This document shows positions 1-52,515 of a DNA stretch of 52,515 nucleotides, piece after piece; positions within the stretch are counted from its first letter, which is position 1; every line of letters begins with the position of its first letter. Both the position numbers and the translations under genes were made by a program. Origin of the DNA: Spirochaetes bacterium ADurb.Bin133. Lineage in GTDB: Bacteria > Spirochaetota > GWE2-31-10 > MWDO01. The notes beneath the pieces were generated by a model. That model made no database searches. It saw only the letters and a list, made by a program, of their open reading frames with translations, and had not been told where the DNA came from. The DNA lies in NCBI GenBank assembly GCA_002070605.1, contig MWDO01000018.1, positions 1 to 52,515 of the forward strand. Reading direction: 5' to 3'.

Positions 1-195
1 TATGATAAAAGAATTGTTTCAAAGCGTAAAGTCTCATTTTTTGAAATATGCGTCAAGTCTCAAAGTTGAACGACAATTTAAGATACCGTTGTAAATATAA
101 AATAATTAAATATATCTTGCTTTTTTTTTTAATTGATTTTATATAGTATAAAACGTTTTAAAATCTAAAAATATTTCACATAAAGGATAAATTTT

Positions 196-1530
196 ATGGC
201 AAAAGATAAAAAACAGGACGTAAACGGTCTAATGGCGAAAATTGTTTCTCTTTCAAAAAGAAGAGGTTTTGTATTTCAATCTTCCGAAATATACGACGGG
301 CTAAATTCGTGTTGGGATTACGGACCGATCGGAGTAGAGCTCAAGCGAAACGTTAAAGACGCATGGTGGGACTATATGATTCACAGAAGAAACGACATAG
401 TCGGCGTGGATTGTTCCATTCTCATGTCGCCGAAAGTCTGGGAGGCGTCGGGACATCTCAAGAATTTTACCGATCCTCTTGTAGATTGCAAAATATGCAG
501 AAAGAGGTGGCGACAGGATAAACTTGAAGATCCGACAAAATGCCCCGAATGCGGCGGAGAACTAACCGAAGCGAGAAATTTTAACCTGATGTTTAAGACG
601 TTTATGGGACCGATCGAGGACGCGTCGAACGTCGTATATATGAGACCGGAGACGGCGCAAGGCATATTTGTAAATTTTAAAAACGTTCAGCAGAGTTCCA
701 GATTAAAGCCGCCGTTTGGCATCGGTCAAATCGGCAAATCGTTTAGAAACGAGATAACCCCCGGCAACTTCACGTTTAGAACGAGAGAGTTCGAACAGAT
801 GGAGATGGAATTTTTCGTTCCTCCGGACGAGGATGAAAAGTGGTATAAATACTGGATCGATAATAGATACGAGTGGTATATGAAATACGGTATAAAAAAG
901 GATAACTTGCGGATAAGAGAGCATGAAAAGTCCGAATTGGCTCACTACGCAAAAGCGTGCGCCGACGTTGAATATCTCTATCCTTGGGGGTGGGACGAAT
1001 TGGAAGGAATAGCCAACAGAACGGACTTCGATCTAAAGACTCATCAAGAACACAGCGGTAAAGATATGGCTTATTTTGACGAACAGACCAAGGAGAGATA
1101 CCACCCTTACGTTATCGAGCCGGCGGCGGGCGCGGATAGGGCAACTTTAGCGTTCTTGCTCGACGCATACGACGAAGAGGAGGTCGAAGGGGAGACTAGA
1201 GTAGTTTTGAGATTTCACCCGAAAATCGCGCCGATAAAGGTCGGAATATTTCCGTTGATGAAAAAAGACGGACTTTCGGATATCGCCCGTAAGATCGAAG
1301 AAGAACTGCGCGAATATTGGACGACCTTTTACGACGAATCAGGCGCTATCGGCAGGCGATACAGACGCCAGGACGAAATAGGCACGCCGTACGGAGTAAC
1401 GATCGATTATCAAACAAAGGAAGACGATACGGTAACTTTGCGGTTCAGAGACTCGATGAAGCAGGAGAGGATAAAGATAGATCAATTGGTAAATTTTATA
1501 AAAAACGATATGAATAACTTCGTTTTATAA
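196..1530 (+). CDS. glyS: Glycine--tRNA ligase, single-chain (alpha2) type
   Basis: Charges tRNA-Gly with glycine in the cytoplasm. The 444-residue protein is a class II synthetase of the homodimeric type (archaea, eukaryotes, some bacteria including spirochaetes), not the alpha2beta2 type. Visible marks are an N-terminal block around [11 protein letters not shown], a motif-2 region near [13 protein letters not shown], a motif-3 region near [18 protein letters not shown], a C-terminal anticodon-binding domain, and a cysteine set (CKIC, CPEC) typical of the zinc-binding insertion in this subtype. The ATG at 196 has an AAAGGA Shine-Dalgarno about 9 bases upstream. The next gene starts 3 bases after the stop, so the two are probably cotranscribed. 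No T-box leader is visible upstream. Confidence 0.96.
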
Positions 1531-1533
1531 TTT

Positions 1534-4500
1534 ATGGAATTTATTTTATTAATTAATAACATATTAAAAGATCATCTGTTAAATCTGCCCCGCGCCGAAG
1601 CGGATCGAATAAAAGATAAATTTGATTTTTTAGCTACCGGAATATGGGATTCCGGCTTAAAGGTAAAAAAACTAAAAGGGGTCTCCAAAAAAGTTATATT
1701 CGAGGGGCGTTTGAATAAGGCGGATAGAGTTCTTTTTACAATCGGACGCCATAAAGAGAAAACGGCGATCTATATATGGGGCGTCAGCAAACACGACGAT
1801 ATATCGAAAAACGCAAATTTGATAATTCCGGAGAACGCCCCTTTCCTAAATTTTGAAGAGGCGGAAACGGAAGAGAACGAAGAATTTTATTTTGACGATT
1901 TGGGAACGGAGTATTTTACTCAAGAGAATATAGAAGAGGTCGCGTCCGACGATTACGGACCGCAAAAATGGAACGTTTTATCTGATAAAGAGTGGGAGCG
2001 TCTCCTTTTTGGAACAAAAACTACGGATAATCTTGATTTTTATCTATTTTTAACGTCCGATCAGGAAAATATACTAAATATGTCCCCTCCGATTCTTATT
2101 TCTGGAACTGCCGGAAGCGGTAAAACGACGATTTCCATATATTTTCTGCTGAAAAACGCCTATATCGACAAAAAAAGAGTATTTATCACATATAATAACT
2201 ATCTTAAAAGATTTTCCGAGGACGTTTACTCCTCTCTGGTAAAAAACAGCGATTTGGAAAATAAAAGCCGCCCCTTATTTTTGACGTTTAAGGAGACGCT
2301 CAAAGAAATTTTTAACGCTTTTGACTACCAATTTGATTGGAAAAAATACGTCGATTTCCATGAATTTGAGGGGATAATAAGCAATAACCCTCTAGCTGGC
2401 AAATACGACGCCGAGTTGATATGGGAAGAGATACGGGCGATAATAAAAGGGGCTAAACCTCAAATAAACGTCATAATTTTTAAAAAACTGTTCAATTTAT
2501 TATTAAAAAATCAAATTTCCAAAAAAAACATGGAGGATCTTTCGGATTATCTGTTGGGTTTGAAAAATTTATCGATATTCGACAAAATCAACCATCTTGT
2601 CTGCAGAAAATGTAAAATAGATAACTATGATCTTTTCGTTCAAAATTTAGCAGGCAACATTGACTCTAATTCCGAGTTGTTTAAAAGCATACTTTCAGAG
2701 ATATTGAGTACGGTAGATAAAAAAAATAAAGACTTGACGTTTCAACTTCTCTCGTTCGACGAATACAGATCGCTCGGTAGAAAGAGAGCTCCGAATTTTA
2801 TTTACGACAGAAAAGATATTTACGCTCTTGCCGAATACTATCAGAATAAATTAAACGAAGAAAACAGGCGCGACGAGATAGACCTTACCAAAATAGCTCT
2901 AGACCTTTTAGAGAAAAACGATAGCGAGGCGTTTAAATTTGATCTGGTCGTATGCGACGAAGTTCAGGATTTTACGGAAATTCAACTTCAACTTATATTT
3001 AAATTAGCAAAAGATTACAACAACATTCTCTTCTCCGGCGATCCCAAACAGATCATAAATCCCAGCGGTTTTAGATGGGAAGAGGTAAAAAATAAATTTT
3101 TTGAGAGGGGGGTCAATGTCCCCGAAGTAGTTCCTTTAAAATTGAATTTTAGAAGCGTGGGAAGCATTGTGAAATTTGCCAACTCTCTCCTCGATCTGAA
3201 ACAGAAACTTGTCGGAATATCCAATACGGAGTATAGGGAAGAGTATAAATTTAACGGGAAGCCGATAGCGGTAATACATAAGATAAAAGAATCCGAGATG
3301 TTGTCAAAACTTAAAATTTCATCCGCCGGTCGAATAATTTTGGTAAGGGACTCGAACGAGATGGTGAAATTGAAACGGGAATTGAAGTCGGAACTGATTT
3401 TTACGATAAGCGACGCCAAAGGGCTTGAATTTGACACCGTTTTGGTTTGGAAGTTTTTAAACGGTAAAAAATCAAAAGATATCTGGAGAAAAATAGAAGA
3501 TAATAGCGCAAATACGGAAGAACGCGCCCCGTATATAAAAAATGAGATAAATCTGCTTTACGTGGCGTCAACCAGAGCGCGGACTAACTTAATATTTTAC
3601 GACGGAGAAAAAGAATCGGAGATATGGAAAATTGAAAGCTTAGAAGAACATATTTATAAAACTAACGATACCGTCGCTTTATCCGAAGTCTGGAATAAAA
3701 TATCGTCGCCGAAAGATTGGGAAAAACAAGGGGACTATTTTTTTGAAAGAGAACACTATAAAGCGGCTCTGGAATGCTATAAAAATTCGGGAAATATTGA
3801 GAAAAGCAGTCAAGCCGAAGCGTACATATACGAAGCGGAAAAAAACTACGTAAAAGCGGCTGAGTTGTTTGAACATTTTAAAGATTTTGAGAGAGCCGCG
3901 ATTAATTACGAACTCGCCGAAAATTATCAAAAATCATTAAAAATGTGGAAACTTTTGAATAGAGAAGATAAAGCGATAATTTGCAGGATAAAGATATTTG
4001 AGTTAAACGGCGAGCACAATAACGCGGCGGACGAATGGGAAAAACTAGGCGATATAGAGGCGGCTTTTAAGAATTGGGAAAAGGCGAAAAATTATAAGAA
4101 AATGGCGGCTTATTATAAGATAAAAAAAGATATACCTAAATTAGCCGATATATCGGAGAAAATTCAGGATTATAAAGCCGCCGCCGGTTATTATAAAAAA
4201 TTAAAAAGAGACGAGGACGCCGCGCGATGCTACTACAAATCGGGAGATTATGCAAACGCCGTTAAGTTATACAAAAAATTGAGAAATACCGAAGAGCTGT
4301 ATAAGTGTTATAAGGAGTTAAAAGATTATTATAACCTTGGGAAGTTGTCTCTGTCAAAAAAAGAAGTAGAGAACGCGCTTTTTTATTTTAACAAGTTCTT
4401 AGAGATCGATCAAAATAATAGAGAAATACTGGAAAACAATTTAAAGAGAGCAAGAAAAAATAGCTTGGATAGCGCCGTTTATAATTCGTTAGTCGGAGAT

Positions 4501-5616
4501 AAAAATATGGCCGGCGATCTATTTTTAGCGTACGATTATACGAACCTTGCGATAGAACAATATAAGGAGACCGAAAATCACTTTAGATTGTTTAGGGCGT
4601 ATGAACTTAGCGGCGCGTTTTATGAAGCCGGAATTGAAGTCGAAAAAATTCCCGAAAATGAAAATTTAAATCTCGCTCTTGTATGTTTTAATAAATTCGT
4701 ATTTAATAAACAAACAAAAAAATCCGTCGATAAAAATGGAGAAATTATTTATAACGAGGCGGAAAAATATTTTTCCGAAGGAGATTATAAAAAAGCGTAT
4801 GTAAGATACGGCGCGCTAAATATGAGAGAGGAGACGACTAAAACTTTAATTAAACTTAAAAACGACAATATAGCTCTTCTCTATTTTACCGATCGAGAAT
4901 ATCGCGACGAATTATCCAAATATATCGATACTTCGTTAAATAATAACGTTACTCTAGATGCGATAAAAATAATGGTAAGTTACGTCGATGCTATGAAGAT
5001 TGATTATAAAGCTGATAGACATAAAGATTCTATATATTTTCATCTAATTATCAAGCTTTTATATAAAATCGTCGATTTTGATAACGAAGAAGACGAAAAA
5101 CTGCTCTATTTAAAATCTTTGCTCGAAACTCGTCGATATAGTATTATGGATTATTACAGTAAAGAATATCTATTATGTTTATTAAAATTGAAGTTATATA
5201 ACGACGCAGAAATTTTATTTACTTCCATAAAAGAAAAAGAGACATATAACCCTATAAGCGAAGAGGAGAAGAAGGATCTGGAAGATTATCTTCATACGCT
5301 AAAAGATACTCAGGATAAAAACATAAAAGCGTTGTATTATAATTATTTTGACGATGAAACTAATTATGCAAAAAGTATGAACGAACTTCCCGTCGCTTAT
5401 AATAATACGTATTTATTCGATAATAAAGAAAATCATGTGAAATTAGTAGATTTTTATATAAAAGAAAACAAATTAGCCGCCGCTATGAGAATAGCTCGGT
5501 CTTTCAACAATAATCTAAAAATTGCCGAGATATACGAATTAAAAAAAGATTACGCAAGGGCGGAAAAGTATTATGAAAAAGCTAAAAAGCCAAAAAAATC
5601 GTCGAAAGGTACTTAA
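1534..5616 (+). CDS. RelE/ParE-like domain + UvrD/Rep-type SF1 helicase + TPR-repeat giant protein
   Basis: A 1360-residue multidomain protein. Residues about 10-95 look like a RelE/ParE toxin fold (helices, then VKKLKG, FEGRLNKADRVLFTIG and IYIWGVSKHDD). Residues about 190-700 carry the SF1 helicase motifs: Walker A GTAGSGKTT (~191), Walker B DEVQDF (~475), FSGDPKQI, LNFRSVGSI, SDAKGLEFDTV and LLYVASTRAR (~677). From about 728 to the end there are many short helical repeats of TPR type (EKQGDYFFEREHYKAALECY and degenerate copies). The overall plan resembles TRANK1-like UvrD/TPR proteins. It follows glyS by 3 bases and has no clear Shine-Dalgarno of its own. Helicase activity is well supported; the RelE-like call is from pattern only. 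Its role (RNA/DNA repair, stress or defence) is unknown. Confidence 0.85.
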   Translation: MEFILLINNILKDHLLNLPRAEADRIKDKFDFLATGIWDSGLKVKKLKGVSKKVIFEGRLNKADRVLFTIGRHKEKTAIYIWGVSKHDDISKNANLIIPENAPFLNFEEAETEENEEFYFDDLGTEYFTQENIEEVASDDYGPQKWNVLSDKEWERLLFGTKTTDNLDFYLFLTSDQENILNMSPPILISGTAGSGKTTISIYFLLKNAYIDKKRVFITYNNYLKRFSEDVYSSLVKNSDLENKSRPLFLTFKETLKEIFNAFDYQFDWKKYVDFHEFEGIISNNPLAGKYDAELIWEEIRAIIKGAKPQINVIIFKKLFNLLLKNQISKKNMEDLSDYLLGLKNLSIFDKINHLVCRKCKIDNYDLFVQNLAGNIDSNSELFKSILSEILSTVDKKNKDLTFQLLSFDEYRSLGRKRAPNFIYDRKDIYALAEYYQNKLNEENRRDEIDLTKIALDLLEKNDSEAFKFDLVVCDEVQDFTEIQLQLIFKLAKDYNNILFSGDPKQIINPSGFRWEEVKNKFFERGVNVPEVVPLKLNFRSVGSIVKFANSLLDLKQKLVGISNTEYREEYKFNGKPIAVIHKIKESEMLSKLKISSAGRIILVRDSNEMVKLKRELKSELIFTISDAKGLEFDTVLVWKFLNGKKSKDIWRKIEDNSANTEERAPYIKNEINLLYVASTRARTNLIFYDGEKESEIWKIESLEEHIYKTNDTVALSEVWNKISSPKDWEKQGDYFFEREHYKAALECYKNSGNIEKSSQAEAYIYEAEKNYVKAAELFEHFKDFERAAINYELAENYQKSLKMWKLLNREDKAIICRIKIFELNGEHNNAADEWEKLGDIEAAFKNWEKAKNYKKMAAYYKIKKDIPKLADISEKIQDYKAAAGYYKKLKRDEDAARCYYKSGDYANAVKLYKKLRNTEELYKCYKELKDYYNLGKLSLSKKEVENALFYFNKFLEIDQNNREILENNLKRARKNSLDSAVYNSLVGDKNMAGDLFLAYDYTNLAIEQYKETENHFRLFRAYELSGAFYEAGIEVEKIPENENLNLALVCFNKFVFNKQTKKSVDKNGEIIYNEAEKYFSEGDYKKAYVRYGALNMREETTKTLIKLKNDNIALLYFTDREYRDELSKYIDTSLNNNVTLDAIKIMVSYVDAMKIDYKADRHKDSIYFHLIIKLLYKIVDFDNEEDEKLLYLKSLLETRRYSIMDYYSKEYLLCLLKLKLYNDAEILFTSIKEKETYNPISEEEKKDLEDYLHTLKDTQDKNIKALYYNYFDDETNYAKSMNELPVAYNNTYLFDNKENHVKLVDFYIKENKLAAAMRIARSFNNNLKIAEIYELKKDYARAEKYYEKAKKPKKSSKGT

Positions 5617-5630
5617 AAAACGATTTTTTT
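5592..5630 (+). terminator. Probable intrinsic terminator at the end of the helicase gene
   Basis: The arm AAAAAAATCGT (5592-5602) and its complement ACGATTTTTTT (5620-5630) form a hairpin whose 3' arm is itself a T run. It overlaps the last codons of the helicase gene. The stem is AT-rich, so strength is uncertain. Confidence 0.5.
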
Positions 5631-5636
5631 GAATAA

Positions 5637-5668
5637 TTGAATGAATTTACGCAAACTTGAGATATAAT
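5637..5668 (+). promoter_or_regulatory. Candidate promoter for the 5675 lipoprotein gene
   Basis: TTGAAT (5637-5642) and a perfect TATAAT (5663-5668) are separated by 20 bases, which is long. The start codon lies only 6 bases after the -10 box, so the transcript could be leaderless or nearly so. No Shine-Dalgarno is visible before the ATG, which agrees with this. Confidence 0.4.
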
Positions 5669-5674
5669 AGTTGT

Positions 5675-6109
5675 ATGGAAAAAAAAGTATTATCGGTTGC
5701 GCTTATAGCGGTTGTTTTGTTTTCATGTCGCTTCTTACACGATCCGTTCAGAGACGATTTTTTTATAACTGCGGACGACGTTAAGAAAGCAAATATGCGG
5801 GTATATCCCGAAAGCGACGAGATAACGATAGGGCCAATAGCAAGCGGCGGGGACTATTACGGGAAATGCGTATTGTATAAAGATATTGCCGAGGATGTCG
5901 ATATAGAAGTTATCTCCGACAAGAGTTACATCAAGGTCGTAACGGCAAATTTTACAATGACGGACGAAACTGCAGAAGTCGGTTATATCATTCAAACCAA
6001 AAATTTAGCGGCAAACAGTTTGTACGAGGCAAGTCTTTATCTCAATTGTTCCGTCGGCGTCTCTAATTTATTTAAGCAGATAAGAATTAAGATAAAATTT
6101 TCCTTGTAA
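5675..6109 (+). CDS. Small lipoprotein of unknown function
   Basis: Predicted 144-residue secreted lipoprotein. The ATG at 5675 is chosen over the upstream in-frame ATG at 5657 because it gives a proper signal peptide, MEKKVLSVALIAVVLFSC, ending in a lipobox-like FSC. The mature part is rich in beta-forming sequence and has no motif that I recognise; it looks like a single immunoglobulin-like or BACON-like beta-sandwich of about 110 residues. It lies between the helicase gene and a larger lipoprotein gene on the same strand (39-base gap to the downstream start), so it may share an operon with the latter. Function unknown. Confidence 0.75.
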   Translation: MEKKVLSVALIAVVLFSCRFLHDPFRDDFFITADDVKKANMRVYPESDEITIGPIASGGDYYGKCVLYKDIAEDVDIEVISDKSYIKVVTANFTMTDETAEVGYIIQTKNLAANSLYEASLYLNCSVGVSNLFKQIRIKIKFSL

Positions 6110-6147
6110 AATAATATTTACTATTAGGAATGTCGATTATAATAAAT

Positions 6148-8151
6148 ATGAAAAAATCTTTACCGGTAATATTATGCGTATTGTTTGTTATATTAGCAAA
6201 TAATTGTTCGCGGACTAAACTTGACTATAAAAAAAGCGTTTTATCGGGTATAGTAACTTTTGAACGCAACTACTCCAAATCGACTTTTATAAATAAAGAG
6301 ACCGTTGAACAAACTTTTAATAACAACGATCTTGATTTCTGGATCATCGCTACGGATGAAAATAATAAGGAGATGGAAGATTTTCGCATTAACATTAGAA
6401 ACGCGGCAAAAAAATTAAGAGACAAATATTTAATTGAGGTTCCGGTTTCTGATAATAAATTTTATTATCACAATTTTAACGAAACGATGTCTATTTATTC
6501 TAACGGTAATAGAAAATACGCCGAAAACGCCGAAGAAGATATAACTCTATTTAGAGAAATTCAAGCAAACGTTTTGTTTAACGTTTATTCTATAAAATAC
6601 GACGGTTTTATACAAAGTTCTCTTCAAAAATATATGGAGCTAATAGACAGGGGATACATATTAGCGCCCATTCCATCTTCCGAGGTATTGGGACCAGACT
6701 GGAATATTAACAGCAACCTTCGTTTAAATATGAGGTTTGATAATTTAAAAAAAGACGACATTTTTAGTTCCATCAATAAGAAAAACTTCTATATTACTTT
6801 TGATAAAGACGTATATATTGATTTTAAAATAAACGATTACATATACGGAGATATAATTTACGGCAAAAATAATTTATTTGAATTTTACGTCGAAGTTAAA
6901 TCCCCATCTTTAAAAATAAAATCGGCGGAAATTATTACGAATAACAATGAAATTCTTTTTGCTTATAAAGATTTGGACGTTAAAGCGTTTACAAAAAAAG
7001 GCAAATTTGAAAATGGGGACTCTTTTAGATACTACTATTTGAAAATATATTTTGAAAACGGCAATACGGCGTTTACCGCTCCGATTTGGTTGATAAAAGA
7101 AAAAAAGTTGATTATCAATAATATTTTAGAAAAACCGATTTTGTCTTTTGAAAAAAGAAACGGGGTCAATATCTCTTTTAACGTTGAAAACGTCTCGGGG
7201 GAAAATTTGTCCGACGCGGAAGTTACGGTTAAAGGGGACGGAGATTATCTATATCGGGAAAATTTATCGTTTAAAAAATGGGAAAAAAAGAAATTGTCTG
7301 TCGATTATTATTTTGATAATACCGGAGACGAAACGATCAATATCCAATGCCGACATAACGAAACTCTGTTCAACGGACAGATAAAAATTAATAAAAATAA
7401 AGAAATAAAAAAAATATTATTCGACGGGGCGCATAAAAATATTTTTGCAGACGACATGAATAAGATAGTCGAACGCCTGAATAAAAACGATTATTACGCT
7501 CGAGTCGAAAAATCGATAGAGATAGCGGACGACTACAACGAATTAATAAAATACGACGCCGTAGTCGTTACGGCGCCAAATAAAGTTTTTGATCTGATAG
7601 ATCAAAATATGAAATTATTCATCTCTATGAATAAATATGTTTATAACGGCGGAACATTAATTCTTGCAGGGTACAACGATAAAACCACCGAAGCGCCTAT
7701 AATTTTTATGAACGAGCTTCTCAGAGTAGTATATTCTCCGGTTAGATTTAGAGTCGACGAGAAATTCGCTCTGATTCCGATCGGAGACGATACGAATAAT
7801 TTTAGAGACGACTCAAAAATCCCGGTATTCAATAATATTGAAAAATTTGACAAAGACGACTCTATAAACTCGATTTACCTTAAAAATCCCATAGAATTTG
7901 TCTCTCTAAACGGATTGCCGGTAAATAAATTATATAACGTAAAACCGTTGATTGTATTTTCAGAGACGACAAATGTCAAAGGGTTAATTTCAAAAAATTA
8001 TTCGGAGCGTTCCGCCGGAATAGTTCACAATTTTGGCTTTGGAAAAGTAGTCGTTTTATCAGGAATAAATTTTACGGACTACGATCTAGATAATCTCGAT
8101 AATAAAGAGTGGTTTATCGCTATGCTGAAATATGTCCTTAAAAAAGGATAA
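6148..8151 (+). CDS. Large lipoprotein with a C-terminal DUF4350/glutamine-amidotransferase-like domain
   Basis: Predicted 667-residue lipoprotein. The start at 6148 gives the signal peptide MKKSLPVILCVLFVILANNC with lipobox LANNC; an in-frame ATG at 6130 would only add six residues in front of it. The N-terminal two thirds is a beta-rich region, with a CARDB-like stretch (VNISFNVENVSGENLSDAEVTV, shown here split by function not position) around residues 340-430. The last 230 residues (from KKILFDGAHKN) resemble the Rossmann-like DUF4350/ThuA-like amidotransferase fold: YDAVVVTAPN, YNGGTLILAGYND, then FGFGKVVVLSGINFTD. No catalytic Cys triad is obvious, so it may bind rather than cleave. Exact role unknown; probably periplasmic or surface-exposed. 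Confidence 0.72.
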   Translation: MKKSLPVILCVLFVILANNCSRTKLDYKKSVLSGIVTFERNYSKSTFINKETVEQTFNNNDLDFWIIATDENNKEMEDFRINIRNAAKKLRDKYLIEVPVSDNKFYYHNFNETMSIYSNGNRKYAENAEEDITLFREIQANVLFNVYSIKYDGFIQSSLQKYMELIDRGYILAPIPSSEVLGPDWNINSNLRLNMRFDNLKKDDIFSSINKKNFYITFDKDVYIDFKINDYIYGDIIYGKNNLFEFYVEVKSPSLKIKSAEIITNNNEILFAYKDLDVKAFTKKGKFENGDSFRYYYLKIYFENGNTAFTAPIWLIKEKKLIINNILEKPILSFEKRNGVNISFNVENVSGENLSDAEVTVKGDGDYLYRENLSFKKWEKKKLSVDYYFDNTGDETINIQCRHNETLFNGQIKINKNKEIKKILFDGAHKNIFADDMNKIVERLNKNDYYARVEKSIEIADDYNELIKYDAVVVTAPNKVFDLIDQNMKLFISMNKYVYNGGTLILAGYNDKTTEAPIIFMNELLRVVYSPVRFRVDEKFALIPIGDDTNNFRDDSKIPVFNNIEKFDKDDSINSIYLKNPIEFVSLNGLPVNKLYNVKPLIVFSETTNVKGLISKNYSERSAGIVHNFGFGKVVVLSGINFTDYDLDNLDNKEWFIAMLKYVLKKG

Positions 8152-8280
8152 TCGCCGCCTGCAAATACCGCTATAAATAATTAAAATAAATTCAAGAAAT
8201 TTGCTAAAAAAAGCTAAAGCGCCGGTTAAAAACTTCCGAAGATAAATACGTTAACGGTTATTAAATTACCTTTCTTGATT

Positions 8281-8312
8281 AGCGTTTGTTTTTGCGGGCA
8301 AACGCTTTTTTT
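8281..8312 (+). terminator. Intrinsic terminator
   Basis: AGCGTTTG pairs with CAAACGCT around a short GC-containing loop and is followed by a run of seven or more T. It lies 130 bases past the lipoprotein stop codon and probably ends that transcript. Confidence 0.8.
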
Positions 8313-8344
8313 ATTAATTGCATATCTGTTTTATCGGCTTATCT

Positions 8345-8446
8345 CTATAGTTTTTACGTATGATAGACGCAATTAGGATAATTTTCTATTGCGAGCGCGT
8401 ATAATAACTGTTTTTGAGCGGCGATATTTAACAGTTGTGTCATTTA
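8345..8446 (-). pseudogene. Decayed fragment of the mobile-element gene (3' end only)
   Basis: This intergenic stretch matches the left end and gene 3' end of the three gene-carrying elements. The run ACGTA..AGACGC, then GATAATTTTCTATTGCGAGCGCGTATAA, CTGTTTTTGAGCGGCGATAT and TTAACAGTTGTGTCATTT follows the copy at 33447-33540 almost base for base, and similarity is lost after about 8446. It therefore represents a truncated fourth copy; the rest of the gene and the right end are gone. No target duplication can be seen. Confidence 0.8.
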
Positions 8447-8461
8447 TTTTATCAAATCCGC

Positions 8462-8490
8462 TTGTATTTTTTTTAAAATTGAAATATAAT
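8462..8490 (+). promoter_or_regulatory. Promoter for the response regulator at 8516
   Basis: TTGTAT (8462-8467), a 17-base spacer and a perfect TATAAT (8485-8490). Transcription would start near 8497, leaving a leader of about 20 bases that holds the AGGGG Shine-Dalgarno before the ATG at 8516. This also argues against the in-frame ATG at 8489, which sits inside the -10 box. Confidence 0.65.
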
Positions 8491-8515
8491 GAATAATAAA
8501 AAATCAGGGGCTATT

Positions 8516-8893
8516 ATGAAAAATATTTTGGTTGTTGACGATGAAACCAATATTCAAAATTTATTGGAAGATATTCTTGCCGGCGAAGGGTATAAGATTT
8601 TTTTATCAGACGGCGGAGAAGACTCTATAAACATTATCAAAAACAACAAAATTGATCTGATAATTTTAGATATGATGATGCCTAAAGCTTCAGGTCAAGA
8701 GTTGTACACGTCTATAAAGATTAAATTAGAAAGGGAGGGTAAGAAAGCTCCTCCGGCAATAATCTTAACGGCGCACCCCGGAGCTGAGAACACGCAGTTC
8801 CTATTAATGATGGAGGCGGGTATAAAGAAACTAATACCCAAACCGTTTCAAATTAGCGAGCTTCTGGACGCCGTTAAGGAGTGTATTAATTAA
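8516..8893 (+). CDS. Single-domain response regulator (CheY-like)
   Basis: A 125-residue receiver domain with no output domain. It has the acidic pair in VVDDE near the N-terminus, the phospho-acceptor aspartate in LIILDMMMP (~residue 52), the conserved Thr in ILTAHPG and the conserved Lys in IPKPF. The ATG at 8516 is preferred over 8489: it is preceded by CAGGGGCTATT and starts the usual MKNILVVDDE. The gene is monocistronic, with its own promoter, and its end overlaps by 8 bases that of a convergent small gene. No histidine kinase is encoded in the window, so the partner is unknown. Confidence 0.92.
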   Translation: MKNILVVDDETNIQNLLEDILAGEGYKIFLSDGGEDSINIIKNNKIDLIILDMMMPKASGQELYTSIKIKLEREGKKAPPAIILTAHPGAENTQFLLMMEAGIKKLIPKPFQISELLDAVKECIN

Positions 8894-9092
8894 TAGACGA
8901 TTTTTCCTTCTCAGTTCTATAATTATTAAGTAACGTTATGTAGTCGTTTGCGGCCGATTCTATCTCTCTTTCAAGTTTTTCTACAGTATCTGAAAGTTCT
9001 ATTTTGTCGATAATAGATCTGCCGATGTTTATAGCGGCTCTTTTGTAATTAGTTTCTAACAACCCTAATTTCTTTAATTTACCATCGCTCAT
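8886..9092 (-). CDS. Small helical protein, unknown function
   Basis: A 68-residue protein, hydrophilic and probably all-helical, with a heptad-like stretch ELSDTVEKLEREIESAANDY suggesting a short coiled coil. No family is recognised. It converges on the response regulator with an 8-base overlap. An AAGAGG lies about 13 bases before the ATG, which is rather far for a ribosome binding site. The codon pattern resembles neighbouring genes, and the strand is otherwise unused here, so I think it is real; confidence is moderate because of the small size. Confidence 0.6.
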   Translation of the reverse strand: MSDGKLKKLGLLETNYKRAAINIGRSIIDKIELSDTVEKLEREIESAANDYITLLNNYRTEKEKSSIN

Positions 9093-9181
9093 AAATTATT
9101 AAAAACCTCTTATTAAAAAAAGAATTACGATAAATATAACATATTTTAAGTATAAAAACAATTAAAATATGATATTCCCAT

Positions 9182-9317
9182 GTACTCCCGTCGGTTTTTT
9201 TGGAGATAAAAAAATAATTGACACATATGCGTCGATTTTTTATGCGACAATTGTCGCGCGTTATCGACGCGATGCATATGTGTCAATTTCTCCTCCGCCC
9301 CAAAAACCGACGGACGC
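9182..9317. mobile_element. MITE-like element, 136 bp, hairpin type
   Basis: Ends are GTACTCCCGTCGGTTTTTTT on the left and the complement CCCCAAAAACCGACGGACGC on the right. Inside, inward-facing TTGACACATATGC and GCATATGTGTCAA bracket a core with GCGACAATTGTCGC; the whole can fold into one long hairpin. Flanks TATTCCCAT (9173-9181) and TATTTCTAT (9318-9326) agree at 7 of 9 positions, consistent with an aged 9-bp target duplication. It sits between the divergent starts of the 68-aa gene and proC. No coding capacity. Confidence 0.82.
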
Positions 9318-9413
9318 TATTTCTATAATATAAAAATTTATTAGCTCAAATTATTTCTTGATATTATTCACTTTTTTATATAAAATCGAATTCAAACGAT
9401 TGTGAGGGGAAAA

Positions 9414-10229
9414 ATGAAAAAAATTTTATTTATAGGTTCAGGCAATATGGGGCAGGCTATAATCGGCGGACTGATTAGGTCCAATACCGCCCTTCCGAAC
9501 GATATTTATATTTATGAAGTTAATTCATTAACGAAAGAAGCCGCTATTAAGAAATTCAACGTTATGGAGTACGCCGATATAGACGCTTCGTTAAAAGAAT
9601 TTGATATTATAGCGTTGGCGGTAAAACCTCAAATTTTTAAAAATTTTGACAACGATCAAACGATGAATAAACTTAGAGAATTTACTACTCCAAACCAAAC
9701 GATTATCTCGATTATGGCGGGGATTACTATTAAGAAAATTCAGGATTTTTTTGGAGCAGATAGACAGATCGCCAGAGCGATGCCAAATACTCCCGCCTTG
9801 ATTGGGGAGTCGATGAGCGCTATATCTTTTTCAAAAGGATTTGCAGACGAAAAAAAGTTATTTGTAGAAAATATTTTTAAAGGGATAGGAAAAATCGAGA
9901 TTGTCGACGAGGCGTTGATGAACGCCGTAACGGGTCTTAGCGGATCGGGACCGGCTTATCTTTTTGTATTTCTAGAAGCTCTCATTCAAGGAGGCGTTTT
10001 GTCGGGATTATCAAGTCAAACGGCGGAAAAACTTGCCGTCCAAACCGTTTACGGCTCTATCAAAATGGTTGGCGGAGATAAAACAATTGAAGAACTCAGA
10101 CAAATGGTAACTTCTCCCGGCGGAACGACAATAAACGGTTTATCTGTACTTGAAAAGAACTCTTTCAGAAGCGCCGTTATGCAAGCCGTAAAAAAAGGGA
10201 CGGACATAGCGAAGGAATTAAGTAATTAG
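9414..10229 (+). CDS. proC: Pyrroline-5-carboxylate reductase
   Basis: Last step of proline synthesis: NAD(P)H-dependent reduction of 1-pyrroline-5-carboxylate to proline, in the cytoplasm. The protein has the N-terminal Rossmann motif FIGSGNMGQAIIGGL, the AVKPQ segment, RAMPNTPALIG, and the family signature near TGLSGSGPAYLFVFLEAL and VTSPGGTTINGL. At 271 residues it is full length. The ATG at 9414 is chosen because GAGGGG lies 4-9 bases upstream; an in-frame GTG at 9402 lies before that site. Two small genes of unknown function follow closely (8- and 1-base gaps), so an operon is likely. No other proline gene is in the window. Confidence 0.96.
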   Translation: MKKILFIGSGNMGQAIIGGLIRSNTALPNDIYIYEVNSLTKEAAIKKFNVMEYADIDASLKEFDIIALAVKPQIFKNFDNDQTMNKLREFTTPNQTIISIMAGITIKKIQDFFGADRQIARAMPNTPALIGESMSAISFSKGFADEKKLFVENIFKGIGKIEIVDEALMNAVTGLSGSGPAYLFVFLEALIQGGVLSGLSSQTAEKLAVQTVYGSIKMVGGDKTIEELRQMVTSPGGTTINGLSVLEKNSFRSAVMQAVKKGTDIAKELSN

Positions 10230-10237
10230 GAATATTT

Positions 10238-10708
10238 ATGCGCTCAAACGAAATAGGCTATCGCAAATCTATTAAAACTAACGGAGATATTGTTTACGAG
10301 ACGCAATGGTCGCCGTATTACTATACTCAAACTAAATTTGACATTTTAAAAAGATTAACGGAAATGACGGGAATATTTGTGGTGTTTTACCTCAATAAAT
10401 ACAAAAGGTTAACTCCTATAATGCTCGGCGCGGCTTGGTACACGGGATTAAGACCGTCTATGCTGAGGATTTACGATAAATTTGCTGAAAATATTATTCC
10501 GAATGAAGTTAAAAACTTAGTCGAGAATGAAAAAATTTATTATAAATATCTTGAAATTTACGATCTTGAAGATTTTGTAGATATTTTTTACAAATGTTGC
10601 GACATTTATAAAGAAGCTTATATCGACAATAACGGCTTAGAAAAAACCGACAGAGCCGAAAGAGTCTATTTGGTCGATAATAAAACAAAAATTTATAAAA
10701 GGAATTAA
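10238..10708 (+). CDS. Hypothetical protein, 156 aa
   Basis: Not recognised. A soluble-looking protein without a signal peptide, rich in Tyr and Lys, mostly helical by composition (RLTEMTGIFVVFYLNKYKRL, then YKYLEIYDLEDFVDIFYKCC). There is one hydrophobic segment near MLGAAWYTGL, probably too short to span a membrane. It begins 8 bases after proC with AGGA as ribosome binding site, and the following DUF3592-like gene starts 1 base after its stop. The tight spacing supports it as a real gene of the proC operon. Confidence 0.75.
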   Translation: MRSNEIGYRKSIKTNGDIVYETQWSPYYYTQTKFDILKRLTEMTGIFVVFYLNKYKRLTPIMLGAAWYTGLRPSMLRIYDKFAENIIPNEVKNLVENEKIYYKYLEIYDLEDFVDIFYKCCDIYKEAYIDNNGLEKTDRAERVYLVDNKTKIYKRN

Positions 10709-10709
10709 G

Positions 10710-11147
10710 ATGAACGCGAAAAATTTATTAATTATAGGATTATTTATATCGATATCGGGAGCGGTATTCATTTTTGTTACGTTAAGCAATTTTTTCCGCG
10801 AAAAAAAATTTATGTCGGAAGGAATCGTCGCGGACGCCGTCGTTTATGAAAGATTTACGTCTAGAACCAGCAAAGAGGTATCGTTTAATTATTGGCTCAA
10901 AGTAAAGTATCTGGATCAAACAGAGCGGGAATTTGAACTAAGCTCGGAAGTTCCTAAAAATTTCTGGGACGAACATCCTGAAAACTCCATTGTGAAAATC
11001 CGCTATTTAAAAAGCGATCCTAATAAATCGAATATACTTGGAGCGTTTCCTTACAAAGCTAATTTTTCGACGCATATTACAATCTCCATAGTCGCAATAA
11101 TCGTAGGGATAACGATGATATTAATAGGAATAAAGACAAAAAACTAG
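10710..11147 (+). CDS. DUF3592-like membrane protein
   Basis: 145 residues with one membrane helix at each end (LLIIGLFISISGAVFIFVTL near residue 5, and ISIVAIIVGITMILIGI near the C-terminus) around a beta-rich domain of about 80 residues. That layout, with phrases such as GIVADAVVYE and IVKIRYLKSDPNKSNI, is characteristic of the DUF3592 family, whose function is not known. It starts 1 base after the stop of the 156-aa gene, implying translational coupling in the proC operon. It ends 31 bases before a convergent gene. Confidence 0.75.
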   Translation: MNAKNLLIIGLFISISGAVFIFVTLSNFFREKKFMSEGIVADAVVYERFTSRTSKEVSFNYWLKVKYLDQTEREFELSSEVPKNFWDEHPENSIVKIRYLKSDPNKSNILGAFPYKANFSTHITISIVAIIVGITMILIGIKTKN

Positions 11148-11178
11148 GGAAGCCAAGTCGGGAAGCCGATTTGAGAAT

Positions 11179-12288
11179 TTATTTTTTATATTTCTCAAGC
11201 TGTTGTTTAGGTCCAATCTCCTCGACGTCTTTATATAACGAATTGATCTCTTCTTCCAAATCTTCGTAAGCTTTTAGAGCGGCGCTCATAGTTTTAGAAT
11301 TTATATCCATTTTGTCGTCGTACATTTGCCAAACGGTATTTCCCTTTTTATCTATATATCCCCAATTATCTTCTTTAATCCACCAACAAAGGCCGTTTTT
11401 AAAGTTTGAAACCAAATTGTATTGATTATTTATTATTATTTCGCCTTTTTTATTAATAAACCCCCATTTACCGTCTCTTTTAACCGGCGCCGTACCTTCG
11501 GAAAATATACCGGCGGAATCGAATTGAGGAGTAATTGTTATTTTACCGCTCTTGTTAACGTATCCGCAGAGGGAACCGATTTGAACGGGAGCTAAATTCT
11601 CGCTAAAAGAACCCGCCGCATCGAATTGAGGTTTTATCTCCATTTCTCCTATAACGTTTATGTATCCCCATTTCCCTTTATCTTTTACCGGGGCTAATCC
11701 GGATTCTGAAAAACTATAAGCGTCCTCAAATCCTTTAACGGCGATAATTATCGAGCCCGTATCGACGATATATCCCCATTTTTTCCCGATTCTTACCAGA
11801 GCCAAATCTTTGGAAAATTCGTACGCTTCGTCAAATTCCGGTTTAATAAGCGAGTTGCCGTAAGCGTCTATATATCCCCATTTTTTTCCGACTTGAACTG
11901 CGGTTAAACGTTGAGAAAAATTGCCCGCTTCGTTATACTGCGGTTTTATATAAAATTCTCCTTTTTTGTTAATATATCCCCACTTTCCGCCTATTGAGAC
12001 CGCCGCTAAATCTTGCATGAAGGGTCCGGCTTGGTCAAATTGACAATTAATTACAATCCTTCCGTTATTATTGATATATCCCCATTTTCCGTCAAGAGCG
12101 ACTGCGGCGAGTCCTTCCGAAAAATTTCCGGCGTTACTAAATTTTGGATGAATAACTATTTCTCCGGAATTATTTATAAATCCGTAATAACCTTCGGCAG
12201 TCCATATAATAAAAAGAGGAGAGTTGTCTACCGCGCTTGCAAGAGCTAAATATAAAAAACAAAATATAATAGCAAATATTCGTTTCAT
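11179..12288 (-). CDS. Secreted WG (KWG)-repeat protein
   Basis: A 369-residue exported protein. The N-terminus MKRIFAIIFCFLYLALASA is a signal peptide with likely cleavage at ASA. The body is nine or so repeats of about 38 residues of the type KWGYINKKGE...IKPQFDEAGxFSExLAxV, the WG/KWG repeat first named in Leptospira, which folds into a beta-propeller-like array. The last 50 residues form a charged helical tail (ALKAYEDLEEEINSLYKDVE). Function is unknown; such proteins are thought to be periplasmic or surface binding scaffolds. It is monocistronic, on the strand opposite its neighbours. Confidence 0.9.
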   Translation of the reverse strand: MKRIFAIIFCFLYLALASAVDNSPLFIIWTAEGYYGFINNSGEIVIHPKFSNAGNFSEGLAAVALDGKWGYINNNGRIVINCQFDQAGPFMQDLAAVSIGGKWGYINKKGEFYIKPQYNEAGNFSQRLTAVQVGKKWGYIDAYGNSLIKPEFDEAYEFSKDLALVRIGKKWGYIVDTGSIIIAVKGFEDAYSFSESGLAPVKDKGKWGYINVIGEMEIKPQFDAAGSFSENLAPVQIGSLCGYVNKSGKITITPQFDSAGIFSEGTAPVKRDGKWGFINKKGEIIINNQYNLVSNFKNGLCWWIKEDNWGYIDKKGNTVWQMYDDKMDINSKTMSAALKAYEDLEEEINSLYKDVEEIGPKQQLEKYKK

Positions 12289-12462
12289 AAAAATTCTCCA
12301 TCGTCTCTGTATAGCGGCCTATTTATAAGTAATTATAATACATAGTTGCATAAAGTCAATATTTTAGAGGACAAATAATCATTAAATCCGATTTATTGAA
12401 TTATTTTGCTTAAATTTAATATTAATGTTTACAATTATTGTTAATAATAATAATATTCCGTT

Positions 12463-13110
12463 ATGAATAAAACATTCTTTTTACCGATAGCGCTATTGCT
12501 TCTATTTTCTTGCGTCTCTACCAAAACAAAGATAGAAGACTATTTTGTTGAAGAAGAAAAAATTGAAAATTATAATCTATACGGTTATATCAAATTTGGT
12601 TTAACGCGATGGGACTATAATTTTAAATATAACGGCGTTTTGATAACCGGAAATATTATCAATAAATACTCCCGTCATTTTATTGATTTTAAAATCGGAG
12701 AAAAAATTTTGACGGGAAATATTTATTTTAAAAACAACAAATATAATATAGACGCTTCTTACGACGGAGCGATCGTATCCGGCGATATAACTATACAAAA
12801 TAATACGGAAATATGGAAAATATTATTCAACGATAAAACGCTTGAAGGATCAATTTTCGAAAGTTTTGATTATTACAAATTTGATCTGTTTTTAGATAAA
12901 GTTAAATTGTCCGGAACCCGTTCAAAAAATGCGGGACAGGATCTGTTATCTCTGGATTTTGACAAAAGATATATAATCGGTTTGATAAAAAGCGGCTTCG
13001 GAGATAAACGGTATCTATTAAACGCCGGAGCGCTGTCGGACGAAGAGATACTGTTTTTCCTTCTTTCGGACGCAATACGGCTGATACGAGACGGCGAAAA
13101 TAGAAGATAA
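12463..13110 (+). CDS. Lipoprotein of unknown function
   Basis: 215-residue predicted lipoprotein: signal peptide MNKTFFLPIALLLLFSC with lipobox LFSC. The mature part has repeated short beta hairpins ending in G-x-I or G-x-F (YNGVLITGNI, KILTGNIYFKNNKYN, DGAIVSGDITIQNN, DKTLEGSIF, DKVKLSGTRS), suggesting a beta-roll or repeat-built sheet. No catalytic motif is seen. There is no clear Shine-Dalgarno before the ATG. A 110-bp mobile element is inserted right behind the stop codon. Confidence 0.78.
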   Translation: MNKTFFLPIALLLLFSCVSTKTKIEDYFVEEEKIENYNLYGYIKFGLTRWDYNFKYNGVLITGNIINKYSRHFIDFKIGEKILTGNIYFKNNKYNIDASYDGAIVSGDITIQNNTEIWKILFNDKTLEGSIFESFDYYKFDLFLDKVKLSGTRSKNAGQDLLSLDFDKRYIIGLIKSGFGDKRYLLNAGALSDEEILFFLLSDAIRLIRDGENRR

Positions 13111-13113
13111 TTT

Positions 13114-13223
13114 GTAATCCGTCGGTTTTTTGGGGTAAGGAAATGGATAACGCGAGTCTGTCTCAAAAAAAATGACACATATGAAACAAATATTTTTTAT
13201 TCCCCAAAAAACTGACAGGATAC
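13114..13223. mobile_element. MITE-like element, 110 bp (twin of 36388-36497)
   Basis: Ends GTAATCCGTCGGTTTTTTGG and, on the other strand, GTATCCTGTCAGTTTTTTGG. One inner TGACACATATG lies at 13173. The 100-bp core (13119-13218) matches the reverse complement of 36393-36492 at all but four positions. The 8-bp direct repeat GATAATTT flanks it (13106-13113 and 13224-13231), as expected of a target duplication. It lies between the converging ends of the lipoprotein and aat-like genes, where its T-rich hairpin ends might also stop transcription. Confidence 0.9.
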
Positions 13224-13266
13224 GATAATTTTCATTATTGCGATTTTAAACTTTATGTTAAGCGTT

Positions 13267-14091
13267 TTAACAAAAAAAAGATTCTATATCTATCTCGTCG
13301 CTTGGAAATTTTAATAAATCGAGCGGCGTTTTATCGAATAATTTCTCGTATTCAACTCTGTTCATGTTTACGGCGCCGTATTTACGCTTATAAGGAAGGG
13401 GCATGCCAAGATCCCAATATGCGAATCCGTTGGCTTTTAAAAAAAGCCCCAAAGCGGACATCTGGATATTGCCGGCGCAATTTTTAAGATAAAACCCGGA
13501 CAGACTCGTATAGACGTTTCGAACGATGAATCCTATTTCTCCGGCAATTAATTCGTCTCCCTCCCAAAGTTCTACAGAATGTACTCCGATTTTAAAAGTT
13601 TTACCAAGATGAAGCGCCCTTAACCCTTCGACTAAAGGGGGGTATAACCAGTTGAGTCCGTAAATTCTATGAATATTATCGATACAAAGATCGAAGTTTT
13701 TATCAAAAGTCAGACGCATGTTTTTAGCGTAACGTCGAACGCTTTTTGGGATATGAAGAGTATCAAATTCTACTATACTTTTATACAAATGATATTTAAC
13801 GGTAAGAAAATGACTATTCCACAATTTTAGCGCCATTGGAAAAAACCCGTACGAGCAACATTCTTCAATAATCGCCGGAGAGAAATCGTTTGTAACGCAA
13901 TACTCCGATTCTGCGACGTTTGCTAATTTTTTTGGTATTAATTTTATTTCATCTATAGAATTTATTACCGGCGAACAGTCCAAAATGTAAAGAGAACATA
14001 AATCTTCGTAATCCATCCCGCGCTCTGGGATTAGTTTTGCAATATCATGGTTAGAAGAAATGAGGAATTTCAAAAGCTCTTCTGACGTCAA
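13267..14091 (-). CDS. aat: Leucyl/phenylalanyl-tRNA--protein transferase-like protein (Aat family)
   Basis: Probably transfers Leu or Phe from charged tRNA to the N-terminus of proteins with basic N-terminal residues, marking them for ClpS/ClpAP. Family marks: GFFPM, RLTFDKNFDLCIDNI, the LHLGKTFKIGVHSVELWEGDEL block, and a C-terminal region ending in DLGMPLPYKRKYGAVNMNR; the usual ESMFS is altered to TSLSGFY, so activity may differ. I choose the TTG at 14091 (274 aa): AAGGA lies 8 bases upstream and a TATAAT -10 at 14140-14145 precedes it. The longer frame from 14196 begins inside a mobile-element end and lies upstream of that promoter. Confidence 0.7.
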   Translation of the reverse strand: MTSEELLKFLISSNHDIAKLIPERGMDYEDLCSLYILDCSPVINSIDEIKLIPKKLANVAESEYCVTNDFSPAIIEECCSYGFFPMALKLWNSHFLTVKYHLYKSIVEFDTLHIPKSVRRYAKNMRLTFDKNFDLCIDNIHRIYGLNWLYPPLVEGLRALHLGKTFKIGVHSVELWEGDELIAGEIGFIVRNVYTSLSGFYLKNCAGNIQMSALGLFLKANGFAYWDLGMPLPYKRKYGAVNMNRVEYEKLFDKTPLDLLKFPSDEIDIESFFC

Positions 14092-14139
14092 TCTAATTTT
14101 CCTTATCGTTAAAAATACCTTATTTGAAAAAGCGAGTAA

Positions 14140-14145
14140 ATTATA
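14140..14145 (-). promoter_or_regulatory. -10 box of the aat-like gene
   Basis: Read on the minus strand this is a perfect TATAAT, placing transcription start near 14133 and about 40 bases before the proposed TTG start. The -35 region (TTAAAA-like) is weak. It matters because it excludes the ATG at 14196 as the start. Confidence 0.45.
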
Positions 14146-14187
14146 CCTATTTGTTTTAAATTTAACAAGAAAAATAATTAATAATAA

Positions 14188-14895
14188 GCGCCCCATCAGT
14201 TTTTTGGAGTTGGAGAAAAAATAGTTTTATGTATATTTGGGATAATTTTCGATTGCGAGGGCGTATAGTAAGCGTTTTTGATCGGCGATATTCAACAGTT
14301 GTGTCATTTTACCCAAAAAATCATTTTTCAATTTATCAATCTTCAATTTCCTACCAACAAGCTCAAGAAATCCTTCCAACCCGTATTTTACGATGCCGTT
14401 ATAAAAAAACAGTATAATGTCGCGAACCGTCGAGGCTATACTGAATTCGTTATACAAAGAATGCCATCTTTTTATTTGAAGATAATCCGCTTCGCTGATC
14501 CTAAGGTATTTATCCAGCCTTTTATCGTCTGTATTGTCTATAACGGCGTATTCTGAGCGATGATCCCCTATTATTCTTTTCATTTTTGGGACTTTTTTGT
14601 CAATAAGGCGAAACATAGTTTCAAACAGTTTACTGAACGTATTAATTTTGAACTCTTTTAGTAAAAAATCTATGACGTTCTTATTCATAGATTCTGACAC
14701 GATAAAATGGAACAAATGTTTTCTGTTTCTCATAAAGTTTTCTCCTTTTCTTTAACATATATAACAACTAAAAAGTGAAAACGCTTTACAAAAATTTGAA
14801 TAAATTTTAATAAATAACAAATAATTCTACTAATTAAAAAAAATATTCCATATGTGTCAATTTATTTCCCCGCCGCCAAGAAAACGGCGGGGCGC
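14188..14895 (-). mobile_element. Gene-carrying mobile insertion cassette, copy A (708 bp)
   Basis: Left end GCGCCCCATCAGTTTTTTGG; right end, on the other strand, GCGCCCCGCCGTTTTCTTGG. Between them are the 168-aa gene (minus strand), its upstream region, and one inner CATATGTGTCAATTT at 14851-14865. Layout and sequence match copies B and C. No clean target duplication remains (flanks are AT-rich and agree at only about 6 of 9). The insertion lies just upstream of the aat-like promoter. Confidence 0.85.
14227..14733 (-). CDS. Mobile-cassette protein, copy A (168 aa), RHH-like
   Basis: Small basic protein found three times in this window, 85-90% identical between copies, with no frameshift or stop in any. 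Two segments have a strand-helix-helix pattern like ribbon-helix-helix DNA-binding proteins: residues about 8-46 (FHFIVSESM..VIDFLLKEF..FSKLFETMFRLI) and about 75-115 (DKYLRISEADYLQIKRWHSL..ASTVRDIILFFYNG). A helical tail follows. There is no DDE, HUH, Y1 or serine-recombinase motif. A Shine-Dalgarno AAGGAG precedes the ATG. Possibly related to Leptospira DUF1564 proteins, which I cannot verify. It lies within the element 14188-14895. Confidence 0.85.
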   Translation of the reverse strand: MRNRKHLFHFIVSESMNKNVIDFLLKEFKINTFSKLFETMFRLIDKKVPKMKRIIGDHRSEYAVIDNTDDKRLDKYLRISEADYLQIKRWHSLYNEFSIASTVRDIILFFYNGIVKYGLEGFLELVGRKLKIDKLKNDFLGKMTQLLNIADQKRLLYALAIENYPKYT

Positions 14896-14974
14896 AAATT
14901 TTAAGAAGCGACGCTTGCAATAATAAATATTTTATGATAAAATACCTTTTTGTAGTTTTTTTGCGGCAGTATAT

Positions 14975-15649
14975 ATGAAGTTAAAATATTTTATCATACA
15001 GCTTGTAATTTTCATAATTATTCAGGGGTGCGGATACGTAGACCTAAAAAATAAGAACTTGATAGAACCGACCTTCAAATCTGAAAAAAGTATGGTTATG
15101 GTTCAATCGGTTTTTGAATTTATTCCGTCGTTTAACGTTTTTACAACCAAATACGGAGTTTTTTTTTCGCCGGAAGACAAAATTGACGGAACTTTATTTA
15201 AAATTACAAAAAAAGCGTTGTTATTTGAGGATATTTATATAATTAACGACGTTAAAAAAAACGAAAAACTCTACTTTTCCAACGGAGCTCCCGATAACTT
15301 TGACAGAAAAACGTTCAAGATTTATAACGACAATACGGATTTGGCGGTTATATCTCAGAAATTCAAAGAAAATTACGAGTCGTTTAAATTATCCTACAAG
15401 CAGACGGATTACGATCTTACGGTCGATATTAAAAAAAATGTCGGTAATACGATCGACAGCGTCGTTCTAACCGTCGCATCAGACGCCGGCGTTTTGTTTA
15501 ACGTTTTTAAACGACAACTCTATTTTAGAAATAACTACAACATGATCGTAAACGAGGACCTTAACGTTTTTGACGACTCGATTATCGCGTCCGTATCCGT
15601 CTTTTTCGATTATGTCTTAAAAGAAAACGGCATTTCTTATAAAGATTAA
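14975..15649 (+). CDS. Lipoprotein of unknown function, 224 aa
   Basis: Predicted lipoprotein with signal peptide MKLKYFIIQLVIFIIIQGC (lipobox IQGC). The mature protein is beta-rich, with an alternating pattern (TLFKITKKALLFEDIYIIND and YDLTVDIKKNVGNTIDSVVL) but no motif that I recognise. The ATG has no clear Shine-Dalgarno; a TATGATAAAAT about 40 bases upstream may be the -10 region. The next gene downstream encodes a probable outer-membrane protein on the same strand, 89 bases away, with its own good ribosome binding site. Function unknown. Confidence 0.75.
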   Translation: MKLKYFIIQLVIFIIIQGCGYVDLKNKNLIEPTFKSEKSMVMVQSVFEFIPSFNVFTTKYGVFFSPEDKIDGTLFKITKKALLFEDIYIINDVKKNEKLYFSNGAPDNFDRKTFKIYNDNTDLAVISQKFKENYESFKLSYKQTDYDLTVDIKKNVGNTIDSVVLTVASDAGVLFNVFKRQLYFRNNYNMIVNEDLNVFDDSIIASVSVFFDYVLKENGISYKD

Positions 15650-15738
15650 ATATGCAAAAAAGACGTAGTTTATCGATAACTATTAGATATAAAATGAATT
15701 GAAAAAAAATAGGGATTTATAATAAAAGAGGGGTTTGA

Positions 15739-17613
15739 ATGAAACATTTTTTTACTATATTGTTAATTTTGATTACTATCGCGCCGATTTTTAGCGAAGA
15801 CTTAACCGACGATGATTATTCAAAACTTAAAAACGAAATGGATAACATAAAAAAAGAGTTGAATATTTTAAAGGAGAGAAATAATTGGTTCTCCTTTCTG
15901 TTTGAAGGCTCGACAAAAGTTATTTGGGGAGTTAGTTTGTGGGCGGTTAACGGAGAACCCAAAAAAGCTCCGGTTCTCAATACAAAAATGCCTATTACAA
16001 ACGGCTTCGATTTTGAAAACAACGTTAAATTTAAGATGAACTTAGGCAATCGGGTCGTTCATAACAGTTTATCTAAAAGCGACGACGGCACTGAAATAAT
16101 TTTTAAATTAAAATTTGAGTCTTTAGGCATATCGCAATTAATGCCTCGCGGAAGCTGGTACTTAGTCGACGCGACCGACGATACCGGTAAAAAAGTCTCG
16201 GTTTACTTTCCAAAATACGATAAAAACGGAACAAACGTTTTATTTGGAAATATTCAGCTTGTTATAGATCAAGCCAGAGTGTCAAAAATAGCTGGAACGG
16301 GCTTCTTTTTTGATTACAGCGATATAACTCAAGTCCACGAGTATTACGGCGTAAATCAAATGGTAGATACTATGACGCTAAATCATAAATTCTTTAATAA
16401 CGGTTATTTTGCCGATACGTCGATCGACGGAGAATATTCAAATTTATATTACTCGTTTGATATTAACAGCGTTCCATACTTAAAAGGAAAGAGTCGGGAA
16501 TGCCCCGCCGAAAGCGGAATATCCGAAGGAGTTCAATTGTGGTCTAACGCGATGTTGCGCGAAAACCTTAACGATTCAAGATATAATCAACGTCCCCACG
16601 GATTTGCTATGGGATACGAAGACAGACTTTCCAAAAACTTTGCCTTCTCGGTTTACGGCGGCGGGGCTTCAAAAGACGCCTTTGATCCTAGATTTTTTGA
16701 AGATTCTATAATAGATTACGGTTTCTTTCTCAGGGGATCGATCAACATTTCCACTAACAAATTTAATTTTTATCCAAAATTAAGTCTAAGCTTTGCATTT
16801 CAGACAAATACGACGGAAGATTACGATTACGGCTGGTCGACGTTCGCCGCGGGGCTCAGTTTGCCGTTTGAATTCAATCTTCCTACCGGCAAGTCCGACA
16901 AATTCAAACTTGAATTCAACTATAACATTAATACGTTCTTCGCTCTAAGCCAAGTCGCTACAATGCTTTCAGTTTTCCCGGAACTGACGATTATGGACAA
17001 AAAATTATTTTTTAAATTCCCAATTTTGTACTCATTCAAAAATGGAGTCAACGGCTTTCTTCGAGTCGGAAACGATAGCGTAAAACAACTCGATCAGCTT
17101 TATGAAAACCATGTTTTCTCTTTCAGTTTTATTGCGGGATTCGATTCGAGAAATCTTTTTGGCGATATTTTTAGGTTGAAAGTATCAAACCGGCTGCATT
17201 TTACCAATTTATACGTATCTTTCAACGAAACATACTTTTACGAAATATTCAAAACTGAGTTTATTGCCGACAACATACCGGAAGGTCCCGCTTCGATAAA
17301 TTTTTATCTTGAATTTGGATACGGTTTTGCCAAAAACGCCCGTATGGTTGATTCTCAGACTAATTTGAAATATCAATACGATCATGAAAAAGACGCGTGG
17401 GTCGACGTCCTTAACGGAGAGCCTATGAAATGGAAAAAATTAAATCAAGGCTCCGTATTAAGATTTGAAACCGGATTTATATTTGATATTATAAAGAATC
17501 TTCAAGTCGGATTTTCCGCAGAATCTCCGTATCTATTGCTTGGCGCCATAAATCCGATTGGAAATCAACAATCGTTTGGAATATTCAAACTTTGGTCTGA
17601 GATAAAGTTTTGA
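15739..17613 (+). CDS. Probable outer-membrane beta-barrel protein
   Basis: A 624-residue exported protein. The signal peptide MKHFFTILLILITIAPIFS is followed by a short coiled coil (DYSKLKNEMDNIKKELNILKE), then about 560 residues rich in alternating aromatic and hydrophilic residues, as in large beta-barrels, ending in a strand with terminal Phe (FGIFKLWSEIKF), the usual barrel-insertion signal. The coiled coil before the barrel recalls porins anchored to the cell wall or forming trimers. No specific substrate can be inferred. GAGGGG 7 bases before the ATG is a strong ribosome binding site. hflX starts 1 base after its stop. Confidence 0.8.
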   Translation: MKHFFTILLILITIAPIFSEDLTDDDYSKLKNEMDNIKKELNILKERNNWFSFLFEGSTKVIWGVSLWAVNGEPKKAPVLNTKMPITNGFDFENNVKFKMNLGNRVVHNSLSKSDDGTEIIFKLKFESLGISQLMPRGSWYLVDATDDTGKKVSVYFPKYDKNGTNVLFGNIQLVIDQARVSKIAGTGFFFDYSDITQVHEYYGVNQMVDTMTLNHKFFNNGYFADTSIDGEYSNLYYSFDINSVPYLKGKSRECPAESGISEGVQLWSNAMLRENLNDSRYNQRPHGFAMGYEDRLSKNFAFSVYGGGASKDAFDPRFFEDSIIDYGFFLRGSINISTNKFNFYPKLSLSFAFQTNTTEDYDYGWSTFAAGLSLPFEFNLPTGKSDKFKLEFNYNINTFFALSQVATMLSVFPELTIMDKKLFFKFPILYSFKNGVNGFLRVGNDSVKQLDQLYENHVFSFSFIAGFDSRNLFGDIFRLKVSNRLHFTNLYVSFNETYFYEIFKTEFIADNIPEGPASINFYLEFGYGFAKNARMVDSQTNLKYQYDHEKDAWVDVLNGEPMKWKKLNQGSVLRFETGFIFDIIKNLQVGFSAESPYLLLGAINPIGNQQSFGIFKLWSEIKF

Positions 17614-17614
17614 T

Positions 17615-18709
17615 ATGACCGAAAGCAAGTTTTATTTTTCAGGCGAAAAAGACGTAGTTCTTATAGGCGTCAAACTTCCGGAAGACGATATAACGAGTAT
17701 AAACTACTCGTTGGAGGAATTGGCGCTTCTCGCTAAAACGTTAGGATTATCCGTAAAAGAATCCTTTTTACAAAATAAAGACAAAATAGAGTCAAATTAT
17801 TTTATTGGAAAGGGCAAACTGGAAGAAATCAAAGATTTTATCAAAAATAACGATATAAACGCGGTAATTTTTGACAGAGACCTATCGGGCATCCAAGAGA
17901 GAAATATCGAAAATCTTTTAGAAAAACCCGTTTTCAGCAGAACGGAAATTATTTTGGATATTTTTAACAAACGGGCGGTAACAAACGAAGCCAAATTACA
18001 AGTCAAACTCGCGTCGTTAGAATATATGTTTCCAAGACTACGAAACAGATGGGAACACTTTTCGAGAGTCGAAGGAGGAATCGGGCTTCGAGGAGGAGAA
18101 GGCGAAAAACAACTCGAACTTGACAAAAGAATGGTAAAAGAAGAGATTATTAAAATAAAAAAAAAGTTATTAAATGTGGATAAACAGGCTCAAAACAGAA
18201 GAAAACGCCGTCAAAACGAAAATCTGGTATCCATTGTCGGCTATACGAACGCAGGCAAATCGTCATTAATGAATCTATTATCTAAATCAAGTTTATTCGT
18301 AGAAGATATGCTGTTTGCGACGTTAGATTCTACAGTAAGAAAGGTCTATATTAACGACAATCTTTCGATTTTACTAAGCGATACGGTCGGATTCATTAGC
18401 AATCTTCCGCACAGTTTGGTCGTCTCTTTCAAATCGACTTTAGACGACGTCCTCGACTCAAAACTTTTACTTCACCTTATCGACGCCTCTTCGCCAAATA
18501 TGCAAAGTAATATAGAGTCTGTCGAGAAAGTCCTCGAAGAAATATCGGCTCGTCATATTCCCGCTTTAAAAGTCTATAATAAAATCGACCTACTGGAAAA
18601 CTTCAATAACGCTTTTAAATCATATTCGGACGGCGTCTGTATATCCGTTAAAAATAAATTTGGAATCGTCGAACTAAAAAATAAAATTTCAGATTTTTTC
18701 AATAACTAA
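17615..18709 (+). CDS. hflX: GTPase HflX
   Basis: Ribosome-associated GTPase thought to split or rescue stalled ribosomes under stress. The N-terminal HflX domain has the signature region RTEIILDIFNKRAVTNEAKL, then LRNRW and the glycine-rich RVEGGIGLRGGEGEKQLELD. The G domain shows G1 GYTNAGKSS, G3 DTVGF, and G4 NKID, with a short C-terminal end. The 364 residues are normal for the shorter bacterial form. It starts 1 base after the outer-membrane protein gene, so the two are cotranscribed, although they have no evident functional link. A gene-carrying mobile cassette is inserted right after its stop codon. Confidence 0.95.
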   Translation: MTESKFYFSGEKDVVLIGVKLPEDDITSINYSLEELALLAKTLGLSVKESFLQNKDKIESNYFIGKGKLEEIKDFIKNNDINAVIFDRDLSGIQERNIENLLEKPVFSRTEIILDIFNKRAVTNEAKLQVKLASLEYMFPRLRNRWEHFSRVEGGIGLRGGEGEKQLELDKRMVKEEIIKIKKKLLNVDKQAQNRRKRRQNENLVSIVGYTNAGKSSLMNLLSKSSLFVEDMLFATLDSTVRKVYINDNLSILLSDTVGFISNLPHSLVVSFKSTLDDVLDSKLLLHLIDASSPNMQSNIESVEKVLEEISARHIPALKVYNKIDLLENFNNAFKSYSDGVCISVKNKFGIVELKNKISDFFNN

Positions 18710-18710
18710 C

Positions 18711-19496
18711 GTATCCGCCCCGTCGGTTTTTACGTAGAGTAGACGTATTTGGGATAATTCTCGATTACGAGGGCGTATAATAGCTGTTTTCGAGCGTTGA
18801 TGTTTAACAGTTGTGTCATTTTATCCAAAAAGTCGTTTTTCAATTTATCAAGCTTCAATTTCTTACCAACAATCTTAAGGAATTCTTCCAACCCGTATTG
18901 AACGACGCCATTATAGAAAAACATTATAATATCTCGAACTGTTGAAGCCATACCGAATTCGTTATACAAAGAATGCCATCTTTTTATTCGAAGGTAGTCC
19001 GCTTCGCTGATTCTAAGATATTTATCCAACCTTTTATCGTCGGTATTGTCTATAACGGCATATTCGGAGCGGCAATTTCCGATTATTCTCTTCATTTTTG
19101 GGATTTTTTTATCAATAAGGCGAAACATAGTTTCAAATAACTCGCTAAACGTATTAATTTTAAATTCTTTTAGCAAAAAGTTTATAACATTGGTATTCAT
19201 AAATTCTGACACTATAAAGTGAAATAAATGTTTTTTGTTTTTCATAAAGTTTTCTCCTCTTTTCTTTAATATTTCTTTTATATATATAACAACTAAAAGT
19301 AGAAAACTCTTTACAAAAATTTGGATAAATTTTTAGAAAATGATAAATAATTTACTGATTAAAAAAAAATGACACATATGCGTCGATTTCATTTTAACGC
19401 GATAATTGTCGTCGCGCTTTTGGCTCATATGTGTCAATTTCTTTTCCACAAGAATTCATATGCGCCCATTTTTCTCTTCAAAAAACCGACCGGATA
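18711..19496 (-). mobile_element. Gene-carrying mobile insertion cassette, copy B (~786 bp)
   Basis: Left end GTATCCGCCCCGTCGGTTTT; right end AAAAAACCGACCGGATAT. Inside are the 171-aa gene (minus strand) with its promoter region, then an inward-facing pair TGACACATATGCGTCGAT (from 19370) and CATATGTGTCAATTT (to 19440) around a degenerate form of the ATTGTCG hairpin core seen at 9240-9270, and a further CATATGCGCC. It abuts the hflX stop codon. A clean 9-bp target duplication was not found, so the copy may be old or its ends may be slightly off. Confidence 0.83.
18730..19245 (-). CDS. Mobile-cassette protein, copy B (171 aa), RHH-like
   Basis: Paralogue of the proteins at 14227-14733 and 33447-33962, intact. 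It keeps both predicted strand-helix-helix units (FHFIVSEFMNTNVINFLLKE.. and YLRISEADYLRIKRWHSLYN..) and the C-terminal helix LLNINARKQLLYALVIENYP; three extra residues (YST) extend the C-terminus relative to copy A. The Shine-Dalgarno AGAGGAG lies 9-10 bases before the ATG. Upstream, the region with TTGTAAAG and TATATATA is shared by all copies and is probably its promoter. Function not established; a DNA-binding role is inference from the predicted fold. Confidence 0.85.
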   Translation of the reverse strand: MKNKKHLFHFIVSEFMNTNVINFLLKEFKINTFSELFETMFRLIDKKIPKMKRIIGNCRSEYAVIDNTDDKRLDKYLRISEADYLRIKRWHSLYNEFGMASTVRDIIMFFYNGVVQYGLEEFLKIVGKKLKLDKLKNDFLDKMTQLLNINARKQLLYALVIENYPKYVYST

Positions 19497-19533
19497 TAAT
19501 ACCGGACGCAATTTACTTGACGGCAACCGATAG

Positions 19534-19562
19534 TTGACTTTTTTTGTTTAATTGTTTAAAAT
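19534..19562 (+). promoter_or_regulatory. Promoter of the HerA-like ATPase gene
   Basis: TTGACT (19534-19539), 17-base spacer, TAAAAT (19557-19562). Transcription from about 19569 leaves a 130-base leader before the GTG at 19699. I see no known riboswitch in that leader; it has only short, weak pairings. Confidence 0.6.
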
Positions 19563-19698
19563 CAAAAACCAGGTTACGGCTTAGAGATATATTAAAACGG
19601 CAAAAGAGTTGGGGAGAGAAATTTCGATACCTAAAGGTCGTAAACTTTTATACGCGTAATAATCAGAGAAATAAAAAACAAAAAATTGGGGGAAAATA

Positions 19699-21165
19699 GT
19701 GGAAAATAACAACGGACTTTTGATCGCAAAAGGGGAGAAGGAGTGTTATCTTTTACCCAAGATGGCTAATAGACATGGATTAATAACCGGAGCGACCGGG
19801 ACGGGGAAGACCGTAACTTTGCAGGTATTGGCGGAACATTTTAGTTCTATTGGGACGCCGGTTTTCATGGCGGACGTGAAAGGGGATCTGGCCGGTATTA
19901 GCAAAGCCGGCGTCGATTCTCCTAAAATGCGAGAGAGGATTCAGAAACTCGGCTTGGACGGTTTTTCATTTGGCGGATTTCCGGTACAGTTTTGGGACGT
20001 TTTTGGCAAGCAGGGGCATCCGGTTAGGACTACGATTACCGAGATGGGACCGTTAATTATCAGCCGGCTGTTAAACCTAAACGATACCCAGACGGGCGTA
20101 TTAACTTTGGCGTTTAAGATCGCCGACGATAAAAATATGTTGCTGTTGGATCTTAAAGACCTTAAAGCTATGCTCCTTTATGTCGGAAACAACGCCAAAG
20201 AATTTATCAATACTTACGGGAATATCTCGCCGGCGAGCGTCGGGACTATCCAAAGAGGATTGATAACGCTCGAGGAGCAAGGGGGCGATATATTTTACGG
20301 AGAGCCCGCGCTGAATATCGACGATTTGATACAGACCGATTCCGACGGAAAAGGGGTTATTAATATTTTGGCGGCCGACAAACTCATGACTTCTCCGCGT
20401 ACATACTCGTCGTTTTTATTGTGGATACTATCCGAACTTTTTGAGAATCTGCCTGAAGTTGGAGATATGGATAAGCCAAAGTTGGTGTTTTTCTTCGACG
20501 AAGCGCATCTGTTGTTTAGCGACTCGCCGAAAGTTTTGCTGGAGAAAATCGAGCAGGTCGTCAGATTGATTCGATCAAAAGGGGTGGGAGTTTATTTTAT
20601 AACGCAAAATCCTATCGATATTCCTGAAAATATTCTCGGACAGTTGGGCAACAGAGTTCAACACGCTTTACGGGCGTATACTCCCAAAGACCAAAAAGCG
20701 GTAAAAGCGGCCGCCGAGACTTTTCGGACGAATCCGAAGATAAACGTTGAAACGGCGATTACCGAACTTGGGGTGGGCGAGGCGTTAGTATCGTTTTTGG
20801 AGGAGAAAGGCGCGCCGTCGATAGTCGAGAGAGCGTTTATACTGCCGCCAAGAAGCCGGATAGGATCGATTAGCGTCGACGAACGAAACGAGATTATCAA
20901 GAAGTCCGTCGTTTACGGCGCTTACGAAAAAACCGTCGATAGAGAGTCGGCTTATGAGATACTTAATAAAAAAAGCGTCGCCGACGCGGAGAATGAGGAG
21001 AATAAGGAGAAAGAAAAAAAGTCGGTTGAAAAGACAAAGAGCGCCCCGAAGAAAGAGGTAAACTATCTTGATAAAGCGTTGAAGATAGCAAATTCGCCTA
21101 TAGGGAAAACGATCGTTCGGGGCGTTCTCGGCTCGATATTCGGGAGTAGTAAAAAAAGGCGATAG
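19699..21165 (+). CDS. HerA-like ATPase, DUF853/YjgR family
   Basis: A 488-residue FtsK/HerA-superfamily ATPase of the DUF853 (E. coli YjgR) type. The N-terminus goes straight into [24 protein letters not shown] (Walker A GATGTGKT, residues ~31-38), followed by [13 protein letters not shown]. The Walker [14 protein letters not shown] and the sensor region [13 protein letters not shown] are clear. The C-terminal 60 residues are a charged, low-complexity linker ([17 protein letters not shown]) and a short tail. The start is a GTG with GGGGGAA just upstream. The family is a predicted DNA-pumping or remodelling ATPase without an established role. The LRR gene follows 4 bases later. Confidence 0.9.
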
Positions 21166-21169
21166 TACT

Positions 21170-23074
21170 TTGGAAATTATAAATTTTGAAAAAATAAAAG
21201 AAAAACTTATCGACGCTACTAACGAAGAAAAAATTAGGGAGTTGGATTTTTTAGCAGACGTTACCGTTCCAAATATGGTTCAGGATAGAGACGAGCGAAA
21301 TATAGAGTACGCTATGCCGTTTCTTGCCGCGTTGCTTTTCGACGGCGACGAAAAAGTTCGTATATCGGCTCTCCGGACAATTCGCGCCGCTCAGGGGGAT
21401 AATCAGGATATTTCATTAACTTTGCCGGCGATTTTTGATATTATTTCCCATAAAAACGATAAAACTCAATTGGAGTCTCTTTTTCTAATCAGAGACGCCG
21501 TTATGTCGCCCTTTAAAATGCCGGATATTACCGATTATCTTCCGATTTTAGAAAAAACGTTAAAATCTGAATATGAAGAAGCTAAATGGGCGGCGGCGGA
21601 TATTTTGACTTACTTCTTTGCAAAGAGCGGAAGATGGGATAAGGTTGCCGAACTTCTGCAGAATAGCGATAAAGATATAAGACAGGAAGCGGCTGGGACT
21701 CTAACTCGGCTTAACTGTAAAATCGATTCGGTTTATCCGGTTTTAAAAAAGATGCTGTCGGACGAATATGAAGAGGTGAGAATTGTCGCGGCGAGGACGA
21801 TAGTTTATAAATCCGAGAAAAAAGCGGACGTTATAAAAACTATCCCGGTCGTTATGAAAGAGCTGGATAATCAAAATGAAGAGAATAGAATTTACGCTTC
21901 GGATATTGTCTATCGCCTGATAAATATTTTTTTAAATAAAAACAGAAAAGATCCTTCGTTAAATGAGAAATTATGGGCTCCGATTGCCGGGATAATTCCG
22001 CATATAGAAAAACGTCTAGACGATTCCAATATCAAAGTTGTAGAAAATATTTCGAAGGCGCTTATACGATATTATTTATGCGGTAATCTAAACGATCAAG
22101 CGATCGAGTTGCTTAAAAATTCTACGCCGGAAAACCGGGACGTTCTTATAAAAAATATCGAACCGAAAGAAGTCCCAAAATCTTTAGAAATAAACGAATA
22201 TATTATAGAGTTACAGAGAGAAAAGTTGAGAGCGAGATTTAAGAAAAACGCCGAAGACGGAATCAAAGAGTTGAGATTAACCGGCGAGAGTTTCTCGGCA
22301 ATAAAACTTCTTGAAATTCCGGTGGAGGTTTGCGAAATATTATCGCTTAGGAAGCTCAACGTAACGCAGAATAATCTAAAGTACTTACCCGACGAGATCG
22401 GAAATTTGACTAATTTAGAAGCATTAACCGCGACATGCAACAAACTTGAAACTTTGCCGAGCGGTATCGGAAAGCTGGTCAATCTCAAAGATTTATGGCT
22501 CTACAAAAACGAACTGAAAACCGTTCCGAAAGAGATCGGAAATTTAAAAGAATTGAGATATCTACAATTGTCGTATAACAAAATCAAGTCGCTTCCCGAA
22601 GAAATAGGAGATTTATCGGGGCTTACCGATTTGGATTTGCGGGAGAATGCGCTTAAAAAGTTGCCGGATAATTTTATAAATTTAACAAATTTGCAACGTC
22701 TCGATTTGAGGGGGAATAATATCAGGAAATTCCCAAAAGGTATGGAAAAGTTGATAAGTCTGGAAAGTATTATGTTGAACGATAACGGATTAACCGAGGT
22801 TCCGGAATTCATATTTAAACTTCCTAAATTGAAATATCTTGGTTTTTCAGATAATAATTTGGAAGAATTTCCTTTAGAATTGACAGATTTAACGGAACTC
22901 GAAACTCTTGAGATGAGAAATAATTTTATTAAAACAATTCCTTCTGAAATTAAGAAACTATATAATCTTCGAACGTTAGATTTGGTTAACAACCGGCTTG
23001 TAAGCGTTCCGGAAGAACTAAAAAATATGAGAAATCTAAAGTTCTTACATCTATATCCGTATAAAGAGAAGTAA
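21170..23074 (+). CDS. HEAT-like plus leucine-rich-repeat protein
   Basis: A 634-residue cytoplasmic scaffold without signal peptide or membrane segment. Residues about 25-330 are HEAT/armadillo-type helical pairs (DGDEKVRISALRTIRAA, NSDKDIRQEAAGTLTRL, SDEYEEVRIVAARTIV). Residues about 365-630 are 11-12 leucine-rich repeats of the 23-residue LPxEIGxLxNLxxLxLxxNxL type common in Leptospira and plant-like bacterial LRR proteins. The start is TTG at 21170 with AAGG about 10 bases before it. It lies 4 bases after the HerA-like gene and 6 before a small gene, so they form an operon. A protein-binding role is inferred; the partner is unknown. Confidence 0.88.
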   Translation: MEIINFEKIKEKLIDATNEEKIRELDFLADVTVPNMVQDRDERNIEYAMPFLAALLFDGDEKVRISALRTIRAAQGDNQDISLTLPAIFDIISHKNDKTQLESLFLIRDAVMSPFKMPDITDYLPILEKTLKSEYEEAKWAAADILTYFFAKSGRWDKVAELLQNSDKDIRQEAAGTLTRLNCKIDSVYPVLKKMLSDEYEEVRIVAARTIVYKSEKKADVIKTIPVVMKELDNQNEENRIYASDIVYRLINIFLNKNRKDPSLNEKLWAPIAGIIPHIEKRLDDSNIKVVENISKALIRYYLCGNLNDQAIELLKNSTPENRDVLIKNIEPKEVPKSLEINEYIIELQREKLRARFKKNAEDGIKELRLTGESFSAIKLLEIPVEVCEILSLRKLNVTQNNLKYLPDEIGNLTNLEALTATCNKLETLPSGIGKLVNLKDLWLYKNELKTVPKEIGNLKELRYLQLSYNKIKSLPEEIGDLSGLTDLDLRENALKKLPDNFINLTNLQRLDLRGNNIRKFPKGMEKLISLESIMLNDNGLTEVPEFIFKLPKLKYLGFSDNNLEEFPLELTDLTELETLEMRNNFIKTIPSEIKKLYNLRTLDLVNNRLVSVPEELKNMRNLKFLHLYPYKEK

Positions 23075-23080
23075 AAATTT

Positions 23081-23443
23081 ATGACCGGCGATTATTCGGA
23101 TATTTTAGCGTCCATCAAAATCGGCGAGATAGCGACTTTTAAAATATATAACTCTCCGTATAGATTAAAAGGCGTCGCGTTGAAGTTGTATAATCGGAAC
23201 GACAAGACGTATATTAAAATATATTCGCTTTTTCTCAGAAAAGAGATTATTTACCGCCTGACAAAAGATATGGAATTGATTAGTCTGAAAAAAAAGTCGA
23301 AAAATAAAAATATCAAAATTTATCATGAAGAGGCGTTTTACGGCGATGATGAAATCAAACCGCCTAATCCTTATAAGGACACGCTATGGTTTTTGCTAAA
23401 TTTAAAGGGACTTATTATGCGATCGATCCGACAAAGGCGGTAG
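23081..23443 (+). CDS. Hypothetical protein, 120 aa, overlapping the next small gene
   Basis: Not recognised. A small soluble protein, beta-rich in its first 70 residues (IGEIATFKIYNSPYRLKGVA, YIKIYSLFLRKEIIYRL), then a lysine-rich linker. It starts 6 bases after the LRR gene. The last 19 codons (from LWFLLN) overlap the next small gene in another frame; that tail looks less natural than the overlapping frame, so either the genes truly overlap by 58 bases or a single frameshift has split one longer gene. Confidence 0.6.
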   Translation: MTGDYSDILASIKIGEIATFKIYNSPYRLKGVALKLYNRNDKTYIKIYSLFLRKEIIYRLTKDMELISLKKKSKNKNIKIYHEEAFYGDDEIKPPNPYKDTLWFLLNLKGLIMRSIRQRR

Positions 23444-23580
23444 AAAAACTTGGCGTAAAAAAACTTATTTTTCAAAGAAGTTTAAAAGAGCGCGTTAAAC
23501 TTTATACTGCCGCGCCCGCTCATATTTTCAAAATTCCGACCTACGACTCTGAAAAAAAGATTTTAGGAACAATTTACTAA
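23386..23580 (+). CDS. Small protein, 64 aa, overlapping the preceding gene
   Basis: Not recognised. It reads FAKFKGTYYAIDPTKAVEKL, then a basic segment and KIPTYDSEKKILGTIY, a compact and well-formed sequence. It begins at an ATG inside the end of the 120-aa gene (58-base overlap, different frame) and has AAGGA 6 bases before it, so independent, coupled translation is possible. Alternatively it is the true C-terminal end of the 120-aa protein separated by a frameshift. Comparison with relatives would decide. Confidence 0.55.
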   Translation: MVFAKFKGTYYAIDPTKAVEKLGVKKLIFQRSLKERVKLYTAAPAHIFKIPTYDSEKKILGTIY

Positions 23581-23642
23581 AAATATTGAAAAATATTAAA
23601 ATTATTATTATATTGAGCGTTTAAAGAGAGTAAGAGGATAAT

Positions 23643-24881
23643 ATGATAAGCGCCGGATTTATTGCTATCGGAACTGAGATTTTGCTTGGAAATATTTACG
23701 ATACCACGACGAATTTTCTTGCCAAAAAATTAAAAGAGATCGGCGTCGTTTTACAAAAAAGCGTAGCGGTTCGCGACGACGTCTCTTCAATAGTCGGCGC
23801 TTTGAAGTATTGCGAAGACACCGATATAGTCTTTCTATCCGGCGGGCTTGGACCTACCGACGACGATATTACCAGAGAGGCGTGCGCCGAATATTTAGGA
23901 ACTAAATTAATATTTGACGAAGCGCTATGGAGTAAAATCAAATTATATTTTAATAGGATCAACAGGAAAATAGCCGAGTCAAACAAAAAGCAGGCGACGA
24001 CTTTTGCCGGAGCGGAAAGCATTGATAATCTAAACGGGACGGCTCCCGGAATATTTTATAAAAAAGAGAAGACTTTATATTTCTTATTACCGGGACCGCC
24101 GAGAGAAAATATCCCGATGGTAAATTCTTTCGTTGTAAATAAGCTGTCCCAAATGAATATGATAAAGGGAAGTTTTTTTGAAAAAATATTCAGACTATAC
24201 AATATCGGAGAGAGCGATATAGCCGACATATTTAAAGATATAAAATTTGACGGATTTGATATCGGATATTATTTCAATAAAGAGGGGTGGGTTGAGATAC
24301 ATATTACCGGAATGTTTGAAAATCAGGAAAAAGTAGATTTAATTTCTCTGCCCGTCGTCAGAAAAGTTATAGATATATTTAACAAAAACGGTATATTTTG
24401 GACTGAAGATAAGCCGTTGTCAAGCATAGCGTATTCGTTGTTGAAAAATAAAAATTTGACAATTTCTTTTGCGGAATCAATGACGGGCGGATCGCTATCC
24501 GGAGATATGGTATCAAATCCGGGAGTATCCGAATTCTTCAAAGGCTCCGTAGTAGCTTATACAAACGAGATAAAAACAAAATTATTAGGAGTTAAATCCG
24601 AAACTTTAACAAAATTTGGCTCGGTATCGCCTCAAACCGCCGAAGAGATGGTCAAAGGATTAAAACCCATATTTAATACAAATATTGCGGCGTCGATAAC
24701 GGGAGTAGCCGCGTCTGAGTCCGAATCGGACGACAAGCCCGTCGGTCTGGTCTATTTTGGATTTATATTTGAGAATGAAACGATAGTAAAAAGAGAAAAT
24801 TTTACCGGAAGCAGAGAACGAATAATACAAAGAGCGAAAAATTATGTTTTTATAGAGATACTTAAGAGATATTTGTTTTAA
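23643..24881 (+). CDS. cinA: CinA-family protein (MoCF-like domain + NMN amidohydrolase domain)
   Basis: Competence/damage-inducible CinA type. The N-terminal half (to about residue 170) is the MoCF-like domain, with AGFIAIGTEILLGN, LSGGLGPTDDD and LLPGPPREN; in relatives it hydrolyses ADP-ribose-type dinucleotides. The C-terminal half is the nicotinamide-nucleotide amidase domain with SFAESMTGGSLSGDM, FKGSVVAYTNEIK and ASITGVA. It therefore probably acts in pyridine nucleotide recycling. The 412 residues are normal for the full two-domain form. AGAGGA lies 5 bases before the ATG. It converges on the spoIID-like gene 12 bases away, with no recA or other competence gene next to it. Confidence 0.95.
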   Translation: MISAGFIAIGTEILLGNIYDTTTNFLAKKLKEIGVVLQKSVAVRDDVSSIVGALKYCEDTDIVFLSGGLGPTDDDITREACAEYLGTKLIFDEALWSKIKLYFNRINRKIAESNKKQATTFAGAESIDNLNGTAPGIFYKKEKTLYFLLPGPPRENIPMVNSFVVNKLSQMNMIKGSFFEKIFRLYNIGESDIADIFKDIKFDGFDIGYYFNKEGWVEIHITGMFENQEKVDLISLPVVRKVIDIFNKNGIFWTEDKPLSSIAYSLLKNKNLTISFAESMTGGSLSGDMVSNPGVSEFFKGSVVAYTNEIKTKLLGVKSETLTKFGSVSPQTAEEMVKGLKPIFNTNIAASITGVAASESESDDKPVGLVYFGFIFENETIVKRENFTGSRERIIQRAKNYVFIEILKRYLF

Positions 24882-24893
24882 GGCGAAAAAACT

Positions 24894-26042
24894 TTAATAG
24901 TATCCCAGCTCCGTATTTGGATAGTAAAACTCAATTATATCTTTATAGTCAAAATTCTGCTTAGCCATTGAGTTTGCCCCCCATTGGCTCATACCGACTC
25001 CGTGACCGTAGCCGTAGCCGTTAAATATGATTTTATCGTCAAGAATCTCAATTTTAAAAGTTTCGCTTTTTAATTTTGCATAACCGACGGTTTTTCTGAA
25101 TAATTTAGAGTTGTATTCGGCGTTGTCAATTTTTATTTTGTCCGCATAACCCGAATCGTTGAAAGAAATAGCGTCGTATGAAAGATTAGAATCGGTCTTA
25201 AACAGAGTTTTATATTGATCCATCGATAGGTCGTAAGTCCAGTTATATCCCGGCGAATCTATTGAATAAGGATCGTCTTTCGCCGCAAGGTAAGGATAAT
25301 CGGAATTTTTGCCGAAATATTCCAGCCCGCTTTTCAGTTTGCCGCCGGAATTACTGTGAAAATACGCGATTATCGGTTCGTCGTTGTAAGTTATTATTTT
25401 GCCCTCGGTGCTTTTAACTGCCGAAAAAATATTTTTCAGGTATTTATCCTCTACGTTATTAAAACCTTTATAAACCTGATAGTTTGTCGAGTCGTCGACG
25501 TCGAAATTATTGTCGACATTTTTTCTTAAAAAGTAGATCGAATAGGTTCGCGCTATGACAGCTTGAGCTTTCATCGCCTCAATTTTAAAAGTCGCCGGTA
25601 TCTCCGACGGCAAAACCGATAAAAGATAAGTTTCTATCGGTATAGAATTGATAACTGTAATCGAGCTTTCGGGATATATTGTAATAGTCCCAAAGTAAAA
25701 TCTGTCGTTTATTTTTATCATTTTGTTTTTTTCCGAAAAAACCGAAATCGGCGAAAGCGCTTTTTTATCGTTTATATAAGTATATTCGCCGTTTTTAATA
25801 ATTGTCGCCTCCTTAGTTTTTTTATCAAAAACCAGCGGCTCTTTAGTGATAAAATCAACAAATTTTATATCTTTTCTAATAGGAATATTTATAATAGAGT
25901 TTAAATCTTTCAATTTTACTCTTATTTCGTAAGATTTGCTTGTTTTATCGCTATAACACTCAATTTTTGTTTTACATGAAAAACAAAAATGCGCTAACAA
26001 CAGTATTGAAATAAGACGGAAAAATAGAATTTTATAATTCAT
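24894..26042 (-). CDS. SpoIID/LytB-domain lipoprotein
   Basis: Predicted cell-wall-acting protein anchored as a lipoprotein: MNYKILFFRLISILLLAHFCFSC ends in the lipobox FSC. The SpoIID domain starts near NSIPIETYLLSVLPSEIP and includes the segment EAMKAQAVIARTYSIYF with the catalytic Glu/Gln-rich helix, YFHSNSGG and the C-terminal GYGHGVGMSQWGA signature. In sporulating relatives SpoIID is a lytic transglycosylase removing glycan from denuded peptidoglycan; no sporulation genes are visible here, so a general glycan-processing role is more likely. It overlaps the start of ruvB by 11 bases, so it is the last gene of the ruvA-ruvB operon. Confidence 0.9.
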   Translation of the reverse strand: MNYKILFFRLISILLLAHFCFSCKTKIECYSDKTSKSYEIRVKLKDLNSIINIPIRKDIKFVDFITKEPLVFDKKTKEATIIKNGEYTYINDKKALSPISVFSEKNKMIKINDRFYFGTITIYPESSITVINSIPIETYLLSVLPSEIPATFKIEAMKAQAVIARTYSIYFLRKNVDNNFDVDDSTNYQVYKGFNNVEDKYLKNIFSAVKSTEGKIITYNDEPIIAYFHSNSGGKLKSGLEYFGKNSDYPYLAAKDDPYSIDSPGYNWTYDLSMDQYKTLFKTDSNLSYDAISFNDSGYADKIKIDNAEYNSKLFRKTVGYAKLKSETFKIEILDDKIIFNGYGYGHGVGMSQWGANSMAKQNFDYKDIIEFYYPNTELGYY

Positions 26043-27057
26043 CTGAAAATAAAGTCTCCTCTTTAACTATATAATCGAGTCCCAAATGAAGGTAAGCTTT
26101 TTTTGTCGCCACTCTTCCTCTCGAAGTTCTTTTGATAAAACCAAGTTGTATGAGATACGGTTCGTACACCTCCTCTATAGTATCGGGATCTTCCCCCAAA
26201 GATATAGCTAAAGTTTTGGCGCCGACCGGTCCCCCTTCGTAGTTTTCAATCATCGTTTTTAAAAGTCTTATATCGATTTTATTTAGACCGAGATTGTCGA
26301 TATTTAGCCTATTTAGAGAAGATTTTGTTATTTCTTCGCTTATTTTACCTATACCTTCGATTTGAGCAAAATCTCTCACTCTTTTTAATAATCTGTTGGC
26401 GACTCTTGGAGTGCCTCTGGAGCATTCTGAAAGCGCGTCCGCCGCTTTGTCGTCTATCGTTATCCCCAGAATATTACCCGATCTTTTTAGTATTTTTTTC
26501 ATATCATTTTTATCGTAATAATCGAGATTTTCGTTAATGCCAAACCTTCCGCGAAGCGGCGAAGATATCATCCCCGATCTGGTCGTTGCCCCTATAAGAG
26601 TAAAAGGTTCGATATTGATCTTTAGACTTTTCGCGGAAGGACCTTGTCCTATAATAACGTCGATTGAGAAATCTTCCATTGCAGAATATAAAATTTCTTC
26701 TATATTTCTTCTAAGACGATGTATCTCGTCGATGAAAAAGACGTCTCCCTTTTCAATATCCGTTAAAATCGCCGCTATGTCGCCGGATTTTTCCAAAACG
26801 GGAGCGCTGGTCGATTTGAAATTTACATTCATTTCATTTGCGATAACAGAAGCCAAAGTTGTCTTGCCCAAGCCGGGGGGACCGGATAAAAGTATGTGAT
26901 CCAGCGGTTCTTTTCTCCTTTTTGCCGCTTCGATGTAAACTTTGAGGTTGGAGATAAAACTATCCTGTCCGATAAATTCTTTAAGAAATTTTGGTCTTAA
27001 CGACTGTTCGTATTCGTCGTCCCGGCCGAATTCAATATTAGTTATATCGTTTGTCAT
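26032..27057 (-). CDS. ruvB: Holliday junction branch migration ATPase RuvB
   Basis: Motor of the RuvAB complex that moves Holliday junctions during recombination repair. The 341 residues are full length. Marks: RPKFLKEFIGQ, Walker A GPPGLGKTT, Walker B FFIDEIHRL, sensor GATTRSGMISSPLRGRFG, the arginine-finger region RGTPRVANRLLKRVRDF, and the C-terminal winged helix (EPYLIQLGFIKRTSRGRVAT). Its start overlaps the end of ruvA by 4 bases, and its end overlaps the spoIID-like gene by 11. ruvC is not present in the window. Confidence 0.98.
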   Translation of the reverse strand: MTNDITNIEFGRDDEYEQSLRPKFLKEFIGQDSFISNLKVYIEAAKRRKEPLDHILLSGPPGLGKTTLASVIANEMNVNFKSTSAPVLEKSGDIAAILTDIEKGDVFFIDEIHRLRRNIEEILYSAMEDFSIDVIIGQGPSAKSLKINIEPFTLIGATTRSGMISSPLRGRFGINENLDYYDKNDMKKILKRSGNILGITIDDKAADALSECSRGTPRVANRLLKRVRDFAQIEGIGKISEEITKSSLNRLNIDNLGLNKIDIRLLKTMIENYEGGPVGAKTLAISLGEDPDTIEEVYEPYLIQLGFIKRTSRGRVATKKAYLHLGLDYIVKEETLFSDEL

Positions 27058-27629
27058 AATTTTTTCGCTAAAATTTTAATATATTTTTTAAATTCCGTTT
27101 GAAAATCTTGAGTTTCCGGTTTGTATTTATTTAGGGCGGCTCTGATATCCGACTCTTGATAACCGAAATTCAGCAGGGCGGATATTATATCTCTATTAAA
27201 GTCGTTATCCGGGGTATCATTAATAAAAGTATCCGGAAGTTTGCCTTTAAGTTCAAATAATAGTTTATTTACCATTTTTGGACCTAGTCCCGGGACTTTT
27301 TTTAGTTTTTCTATATTTTCGCTCTCTATTGCCGAATATACTTCGTCTATATCGTAAAAAGAGAGAATTTTCAACGCAAGTTTCGGTCCAACTCCGTCGA
27401 CTTTTAGCAAATACTCAAATCCTTCCAAGTTTTTTTCTTTTACAAATCCAAAAAGCGTCATATTATCCTCTTTGTGAACAAGATACGTATATATAGTCGC
27501 TTCCGAACCCGTATTTATTTGACTCAACTCTCTGGAACTGCAAAATATTTTGTATCCTATACCGTTGTTATCAAGAATTAGACAATCGCTCTCTTTTTTT
27601 ACAACCAAACCTTTTATATATTTTATCAA
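27054..27629 (-). CDS. ruvA: Holliday junction-binding protein RuvA
   Basis: DNA-binding partner of RuvB; forms tetramers on the four-way junction. The 191-residue protein has the N-terminal OB-fold (MIKYIKGLVVKKESDCLILD), two helix-hairpin-helix motifs (LLKVDGVGPKLALKIL and LKKVPGLGPKMVNKLL) and the C-terminal helical domain that contacts RuvB (DFNRDIISALLNFGYQESDI). First gene of the ruvA-ruvB-spoIID operon, with GGAG ahead of its ATG. A 221-bp mobile element lies in the divergent gap between it and uvrA. Confidence 0.97.
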   Translation of the reverse strand: MIKYIKGLVVKKESDCLILDNNGIGYKIFCSSRELSQINTGSEATIYTYLVHKEDNMTLFGFVKEKNLEGFEYLLKVDGVGPKLALKILSFYDIDEVYSAIESENIEKLKKVPGLGPKMVNKLLFELKGKLPDTFINDTPDNDFNRDIISALLNFGYQESDIRAALNKYKPETQDFQTEFKKYIKILAKKL

Positions 27630-27699
27630 TATTTCTCCTTCCCGATTGGCGATAGTATATTACTTTTTGATTGATAGTCAAGGTTTTATTGTTCAAAAA

Positions 27700-27920
27700 A
27701 TGCTCCCGCTGGTTTTTTGGGGGCGGGGAAAATTCGACGCATATGATGTTAGGATTAAAAATGACACATATGCGATAACAAGAAGTTGAGTTATCTCGAG
27801 AGAGGTCGAGCGTCTCCTTTGTTTTCATAGATTATGGAAAAACATCATATGCGTCAATTTTCTCATAGAGGAGCGCTTGCGTCGCATATGTGTCAATTTT
27901 CCTAAAAAGCCGACAGGCGC
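27700..27920. mobile_element. MITE-like element, 221 bp
   Basis: Left end ATGCTCCCGCTGGTTTTTTG; right end, on the other strand, GCGCCTGTCGGCTTTTTAGG. Two nested inward-facing pairs lie inside: GACGCATATG and TGACACATATG on the left (27734-27770), CATATGCGTCAATTT and CATATGTGTCAATTT on the right (27846-27899). The middle holds a GAGTTATCTCGAGAG-type short palindrome. No target duplication is recognisable. No open frame that I would accept. It separates the divergent ruvA and uvrA starts. Confidence 0.78.
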
Positions 27921-27940
27921 TTTATTTTTAATTTATTTAC

Positions 27941-27969
27941 TTTGCTCAAAAAAAAAAATGTAGTATAAA
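27941..27969 (+). promoter_or_regulatory. Candidate promoter of uvrA
   Basis: TTTGCT (27941-27946), 17-base spacer, TATAAA (27964-27969). It leaves a leader of about 40 bases with AAGG before the TTG start. No LexA-type SOS box is visible. Confidence 0.45.
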
Positions 27970-28014
27970 CAGAAAGAAAAATCAGAAAATATTGTAGTTA
28001 ATGAAGGTATCAAA

Positions 28015-30834
28015 TTGCAAGAGTTCAATAATATTATAATAAAAGGCGCGAGAGAACATAATTTAAAAAATATCGATATATCTTTACCGAGAAATAAGCT
28101 TATAGTCGTATCGGGAGTTAGCGGCTCCGGTAAATCTTCGTTAGCGTTTGATACAATTTACGCGGAAGGTCAGAGGAGATACGTCGAGTCTTTGTCCGCC
28201 TATGCTCGGCAGTTTTTAGGACAAATGGAGAAGCCCGATATAGATTATATCGAGGGACTAAGTCCAGCTATCTCGATTGAACAGAAGACGACGCATAAGA
28301 ATCCCAGATCGACTGTTGGAACCGTTACCGAGATTTACGATTATTTCAGACTGCTTTTTGCCCGTATCGGCGAGCCGTATTGTTACAATTGCGGTAAAAA
28401 GATCGAGAGTCAATCGATCGATCAGATTATTGAGAATATTCTTTTGCGCAAAGAGGGGACTAAGTTGATTATTATGGCTCCCGTGGCGAGAGACAGAAAG
28501 GGGGAGTTCCAAAAAATTTTTGAGGATGCGCAAAAATCCGGGTTTGTAAGAGCGCGGGTAGACGGGGTCGTTTATCAACTCGATGAAGAGATAAAACTGG
28601 AAAAAAACATAAAGCATAATATTGAGATTATTGTAGATAGAATAATATTAAAAGATGGAGTAAGAAATAGGTTGGCCGACTCGATTGAGACCTCTTTATC
28701 AATGACTGACGGACTTGTATCTGTTGATTTTGACGGAGAAACGAAGATTTATTCTGAGAAATTTGCCTGTTTGGATTGCGGGATTAGTTATCCGGAGATA
28801 CAGCCGAGGATTTTTTCGTTCAATAATCCTCATGGAGCTTGCGAGGAGTGCCGCGGTTTGGGAGACGTGTCGGAATTCAGTATTGATAAATTAATTCCCG
28901 ATAAAAACTTATCTCTAAACGAAGGCGCTATTCAGACTCATTTACCGCGGCATAACATTGTATTTCAGCATTTGATAGCTTTATCGCAACATTACAAATT
29001 TTCGCTTGATACCAAATGGAAAGATCTGCCGGAAGAGATCAAAAATATTCTGTTGTGGGGCGGGGACGACGAGATAAATTTCAGATATGTGTCAAAAGAA
29101 AAAAGAGGAAGCTGGGAGTTTATCGGGAAATACAAAGGGATAATACCTGATTTGAGGAGAAGAGTAAGAGACTCCTCAAGTATCGGCGTTCGCGCGTGGC
29201 TTGAATCTTTTATGACCGTTCAGGAGTGTCCGTCGTGCAAAGGGATGAGATTGGGAAAAATTCCTTTGTCAATTAAGATTAATGATAAAAACATACGCGA
29301 CGTAACGGTTTTATCGGTTACAAATTGCATCGATTTTATAAATAGTTTGGTTTTAACTGAAAATCAACAAAAAATATCGTTACAGATTTTGAAAGAGATA
29401 AACAATCGGCTGAAATTTTTACAGGACGTAGGGTTGGAATATCTGACTCTTGAGAGGAAAACGGCTACTTTATCCGGCGGCGAAGCTCAACGAATACGGT
29501 TGGCGACTCAAATCGGATCGAGATTAGTCGGGGTGCTATATATTCTCGACGAGCCGACAATCGGACTTCATCAGCGGGATAACGATAAGTTGATTAATAC
29601 TTTGCTGGAATTGAGAGACATTGGCAATACGTTGATTGTCGTCGAACACGACGAACAGGTAATCAGAAGCGCCGATTGTCTTGTGGAGTTGGGCCCCGGA
29701 GCGGGCGAAAACGGCGGGTATATAACGGCTTATGGTACGCCTCAAGAGGTAGAAGACAATCCCAATTCTATAACCGGACTGTTTTTAGCCGGATTAAACA
29801 AGATCGCAATTCCTGCAAAAAGGCGGGAGGGAAACGGACATTTCCTGAATATTTACGGCGCAAGACTGCATAACCTAAAGAATATAAACGTTTCTATTCC
29901 GCTCGGGAAAATGACGGTCGTTACCGGCGTTAGCGGATCGGGTAAATCGACTATGATTAACGATATTTTGTACCCCGTATTACACAACAAACTAAACCGC
30001 GGTTCGATGGAGGAGGGGGGATACGATAAGATAGAAGGGCTTGAATATCTTGATAAAGCCATCAATATCGATCAAAGCCCAATCGGCAGGACGCCGAGAT
30101 CGAACCCGGCGACTTACGTTGGAGTTTTCAATCATATCAGAGATCTCTTTGCCGAAATGGAAGAATCAAAAGTCAGAGGATACAAATCGGGGAGATTCTC
30201 TTTTAACGTCAAAGGGGGGCGCTGCGAGAATTGTCAGGGAGACGGGGAGATCAAGATTGAAATGCATTTTTTACCGGACGTCTATATAAAATGCGACGTT
30301 TGCAAAGGTAAAAGGTATAACCGCGAAACGCTCGAAGTAAAATACAAAGGATTGTCGATAGCCGACGTTCTCGATCTAACTGTAGACAGAGCTTGCGAGG
30401 TCTTCGAAAAACATCAGCCCATATACAATAAACTTTCGACGTTGAGAGACGTCGGGCTGGGATATATCAAACTGGGGCAATCCTCCTTGACGTTATCCGG
30501 CGGCGAAGCTCAAAGAGTCAAATTATCGCTCGAACTTTCTAAACGGGGAACGGGTAAAACAATGTACATCCTAGACGAACCGACGACGGGTCTTCACTTT
30601 GCAGACGTTTTGCAATTGTCTAAAGTCCTTAATAAACTCGTCGATCAAGGCAATACCATGATAATTATCGAGCACAATCTTGACGTCATAAAAATAGCCG
30701 ATCATATAATAGACCTTGGTCCCGAGGGGGGAGACGCCGGCGGCGAAATTATAGTCGAAGGAACGCCGGAGGAGATAATACATAATAGTAAGTCCCATAC
30801 GGCAAAATATTTGAAAGAAATATTACAAAGGTAA
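28015..30834 (+). CDS. uvrA: Excinuclease ABC subunit A
   Basis: Damage-recognition ATPase of nucleotide excision repair. The 939 residues are full length, with two ABC modules: Walker [10 protein letters not shown] and [12 protein letters not shown] signatures [18 protein letters not shown] and [16 protein letters not shown], and Walker B blocks [11 protein letters not shown] and [11 protein letters not shown]. Zinc-binding cysteines are present near CLDCGI..CEECRG and CENCQG..CDVCKG. The start is TTG at 28015 with AAGG 8 bases upstream; it gives the standard [13 protein letters not shown] opening. It is monocistronic and converges on metH. uvrB is not in the window. Confidence 0.98.
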
Positions 30835-30887
30835 AAAGACCGGCTTTTAATTGATCATTCCCGCAATGCGCCGATAGCCCGAGTTTA

Positions 30888-30912
30888 GATATTGACACAT
30901 ATGGCGCTGCCG
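30888..30912. repeat. Isolated fragment of the intergenic repeat
   Basis: ATTGACACATATGGCGCTGC lies in the 84-base gap between the converging uvrA and metH ends. It matches one inner half-site plus flank of the element family (compare ATTGACACATATGGAGCTAT at 41705), but no terminal repeat is present. It is probably a relic of an older insertion. Confidence 0.6.
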
Positions 30913-30918
30913 TCGTAG

Positions 30919-33327
30919 TTACGATAATCCGCATAAGGATTTTGCTAATTTCACCGCGCCGACGCTGTCTTTTGAATAGCCGGCGGCGCCGATCTCTTTT
31001 GCGTAATCTTCGGTTATTACCGCGCCGCCGATTATGACTTGCGCGCGAACGGCTTTATTTTTAGCAAGATCTATTACCGTTTTCATCTCGGTCATGGTAG
31101 TAGTCATGAGCGCCGAAAGCCCGATAATATCGGCGTTCTCTTTTATCGCCGCGTCGATTATTTTCTCGGAGGGGACGTCTTTGCCAAGATCGACGACGTC
31201 GAATCCGTAATTTTTAAGCATCAGAATTACTATATTTTTACCTATATCGTGAATATCCCCTTTCACCGTCGCCATAACTATTTTCTTTTTTTTAGTTTGG
31301 TTTTCTTCGCTTTTTATTAAAAGAGGCTCGATATATTGAAACGCCTTTTTCATCGTTTCGGCGCTGGCGATTAGCTGAGGCAGAAAGTATATCTTTTTGT
31401 CGTATAGGTCTCCGACTTTATTTATAGCGGGTATGAGATATTTATCGACTAAATCTTGAGGAGTAATCTTATTATCTAACGAAATCTTAAGCAGATCGTT
31501 AATTTTTTCTTTATTACCTTCGACAACCGAATTAAATATCATATCTTCGTTGGTTTTTGTCGAATCCGGAGTTTTGTTTTCAACTTTTTGGGCGTTTGAA
31601 TATTTCTCAATATATAACTTGGATTGCGCGTCGTTTCCGACCAAGACGTCGGAGGCAAACTTAGCGTTGATAAGTATCTCCTCGTTAGGATTCGCGATAG
31701 CCATACTGAGGCCGCTTTGAATAGCCATAGATAAAAAGGAGGCGTTAATAAGTTTTCTTTCGGGAAGTCCGAACGAAACGTTTGAGAGTCCGACAATTGT
31801 ATTGACGTTATATATCTCCTTACATAGTTTGATAAAATTAAGCGTTTCAAGAGCCGCGGTCTGATCTGCCGAAACCGTCATTACCAGACCGTCTACGACT
31901 ATATCCGAAATAGAAAAATTATACTTTTTTGCTTCCAAAAGTATCTTTTCAAAAATATTTAATCTTTCCGCCGCAGTCTTTGGAATATCGTCGTCCGTCA
32001 GCGGAAGAGCAATAAACATCGCTCCGTATTTTGCGGCTATAGGCAGAAGTTTTTCGATTTTCTTCTTTTCATAAGAAATTGAATTAATCAAAGCTCTTCC
32101 GGGGTACAATCTCAAAGCGGACTCGATAACGTCGGGATTAGAAGAGTCTATACATAGCGGAAGATCGCATATTCCCGAAAGCAAAGATACCGCTTTCAAC
32201 ATAGCCTCTTTTTCATCGACGCCCGGCATACCCATATTAACGTCGAGCATAGCGGCGCCGGCGGATTGTTGCTCCTGCGCGAATTTTCTTACCCCTTCGA
32301 AGTTGCCGTTTTTGATTTGTTCTTGAAATAATTTTTTACCGGTCGGATTTATTCTTTCCCCGACTACCGTTAAAGGTCTAGGCGTATTTAAAATCAAATT
32401 TTTTCTCGGTCCCGATACCGCGCTTAAGCTTTTCAACAACGGCTGAACCGGTTTATAACCGCTGGTAATTGTTGAAATCTCTTTTATATATTCCGGAGAA
32501 GTTCCGCAACAGCCGCCGTAAAGATTGACGCCGGCTTTGACAAATTCCTCCGCATAACTGCCGAATTCTTTAACCGACATATCGAAAATTGTTTTGCCGT
32601 TAATCAATTTGGGCAGACCGGCGTTTGGCTTAGCAACAAGCGGAATTTTAGAGTATGGCTTCAACGATTTTATTACTTCGATCATTTTATCCGGACCGGT
32701 CGAACAGTTGCATCCGAAAGCGTCGACCCCCAGACTTTGCAGACAGACAAGAGCGGTTACGGGATCGGTTCCGGTCAAAGTATATCCGTCCTCCCCAAAC
32801 GTCATACTAACGATAATCGGTAAATCGCAAAGCTCTTTGATTGCAATAACAGCCGCTCTTGTTTCCTGAATATCTATCATGGTCTCAATCACAAAAAAAT
32901 CCGCTCCTCCGTCTAACAGTCCCTTCGCCTGTTCGGAGTAGATACTAACCATATTGTCAAAATTAACGTCGCCAAAAGGTTCGACGAATTTTCCCGTAGG
33001 AGACATATCTCCCGCGACGTAGGCGCTTTTTCCTACGGCTTCTCTTGATATTTCAACAAGTCTTTTGTTTAAAGCGTAAACTTCATTTTCTAGTCCGAAT
33101 TCTTCAAGTTTAAACCTATTTGCCCCAAACGTACACGAATAGACGACGTTTGATCCCGCCTCAATGTAATCTTTCTGGACCGCTATAATTGAATCGGGGT
33201 TTTCGCTAACCCATTTTTCAGGACATACTCCCTTAGGCATACCTCTTTTTTGAAGCTCGGTTCCCGTGGCTCCGTCAAGAATTAAAATTTTGTTTGCCAA
33301 CAGGTTAGAAAAAGCATTTTTGTCCAT
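30919..33327 (-). CDS. metH: Cobalamin-dependent methionine synthase, short form without the reactivation domain
   Basis: Transfers a methyl group from methyltetrahydrofolate through cobalamin to homocysteine. Domains in order: homocysteine-binding barrel (LDGATGTELQKRG; zinc cysteines GCNCSTGP and GGCCGTSP), pterin-binding barrel (VVGERINPTGKK..LDVNMGMPGVDE), B12 cap helices, and the cobalamin domain with its DxHxxG motif (GDIHDIGKNI). The protein ends there, at about 802 residues; the roughly 300-residue AdoMet reactivation domain of E. coli MetH is missing and no such gene is next to it. The ATG at 33327, after CGGAGCG, is preferred over the in-frame ATG at 33363. No cobalamin riboswitch is seen upstream. 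Confidence 0.94.
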   Translation of the reverse strand: MDKNAFSNLLANKILILDGATGTELQKRGMPKGVCPEKWVSENPDSIIAVQKDYIEAGSNVVYSCTFGANRFKLEEFGLENEVYALNKRLVEISREAVGKSAYVAGDMSPTGKFVEPFGDVNFDNMVSIYSEQAKGLLDGGADFFVIETMIDIQETRAAVIAIKELCDLPIIVSMTFGEDGYTLTGTDPVTALVCLQSLGVDAFGCNCSTGPDKMIEVIKSLKPYSKIPLVAKPNAGLPKLINGKTIFDMSVKEFGSYAEEFVKAGVNLYGGCCGTSPEYIKEISTITSGYKPVQPLLKSLSAVSGPRKNLILNTPRPLTVVGERINPTGKKLFQEQIKNGNFEGVRKFAQEQQSAGAAMLDVNMGMPGVDEKEAMLKAVSLLSGICDLPLCIDSSNPDVIESALRLYPGRALINSISYEKKKIEKLLPIAAKYGAMFIALPLTDDDIPKTAAERLNIFEKILLEAKKYNFSISDIVVDGLVMTVSADQTAALETLNFIKLCKEIYNVNTIVGLSNVSFGLPERKLINASFLSMAIQSGLSMAIANPNEEILINAKFASDVLVGNDAQSKLYIEKYSNAQKVENKTPDSTKTNEDMIFNSVVEGNKEKINDLLKISLDNKITPQDLVDKYLIPAINKVGDLYDKKIYFLPQLIASAETMKKAFQYIEPLLIKSEENQTKKKKIVMATVKGDIHDIGKNIVILMLKNYGFDVVDLGKDVPSEKIIDAAIKENADIIGLSALMTTTMTEMKTVIDLAKNKAVRAQVIIGGAVITEDYAKEIGAAGYSKDSVGAVKLAKSLCGLS

Positions 33328-33410
33328 TTTATCGCTCCGAATTAATAATAACCAAAGCAGCATTTAATCACATATTTCATTTTTTTTCAAATTAATTTTA
33401 ATAATAGAGA

Positions 33411-34164
33411 GTAACCCGTTATTTTTTTATAGAATAACAAATAATTTTACGTAAGATAGACGTATCTGGGATAATTTTCGATTACGAGCGCGTATAAGAG
33501 CTGTTTTTGAGCGGCGATATTTAACAGTTGTGTCATTTTATCCAAAAAGTCATTTTTCAATTTATCCATCCTCAATTTCTTACCAACAAGCTCAAGAAAT
33601 CCTTCCAACCCGTACTTCATAACGCCGTTATAGAAAAACAAGATAATATCTCGAACTGTCGAAGCCATACCGAATTCGTTATACAAAGAATGCCATCTTT
33701 TTATTTGAAGGTAGTCCGCTTCGCTGATTCTAAGGTATTTATCCAGCCTTTTATCGTCGGAGCTATCTATAACGGCGTATTCGGAGCGGCAATTTCCGAT
33801 TACTCTCTTCATTTTTGGAATTTTTTTGTCAATAAGGCGAAACATAGTTTCAAATAACTCGCTGAACGTATTAATTTTGAACTCTTTTAGTAAAAAATCT
33901 ATAACGTTGTTATTCATAGATTCGGATACGATAAAGTGGAATAGATGTTTTTTGTTTTTCATAAAATTTCCTCCTCTTTTCTTTAATATTTCTTTAATAT
34001 ATATAACAACTAAAAGTAGAAAATTCTTTACAAAAATTCGTATAATTTTTTAGAAAATGATAAATAATTTACTGATTAAAAATATTTGTCCATATGTGTC
34101 AATTTTCTTCTTACACATCATATGCGTCGAATTTCTCCCTCCCGCCAAGAAACCGGCGGGGCGC
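33411..34164 (-). mobile_element. Gene-carrying mobile insertion cassette, copy C, with exact 9-bp target duplication (754 bp)
   Basis: TAATAGAGA stands immediately before (33402-33410) and after (34165-34173) this segment, an exact 9-bp target-site duplication. The left end is GTAACCCGTTATTTTTTTAT, a diverged form of the family terminus; the right end, on the other strand, is GCGCCCCGCCGGTTTCTTGG. It holds the 171-aa gene with promoter, an inner CATATGTGTCAATTT (34092-34106) and CATATGCGTCGA (34118-34129). The intact duplication suggests a fairly recent insertion upstream of metH. No transposase is encoded. Confidence 0.92.
33447..33962 (-). CDS. Mobile-cassette protein, copy C (171 aa), RHH-like
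   Basis: Third intact paralogue of the 168-171 aa protein. Against copy A about 24 of 168 residues differ, mostly conservative changes, in both predicted strand-helix-helix units and in the C-terminal tail, while the reading frame is kept. That pattern suggests selection on the protein. The ribosome binding site GAGGAGG lies 7-8 bases before the ATG and is the strongest of the three. Being inside an element with an exact target duplication, it shows that the gene moves with the element. No catalytic motif is visible; a DNA-binding role is inferred. Confidence 0.87.
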   Translation of the reverse strand: MKNKKHLFHFIVSESMNNNVIDFLLKEFKINTFSELFETMFRLIDKKIPKMKRVIGNCRSEYAVIDSSDDKRLDKYLRISEADYLQIKRWHSLYNEFGMASTVRDIILFFYNGVMKYGLEGFLELVGKKLRMDKLKNDFLDKMTQLLNIAAQKQLLYALVIENYPRYVYLT

Positions 34165-34204
34165 TAATAGAGAGGGTTGGTCGTAAGTATAATTAGCGGG
34201 AGCG

Positions 34205-34822
34205 TTAGGACTTTTTACCTAGTTGAACGAAGTCGGAAGCCGGAGTTACAAACATTATGCCGATTCCGGGAGTATTTAGACATTCCAGTTCTAATACGGC
34301 TTTTTGAATGTTTTCTGAAATATTTTTTTTAGCCAAAATAAGAACTTGTTCTTTTTCAGGAACGATGGTTATTCCGAAAAATTTTTCATCGCCCGGCTTG
34401 CCTGTGCCTCGAGCGTGAAGTATAGTGCCGCCGGTAGCTCCCGCTTTTCGCGCCGCGTTTACAATATCGTCGGCATACCCTCGGTTTACTATGATATTAA
34501 TTAATTCATGATCGTAAACTTTATTCATAATTTTTCCTCCTAAGTCAATTACAAAAAGGTATCCGCAAGGATATTTACCTAGATGATGGGAATTAACGAG
34601 CGCTTCCGTTACGACTTGAAGTTGATCGTTAGTAATCAAAGTCAACAATATATCCTTTTCTACGTCTGCGATGGACAAAAAGCGAAGGAGCGCCGAATCG
34701 GAGCTTCCCTTTCCAACGAGGATAGTTCCTCCGCCGGCTCCGGCTTGAATCGTATCGGCGGCGATCTTTTCCCCCAAACCGTGATTAACCACCGTACAAA
34801 CCAATTTGTCGTATTTAATCAT
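34205..34822 (-). CDS. Double-domain PII-like regulatory protein
   Basis: A 205-residue protein made of two PII-like (GlnB-type ferredoxin-fold) units. The first runs YDKLVCTVVNHGLGEKIAADTIQAGAGGGTILVGKG, the second LINIIVNRGYADDIVNAARKAGATGGTILHARGTG (both given here as landmarks in parts); each has the GA-GGTIL turn that in PII proteins holds the nucleotide. The uridylylated T-loop Tyr of GlnB is not evident. The gene starts 1 base after the DUF1538 membrane protein gene, and the two surely form one operon; PII-like proteins next to DUF1538 are a known arrangement. Likely role: nucleotide- or ion-dependent gating of that transporter. Confidence 0.85.
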   Translation of the reverse strand: MIKYDKLVCTVVNHGLGEKIAADTIQAGAGGGTILVGKGSSDSALLRFLSIADVEKDILLTLITNDQLQVVTEALVNSHHLGKYPCGYLFVIDLGGKIMNKVYDHELINIIVNRGYADDIVNAARKAGATGGTILHARGTGKPGDEKFFGITIVPEKEQVLILAKKNISENIQKAVLELECLNTPGIGIMFVTPASDFVQLGKKS

Positions 34823-34823
34823 T

Positions 34824-36329
34824 TTATTTTGCTCCCAAAGCTTCTTCTTTACGCTTTTTTTCTATTGAAAGCTCTTTGCGTCTGAACATTATCCCAAGTA
34901 TTTGTATACTTATCGGAGGCGCTACCGCTATCATTGCAATTAATCCAAACGCGTCGAGAGCGGGATTGCCGCCCGAAGTTTGAGCCGCCCCCAAAGTTAT
35001 CGGAAGTATAAAAGCGGCCGATACCGGACCTGTCGCGACGCTACCCGAATCAAACGCTATAGCCGAGAAGAGTTTTGGAGTAACCAGACTTAGAATCATG
35101 GCTATTATAAAAGAGGGAGCGATTAGATACCAGACGCTGAATCCCGATAAAACTCGCCACATAGACGCCCCTACTCCAATTGAAACCCCAAGAGCTACGG
35201 AAGTTAGTAGGACAGGTTTACGAATATTTCCGGCGGATACTTCTTCGACCTGTTCCGTTAGAACCCACATAGCCGGTTCCGAGCAAACGACAATAGAACC
35301 GAGTATGCATCCTATTGGAATTAATATCCAACTATAAGATAGCGCCCCTATTTCTCCGCCTATGGCTTTACCGGCCGGAATGAAGCCGGTATTTGCTCCG
35401 ATGAAAAAGAGAATTAAACCGAGCCATGAATAAACAATACCCGTGAGCACCCTTCTTATTTGAGCCGGCGGTAATTTTAGTAAAAAAAGTTGAAAAGCTA
35501 TTATCAGAACTAACACAGGACTTAAAGATATAGTAACGTCTTTAATTGTTTGGGTTATTGTCGAAAAATATTTAAGACCTGAATTTTGATCGTCGGAAGC
35601 AACCATGGCTACCTCGCTTGGAACGGAGGTATTGGCGCCGCTTTTTGCCAGAATAAAACCGTATACAACCATACCCAATATGGGACCTATCGCGGCTATT
35701 CCGGTTGTTCCAAAACTGTCGTCCTCGGCTCCTTTGTCGCCCCTAACTCCGGCGACCCCTATGCCGAGAGCAATGAAAAAAGGAACGGTTAAAGGTCCCG
35801 TAGAAGCTCCCGACGAATCAAAAGCGATAGCGACGTAAACCGGATCTATAAAAGTTGAAAGAACTAACGCCAAACTGTAGCCTATTATTATTATCAGTTT
35901 AAAAGGTATTTGAATAAGAATTCGGCTCATAGCTATTGCAAGAAACAGACCCAATCCTGCAGAGACAGTAAGAATAAGAGCGCCGGATTTGATATTTCCG
36001 GTTACAGACTCGACCAAGTCGCCTTGCACTTTTAAATTCGGTTCGGCAACTGTGATAACAAAACCGGTAATAGCAATTACGACAATAATTAACGGCAAAT
36101 TTTTTGTTCTGGTTAAAGACGCTCCCAACATTGAACCGGCCGGAACAATACCTATATCGACCCCCGCAAGAAATATTCCGAGTCCGAGTATTACAAAAAC
36201 CGAGCCTATAAAGAATTCTATAAGAGTAGTCAAAGGTAATGGCGCGATTGTAAAATGCAATATAGCTACGACAATATCTACCGGAATTATCGCTAAAGCC
36301 GTCTCTTTTAATTTTTTTATGATATCCAT
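34824..36329 (-). CDS. DUF1538 family membrane transporter
   Basis: A 501-residue polytopic membrane protein with about 12 hydrophobic segments and an internal duplication of two DUF1538 units: FFIGSVFVILGLGIFLAGVD, then GIVPAGSMLGASL in the first half and GANTGFIPAGKAIGGEIG in the second, each followed by an AEP motif (VAEPN, CSEPAMWV) and an FDSGxxxTGP motif (AFDSSGASTGPLTVPF, AFDSGSVATGPVSAAF). The substrate of the family is not established. CGGGG precedes the ATG. Cotranscribed with the double PII protein, which probably regulates it. Confidence 0.9.
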   Translation of the reverse strand: MDIIKKLKETALAIIPVDIVVAILHFTIAPLPLTTLIEFFIGSVFVILGLGIFLAGVDIGIVPAGSMLGASLTRTKNLPLIIVVIAITGFVITVAEPNLKVQGDLVESVTGNIKSGALILTVSAGLGLFLAIAMSRILIQIPFKLIIIIGYSLALVLSTFIDPVYVAIAFDSSGASTGPLTVPFFIALGIGVAGVRGDKGAEDDSFGTTGIAAIGPILGMVVYGFILAKSGANTSVPSEVAMVASDDQNSGLKYFSTITQTIKDVTISLSPVLVLIIAFQLFLLKLPPAQIRRVLTGIVYSWLGLILFFIGANTGFIPAGKAIGGEIGALSYSWILIPIGCILGSIVVCSEPAMWVLTEQVEEVSAGNIRKPVLLTSVALGVSIGVGASMWRVLSGFSVWYLIAPSFIIAMILSLVTPKLFSAIAFDSGSVATGPVSAAFILPITLGAAQTSGGNPALDAFGLIAMIAVAPPISIQILGIMFRRKELSIEKKRKEEALGAK

Positions 36330-36387
36330 TTTGCCCCGAATATAGCGCTTATTTAAGTTTTATTCAAGATATTTTTTTCGATATTTT

Positions 36388-36497
36388 GTAAGCCGTCAGT
36401 TTTTTGGGGAATAAAAAATATTTGTTTCATATGTGTCAATTTTTTTGAGACAGACTTGCGTTATCCATTTCCTTACCCCAAAAAACTGACGGAGTAC
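36388..36497. mobile_element. MITE-like element, 110 bp, with exact 9-bp target duplication (twin of 13114-13223)
   Basis: CGATATTTT stands immediately before (36379-36387) and after (36498-36506). The ends are GTAAGCCGTCAGTTTTTTGG and, on the other strand, GTACTCCGTCAGTTTTTTGG. One inner half-site CATATGTGTCAATTT lies at 36430-36444. Its core is about 96% identical, in reverse orientation, to the element at 13114. It lies between the DUF1538 gene start and the end of the esterase gene. No coding capacity. Confidence 0.93.
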
Positions 36498-36531
36498 CGA
36501 TATTTTTTTAAAAACATACGAAATACTAGAT

Positions 36532-37416
36532 TTATTCTGCAATTTTTTTGAGAAAATTTGTAAAAATATCTTGGCAAGTTGTCCAGTGATCCCCCTCAGT
36601 TTCGCAGGAAATATTTGGAACGCCTTTTTCAGTTAATTTTTGGGCGAACAGATTTACCGACCAGTTAAAACCTGGTAGGTCTTCGGTCGCCGACGACATA
36701 ACTATAAAGGGGAATTTATCGTTATTTTCCAATAGGTAAAACGGATTGTATTCGTTCCATTTCTCTTTAGAGCCGAAAGCGTTTGATAACATAGTTTTTA
36801 GGATAAATATCTGATTACGACTCATTTTAAGTTTTTTACCTGTTTCTTCAAAATCGTCGTCCCATGGCGAAAACGGAGCGGTATAAGGCGAAATACAGCA
36901 AACTACGGGGAAAATATCGGGATTTCTCATAGATAGAGATAGAGCGTTGTATCCGCCGAGAGAATGTCCGATTAGAAAAGTTTTTTCGCCTTTTACGTCA
37001 AGTTTTGTCTTAAAATAGGGAACAATCTCTTTAATCATCAGCGTTTCCAGATCGTCGGAGTACGGTTTGGGAGCGTCCTCAAGAAACATAAAAGCGTTAC
37101 TTAAACTTATCGCTACGACCGAATATTCAGGCAAATTGGGATTATTTTTGAGAACCGCATAATATTTTGAGCCGAATCCGTTTTTTTCAGCCCACTCCTC
37201 TTCCGTTCTGTTAAATCCGTGAAGATAAAATATTAAATGCCGCTTGTCTTTTCCCTCGACGTAGAGGTATCTTAATTCCAGTTTGTTTTTGCCGAAAAAC
37301 TCCTTACCTTGCGTATATGCAATGTTTTCATCGTATTTTTTAGGCTTTTCGCCGAAACTAATCTTCGAGCAAGAAGATAGAATTATAAATATAAGAAAGA
37401 ATTTTAGAAATTTCAT
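36532..37416 (-). CDS. Esterase-type alpha/beta-hydrolase lipoprotein
   Basis: A 294-residue predicted lipoprotein hydrolase. The start at 37416 gives the signal peptide MKFLKFFLIFIILSSC (lipobox LSSC) and follows AAAAGGGTTTGAT; the longer in-frame start at 37446 would hide the signal. The alpha/beta-hydrolase marks are HLIFYLHGFNRTEEEW (oxyanion loop HGF), the nucleophile elbow FLIGHSLGGYNAL (Ser of GHSLG), an acidic residue near SSATEDLPGF and the His of EGDHWTTC. It resembles the esterase D/tributyrin-esterase group. Substrate unknown; it acts outside the inner membrane. Monocistronic. Confidence 0.85.
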   Translation of the reverse strand: MKFLKFFLIFIILSSCSKISFGEKPKKYDENIAYTQGKEFFGKNKLELRYLYVEGKDKRHLIFYLHGFNRTEEEWAEKNGFGSKYYAVLKNNPNLPEYSVVAISLSNAFMFLEDAPKPYSDDLETLMIKEIVPYFKTKLDVKGEKTFLIGHSLGGYNALSLSMRNPDIFPVVCCISPYTAPFSPWDDDFEETGKKLKMSRNQIFILKTMLSNAFGSKEKWNEYNPFYLLENNDKFPFIVMSSATEDLPGFNWSVNLFAQKLTEKGVPNISCETEGDHWTTCQDIFTNFLKKIAE

Positions 37417-37506
37417 ATCAAACCCTTTTAAAATGTTATCCCGCATTCTATATAATTAAATAAAAAAAATCAAGAGTTGAAAATATTAAGATTAATAATA
37501 ATTTTC

Positions 37507-37536
37507 TTGACATTAACGCTAAAATATTATTATAAT
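37507..37536 (+). promoter_or_regulatory. Promoter of the riboswitch-P-type ATPase unit
   Basis: Consensus -35 TTGACA (37507-37512), 18-base spacer, consensus -10 TATAAT (37531-37536). Transcription should start near 37543, directly at the 5' strand of the riboswitch P1 helix, which supports both calls. Confidence 0.8.
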
Positions 37537-37542
37537 ATGGAC

Positions 37543-37748
37543 AATTAAAGGGGAGTAGTTTTCCCGTTAAAAAAAGCGGGACTCATAGCCGACAATCGCG
37601 AAAGAGCGCTAGACTTTTTCCGGTTATGAAACGTTCTACTAAGAGATTTAGAGAACGCAAACGAGACTTTTAACAAAATATTTTCGTATTTAAGGCGGTT
37701 TAGTTATCGTCTACGGAAGAGTTTTGTTAGAGGTCTTTTTTTTATTTT
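37543..37748 (+). ncRNA. yybP-ykoY (manganese) riboswitch with terminator platform
   Basis: The RNA has the hallmark TTAAAGGGGAGTAG (37545-37558), then a TCCCG/CGGGA hairpin, a long arm TCATAGCCG/CGGTTATGA, a CGTTCT/AGAACG hairpin, and a closing strand GAGACTTTTAA (37664-37673) that pairs back with the start (P1). This order matches the Mn2+-sensing yybP-ykoY aptamer. The same closing strand can instead pair further down: AGAC..TAACAAAA (37665-37678) with TTTTGTTA..GTCT (about 37722-37735), followed by a T run, forming a terminator. Mn2+ binding would stabilise P1 and so allow readthrough into the P-type ATPase gene. Confidence 0.85.
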
Positions 37749-37762
37749 AAAAAGGAGAATAT

Positions 37763-40423
37763 ATGTACAATCTTAACGAATTTTACAACGTTGGAACAGA
37801 CGAAGCGTTGAAAAAGGTCAATTCAGACCGTTCGGGTTTGAATACTGAAGAAGCCGAGGAGAGACTAAAAAGTTTTGGGTATAACGAGATTGCCGAGAAG
37901 AGAAGGGAGACGTTGCTTCAAAAAATTTTCAAATCCTTGTTAGAGCCGATGGTTTTAATCTTATTCGCCGCTTCGATTTTTTCATTTTTTATCAAAGATA
38001 TTATTGAAGGATTTGCGATTTTGGGCGTCGTTTTGGTAAATACCGTTATCGGTCTTATACAGGACGGTAAAGCGGAGAGAGCCGTCGAGGAGTTGAAGAA
38101 AATTTTATCCCCTCAAACAAAAGTAATCAGAAACGGAACGGTAGAGATAATCGCCTCAAAATTTGTCGTACCGGGGGATATTCTCTCTTTTGAATCGGGG
38201 GATATTTTATCGGCAGACGCAAGAATAATAGAAGAAAAAAATCTGTTAGTCGATGAAGCTCATTTAACGGGCGAAAGCGAGCCGATAGAAAAGAAAAGCG
38301 ACGCGCTTAAAGGGGGCAGTTTAAAATTATACCAGATGAAGAATATGATATTTTCCGGAAGCAAAGTCCTAAACGGAGTCGGAAAAGCGGTCGTAATAAA
38401 AACCGGATCCTCGACAGAGATGGGGAAAATAGCAAATACGATACAGGAAGCGAAAGAGGAAAAGACTCCGCTACAAAAACGTCTCGGTAAAGAGATCAAA
38501 TTCCTCGTCGGATTGGCGTTTTTCTCTGCGGTTTTCGTATTGCTGGTCAGTTTGTTTAAATCTTTTAAAATTAACGAGGCGATACTCATAGCTATAAGTA
38601 TAATGGTCGCCGTATTTCCGGAGGGATTGCCGGCGTCCATAACGATCGCGCTATCCTTAGCCGTCGAGCGGCTTGCTAAAAACGGAGTTATCGTCAAAAA
38701 AATGGCGTCAGTTGAAACGCTGGGAAGCGTCGATTATATCTGCACAGATAAAACCGGAACGATCACGCAACACAATATGACTGTAAAAGAGATCTTTATA
38801 GGGGACAAATTTTATACTAACGCCGAAATTTTTAAAATTATCGGGGAAGGGGAGTCCGAGGTGGTTCGCGATATTTTCCTTATCTCCACAAAATGCTCTA
38901 CCGCCGCTATCGAGGAGCAAGACGGTAATATAATAAAAGAAACCGGCGATCCAACCGAACTCGCATTGTTGAAAGCGGGATTTTTAACGGGATACAAACC
39001 TAAACAGTTTGAACTGTATAAAACTCTCGACAGCATCCCTTTTTCGTCGGAATATATGTATTCCGCAAGTTTGGTAAAAAGTCCAGACAATAAAATAGAA
39101 ATTATCGCAAAAGGAGCGCCGGATAAAATTCTGGATTTGTGCGATAAATATTACATAAATCATAAAACCGCCGCTCTTGATAGCTGGATAAAAGATGAAA
39201 TACTTAAAGAATTAGGAGCGAGATCGGAAAAAGGTTATCGACTAATCGGTTTCTTGAAAAAAGCCGCCGATAAAAAAGCTAATCATAAAATTGATAAAGA
39301 AGATATGACTTCCGATTTTACGTTCTTAGGATGCGCGGCGATTTACGATCCGCCGAAAGACGAAGTTAAAGCGGTAATTAAGACTGCAAAAGAGGCGCAT
39401 ATAAATATCGTTATGATAACGGGCGATAGTAAAAAAACCGGTTACAGTATAGCGGAGAACGTTGGAATAGCCGACAATATCGATCAAGTCGTAGAAGGCG
39501 GCGAACTTGAAAAGATGAGCGAGAAACAATTAGCTCTTAACGTGGAGAAGTTGAAAGTATATTCGCGCGTAACGCCGCTTGAGAAACTGAAAATTGTAGA
39601 TTATCTGAAAAATAACGGGCATATAGTAGCTATGACGGGCGACGGCGTTAACGACGCGCCTGCGTTAAAGAAATCCGACGTCGGCATTGCGATGGGACGC
39701 GCCGGCTCGCAAGTAACCCAAGAGGCGGCGAAAATTATTTTAGCGGAAGACAACTTTGCGACGATTATAAACGCGATTCGAGAAGGGAGAACCGTTTTTT
39801 ATAATATTAAGAAACTGGTAAAATATCTCATAACAAATAATATCGGAAAAGTCGTTACGATTCTATTGTCCACGCTTTTTGGTCCCGGCGCGTCGTTGTC
39901 TGCGATTCAGATACTTTTCTCAAACGTCGTAATGGAGACTGCTCCGGGCGTCGGGCTGAGTATCGACCCGTCTAACGACGCGATTATGAAAAAGAAGCCG
40001 CTTATTAATGAAAAATCGGTTTTGAAAATTTCAGACAGAATCAACATGATTATAGACGGCTTGATTTTCGGAATAGCGATAACCGCCGGCTATCTCATAG
40101 GATTGAAAATTTCAAATAACGATCTCGTTATGGCTCAAACGATAGCGTTCTTAATAACGCTGATTTCGCCGCAAATATACGTCTTTATTATGCGAGACGG
40201 GAAGTTCCTCGGTAAATTTACCGCGCCTAATAAATTATTAAAACTATTCACTCTCGCTATGGCGATTATGATCGGATTAATTATCTATATTCCGGGATTA
40301 AATACGGTGTTTGGCGTAAAACCGATATTTGATTATAAAATATGGCTGATTATTGCAGGATTATCGGTAATTACGTCCCTTATAAGGCTGATTGCGTCGC
40401 TTTTTGCTCGAAAAATAGTATAA
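37763..40423 (+). CDS. P-type cation-transporting ATPase (Ca2+/Mn2+ type)
   Basis: An 886-residue P2-type ATPase. Marks: N-terminal cation-ATPase domain (EEAEERLKSFGYNEI), actuator loop LTGES, transmembrane motif VAVFPEGLPA, phosphorylation site DKTGT (Asp near 329), nucleotide-binding domain with KGAPDKIL, hinge MTGDGVNDAPALK, and a C-terminal set of membrane helices. The family is SERCA/PMR1-like and exports Ca2+ or Mn2+ from the cytoplasm. The manganese riboswitch just upstream favours Mn2+ (with or without Ca2+) efflux; in other bacteria this riboswitch also precedes P-type ATPases. AAGGAG lies 7 bases before the ATG. Confidence 0.95.
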   Translation: MYNLNEFYNVGTDEALKKVNSDRSGLNTEEAEERLKSFGYNEIAEKRRETLLQKIFKSLLEPMVLILFAASIFSFFIKDIIEGFAILGVVLVNTVIGLIQDGKAERAVEELKKILSPQTKVIRNGTVEIIASKFVVPGDILSFESGDILSADARIIEEKNLLVDEAHLTGESEPIEKKSDALKGGSLKLYQMKNMIFSGSKVLNGVGKAVVIKTGSSTEMGKIANTIQEAKEEKTPLQKRLGKEIKFLVGLAFFSAVFVLLVSLFKSFKINEAILIAISIMVAVFPEGLPASITIALSLAVERLAKNGVIVKKMASVETLGSVDYICTDKTGTITQHNMTVKEIFIGDKFYTNAEIFKIIGEGESEVVRDIFLISTKCSTAAIEEQDGNIIKETGDPTELALLKAGFLTGYKPKQFELYKTLDSIPFSSEYMYSASLVKSPDNKIEIIAKGAPDKILDLCDKYYINHKTAALDSWIKDEILKELGARSEKGYRLIGFLKKAADKKANHKIDKEDMTSDFTFLGCAAIYDPPKDEVKAVIKTAKEAHINIVMITGDSKKTGYSIAENVGIADNIDQVVEGGELEKMSEKQLALNVEKLKVYSRVTPLEKLKIVDYLKNNGHIVAMTGDGVNDAPALKKSDVGIAMGRAGSQVTQEAAKIILAEDNFATIINAIREGRTVFYNIKKLVKYLITNNIGKVVTILLSTLFGPGASLSAIQILFSNVVMETAPGVGLSIDPSNDAIMKKKPLINEKSVLKISDRINMIIDGLIFGIAITAGYLIGLKISNNDLVMAQTIAFLITLISPQIYVFIMRDGKFLGKFTAPNKLLKLFTLAMAIMIGLIIYIPGLNTVFGVKPIFDYKIWLIIAGLSVITSLIRLIASLFARKIV

Positions 40424-40446
40424 TAAGTTTATTTTGGAAGTAGTAT

Positions 40447-41649
40447 ATGACTGAAGATATTAGAAAATTTTTATTTGAAGAATATTCAAAAATATTTGTA
40501 AATAGTGAAAAATTCCGGTTGTTTTTTGCGCCGGGGAGGATTAATGTCGTCGGCGAACATACCGACTATACCGGCGGATATTGTATGCCGGCGGGGATTA
40601 GCGCCGGAACTTTCGTTTTAGTTAAGCCGAATTCTTCCGCCGAATTTAACGCGTTTTCTATAAATTTTCCCGACAAAATTTTAAAAGTCGATATATCCTC
40701 AAATCAAATCAAAGAGAATAACTGGGGGGATTATCTAAAGGGCGTTTTGGTCGAATTAGCGGCGGACGGATACAAGATCGATAGGGGATTCGACGGCGTA
40801 GTTTACGGCAATATTCCAAACGGAAGCGGGCTATCTTCGTCCGCCTCCCTGGAAATGTCGCTGATTTTGGCGATATTAGGTATAAACGGTTATAATATTC
40901 CTGAAAACGGCTCAAAAGAGATGATAAAACTGACTCTATGCGCTCAGAGGGCTGAAAACAACTTTGTCGGCGTGAAATGCGGGATTTTAGATCAATTCGC
41001 TATCGGAAATGCGAAAGAAAATCGAGTAATCAAAATGAAGTGCGATACGCTTGATTTCAAATATTCTCCGATAAATCTTAAGGATAAAACTATAATAATA
41101 ATGAATACCAATAAAAAAAGGCGGCTTGAGGAGAGTAAATACAACGAAAGAAGAAGCGAGTGCGAGCGGGGCTTTGAAATACTTAAAAATTACGGAATAA
41201 AAAAGACCGCGTTAGGAGACGTAACGATAGGGGAGTGGAACGAGTTAAAATCCAAAGTAAAAAGCGCCGACGAAATTATTTACCGACGATTAAATCACGT
41301 CGTCGGCGAGAACGATAGAGTCTTGAGAGCTTTTGAGAGTTTGCAAAACGACGATTTGAGTCGACTCGCGCGCCTGATTAACGAATCGGGCGACTCTCTT
41401 AAGACCGACTTTGAAGTAACCGGCGATTATCTCGACGCTATTGTCGAAGCCGCCCGATCGACTTCGGGAGTTATTGCGGCGAGGATGACCGGCGCGGGCT
41501 TCGGAGGGTGCGCGATAGCTATCGCTCAAAAAGACGATCTGGATAAAATAAAACTTGAAATATCGCAGAAATATCAAAAATCTACCGGAATCGCGCCTGA
41601 ATTCTACAACTACGATATATCCGACGGCGCGCGGGAAATAGAAATTTGA
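40447..41649 (+). CDS. galK: Galactokinase
   Basis: Phosphorylates alpha-D-galactose to galactose 1-phosphate (Leloir pathway). A GHMP kinase of 400 residues with the galactokinase signature PGRINVVGEHTDYTGG, the ATP loop GSGLSSSASLEMSL, the segment CGILDQFA with the catalytic Asp, and the C-terminal ARMTGAGFGGCAIA. GGAAG lies 7 bases before the ATG. It follows the P-type ATPase by 23 bases on the same strand and may be cotranscribed from the manganese-controlled promoter, an odd pairing. No galE or galT is in the window. Confidence 0.96.
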   Translation: MTEDIRKFLFEEYSKIFVNSEKFRLFFAPGRINVVGEHTDYTGGYCMPAGISAGTFVLVKPNSSAEFNAFSINFPDKILKVDISSNQIKENNWGDYLKGVLVELAADGYKIDRGFDGVVYGNIPNGSGLSSSASLEMSLILAILGINGYNIPENGSKEMIKLTLCAQRAENNFVGVKCGILDQFAIGNAKENRVIKMKCDTLDFKYSPINLKDKTIIIMNTNKKRRLEESKYNERRSECERGFEILKNYGIKKTALGDVTIGEWNELKSKVKSADEIIYRRLNHVVGENDRVLRAFESLQNDDLSRLARLINESGDSLKTDFEVTGDYLDAIVEAARSTSGVIAARMTGAGFGGCAIAIAQKDDLDKIKLEISQKYQKSTGIAPEFYNYDISDGAREIEI

Positions 41650-41790
41650 AGTATGCGCCCTATGTTTTTTTTTTGGGGCGGGAGAAAAACCGACGCATTT
41701 GAAATTGACACATATGGAGCTATATACGCCTCGTCGCTCCCCGATGAGGTCTGTGAGAATTAAAGCGCACAAATTCCTAATACCTATTAT

Positions 41791-41895
41791 TTACCAAATA
41801 ACTTGAACGTCATATATCTCGGTTACTTTTAACGAAAGTTTTTCAGGAGAAGATATCATCCATAAGAATATGTGAGTATCAATCAGGTATTTCAC
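41791..41895 (-). pseudogene. Truncated PIN-domain (VapC-type) toxin
   Basis: Starting at a GTG that overlaps the antitoxin stop codon by 2 bases, the frame reads VKYLIDTHIFLWMISSPEKL, then SLKVTEIYDVQVIW and a stop after 34 residues. This is the start of a PIN ribonuclease toxin (YLIDTHxFLW with the first catalytic Asp, then the SPEKLS helix); complete ones have about 125-130 residues. The remaining acidic residues are missing, so it is not functional. The truncation lies next to repeat-element sequence, which may have caused it. Confidence 0.8.
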
Positions 41896-42125
41896 TTATA
41901 GAAATCTCCGATTATTGAATCTGGAAGGGGAGCGTCAAAATCATCGCTCATCCATATTTTCCCATTTTCTTTGCCCAAAATTCTTTTGTTTTTTGATGTT
42001 TTATAAGGCATTAATTTTGCGATTGGATTATTTGAGTCTTTAATAACAATTTCTTCTCCGTTTTTGATTTTTGAAAGAAAAACGTCGATATTATTTTGTA
42101 TTTCATTAATAGTAACTTCAAGCAT
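41892..42125 (-). CDS. Phd/YefM-type antitoxin (partner toxin broken)
   Basis: A 77-residue antitoxin of the Phd/YefM class. The N-terminal DNA-binding part is MLEVTINEIQNNIDVFLSKI, followed by GEEIVIKDSNNPIAKLMPY, a standard core of the family, and a C-terminal toxin-binding tail (ENGKIWMSDDFDAPLPDSII) of the form seen in PIN-toxin partners. AAGGA lies 7 bases before the ATG. The toxin gene follows with a GTGA overlap but is cut short, leaving an orphan antitoxin that may still autoregulate or neutralise other toxins. It lies within the composite element 41655-42646. Confidence 0.88.
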   Translation of the reverse strand: MLEVTINEIQNNIDVFLSKIKNGEEIVIKDSNNPIAKLMPYKTSKNKRILGKENGKIWMSDDFDAPLPDSIIGDFYK

Positions 42126-42264
42126 ATAATCGTCCTTATAAGAAATATATATAAATTAAAGGCAATCGTCAATTATATCTTTGTATTTTTTAGTCCCCGT
42201 CGGTTTTTTTTGCGAAACGGCAACTTTTGAGACAAATGACGCATACGCGGTTTTTTATTTCCTC

Positions 42265-42450
42265 GCTCCCCGACAAAAAATGACACATATGGAGCTATAT
42301 ACGCCGCGTCGCTCCTCGATAGAAAAATGACACATATGGAGCTACATACGCCGCGCCGCGCTCCCCGACAAAATTTGACACATATGGAGCTACATGCGCC
42401 GCGGCTACTCCCCGATAAATTTTGACACATATGGAGCTATATGCCGCGAC
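42265..42450. repeat. Tandem array of 47-48-bp units, four copies
   Basis: Units contain GCTCCCCGACAAAA, TTGACACATATGGAGCTA and CATACGCCGCG. The TGACACATATG cores start at 42281, 42328, 42376 and 42423 (periods 47, 48, 47). Related single units are at 41705-41740 and, without the array, at 52285-52335. Because the whole unit repeats with no unique spacer, this is not a CRISPR. Confidence 0.9.
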
Positions 42451-42453
42451 TAT

Positions 42454-42505
42454 TGAACCCTAGATTTCGCGTCCCGAGCGGATGCGAGGGGAAATCGAGG
42501 GTTCA
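42454..42505. repeat. Imperfect 20-bp inverted repeat
   Basis: TGAACCCTAGATTTCGCG on the left and CGAGGGGAAATCGAGGGTTCA-like sequence on the right (arms about 42454-42473 and 42486-42505) form a hairpin with a 12-base loop. It interrupts the half-site spacing of the array and is unlike the rest of the element. Possibly the ends of a different small element or a structured RNA. Confidence 0.55.
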
Positions 42506-42670
42506 GTTCTACACATAACCATCGCGGCTACTCCCCGGTGTAATTTGACACATATGCTACGCGTCGATAACGCGCGACAATTGTCGCATAAAAATTCGAC
42601 GCATATGGAACAGATGTTTTTTATTCCCCAAAAAAACATAGGGCGCTTGAAGCGCTACTTTTTGAGTTTT

Positions 42671-43912
42671 TTACTCTACGCCGGTAACTTCGGCTTCAAG
42701 TTTGCCTTTGTTTAGTATTATTCGGAGAATATCGCCGGTATTTACGGAAGCGGAGTCTGATATTGTTTTATTATCTTTATCTAATACCAGAGAATAACCT
42801 CTCTGAAGGATTTTGAGAGGACTGAGATTATCAAGTTTTTGCATAAGGAGATGAAACTTTTTTTCGTTTAGTTCTAAAATTTCTTTTATTTTATTATTAT
42901 TTTTTTCTTTTATAAAAGAGAAATCTTGCAGAGCGTTTTCGTAAATTCGCTTAAAGTAGAATAAAAGTTTGTCAAGAGTACAGAGACTATATCTGTTTAG
43001 ATATTTTTCCATTATCAAATTGAAAGAGCCCTCGATCCGTATTTTATAAGAGACTATTGTATTTAGCAAATCCGAACCGTTTTTAACGGCTATCTCGGCG
43101 GCGGCGGACGGAGTCGGAGCTCTCAAATCGGATACAAAATCTGCGATTGTAAAGTCTATCTCGTGTCCGATACCGGTAATCGTCGGAATAGGGCAGTTTG
43201 AGATCGCTTTAGCTACTATCTCTTCGTTGAACGCCCAAAGGTCTTCTATAGAACCGCCGCCTCTGGATATAATAAGAATGTCGACTTTCAAATTTGTGTT
43301 TTTTCTATAATGGTACGAAGCGTATTCAATAGCTTTTACAATTTCAAATTTGGCTTCTTCGCCCTGCACGGCGGTCGGAAATACGGTAATTTTTAACGAA
43401 GAGAATCTTCTGTTTAAAACGTTTAGCATATCTTGAAGAGCCGCCCCGGTCGGGGAGGTTACGATGCCGACGCTTACCGGATATAAAGGCAGCGTTTTTT
43501 TTCGGGATTGATCAAACAAGCCCTCTTTAGATAATTTTTCTTTAAGAAGCTCAAATTTAACAGCTAATTCGCCGGCTCCGATTGGGGTTATTCTGCTAAT
43601 AATTATAGAATAGTCGCCGTTTCTTTCATATAAACTCAGCCTGCCTTCAACTAAGACCTCGGAGCCGTCTTTAAATAAATTGGCCCCTTTTTTGAAAGAA
43701 TCCGATATTGCCCCCAGAGAACCTTTAAAAATAATGGCTTTAATAGAAGCGCCTTTATCTTTTAAAACGAAATAAATATGTCCCGAAGAGGAGGGCTTGA
43801 AATTTGATATCTCGCCTCTTAAAAAAAGCGTCGAGAACGAAGACTCGAGATTTGATTTGAGAATTCTTGTAAAATCGGATATTGATAGATATCTATCCGG
43901 ACCTACAGCCAT
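42671..43912 (-). CDS. xseA: Exodeoxyribonuclease VII large subunit
   Basis: Catalytic subunit of the single-strand-specific exonuclease VII. The 413 residues carry the N-terminal OB-fold (LFLRGEISNFKPSSSGHIYF..KDKGASIKAIIFKG), the core domain with LYPVSVGIVTSPTGAALQD and the active region LIISRGGGSIEDLWAFNEE, GIGHEIDFTIADFVSDLRAPTPSAAAE, and a long C-terminal coiled coil that binds XseB, ending with the short beta tail. It starts directly after the stop of a 55-aa gene, where xseB might be expected. A 992-bp repeat element abuts its 3' end. Confidence 0.96.
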   Translation of the reverse strand: MAVGPDRYLSISDFTRILKSNLESSFSTLFLRGEISNFKPSSSGHIYFVLKDKGASIKAIIFKGSLGAISDSFKKGANLFKDGSEVLVEGRLSLYERNGDYSIIISRITPIGAGELAVKFELLKEKLSKEGLFDQSRKKTLPLYPVSVGIVTSPTGAALQDMLNVLNRRFSSLKITVFPTAVQGEEAKFEIVKAIEYASYHYRKNTNLKVDILIISRGGGSIEDLWAFNEEIVAKAISNCPIPTITGIGHEIDFTIADFVSDLRAPTPSAAAEIAVKNGSDLLNTIVSYKIRIEGSFNLIMEKYLNRYSLCTLDKLLFYFKRIYENALQDFSFIKEKNNNKIKEILELNEKKFHLLMQKLDNLSPLKILQRGYSLVLDKDNKTISDSASVNTGDILRIILNKGKLEAEVTGVE

Positions 43913-44080
43913 TTATTTTACTTTAGAATTTATAGCTTCTTTTCTTTTTTGTAGTTCTCTGCCGTATCTTGAATTGAGACTGCCCATCTCTTTAACGGTC
44001 GTTTCTATAGCCTTATCAAGCTCTTGAACTGTCATCTTATTTATCTTTTTATTTTTCTTAGCTTTTTCTGCGTCCGACAT
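43913..44080 (-). CDS. Small charged protein, 55 aa, immediately upstream of xseA
   Basis: Starts ATG at 44080 with GAGAGG 5 bases before it and ends at the TAA adjoining the xseA ATG, so the two are translationally coupled. The sequence is lysine-rich and helical (MSDAEKAKKNKKINKMTVQE, then a heptad-like LDKAIETTVKEMGSLNSRYG). It occupies the usual xseB position, but lacks the XseB pattern (no LExGxLxLExSLxLYExG). It may be a very diverged small subunit or an unrelated coiled-coil protein. Confidence 0.65.
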   Translation of the reverse strand: MSDAEKAKKNKKINKMTVQELDKAIETTVKEMGSLNSRYGRELQKRKEAINSKVK

Positions 44081-44155
44081 ATAACCTCTCTTTTACTGAT
44101 ACTCGTTTGTATTGACGTCAATATATCAAAAATTATAAAAAAAAGCAAGATTTAA

Positions 44156-45220
44156 TTATTTATATTTTTCATTCAAACGTTTGAGGTCGTCGTCGGATAA
44201 ATATTTTGAAATATCCGGATTTTTTAAAATATCGATAATGGTTTGCTTTATATTTTCGTCTTTGTTTTGCAAAAGATAATTTTCTTCGAGTATCAAAAGA
44301 TATTTATCAAGAGCGTCGTCTTTTTGATAAATATCTAAAAGATAGTCATTAATTAGGATGTATTGAGAAAGATTATCTAATATTTTATAAATATCTTTGG
44401 ATTTTATAAAATATTGCTGCGCTTTCTTAAAATTATTCTTTCTATATTGAATTATGGCTAATCCGTAGTAATCGTCGGCAATACCATTAATATCCTCGAC
44501 CATTTTATCAATTTTTAACGCCATTCTGAGGTATTTTTCAGAATTATTAGGATTATTCAACTTTGAATATAGATGCCCCACGGAGTAATATGCAAGCCCC
44601 AGATTTTTAATATTATTTAAAAGTTTTTTCTTATACAATTTTTCAAGAACTCCGGTAGAATTTAGGAAATATCCGAGAGCTTTTTTATAATTTCCGACGG
44701 ATTTTTCTATTTTAGCAAAATTCATATATATTATGGCTATGTTTTCTCTGTTTTTGAGTTTATTTTCTATTTCAAGAGCTTTATTGAAATAATCTTTTGA
44801 TTTCTCATACTCTTTTAAAAGGTAATGAGCTTCTCCGAGCGCGTTTAGTATATAAGCCGTCTCTTTTTGATAATTCCCTTCGCCCGATTCGTTGTCTATA
44901 GTTTGTTTAGCCAAATTATAATAACTTAATCCTTTATTAAAATCGTTCATTAATAGCCAAACTTTTCCTATATCGGCGTAATTTAGGGATATTCCGGAGA
45001 TATTATCAGCTAACTTGTTGTATCTTAAAGATTCTTCAAGATATACCAACGCTTTCTTGTATTCAATTTTTTTTACGTATTCGTTAGCGTTTTGAGAATT
45101 TTCCGCAGCCAAATTTTTATAATAATTACTTTCGTAAACGACCTTAGTTGAAACAGTCGAACAATTGATGAAGAAAATTATAGTTAAACAAATTTTAAAA
45201 ATTACTCTAATTTTTTTCAT
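44156..45220 (-). CDS. TPR-repeat lipoprotein of the MCE operon
   Basis: A 354-residue predicted lipoprotein: signal MKKIRVIFKICLTIIFFINC with lipobox FINC. The mature part holds about seven tetratricopeptide repeats (YKKALVYLEESLRYNKLADN, YNLAKQTI.., YEKSKDYFNKALEIENKL, YKKALGYFLNSTGVLEKLYK, SEKYLRMALKIDKMVED, FKKAQQYFIKSKDIYKIL). It starts 1 base after the MCE protein gene, so it belongs to the mlaE-mlaF-mlaD-type operon. Its place suggests a periplasmic scaffold or partner of lipid transport, possibly doing the job of components absent here (no MlaC or MlaB). That function is inference. Confidence 0.85.
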   Translation of the reverse strand: MKKIRVIFKICLTIIFFINCSTVSTKVVYESNYYKNLAAENSQNANEYVKKIEYKKALVYLEESLRYNKLADNISGISLNYADIGKVWLLMNDFNKGLSYYNLAKQTIDNESGEGNYQKETAYILNALGEAHYLLKEYEKSKDYFNKALEIENKLKNRENIAIIYMNFAKIEKSVGNYKKALGYFLNSTGVLEKLYKKKLLNNIKNLGLAYYSVGHLYSKLNNPNNSEKYLRMALKIDKMVEDINGIADDYYGLAIIQYRKNNFKKAQQYFIKSKDIYKILDNLSQYILINDYLLDIYQKDDALDKYLLILEENYLLQNKDENIKQTIIDILKNPDISKYLSDDDLKRLNEKYK

Positions 45221-45221
45221 T

Positions 45222-46409
45222 TTAAAAATCCTTATCCCTAATATTCTCTTTTACGGGAACTTGACTTTTTTTGTCGGTAATCCCTCCCTTAATCAGCGGA
45301 TTATTCTTTATGCCTTCGATCACGTCGTTAAGGTCTTTCATAGTATCTTTACTTTGCAGTAACAGCGTTTCAATGTCGCTTGATTGTCCGTTGATAAATT
45401 GCGTGAAAGTTAATAGTTGCTCCATAATATCTGAAAGCCCGTCGAGCGACTTCTTTATGGAGTTAAACATAAATTCTCCGTCGGGATCGACTAACCTTTT
45501 TACTAATCCTTCCGGCTCTTTCATGTTAACGGATAACTCTCTAAAATTTTCGGTAATTTCAAAAAAGTTTTTTATTACGTCGTTAGTATTTTTGAGTATT
45601 CTATCAACAACGTAAAGCTCTTTTTTTAATAGTTCGACCGAATCGGCTCCGTTTACAAGAATTCTTGATATCGAATTTTGTTCGGGATTCCTATCGCTAT
45701 TTAACGAGGCAAGAATCTGATTTACGTTATTGACTATGGACGATATAGCGTCCCCTCTCTCTTTTACTTGTCCCAGCGATAAAATCAATTTGCCCTCGTC
45801 GGTGTCAAGCGAAGGTATGTAAGAATTTGGTTTAGCCGGATTGACCGTAAAGTTGTTTGTCAGTAAAGATATGGACGTTCCGGTCAAAGGATTGGAGGCT
45901 TTATTTATTACAGAGTTCTCTTTCATAATGTCGTAGTAGTTTTCATAAATAAAAAAATCTATATCTACCGTATTAGCGTAACCCAAGTCTCTAAAAAAAG
46001 CCAATAACTCCAATCTCTCATCTTGAGGGATTTCTCGTATAATAAAATACCCCTTAACGATATCGTATTTTTTTATTATATAGTCGATTATTTCGTTTCT
46101 TGATTTTTCATCTTTATACTTTATCCTAATTTTACTCATAATATGCGTCTCAAATTCTTCAAGCGAAAGTTTATTAGGTATACTGTTTAATTTAAATTTC
46201 GTGATTTTTCCGACGACAAATCCTTTAAAATTTATATCTTGATTTATTTTCAACCCGACCCTGTCGGCGAATCTTGATTTGTAATATATTTTTTTTGTAA
46301 AAGTTTTTTGATTTAATAAAATCATTATTATAGTTAGCAATAGGATAAAAATAGACAAAAACAGGAAAATTCCGACTATTTTATCTGCGTGTCTCATTTT
46401 AAATTTCAT
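45222..46409 (-). CDS. mlaD: MCE-domain protein, MlaD-like
   Basis: Periplasmic lipid-binding subunit of an MCE ABC transporter. One N-terminal membrane helix (IVGIFLFLSIFILLLTIIMI) is followed by a single MCE domain: SRFADRVGLKINQDINFKGFVVGKI is the usual GLxxGxxVxxxGxxVGxV block. After FKLN an insert of about 75 residues precedes the last MCE strand (VDIDFFIYENYYDIMKENSVI), which is longer than in E. coli MlaD. The C-terminal 200 residues are a long coiled coil, as in mycobacterial Mce proteins. It lies 16 bases after the ATPase gene, in the operon mlaE-mlaF-mlaD-TPR lipoprotein. Confidence 0.87.
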   Translation of the reverse strand: MKFKMRHADKIVGIFLFLSIFILLLTIIMILLNQKTFTKKIYYKSRFADRVGLKINQDINFKGFVVGKITKFKLNSIPNKLSLEEFETHIMSKIRIKYKDEKSRNEIIDYIIKKYDIVKGYFIIREIPQDERLELLAFFRDLGYANTVDIDFFIYENYYDIMKENSVINKASNPLTGTSISLLTNNFTVNPAKPNSYIPSLDTDEGKLILSLGQVKERGDAISSIVNNVNQILASLNSDRNPEQNSISRILVNGADSVELLKKELYVVDRILKNTNDVIKNFFEITENFRELSVNMKEPEGLVKRLVDPDGEFMFNSIKKSLDGLSDIMEQLLTFTQFINGQSSDIETLLLQSKDTMKDLNDVIEGIKNNPLIKGGITDKKSQVPVKENIRDKDF

Positions 46410-46425
46410 ATATCTCCCTCCGCGA

Positions 46426-47169
46426 TTATCCGAGTATATCTTGTAATATTTCAGGTAAATTCTTTTTATCTACAGAGTCCCAATCTAATCCTTTACAGTC
46501 TAATTTGATTTTTTTATCTTCTAAAAGCATAACTCTTGAAGATATGTTTAATAACAAATCTTTAGAGTGCGTTACGGCTATAATAGTAGTATTTTCTTTG
46601 TTTGTATATTCTGTTATAATATTAAGAATTTTTTTCATTAAGGTTGCGTCGATCGAAGTTAGAGGTTCGTCGAGAAAAAGAATTTCGGGATCGGCTATAA
46701 TCGATCTTACGACAGATAATAGTTTCTGTTCGCCGTAACTGAGCTGCGCCGGTCTTAAAGTAAGCGAATCGCTCATATTTAGTCTGTCCATATAGTAGAA
46801 AATTTTGTCGTCTATATCTTTTAACGTTATATATTTGAATTTATTTTTCAGAGGCAAGCTAAGGTTTTCTTTGATTGATAAATTAGATATCAGAGCCGAG
46901 TCTTGAAAAGCAAAACCGTATAGTTTCCTGATTTTAGTAATATCTCTATCGAATAGTTTGGTTAAATCCTTATTATACGCTATAACGGAGCCGGAAGTCG
47001 GTATCAGTAAGCCCGCCATTATTTTCAATAACGTGCTCTTACCGGCTCCGGACTTGCCGATTATGCAGTTAAAAGTGTCTTTTTCTATGTCGATAGAGAT
47101 ATCGTCTAAGACCAAATAGTTTTCGTTTTTGAAAAAAATATTTTTTACGGATAAAATTATATCGTTCAT
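46426..47169 (-). CDS. mlaF: MCE/Mla-type ABC transporter ATP-binding protein
   Basis: ATPase that powers the MCE lipid transporter. The 247-residue ABC domain has Walker A GKSGAGKST, the Q-loop region YGFAFQDSALI, an altered signature LSYGEQKLLSVVRSII in place of LSGGQ, Walker B EILFLDEPLTSID and the H-loop TIIAVTHSKD. The match to MlaF is by context (MlaE and MlaD partners on either side) and by order. It follows mlaE by 12 bases. Confidence 0.9.
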   Translation of the reverse strand: MNDIILSVKNIFFKNENYLVLDDISIDIEKDTFNCIIGKSGAGKSTLLKIMAGLLIPTSGSVIAYNKDLTKLFDRDITKIRKLYGFAFQDSALISNLSIKENLSLPLKNKFKYITLKDIDDKIFYYMDRLNMSDSLTLRPAQLSYGEQKLLSVVRSIIADPEILFLDEPLTSIDATLMKKILNIITEYTNKENTTIIAVTHSKDLLLNISSRVMLLEDKKIKLDCKGLDWDSVDKKNLPEILQDILG

Positions 47170-47181
47170 ATTTATTTTTGC

Positions 47182-47970
47182 CTAAATCGAATAATATATC
47201 AGCGCTATTAAAATATCAAATATTATTATCCAGCTTAAACTGGAAACTACCGCTTTAATTGTTTTTTGAGGAACTTCCGTTGAAGCGTAATTAACGCTCA
47301 ATCCCTGATAACAAGATATTATTGCGATGATAAAACCAAAAACAAGACTTTTAATTTGACTCACTACGGCGTCTTTTACGGTAAGTTTTTGCATTAATTT
47401 AGTCCCGAATTCGATAAACGAAAACGGCGAAAATATGTTAGCGACAAGATACCCTCCTAAAAGTCCCGCCAAATTCATATAAATTGATAAGGCAAAAAAG
47501 GATATCATAACCCCCAGAATTCTCGGTATTATTAAGTAACTGATAGGATTAACGCCGAACGAATATAACGCTTCTACTTCATGATTTACCACCATATTGC
47601 CCAGTTCTGTGGAAATTGCGGTTCCCGACCGGGCTATTAAGATAATAGCGGTAATAATAGGTCCCAGCTCCTTAGTTATTACCATTATTAATATAGTATA
47701 TACCAAATCGGATTGACCGAAATTCTCCAGCAACCCCATGCCTTGTATAATAATAATTCCGCCGATTGTAAGTCCTATCAAACTTACCAGTTTTAAAGCC
47801 TCAAATCCTGTAAATAGTATCTGTCTTATCAATACCGTAGCGGTTACCTGTTTCCTTTTTGGAAAAAGCGCAAGCTCCACTATAACCAGTTTGAAAAATC
47901 CCGAAAAATAAGTTATTCTGTCTATTTTAGTTTTAAAATTATCGCTAAAATTTTCTAAAAATTTTCTCAT
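47182..47970 (-). CDS. mlaE: MCE/Mla-type ABC transporter permease
   Basis: Inner-membrane permease of the MCE system (MlaE/YrbE family), 262 residues with five to six hydrophobic segments. Family marks: LVYTILIMVITKELGPIITAIILIARSGTAISTELG (landmarks ELGP and ARSG), MVVNHEVEALYSFGVNPISYLIIPRI, and SQIKSLVFGFIIAIISCYQGL. First gene of the operon. With MlaF and MlaD it probably moves phospholipids between the inner and outer membranes, keeping outer-membrane asymmetry or supplying lipid. Confidence 0.92.
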   Translation of the reverse strand: MRKFLENFSDNFKTKIDRITYFSGFFKLVIVELALFPKRKQVTATVLIRQILFTGFEALKLVSLIGLTIGGIIIIQGMGLLENFGQSDLVYTILIMVITKELGPIITAIILIARSGTAISTELGNMVVNHEVEALYSFGVNPISYLIIPRILGVMISFFALSIYMNLAGLLGGYLVANIFSPFSFIEFGTKLMQKLTVKDAVVSQIKSLVFGFIIAIISCYQGLSVNYASTEVPQKTIKAVVSSLSWIIIFDILIALIYYSI

Positions 47971-48092
47971 ATATATATTTGTATTACCGCGTTATATAAA
48001 TTATTTAGAAATTTATTTTTAATTTTATTGCGTTATTTAATATTATCGTTTATTATTCGATTAATATCAAATTTTTTTAGGAGATAATTATT

Positions 48093-48527
48093 ATGCCTAA
48101 GATATTAATTGCCGACGATAGACCTGAGAATAGATTTGTTTTGATAAATTTTTTCAAACTTTTAGGTCCAAATTCAAATATTGAATATTTTGAGGCGGAT
48201 AATTCGGTCGACGCGGTGAATATTGCTAAAAAAGAAAAACCGGAGCTGGTTTTGTTGGATATAAAAATGGAAACAAACGACGCCGGGTTGACTGCGGCGG
48301 AAAAAATAAGAGAAGACGAAACGATAAAGGATATACAAATATGGGCCATTACCGCTCAGGCAATGGACGAACGCGACGGCGAGGATAGCGACAGAGATAA
48401 GTGTCTAAAAGCCGGATGCAACGATTACCTCACAAAGCCGTTCGATCCCGTCAAACTACTAACCAAAACTTCCAAACTTTTCAATATCGAAATACCTCAA
48501 AACATAAGAACAAGAATGGGAATCTAA
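48093..48527 (+). CDS. Single-domain response regulator with an extended loop
   Basis: A 144-residue receiver domain without output domain: acidic pair in LIADDRPENR, phospho-acceptor Asp in LVLLDIKME (~residue 53), Ala-Thr-type switch position in WAITAQAMD and the conserved Lys in YLTKPFDP. An extra acidic stretch, DERDGEDSDRDK, is inserted before the last beta-alpha unit. TAGGAG precedes the ATG. The start diverges from mlaE, and its 3' end overlaps the convergent 134-aa gene by 4 bases. Partner kinase unknown. Confidence 0.93.
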   Translation: MPKILIADDRPENRFVLINFFKLLGPNSNIEYFEADNSVDAVNIAKKEKPELVLLDIKMETNDAGLTAAEKIREDETIKDIQIWAITAQAMDERDGEDSDRDKCLKAGCNDYLTKPFDPVKLLTKTSKLFNIEIPQNIRTRMGI

Positions 48528-48928
48528 CAATATTGATATACGTTATTTTCGCCCGAGTTGTAATATAATTCGTTATTATCTTCCAGAAATTTAAAAAATA
48601 TCTTCGGACTGGCGTCGATATAAGAGTCGTCGATAACCGAACGGTATATAATCTCGCCGCAAGACCTCTCTTGGCAGTATATTTTGCCGTTGTCCATATA
48701 TTCTATCTCGCCTCTATATTCGCCGTTAATATAATCTGTTAACGACAAGTTAGCTTTATTTGTAGTTCCGATAGAACCGCCGTTATTATTTTCTATAGCG
48801 TCTAAAATTTTTACGGCAAAATCGTGAGATATTCTGAAGAAATAAAAATCATAATTTTTATCTCTCAAAACGGCTACCGGCGCATTATAAGATCTGTCGT
48901 AGAATATTTTTTTAAATTTTAATTTCAT
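48524..48928 (-). CDS. Hypothetical protein, 134 aa
   Basis: Not recognised. A soluble, acidic-to-neutral protein with alternating beta strands and one helix (DFAVKILDAIENNNGGSIGT), Tyr-rich, with two closely spaced Cys (YCQERSCGE). No signal peptide or membrane segment. It converges with the response regulator and overlaps it by 4 bases. GGAT about 8 bases before the ATG is a weak ribosome binding site. Monocistronic. Confidence 0.7.
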   Translation of the reverse strand: MKLKFKKIFYDRSYNAPVAVLRDKNYDFYFFRISHDFAVKILDAIENNNGGSIGTTNKANLSLTDYINGEYRGEIEYMDNGKIYCQERSCGEIIYRSVIDDSYIDASPKIFFKFLEDNNELYYNSGENNVYQYC

Positions 48929-49061
48929 AAGCCGATCCTTATCCTATAATATATATCTAAATAAAAAAAAAACAATAAATAATTATAATTTATTTTTAAA
49001 TATTGACTTATAAAAAAAATCGATGTAATATGCCCCAAATTTTATAAGTTTTGGCAAAATA

Positions 49062-49904
49062 ATGAGTTCAACTTCAAGAAGAAAACGAATAAACGTAACG
49101 ATTGGGATTTTTCTAATATGGGTTTTTTGCTTATCTTTATATATAGTTTTTCAAAAAATAATGAAAGTCGATCCAATAATTTCCGTCGCCGTAATTTTAT
49201 CCGAAACCTTTCTCGTCGCTTGTATGTGGGGCTTTTTTATTCTCAAAATAGATTGGTTAAAAGACATTAATACGGGCAAAGAAATATATCATCTAAATAT
49301 CTCAAATGTTCTATCGGCTATAAGGTTTTCATTAGTTCCTATGTTGATAGTTATGTTTGGTCTTGTGTCGGAAAATAATAACGGCAATATCAAAATCAAA
49401 ATTTCTATTTTCATATTTACCGTGATAGTTTGTCTAACAGACCTTTTTGACGGAATACTTGCCCGAAAATTAAACGAAGTTACAAAGCTCGGCATGGTTT
49501 TAGACCCCGTCGGAGATTTTTTGATGATTACCTGCTTTTCTATCCTTATTTTCAGTAAAAATATTATCGATTGGTGGTTTTTTATATTAATAATGATCAG
49601 AATCCCCGGTCTTTTTATATTAATGGTGTTTTTCCTGATTACAGATATAAAATTCAAGTTAAAAACGACTTTTTTAGGTAGGGCGACAATTTTTTATCTC
49701 CTCTGTTTTTTAGGTATATCCGCTTTAAAATTATTTGTCGACAAACCTTTCCCTTTTTTTGACGAGTTTATTATAGTAACGGAAATAATAGGCGCTATAT
49801 TGATAGTTTTGTCGTCGGCGCAAAAAATTAAGCTATTAATATACTACCTGAAAAATCAAAAAATTATCAGAAAAGAACTCTCAAAAGAAAATATTCAATT
49901 TTAG
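49062..49904 (+). CDS. CDP-alcohol phosphatidyltransferase (PgsA-like)
   Basis: Integral membrane enzyme that joins a CDP-diacylglycerol phosphatidyl group to an alcohol, as in phosphatidylglycerophosphate or phosphatidylinositol synthesis. The catalytic motif DG(x2)AR(x8)G(x3)D(x3)D is complete in FDGILARKLNEVTK and GMVLDPVGD (first Asp near residue 130). The 280 residues include two extra N-terminal membrane helices before the usual core, so it is longer than E. coli PgsA (about 180). The acceptor alcohol cannot be told from sequence. No strong ribosome binding site is visible before the ATG at 49062. Confidence 0.88.
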   Translation: MSSTSRRKRINVTIGIFLIWVFCLSLYIVFQKIMKVDPIISVAVILSETFLVACMWGFFILKIDWLKDINTGKEIYHLNISNVLSAIRFSLVPMLIVMFGLVSENNNGNIKIKISIFIFTVIVCLTDLFDGILARKLNEVTKLGMVLDPVGDFLMITCFSILIFSKNIIDWWFFILIMIRIPGLFILMVFFLITDIKFKLKTTFLGRATIFYLLCFLGISALKLFVDKPFPFFDEFIIVTEIIGAILIVLSSAQKIKLLIYYLKNQKIIRKELSKENIQF

Positions 49905-49993
49905 TTGTTTATGTAAAGCAAAACCAAGATTATACTAAAAAAAAAATATATTCTTACGAAAATAGATATAACGTAAACTCTCAAGGAAATATT

Positions 49994-52240
49994 ATGAATG
50001 ATTATCATGGAAAGACTATATTAATAATTGGAGCCGGTTTATTACAGGTTCCGGCGATAAAGACTGCGAATTCGATGGGATTAACGACGGTTGTGACGGA
50101 TTATAATAAAGAAGCTCCGGGGATGAAAATCGCGGATTTTCCAGTAGTTGTTTCTACCAGGGATATAGAAGGGACTGTTAGAGTCGTAAAGGAGTTTAAT
50201 AACGGGCGTAAGATTGACGGAGCAATAACGGTTGGCACGGATGCGTCTATGACCGTATCGGCGGTAGCGAACGCATTAGGGTTGCCGGGTATAAAATATG
50301 AAAACGCCATAGCGGCGAGTAATAAAATAAAAATGCGCGAACGTTTTAGGGAGCATAACGTTGCGATTCCGGATTTTTATAAATGCTGGAGTTTTGAAGA
50401 TTTAAAAAAAGCCTCAAGCTTGTTGGGGTATCCTTTTGTTTTAAAGCCGGCGGACAACATGGGCGCGAGAGGGGTGATGAAGGTCGAATCCGAAGCAAAT
50501 CTTGAGAACGCTTTTTTGAACGCTAAAAACGGCAGTCCGTCCGGGGAGTTGATAGCGGAAGAGTATATGGATGGACCGGAGCTTTCCATAGACGCGCTAA
50601 TTTATGATGGAGAGATATTTATTACCGGCGTTGCGGATAGAATAATAGAAAGAGAGCCTTATTTTATCGAGACGGGGCATGTACTGCCTTCGGCTTTGCC
50701 TGAAGAGGAGTTAAACGAGGGGATCGAGGTATTCAAGAAAGGGATTAGAGCTTTAGGTATAGATATTGGAGCGGCTAAAGGGGATATAAAGATAACAAAA
50801 AATGGGGCGAAGGTTGGCGAAATTGCGGCGAGGTTATCGGGCGGTTTTATGTCGGCTTATACTTTTCCCTATGCGACGGGGATTAATGTAATCCGGAACG
50901 CTCTGGATATTGCTTTAGGATATCCGCCAAGTTCTTTAGTTCCGACAAAAAAATGTTTTTCCATCGAACAGGCTATAATTCCCGCTCCCGGTATTGTTAA
51001 AGAGATAATTGGAGTTGAAGAGGCGCTCGCTATTGAAGGGGTAAAGAATATCTTTTTTCATGTAAAGGAAGGGGACGAGGTAGTAATTCCAAAGAGCAAC
51101 GTTGAAAAGGCCGGAAATTTCATTGTCGTTCGAGATACGCGGGAAGAGGCGTGGGAAGTCGTTAGAAAGGTTCATAAAATTATTAATGTCGTAACTACCC
51201 CAAAAATGGATAAGGTTTCTTGGGAAGAGATCAGACGTAGCGCCAGGGAAAAATTTAATAGAGCCTGTTTTGTTTGCAACATATGTAACGGAGAGGAGTG
51301 CAGAGGAAAAGTTCCGGGTATTGGCGGGATTGGAAACGGCGATTCGTTTGTAAGAAATTTTGAAGATTTAAGAAAAGTCCGGATTATAACAAAATCAATT
51401 CACGATATAAAGGAAGCCGATACCGAAATCGATATTTTTGGTATTCATTTGGCTCTACCTTTAATCGCCGCGCCTATAGCCGGGACGGATATTAATTTGG
51501 GAGGGAAAATATCCGAACTTGAATACGGTTCGGAATTATTGGCGGGCTGTAAAGACTCGGGAATAATCGGATTGCTTGGCGACGGCGCTCCGCAGAATTT
51601 ATACAAGATAGGAGTCGAAGCAATTAAATCTGCCGACGGACATGGCGGTTTGATTATCAAACCCAGGATTGACGAAAAAGAGCTTAATAAAAGAATCGAC
51701 GAGTCCAACGAAATAAATGCAAAACTTTTTGGAATGGACGTAGACGGAATATCTATGCCTACGATGGATATTCATAAACAAGGGGTTGAGCCAAAAACGA
51801 TAGTTCAATTAAAAAAAATAATAGATAAAATTTCTGTTCCTTTTATTATTAAAGGGGTAATGTCCGTCGAGGACGCCGAGAGCGCCGTCGTCGCGGGAGC
51901 GTCGGCGATTGTGGTAAGCAATCACGGCGGCAGGATAACCGAAAATCACCCCTCGTCGATTTCGGTTCTGGAAAATATTTCTAAAGCGGTAAAAGGAAAA
52001 ATTAAAGTTTTATTCGACGGGGGAGTAAGAAGCGGAGAAGATATTTTTAAAGCGATTGCGCTTGGAGCCGACGCGGTTCTAATCGGAAGACCTTTTGCGA
52101 CCGCCGTTATGGGGGGCGGAAGAGACGGAGTAAAAATATTAATTGATAGATATTTAAAAGAATTGAAAAAAATAATGATACTTACCGGCGTAAAAAATAT
52201 AAATTCTATAACCAGAGATAAGGTAGTCTGCAGGTTTTAA
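49994..52240 (+). CDS. ATP-grasp ligase fused to an FMN-dependent alpha-hydroxy-acid dehydrogenase-like domain
   Basis: A 748-residue fusion. Residues 1-410 are an ATP-grasp enzyme of the carbamoyl-phosphate-synthase/biotin-carboxylase type: Rossmann preATP domain (ILIIGAGLLQVPAIKTANSM), ATP-binding YPFVLKPADNMGARGV, and metal-binding EIAARLSGGF. A cysteine cluster, CFVCNICNGEEC (~426-437), follows, as often found at the start of the next domain. Residues 440-748 are an FMN-binding TIM barrel of the lactate oxidase/IDI-2/IMPDH group: PLIAAPIAGTD, PFIIKGVMSVEDAESAV, VVSNHGGR and KVLFDGGVRSGEDIFKAIALGADAVLIGRPF (landmarks HGGR and IGRPF). Substrates unknown. AAGGA lies 7 bases before the ATG. 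Confidence 0.87.
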   Translation: MNDYHGKTILIIGAGLLQVPAIKTANSMGLTTVVTDYNKEAPGMKIADFPVVVSTRDIEGTVRVVKEFNNGRKIDGAITVGTDASMTVSAVANALGLPGIKYENAIAASNKIKMRERFREHNVAIPDFYKCWSFEDLKKASSLLGYPFVLKPADNMGARGVMKVESEANLENAFLNAKNGSPSGELIAEEYMDGPELSIDALIYDGEIFITGVADRIIEREPYFIETGHVLPSALPEEELNEGIEVFKKGIRALGIDIGAAKGDIKITKNGAKVGEIAARLSGGFMSAYTFPYATGINVIRNALDIALGYPPSSLVPTKKCFSIEQAIIPAPGIVKEIIGVEEALAIEGVKNIFFHVKEGDEVVIPKSNVEKAGNFIVVRDTREEAWEVVRKVHKIINVVTTPKMDKVSWEEIRRSAREKFNRACFVCNICNGEECRGKVPGIGGIGNGDSFVRNFEDLRKVRIITKSIHDIKEADTEIDIFGIHLALPLIAAPIAGTDINLGGKISELEYGSELLAGCKDSGIIGLLGDGAPQNLYKIGVEAIKSADGHGGLIIKPRIDEKELNKRIDESNEINAKLFGMDVDGISMPTMDIHKQGVEPKTIVQLKKIIDKISVPFIIKGVMSVEDAESAVVAGASAIVVSNHGGRITENHPSSISVLENISKAVKGKIKVLFDGGVRSGEDIFKAIALGADAVLIGRPFATAVMGGGRDGVKILIDRYLKELKKIMILTGVKNINSITRDKVVCRF

Positions 52241-52260
52241 AATTTATATGATTAAAAATC

Positions 52261-52428
52261 GCGCCCGTCGGTTTTTTGGAAAATTAACGTATATGGAGCT
52301 GCATGCGCCGCAGCGCTCCCCGACGAATAAATTGACACATATGGGACGGATTGGGACTGCTCCTATAAATTGACACATATGCGTCTTTTTTTCATCTAGA
52401 AATGTATGCGTCCCATATGTGTCAATTT
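52261..52428. mobile_element. Partial repeat element at the window's right edge
   Basis: Left terminus GCGCCCGTCGGTTTTTTGG is clear. It is followed by TATGGAGCTGCATGCGCCGC..GCTCCCCGAC, one array-type unit, and inner half-sites TTGACACATATG at 52331 and 52371 and CATATGTGTCAATTT to 52427. A right terminus is not visible before the window ends, so the element is truncated or has a diverged end. It lies 20 bases after the ATP-grasp fusion gene. Confidence 0.72.
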
Positions 52429-52515
52429 TATTTTCAGTATCATCTATGGTAAAAGTCAACGATAATCTTTGTTTTTTTTTAACATTTTAATCTATCGTCT
52501 ATAAATACAGCCTCA

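Follow-up and report, generated by a model that had tools for sequence, protein, structure and literature searches.

The window analysed here, a stretch of 52,515 nt, is one complete contig (C18) of the 2.99-Mb genome (103 contigs, 95.6% complete) of an uncultured spirochaete. Between the ORFs at 34824-36329 and 36532-37446 lies a 110-bp sequence that starts with GTAAGCCGTC and is bounded by TIRs; its features, and those of its relatives within the contig, are listed in Table 1. The longest ORF inside it has 14 codons, and its size falls within the 50-500 bp range of MITEs. Short, without a transposase gene, equipped with TIRs, flanked by a target duplication and absent from the orthologous site of a same-genus relative (G001, see below), the sequence at 36388-36497 is a non-autonomous DNA transposon (MITE).

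Table 1. The 110-bp element, its second copy and related features in the window (RHH, ribbon-helix-helix; strand "." where none applies).
Feature	Position	Strand	Basis or remarks
RHH gene remnant, 3' end (RHH by prediction)	8352..8476	-	
Related TIR element, ~137 bp, two inner motifs	9182..9318	.	flanks TATTCCCAT / TATTTCTAT
Target duplication GATAATTT, left	13106..13113	.	exact 8 bp; includes stop codon of ORF 12463-13110
Inverted second MITE copy	13114..13223	.	4/100 core differences to 36388 copy
Inner motif TGACACATATG of second copy	13173..13183	+	motif search
Target duplication GATAATTT, right	13224..13231	.	exact 8 bp
TIR-bounded element with 168-aa predicted RHH gene (14227-14733)	14193..14893	-	
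TIR-bounded element with 171-aa predicted RHH gene (18730-19245)	18718..19494	-	
Related TIR element, four inner motif sites	27702..27915	.	two exact, two TGACGCATATG-like
Gene for 171-aa predicted tandem RHH protein	33447..33962	-	motif ~130 nt upstream (34091-34101)
Target duplication CGATATTTT, left	36379..36387	.	exact 9 bp
110-bp MITE	36388..36497	.	TIRs and exact 9-bp duplication; empty site in G001
Left TIR GTAAGCCGTCAGTTTTTTGGGG	36388..36409	+	20/22 positions as in right TIR
Inner motif TGACACATATG, half of palindrome GACACATATGTGTC	36428..36438	-	motif search
Right TIR GTACTCCGTCAGTTTTTTGGGG	36476..36497	- (as read on minus strand)	TIR comparison
Target duplication CGATATTTT, right	36498..36506	.	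exact 9 bp
Composite region, CGCCCTATGTTTTTT variant TIRs at bounds	41656..42651	.	array of 47-48-bp motif units at 42261-42450
TIR element running into end B of multicopy element X	52263..52515	.	at contig end

The first-pass annotation of this DNA had described an exact 9-bp repeat on both sides of the element and a nearly identical inverted copy, the core differing at about four positions from the reverse complement of 13119-13218, with an 8-bp flanking repeat of its own. Both repeats are there (at the second copy the ninth base pair mismatches), and the two copies differ at exactly four of 100 core positions (36393-36492) and at seven of 110 over the whole length. Each copy also carries, as had been noted, a single inner "half-site", TGACACATATG, on opposite strands. 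That term holds for the sequence, since the motif in the form TTGACACATATG is one half of the palindrome TTGACACATATGTGTCAA; the binding of a protein to it is our inference. At the related element at 9182-9318, the non-identical flanks suggest a decayed 9-bp duplication.

In the same-genus relative G001, whose sequences coincide with those of the MAG 'Spirochaetes bacterium Go_SlDig_bin_318' (JAGOCL01), as judged by identical homologues in both, an orthologue of ORF 34824-36329 (78% protein identity) is followed by an orthologue of ORF 36532-37446 (89%), with no element between them. When the window flanks were joined, keeping one copy of the duplication, they aligned to G001 with 81% identity over 400 bp, straight through the junction; with the element left in place, the alignment breaks into two pieces. 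The site of a further copy (L003) is likewise empty in G001 (76% over 240 bp). Searches of G001 returned TIR or motif scraps only, and no full MITE. The two tested sites being uninterrupted in G001, these insertions therefore postdate the species split, or else G001 has lost both elements exact to the base.

The 96% core identity of the two window copies might also be that of an old segmental duplication or of a gene-conversion product. We give this next to no credence: the flanks differ outside the element and each copy has its own duplication, more than 20 further elements occupy unrelated sites with duplications, and for the copy at 36388 the empty orthologous site in G001 refutes it, so that an old segmental duplication is excluded there. 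The recent, independent insertions postulated in the first-pass annotation are thus supported by the separate duplications, the differing flanks and the empty site.

A BLASTN search with the 110-bp element gave 52 matches in the genome that it comes from, and in 21 of these the identity reaches 85% or more across most of the length; 19 oriented full-length copies of this subfamily have a mean identity of 89%. The TIR of the family (~22 bp) reads GTAAYCCGTCRGTTTTTTGGGG, and its core occurs 283 times in the genome with at most one mismatch, against 0 for the reversed pattern. We extracted 57 distinct TIR-bounded elements from the fetched loci, setting their ends 5 nt outside the TIR core. An exact target duplication flanks 27 of them (15 of 9 bp and 12 of 8 bp), a proportion that is not the rate of a random sample, the loci having been chosen by a match to the element, the TIR or the RHH gene. 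With the right flanks swapped among the 57 elements, the shuffle control yielded a mean of 0.025 duplications and a maximum of one. The commonest left end is GTAAT (23 of 57). Because about half of the elements are without a recognisable duplication, some of them are old or rearranged.

Element sizes range from 84 to ~780 bp. The earlier proposal that the 110-bp form may be the minimal mobile unit is not supported as it stood: the shortest element (84 bp; L072) has a target duplication too, and the 110-bp form is but one subfamily of a modular family. The elements are mosaics with junctions at TTGACACATATG, among whose modules we recognised by eye a 47-48-bp unit, GCGACAATTGTCGC palindromes and others. 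The RNA fold of the 110-bp element is a single long hairpin formed by the TIRs (-38.4 kcal/mol, z about -7), which may affect transcripts that read through it. Such a strong hairpin (-38 kcal/mol) and the modular mosaics would also suit palindromes of the REP/BIME type, disseminated by a RAYT (Y1) transposase, or simple attenuators of transcription. We consider this very improbable, as the target duplications of 8-9 bp are real and the TIRs measure ~22 bp, neither of which is known from REP elements, and an Rfam search of the window found no family. The MITE had no match in phages; seven matches to the TIR in viral contigs (six with a GC content of at least 0.5, one of 0.41), none of them accompanied by the motif, were judged to be chance.

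In addition to the short elements, elements of ~710-780 bp with the same TIRs carry an ORF of 168-171 aa. There are 83 matches to this gene in the genome, about 55 of them full-length and nearly all of these free of stop codons, and one gene-bearing element (L058) has an 8-bp duplication. For 47 full-length copies we obtained a median dS of 0.45, a minimum dS of 0.18 and a dN/dS of 0.12, values that gene conversion could distort; they indicate that the gene copies remain under purifying selection. The closest copies differing by a dS of at least 0.18, the gene has therefore not spread in the latest MITE burst.

The AlphaFold2 model of the 171-aa protein (pLDDT 82, pTM 0.80) predicts two beta-alpha-alpha units, with strands at 5-13 and 72-80 and two helices after each. 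The best Foldseek matches in the PDB are F-plasmid relaxosome chains, at a non-significant E of 0.3-1 and a probability of up to 0.95. On the strength of this model, we read the product as a tandem RHH DNA-binding protein that would have no catalytic domain. It found no significant match in Pfam, NCBIfam, PADLOC, PHROGs, the PDB (by sequence) or plasmids; against curated RHH families there were sub-threshold matches only, of single members to RHH_1/RHH_3 (E 0.04). An identity as DUF1564 was considered; HMM comparison did not support it, and we found no papers on that family. The protein would share its two predicted beta-alpha-alpha units per chain with TraY/TraM-type relaxosome proteins of the F plasmid and with other RHH proteins, but differs from the former in lacking a significant sequence or fold E-value and a known relaxase context, and in that its gene has been amplified inside TIR elements. 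Distant homologues occur in the same order (L107, L111, L114, L117 and L120 in G005, thus in several copies, and L108 in G008); their fetched flanks contain no copy of the inner motif.

The right half of the MITE resembles a gene-bearing element from which the gene has been removed: it matches these elements at 94% over the 36 bp that end at AAACAAATATTTTT ahead of the gene, and then, from TATTCCCC onwards, the 3' side of the gene at 89-90% over 36-39 bp. It would thus correspond to a ~720-bp member minus its gene, the motif and AAACAAATATTTTT being joined to TATTCCCC and the TIR. Because the two matching pieces overlap at ATTTTT, this right half probably arose when two short repeats recombined and the sequence between them was deleted. 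For the left module of the MITE, no clear counterpart was seen in the gene-bearing elements.

This relationship might make the ~720-bp element the autonomous parent of the family, and the 171-aa protein a transposase of a new type, or an essential part of one. The same TIRs, within which this is the only gene found repeatedly, the ~55 full-length, nearly all stop-free copies with their low dN/dS and our failure to find a classical transposase with these ends in the bin all speak for it. We nevertheless hold it to be unlikely: no nuclease fold is seen in the predicted two RHH domains plus helices, the gene did not spread along with the MITE burst, most gene copies are without a duplication, and diverged homologues (L091-L093) lie outside TIR elements.

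We consider it highly probable that the features of the locus are jointly explained by recent MITE insertions with 8-9-bp target duplications, with a DDE-type transposase acting in trans, an inner motif that is a half-operator of the RHH protein and a right half descended from a gene-deleted member. What the sequences show is that the 110-bp unit has entered many unrelated places, most of them intergenic, each time duplicating 8-9 bp of target, and that it did so after the split from the same-genus relative; the putative transposase would bind the TIRs and cut the target with a stagger of 8-9 bp. The inner TTGACACATATG would be half of the operator of the tandem RHH protein encoded by the larger members, and the MITEs would thereby scatter putative binding sites of that protein.

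Exact copies of TTGACACATATG number 791 per genome, while the control gave 0. Of 48 RHH gene copies, 47 have a motif 104-155 nt (~126 nt) ahead of the start codon (ATG), and in 18 the 200 nt preceding the gene include the complete palindrome. The diverged RHH homologues in G001 (38-46% identity) are likewise preceded by the motif at about this spacing; a second one lies, in most of them, within the 3' coding region, where it provides the codons for THM. TGACACATATG was seen both upstream of and inside the RHH coding sequence (THM) at L091-L093 and L099-L104 (G001 homologues in L099-L104). Such a pair of upstream and coding motifs would fit two-operator looping, and the simplest reading of the sequences would have the protein-operator pair predate the MITE burst.

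It is conceivable, and we put it forward tentatively, that the elements are no longer chiefly mobile and are now kept as operators of the RHH protein, dispersed over the genome in the service of regulation or chromosome organisation. The 791 exact motifs per genome, the selection on the RHH genes and their fixed arrangement with the motif, which is conserved in the sister species, are in line with this possibility; the fresh duplications and species-specific insertions attest instead to mobility in the recent past. It is compatible with the explanation by recent MITE insertions.

The bin yielded no transposase gene bounded by TIRs of this family. PF03050 (IS66) had no match there (G000) or in the sister G001, PF01609 (IS4/IS5-type) and PF12762 (IS1595) had none in the bin, and the PF06782 (ISLre2-type) profile also had none, although control genomes were equally silent with it. 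IS66-family TIRs begin with GTAAGCG and are associated with 8-bp direct repeats (PMC11946415); an end of that family reads GTAACCGTCCGGGCA (PMC12888890). The GTAA start and the 8-9-bp duplications of our family recall these, but 9-bp duplications here outnumber those of 8 bp, the remaining TIR (GTTTTTTGGGG) differs and a PF03050 gene is absent from the bin. Membership in IS66 was therefore not adopted; by analogy, the GTAA ends make an IS66-like enzyme the best lead for the transposase.

Of 60 contig starts inspected, about one third lie in a gene-bearing element and about another third in the multicopy element X. Because the assembly breaks at repeats and the body of element X is missing, a multicopy transposase could be missing likewise. 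Element X was itself considered as the hidden autonomous element and dismissed: with short ends of its own and a position within the motif, it does not supply the GTAA TIRs. It was observed in the window at 52430-52515 and at L236, L187 (1-233), L217, L239 and L240. The short form (~390 bp) has a promoter-like start, a hairpin-rich leader and an RBS followed by ATGACAATTATTAAG; the short ends are CTAAGGTAAAA and CTATGGTAAAA, and its seat is between CATATG and ATGTGTC of the motif palindrome. Of the long form, an ORF ending in DKLMKKFIDKEIYEAVFIDDRLKC is seen, the body being absent from the bin. Our guess is that element X behaves like a bridge-RNA (IS110-like) element. Coding fragments that by eye resemble a transposase of the IS1202/ISNCY kind were seen at further contig starts (L194, L207, L211 and L212; L210 and L215), with ends that include AAAGTCTCATTTTTTGAAAT and GAACGACA.

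Bacterial MITEs are 50-500 bp long, have no transposase gene, carry TIRs flanked by a target duplication, are multicopy and mostly intergenic and form hairpins (PMC10969869). The 110-bp element resembles them in size, TIRs, duplication, copy number, intergenic sites and hairpin, but belongs to a size series in which shared internal modules are joined at one 12-bp motif and the larger members carry a gene, predicted to be RHH, under selection, while a candidate parent transposase was not found in the bin. The BOX elements of Streptococcus pneumoniae are modular composite repeats with TIRs, duplications, a variable number of internal modules, nested insertions and RNA hairpins (PMC3049150). The likeness to our modular, hairpin-forming TIR repeats with duplications is one of architecture, with no sequence relation claimed; in our family, a palindromic half-site stands between the modules, and a conserved RHH gene is carried by some of the elements.

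The MITE itself is ordinary in kind and firmly established, and its family unusual, the oddity being a selected, 50-fold amplified RHH gene together with ~800 copies of the motif. From a poorly known spirochaete lineage, we offer a clear example in nature of MITEs that have recently spread in a burst, with a sister species in which insertion sites are empty. It raises the question why a genome should retain over 50 copies, intact and under selection, of a putative DNA-binding gene beside ~800 copies of its presumed site. One speculative reading would be a partnership of transposon and regulator, with more than 50 selected RHH copies and ~800 half-sites scattered by MITEs, which might constitute a regulon or organise the chromosome, or in which transposition might require the RHH protein. 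If the protein does bind the motif, mobile elements would have spread a transcription factor gene together with its operators.

The units of the array at 42261-42450 begin with TGACACATATGGAGCTAYATRCGCCGCG and run to CTCCCCGA, and each can form a GGAGC/GCTCC stem. Between TIR elements, in the window at 41775-42170 and in L130 at 1100-1720, lie small genes that by eye are toxin-antitoxin-like (Phd-like; PIN/CopG-like).
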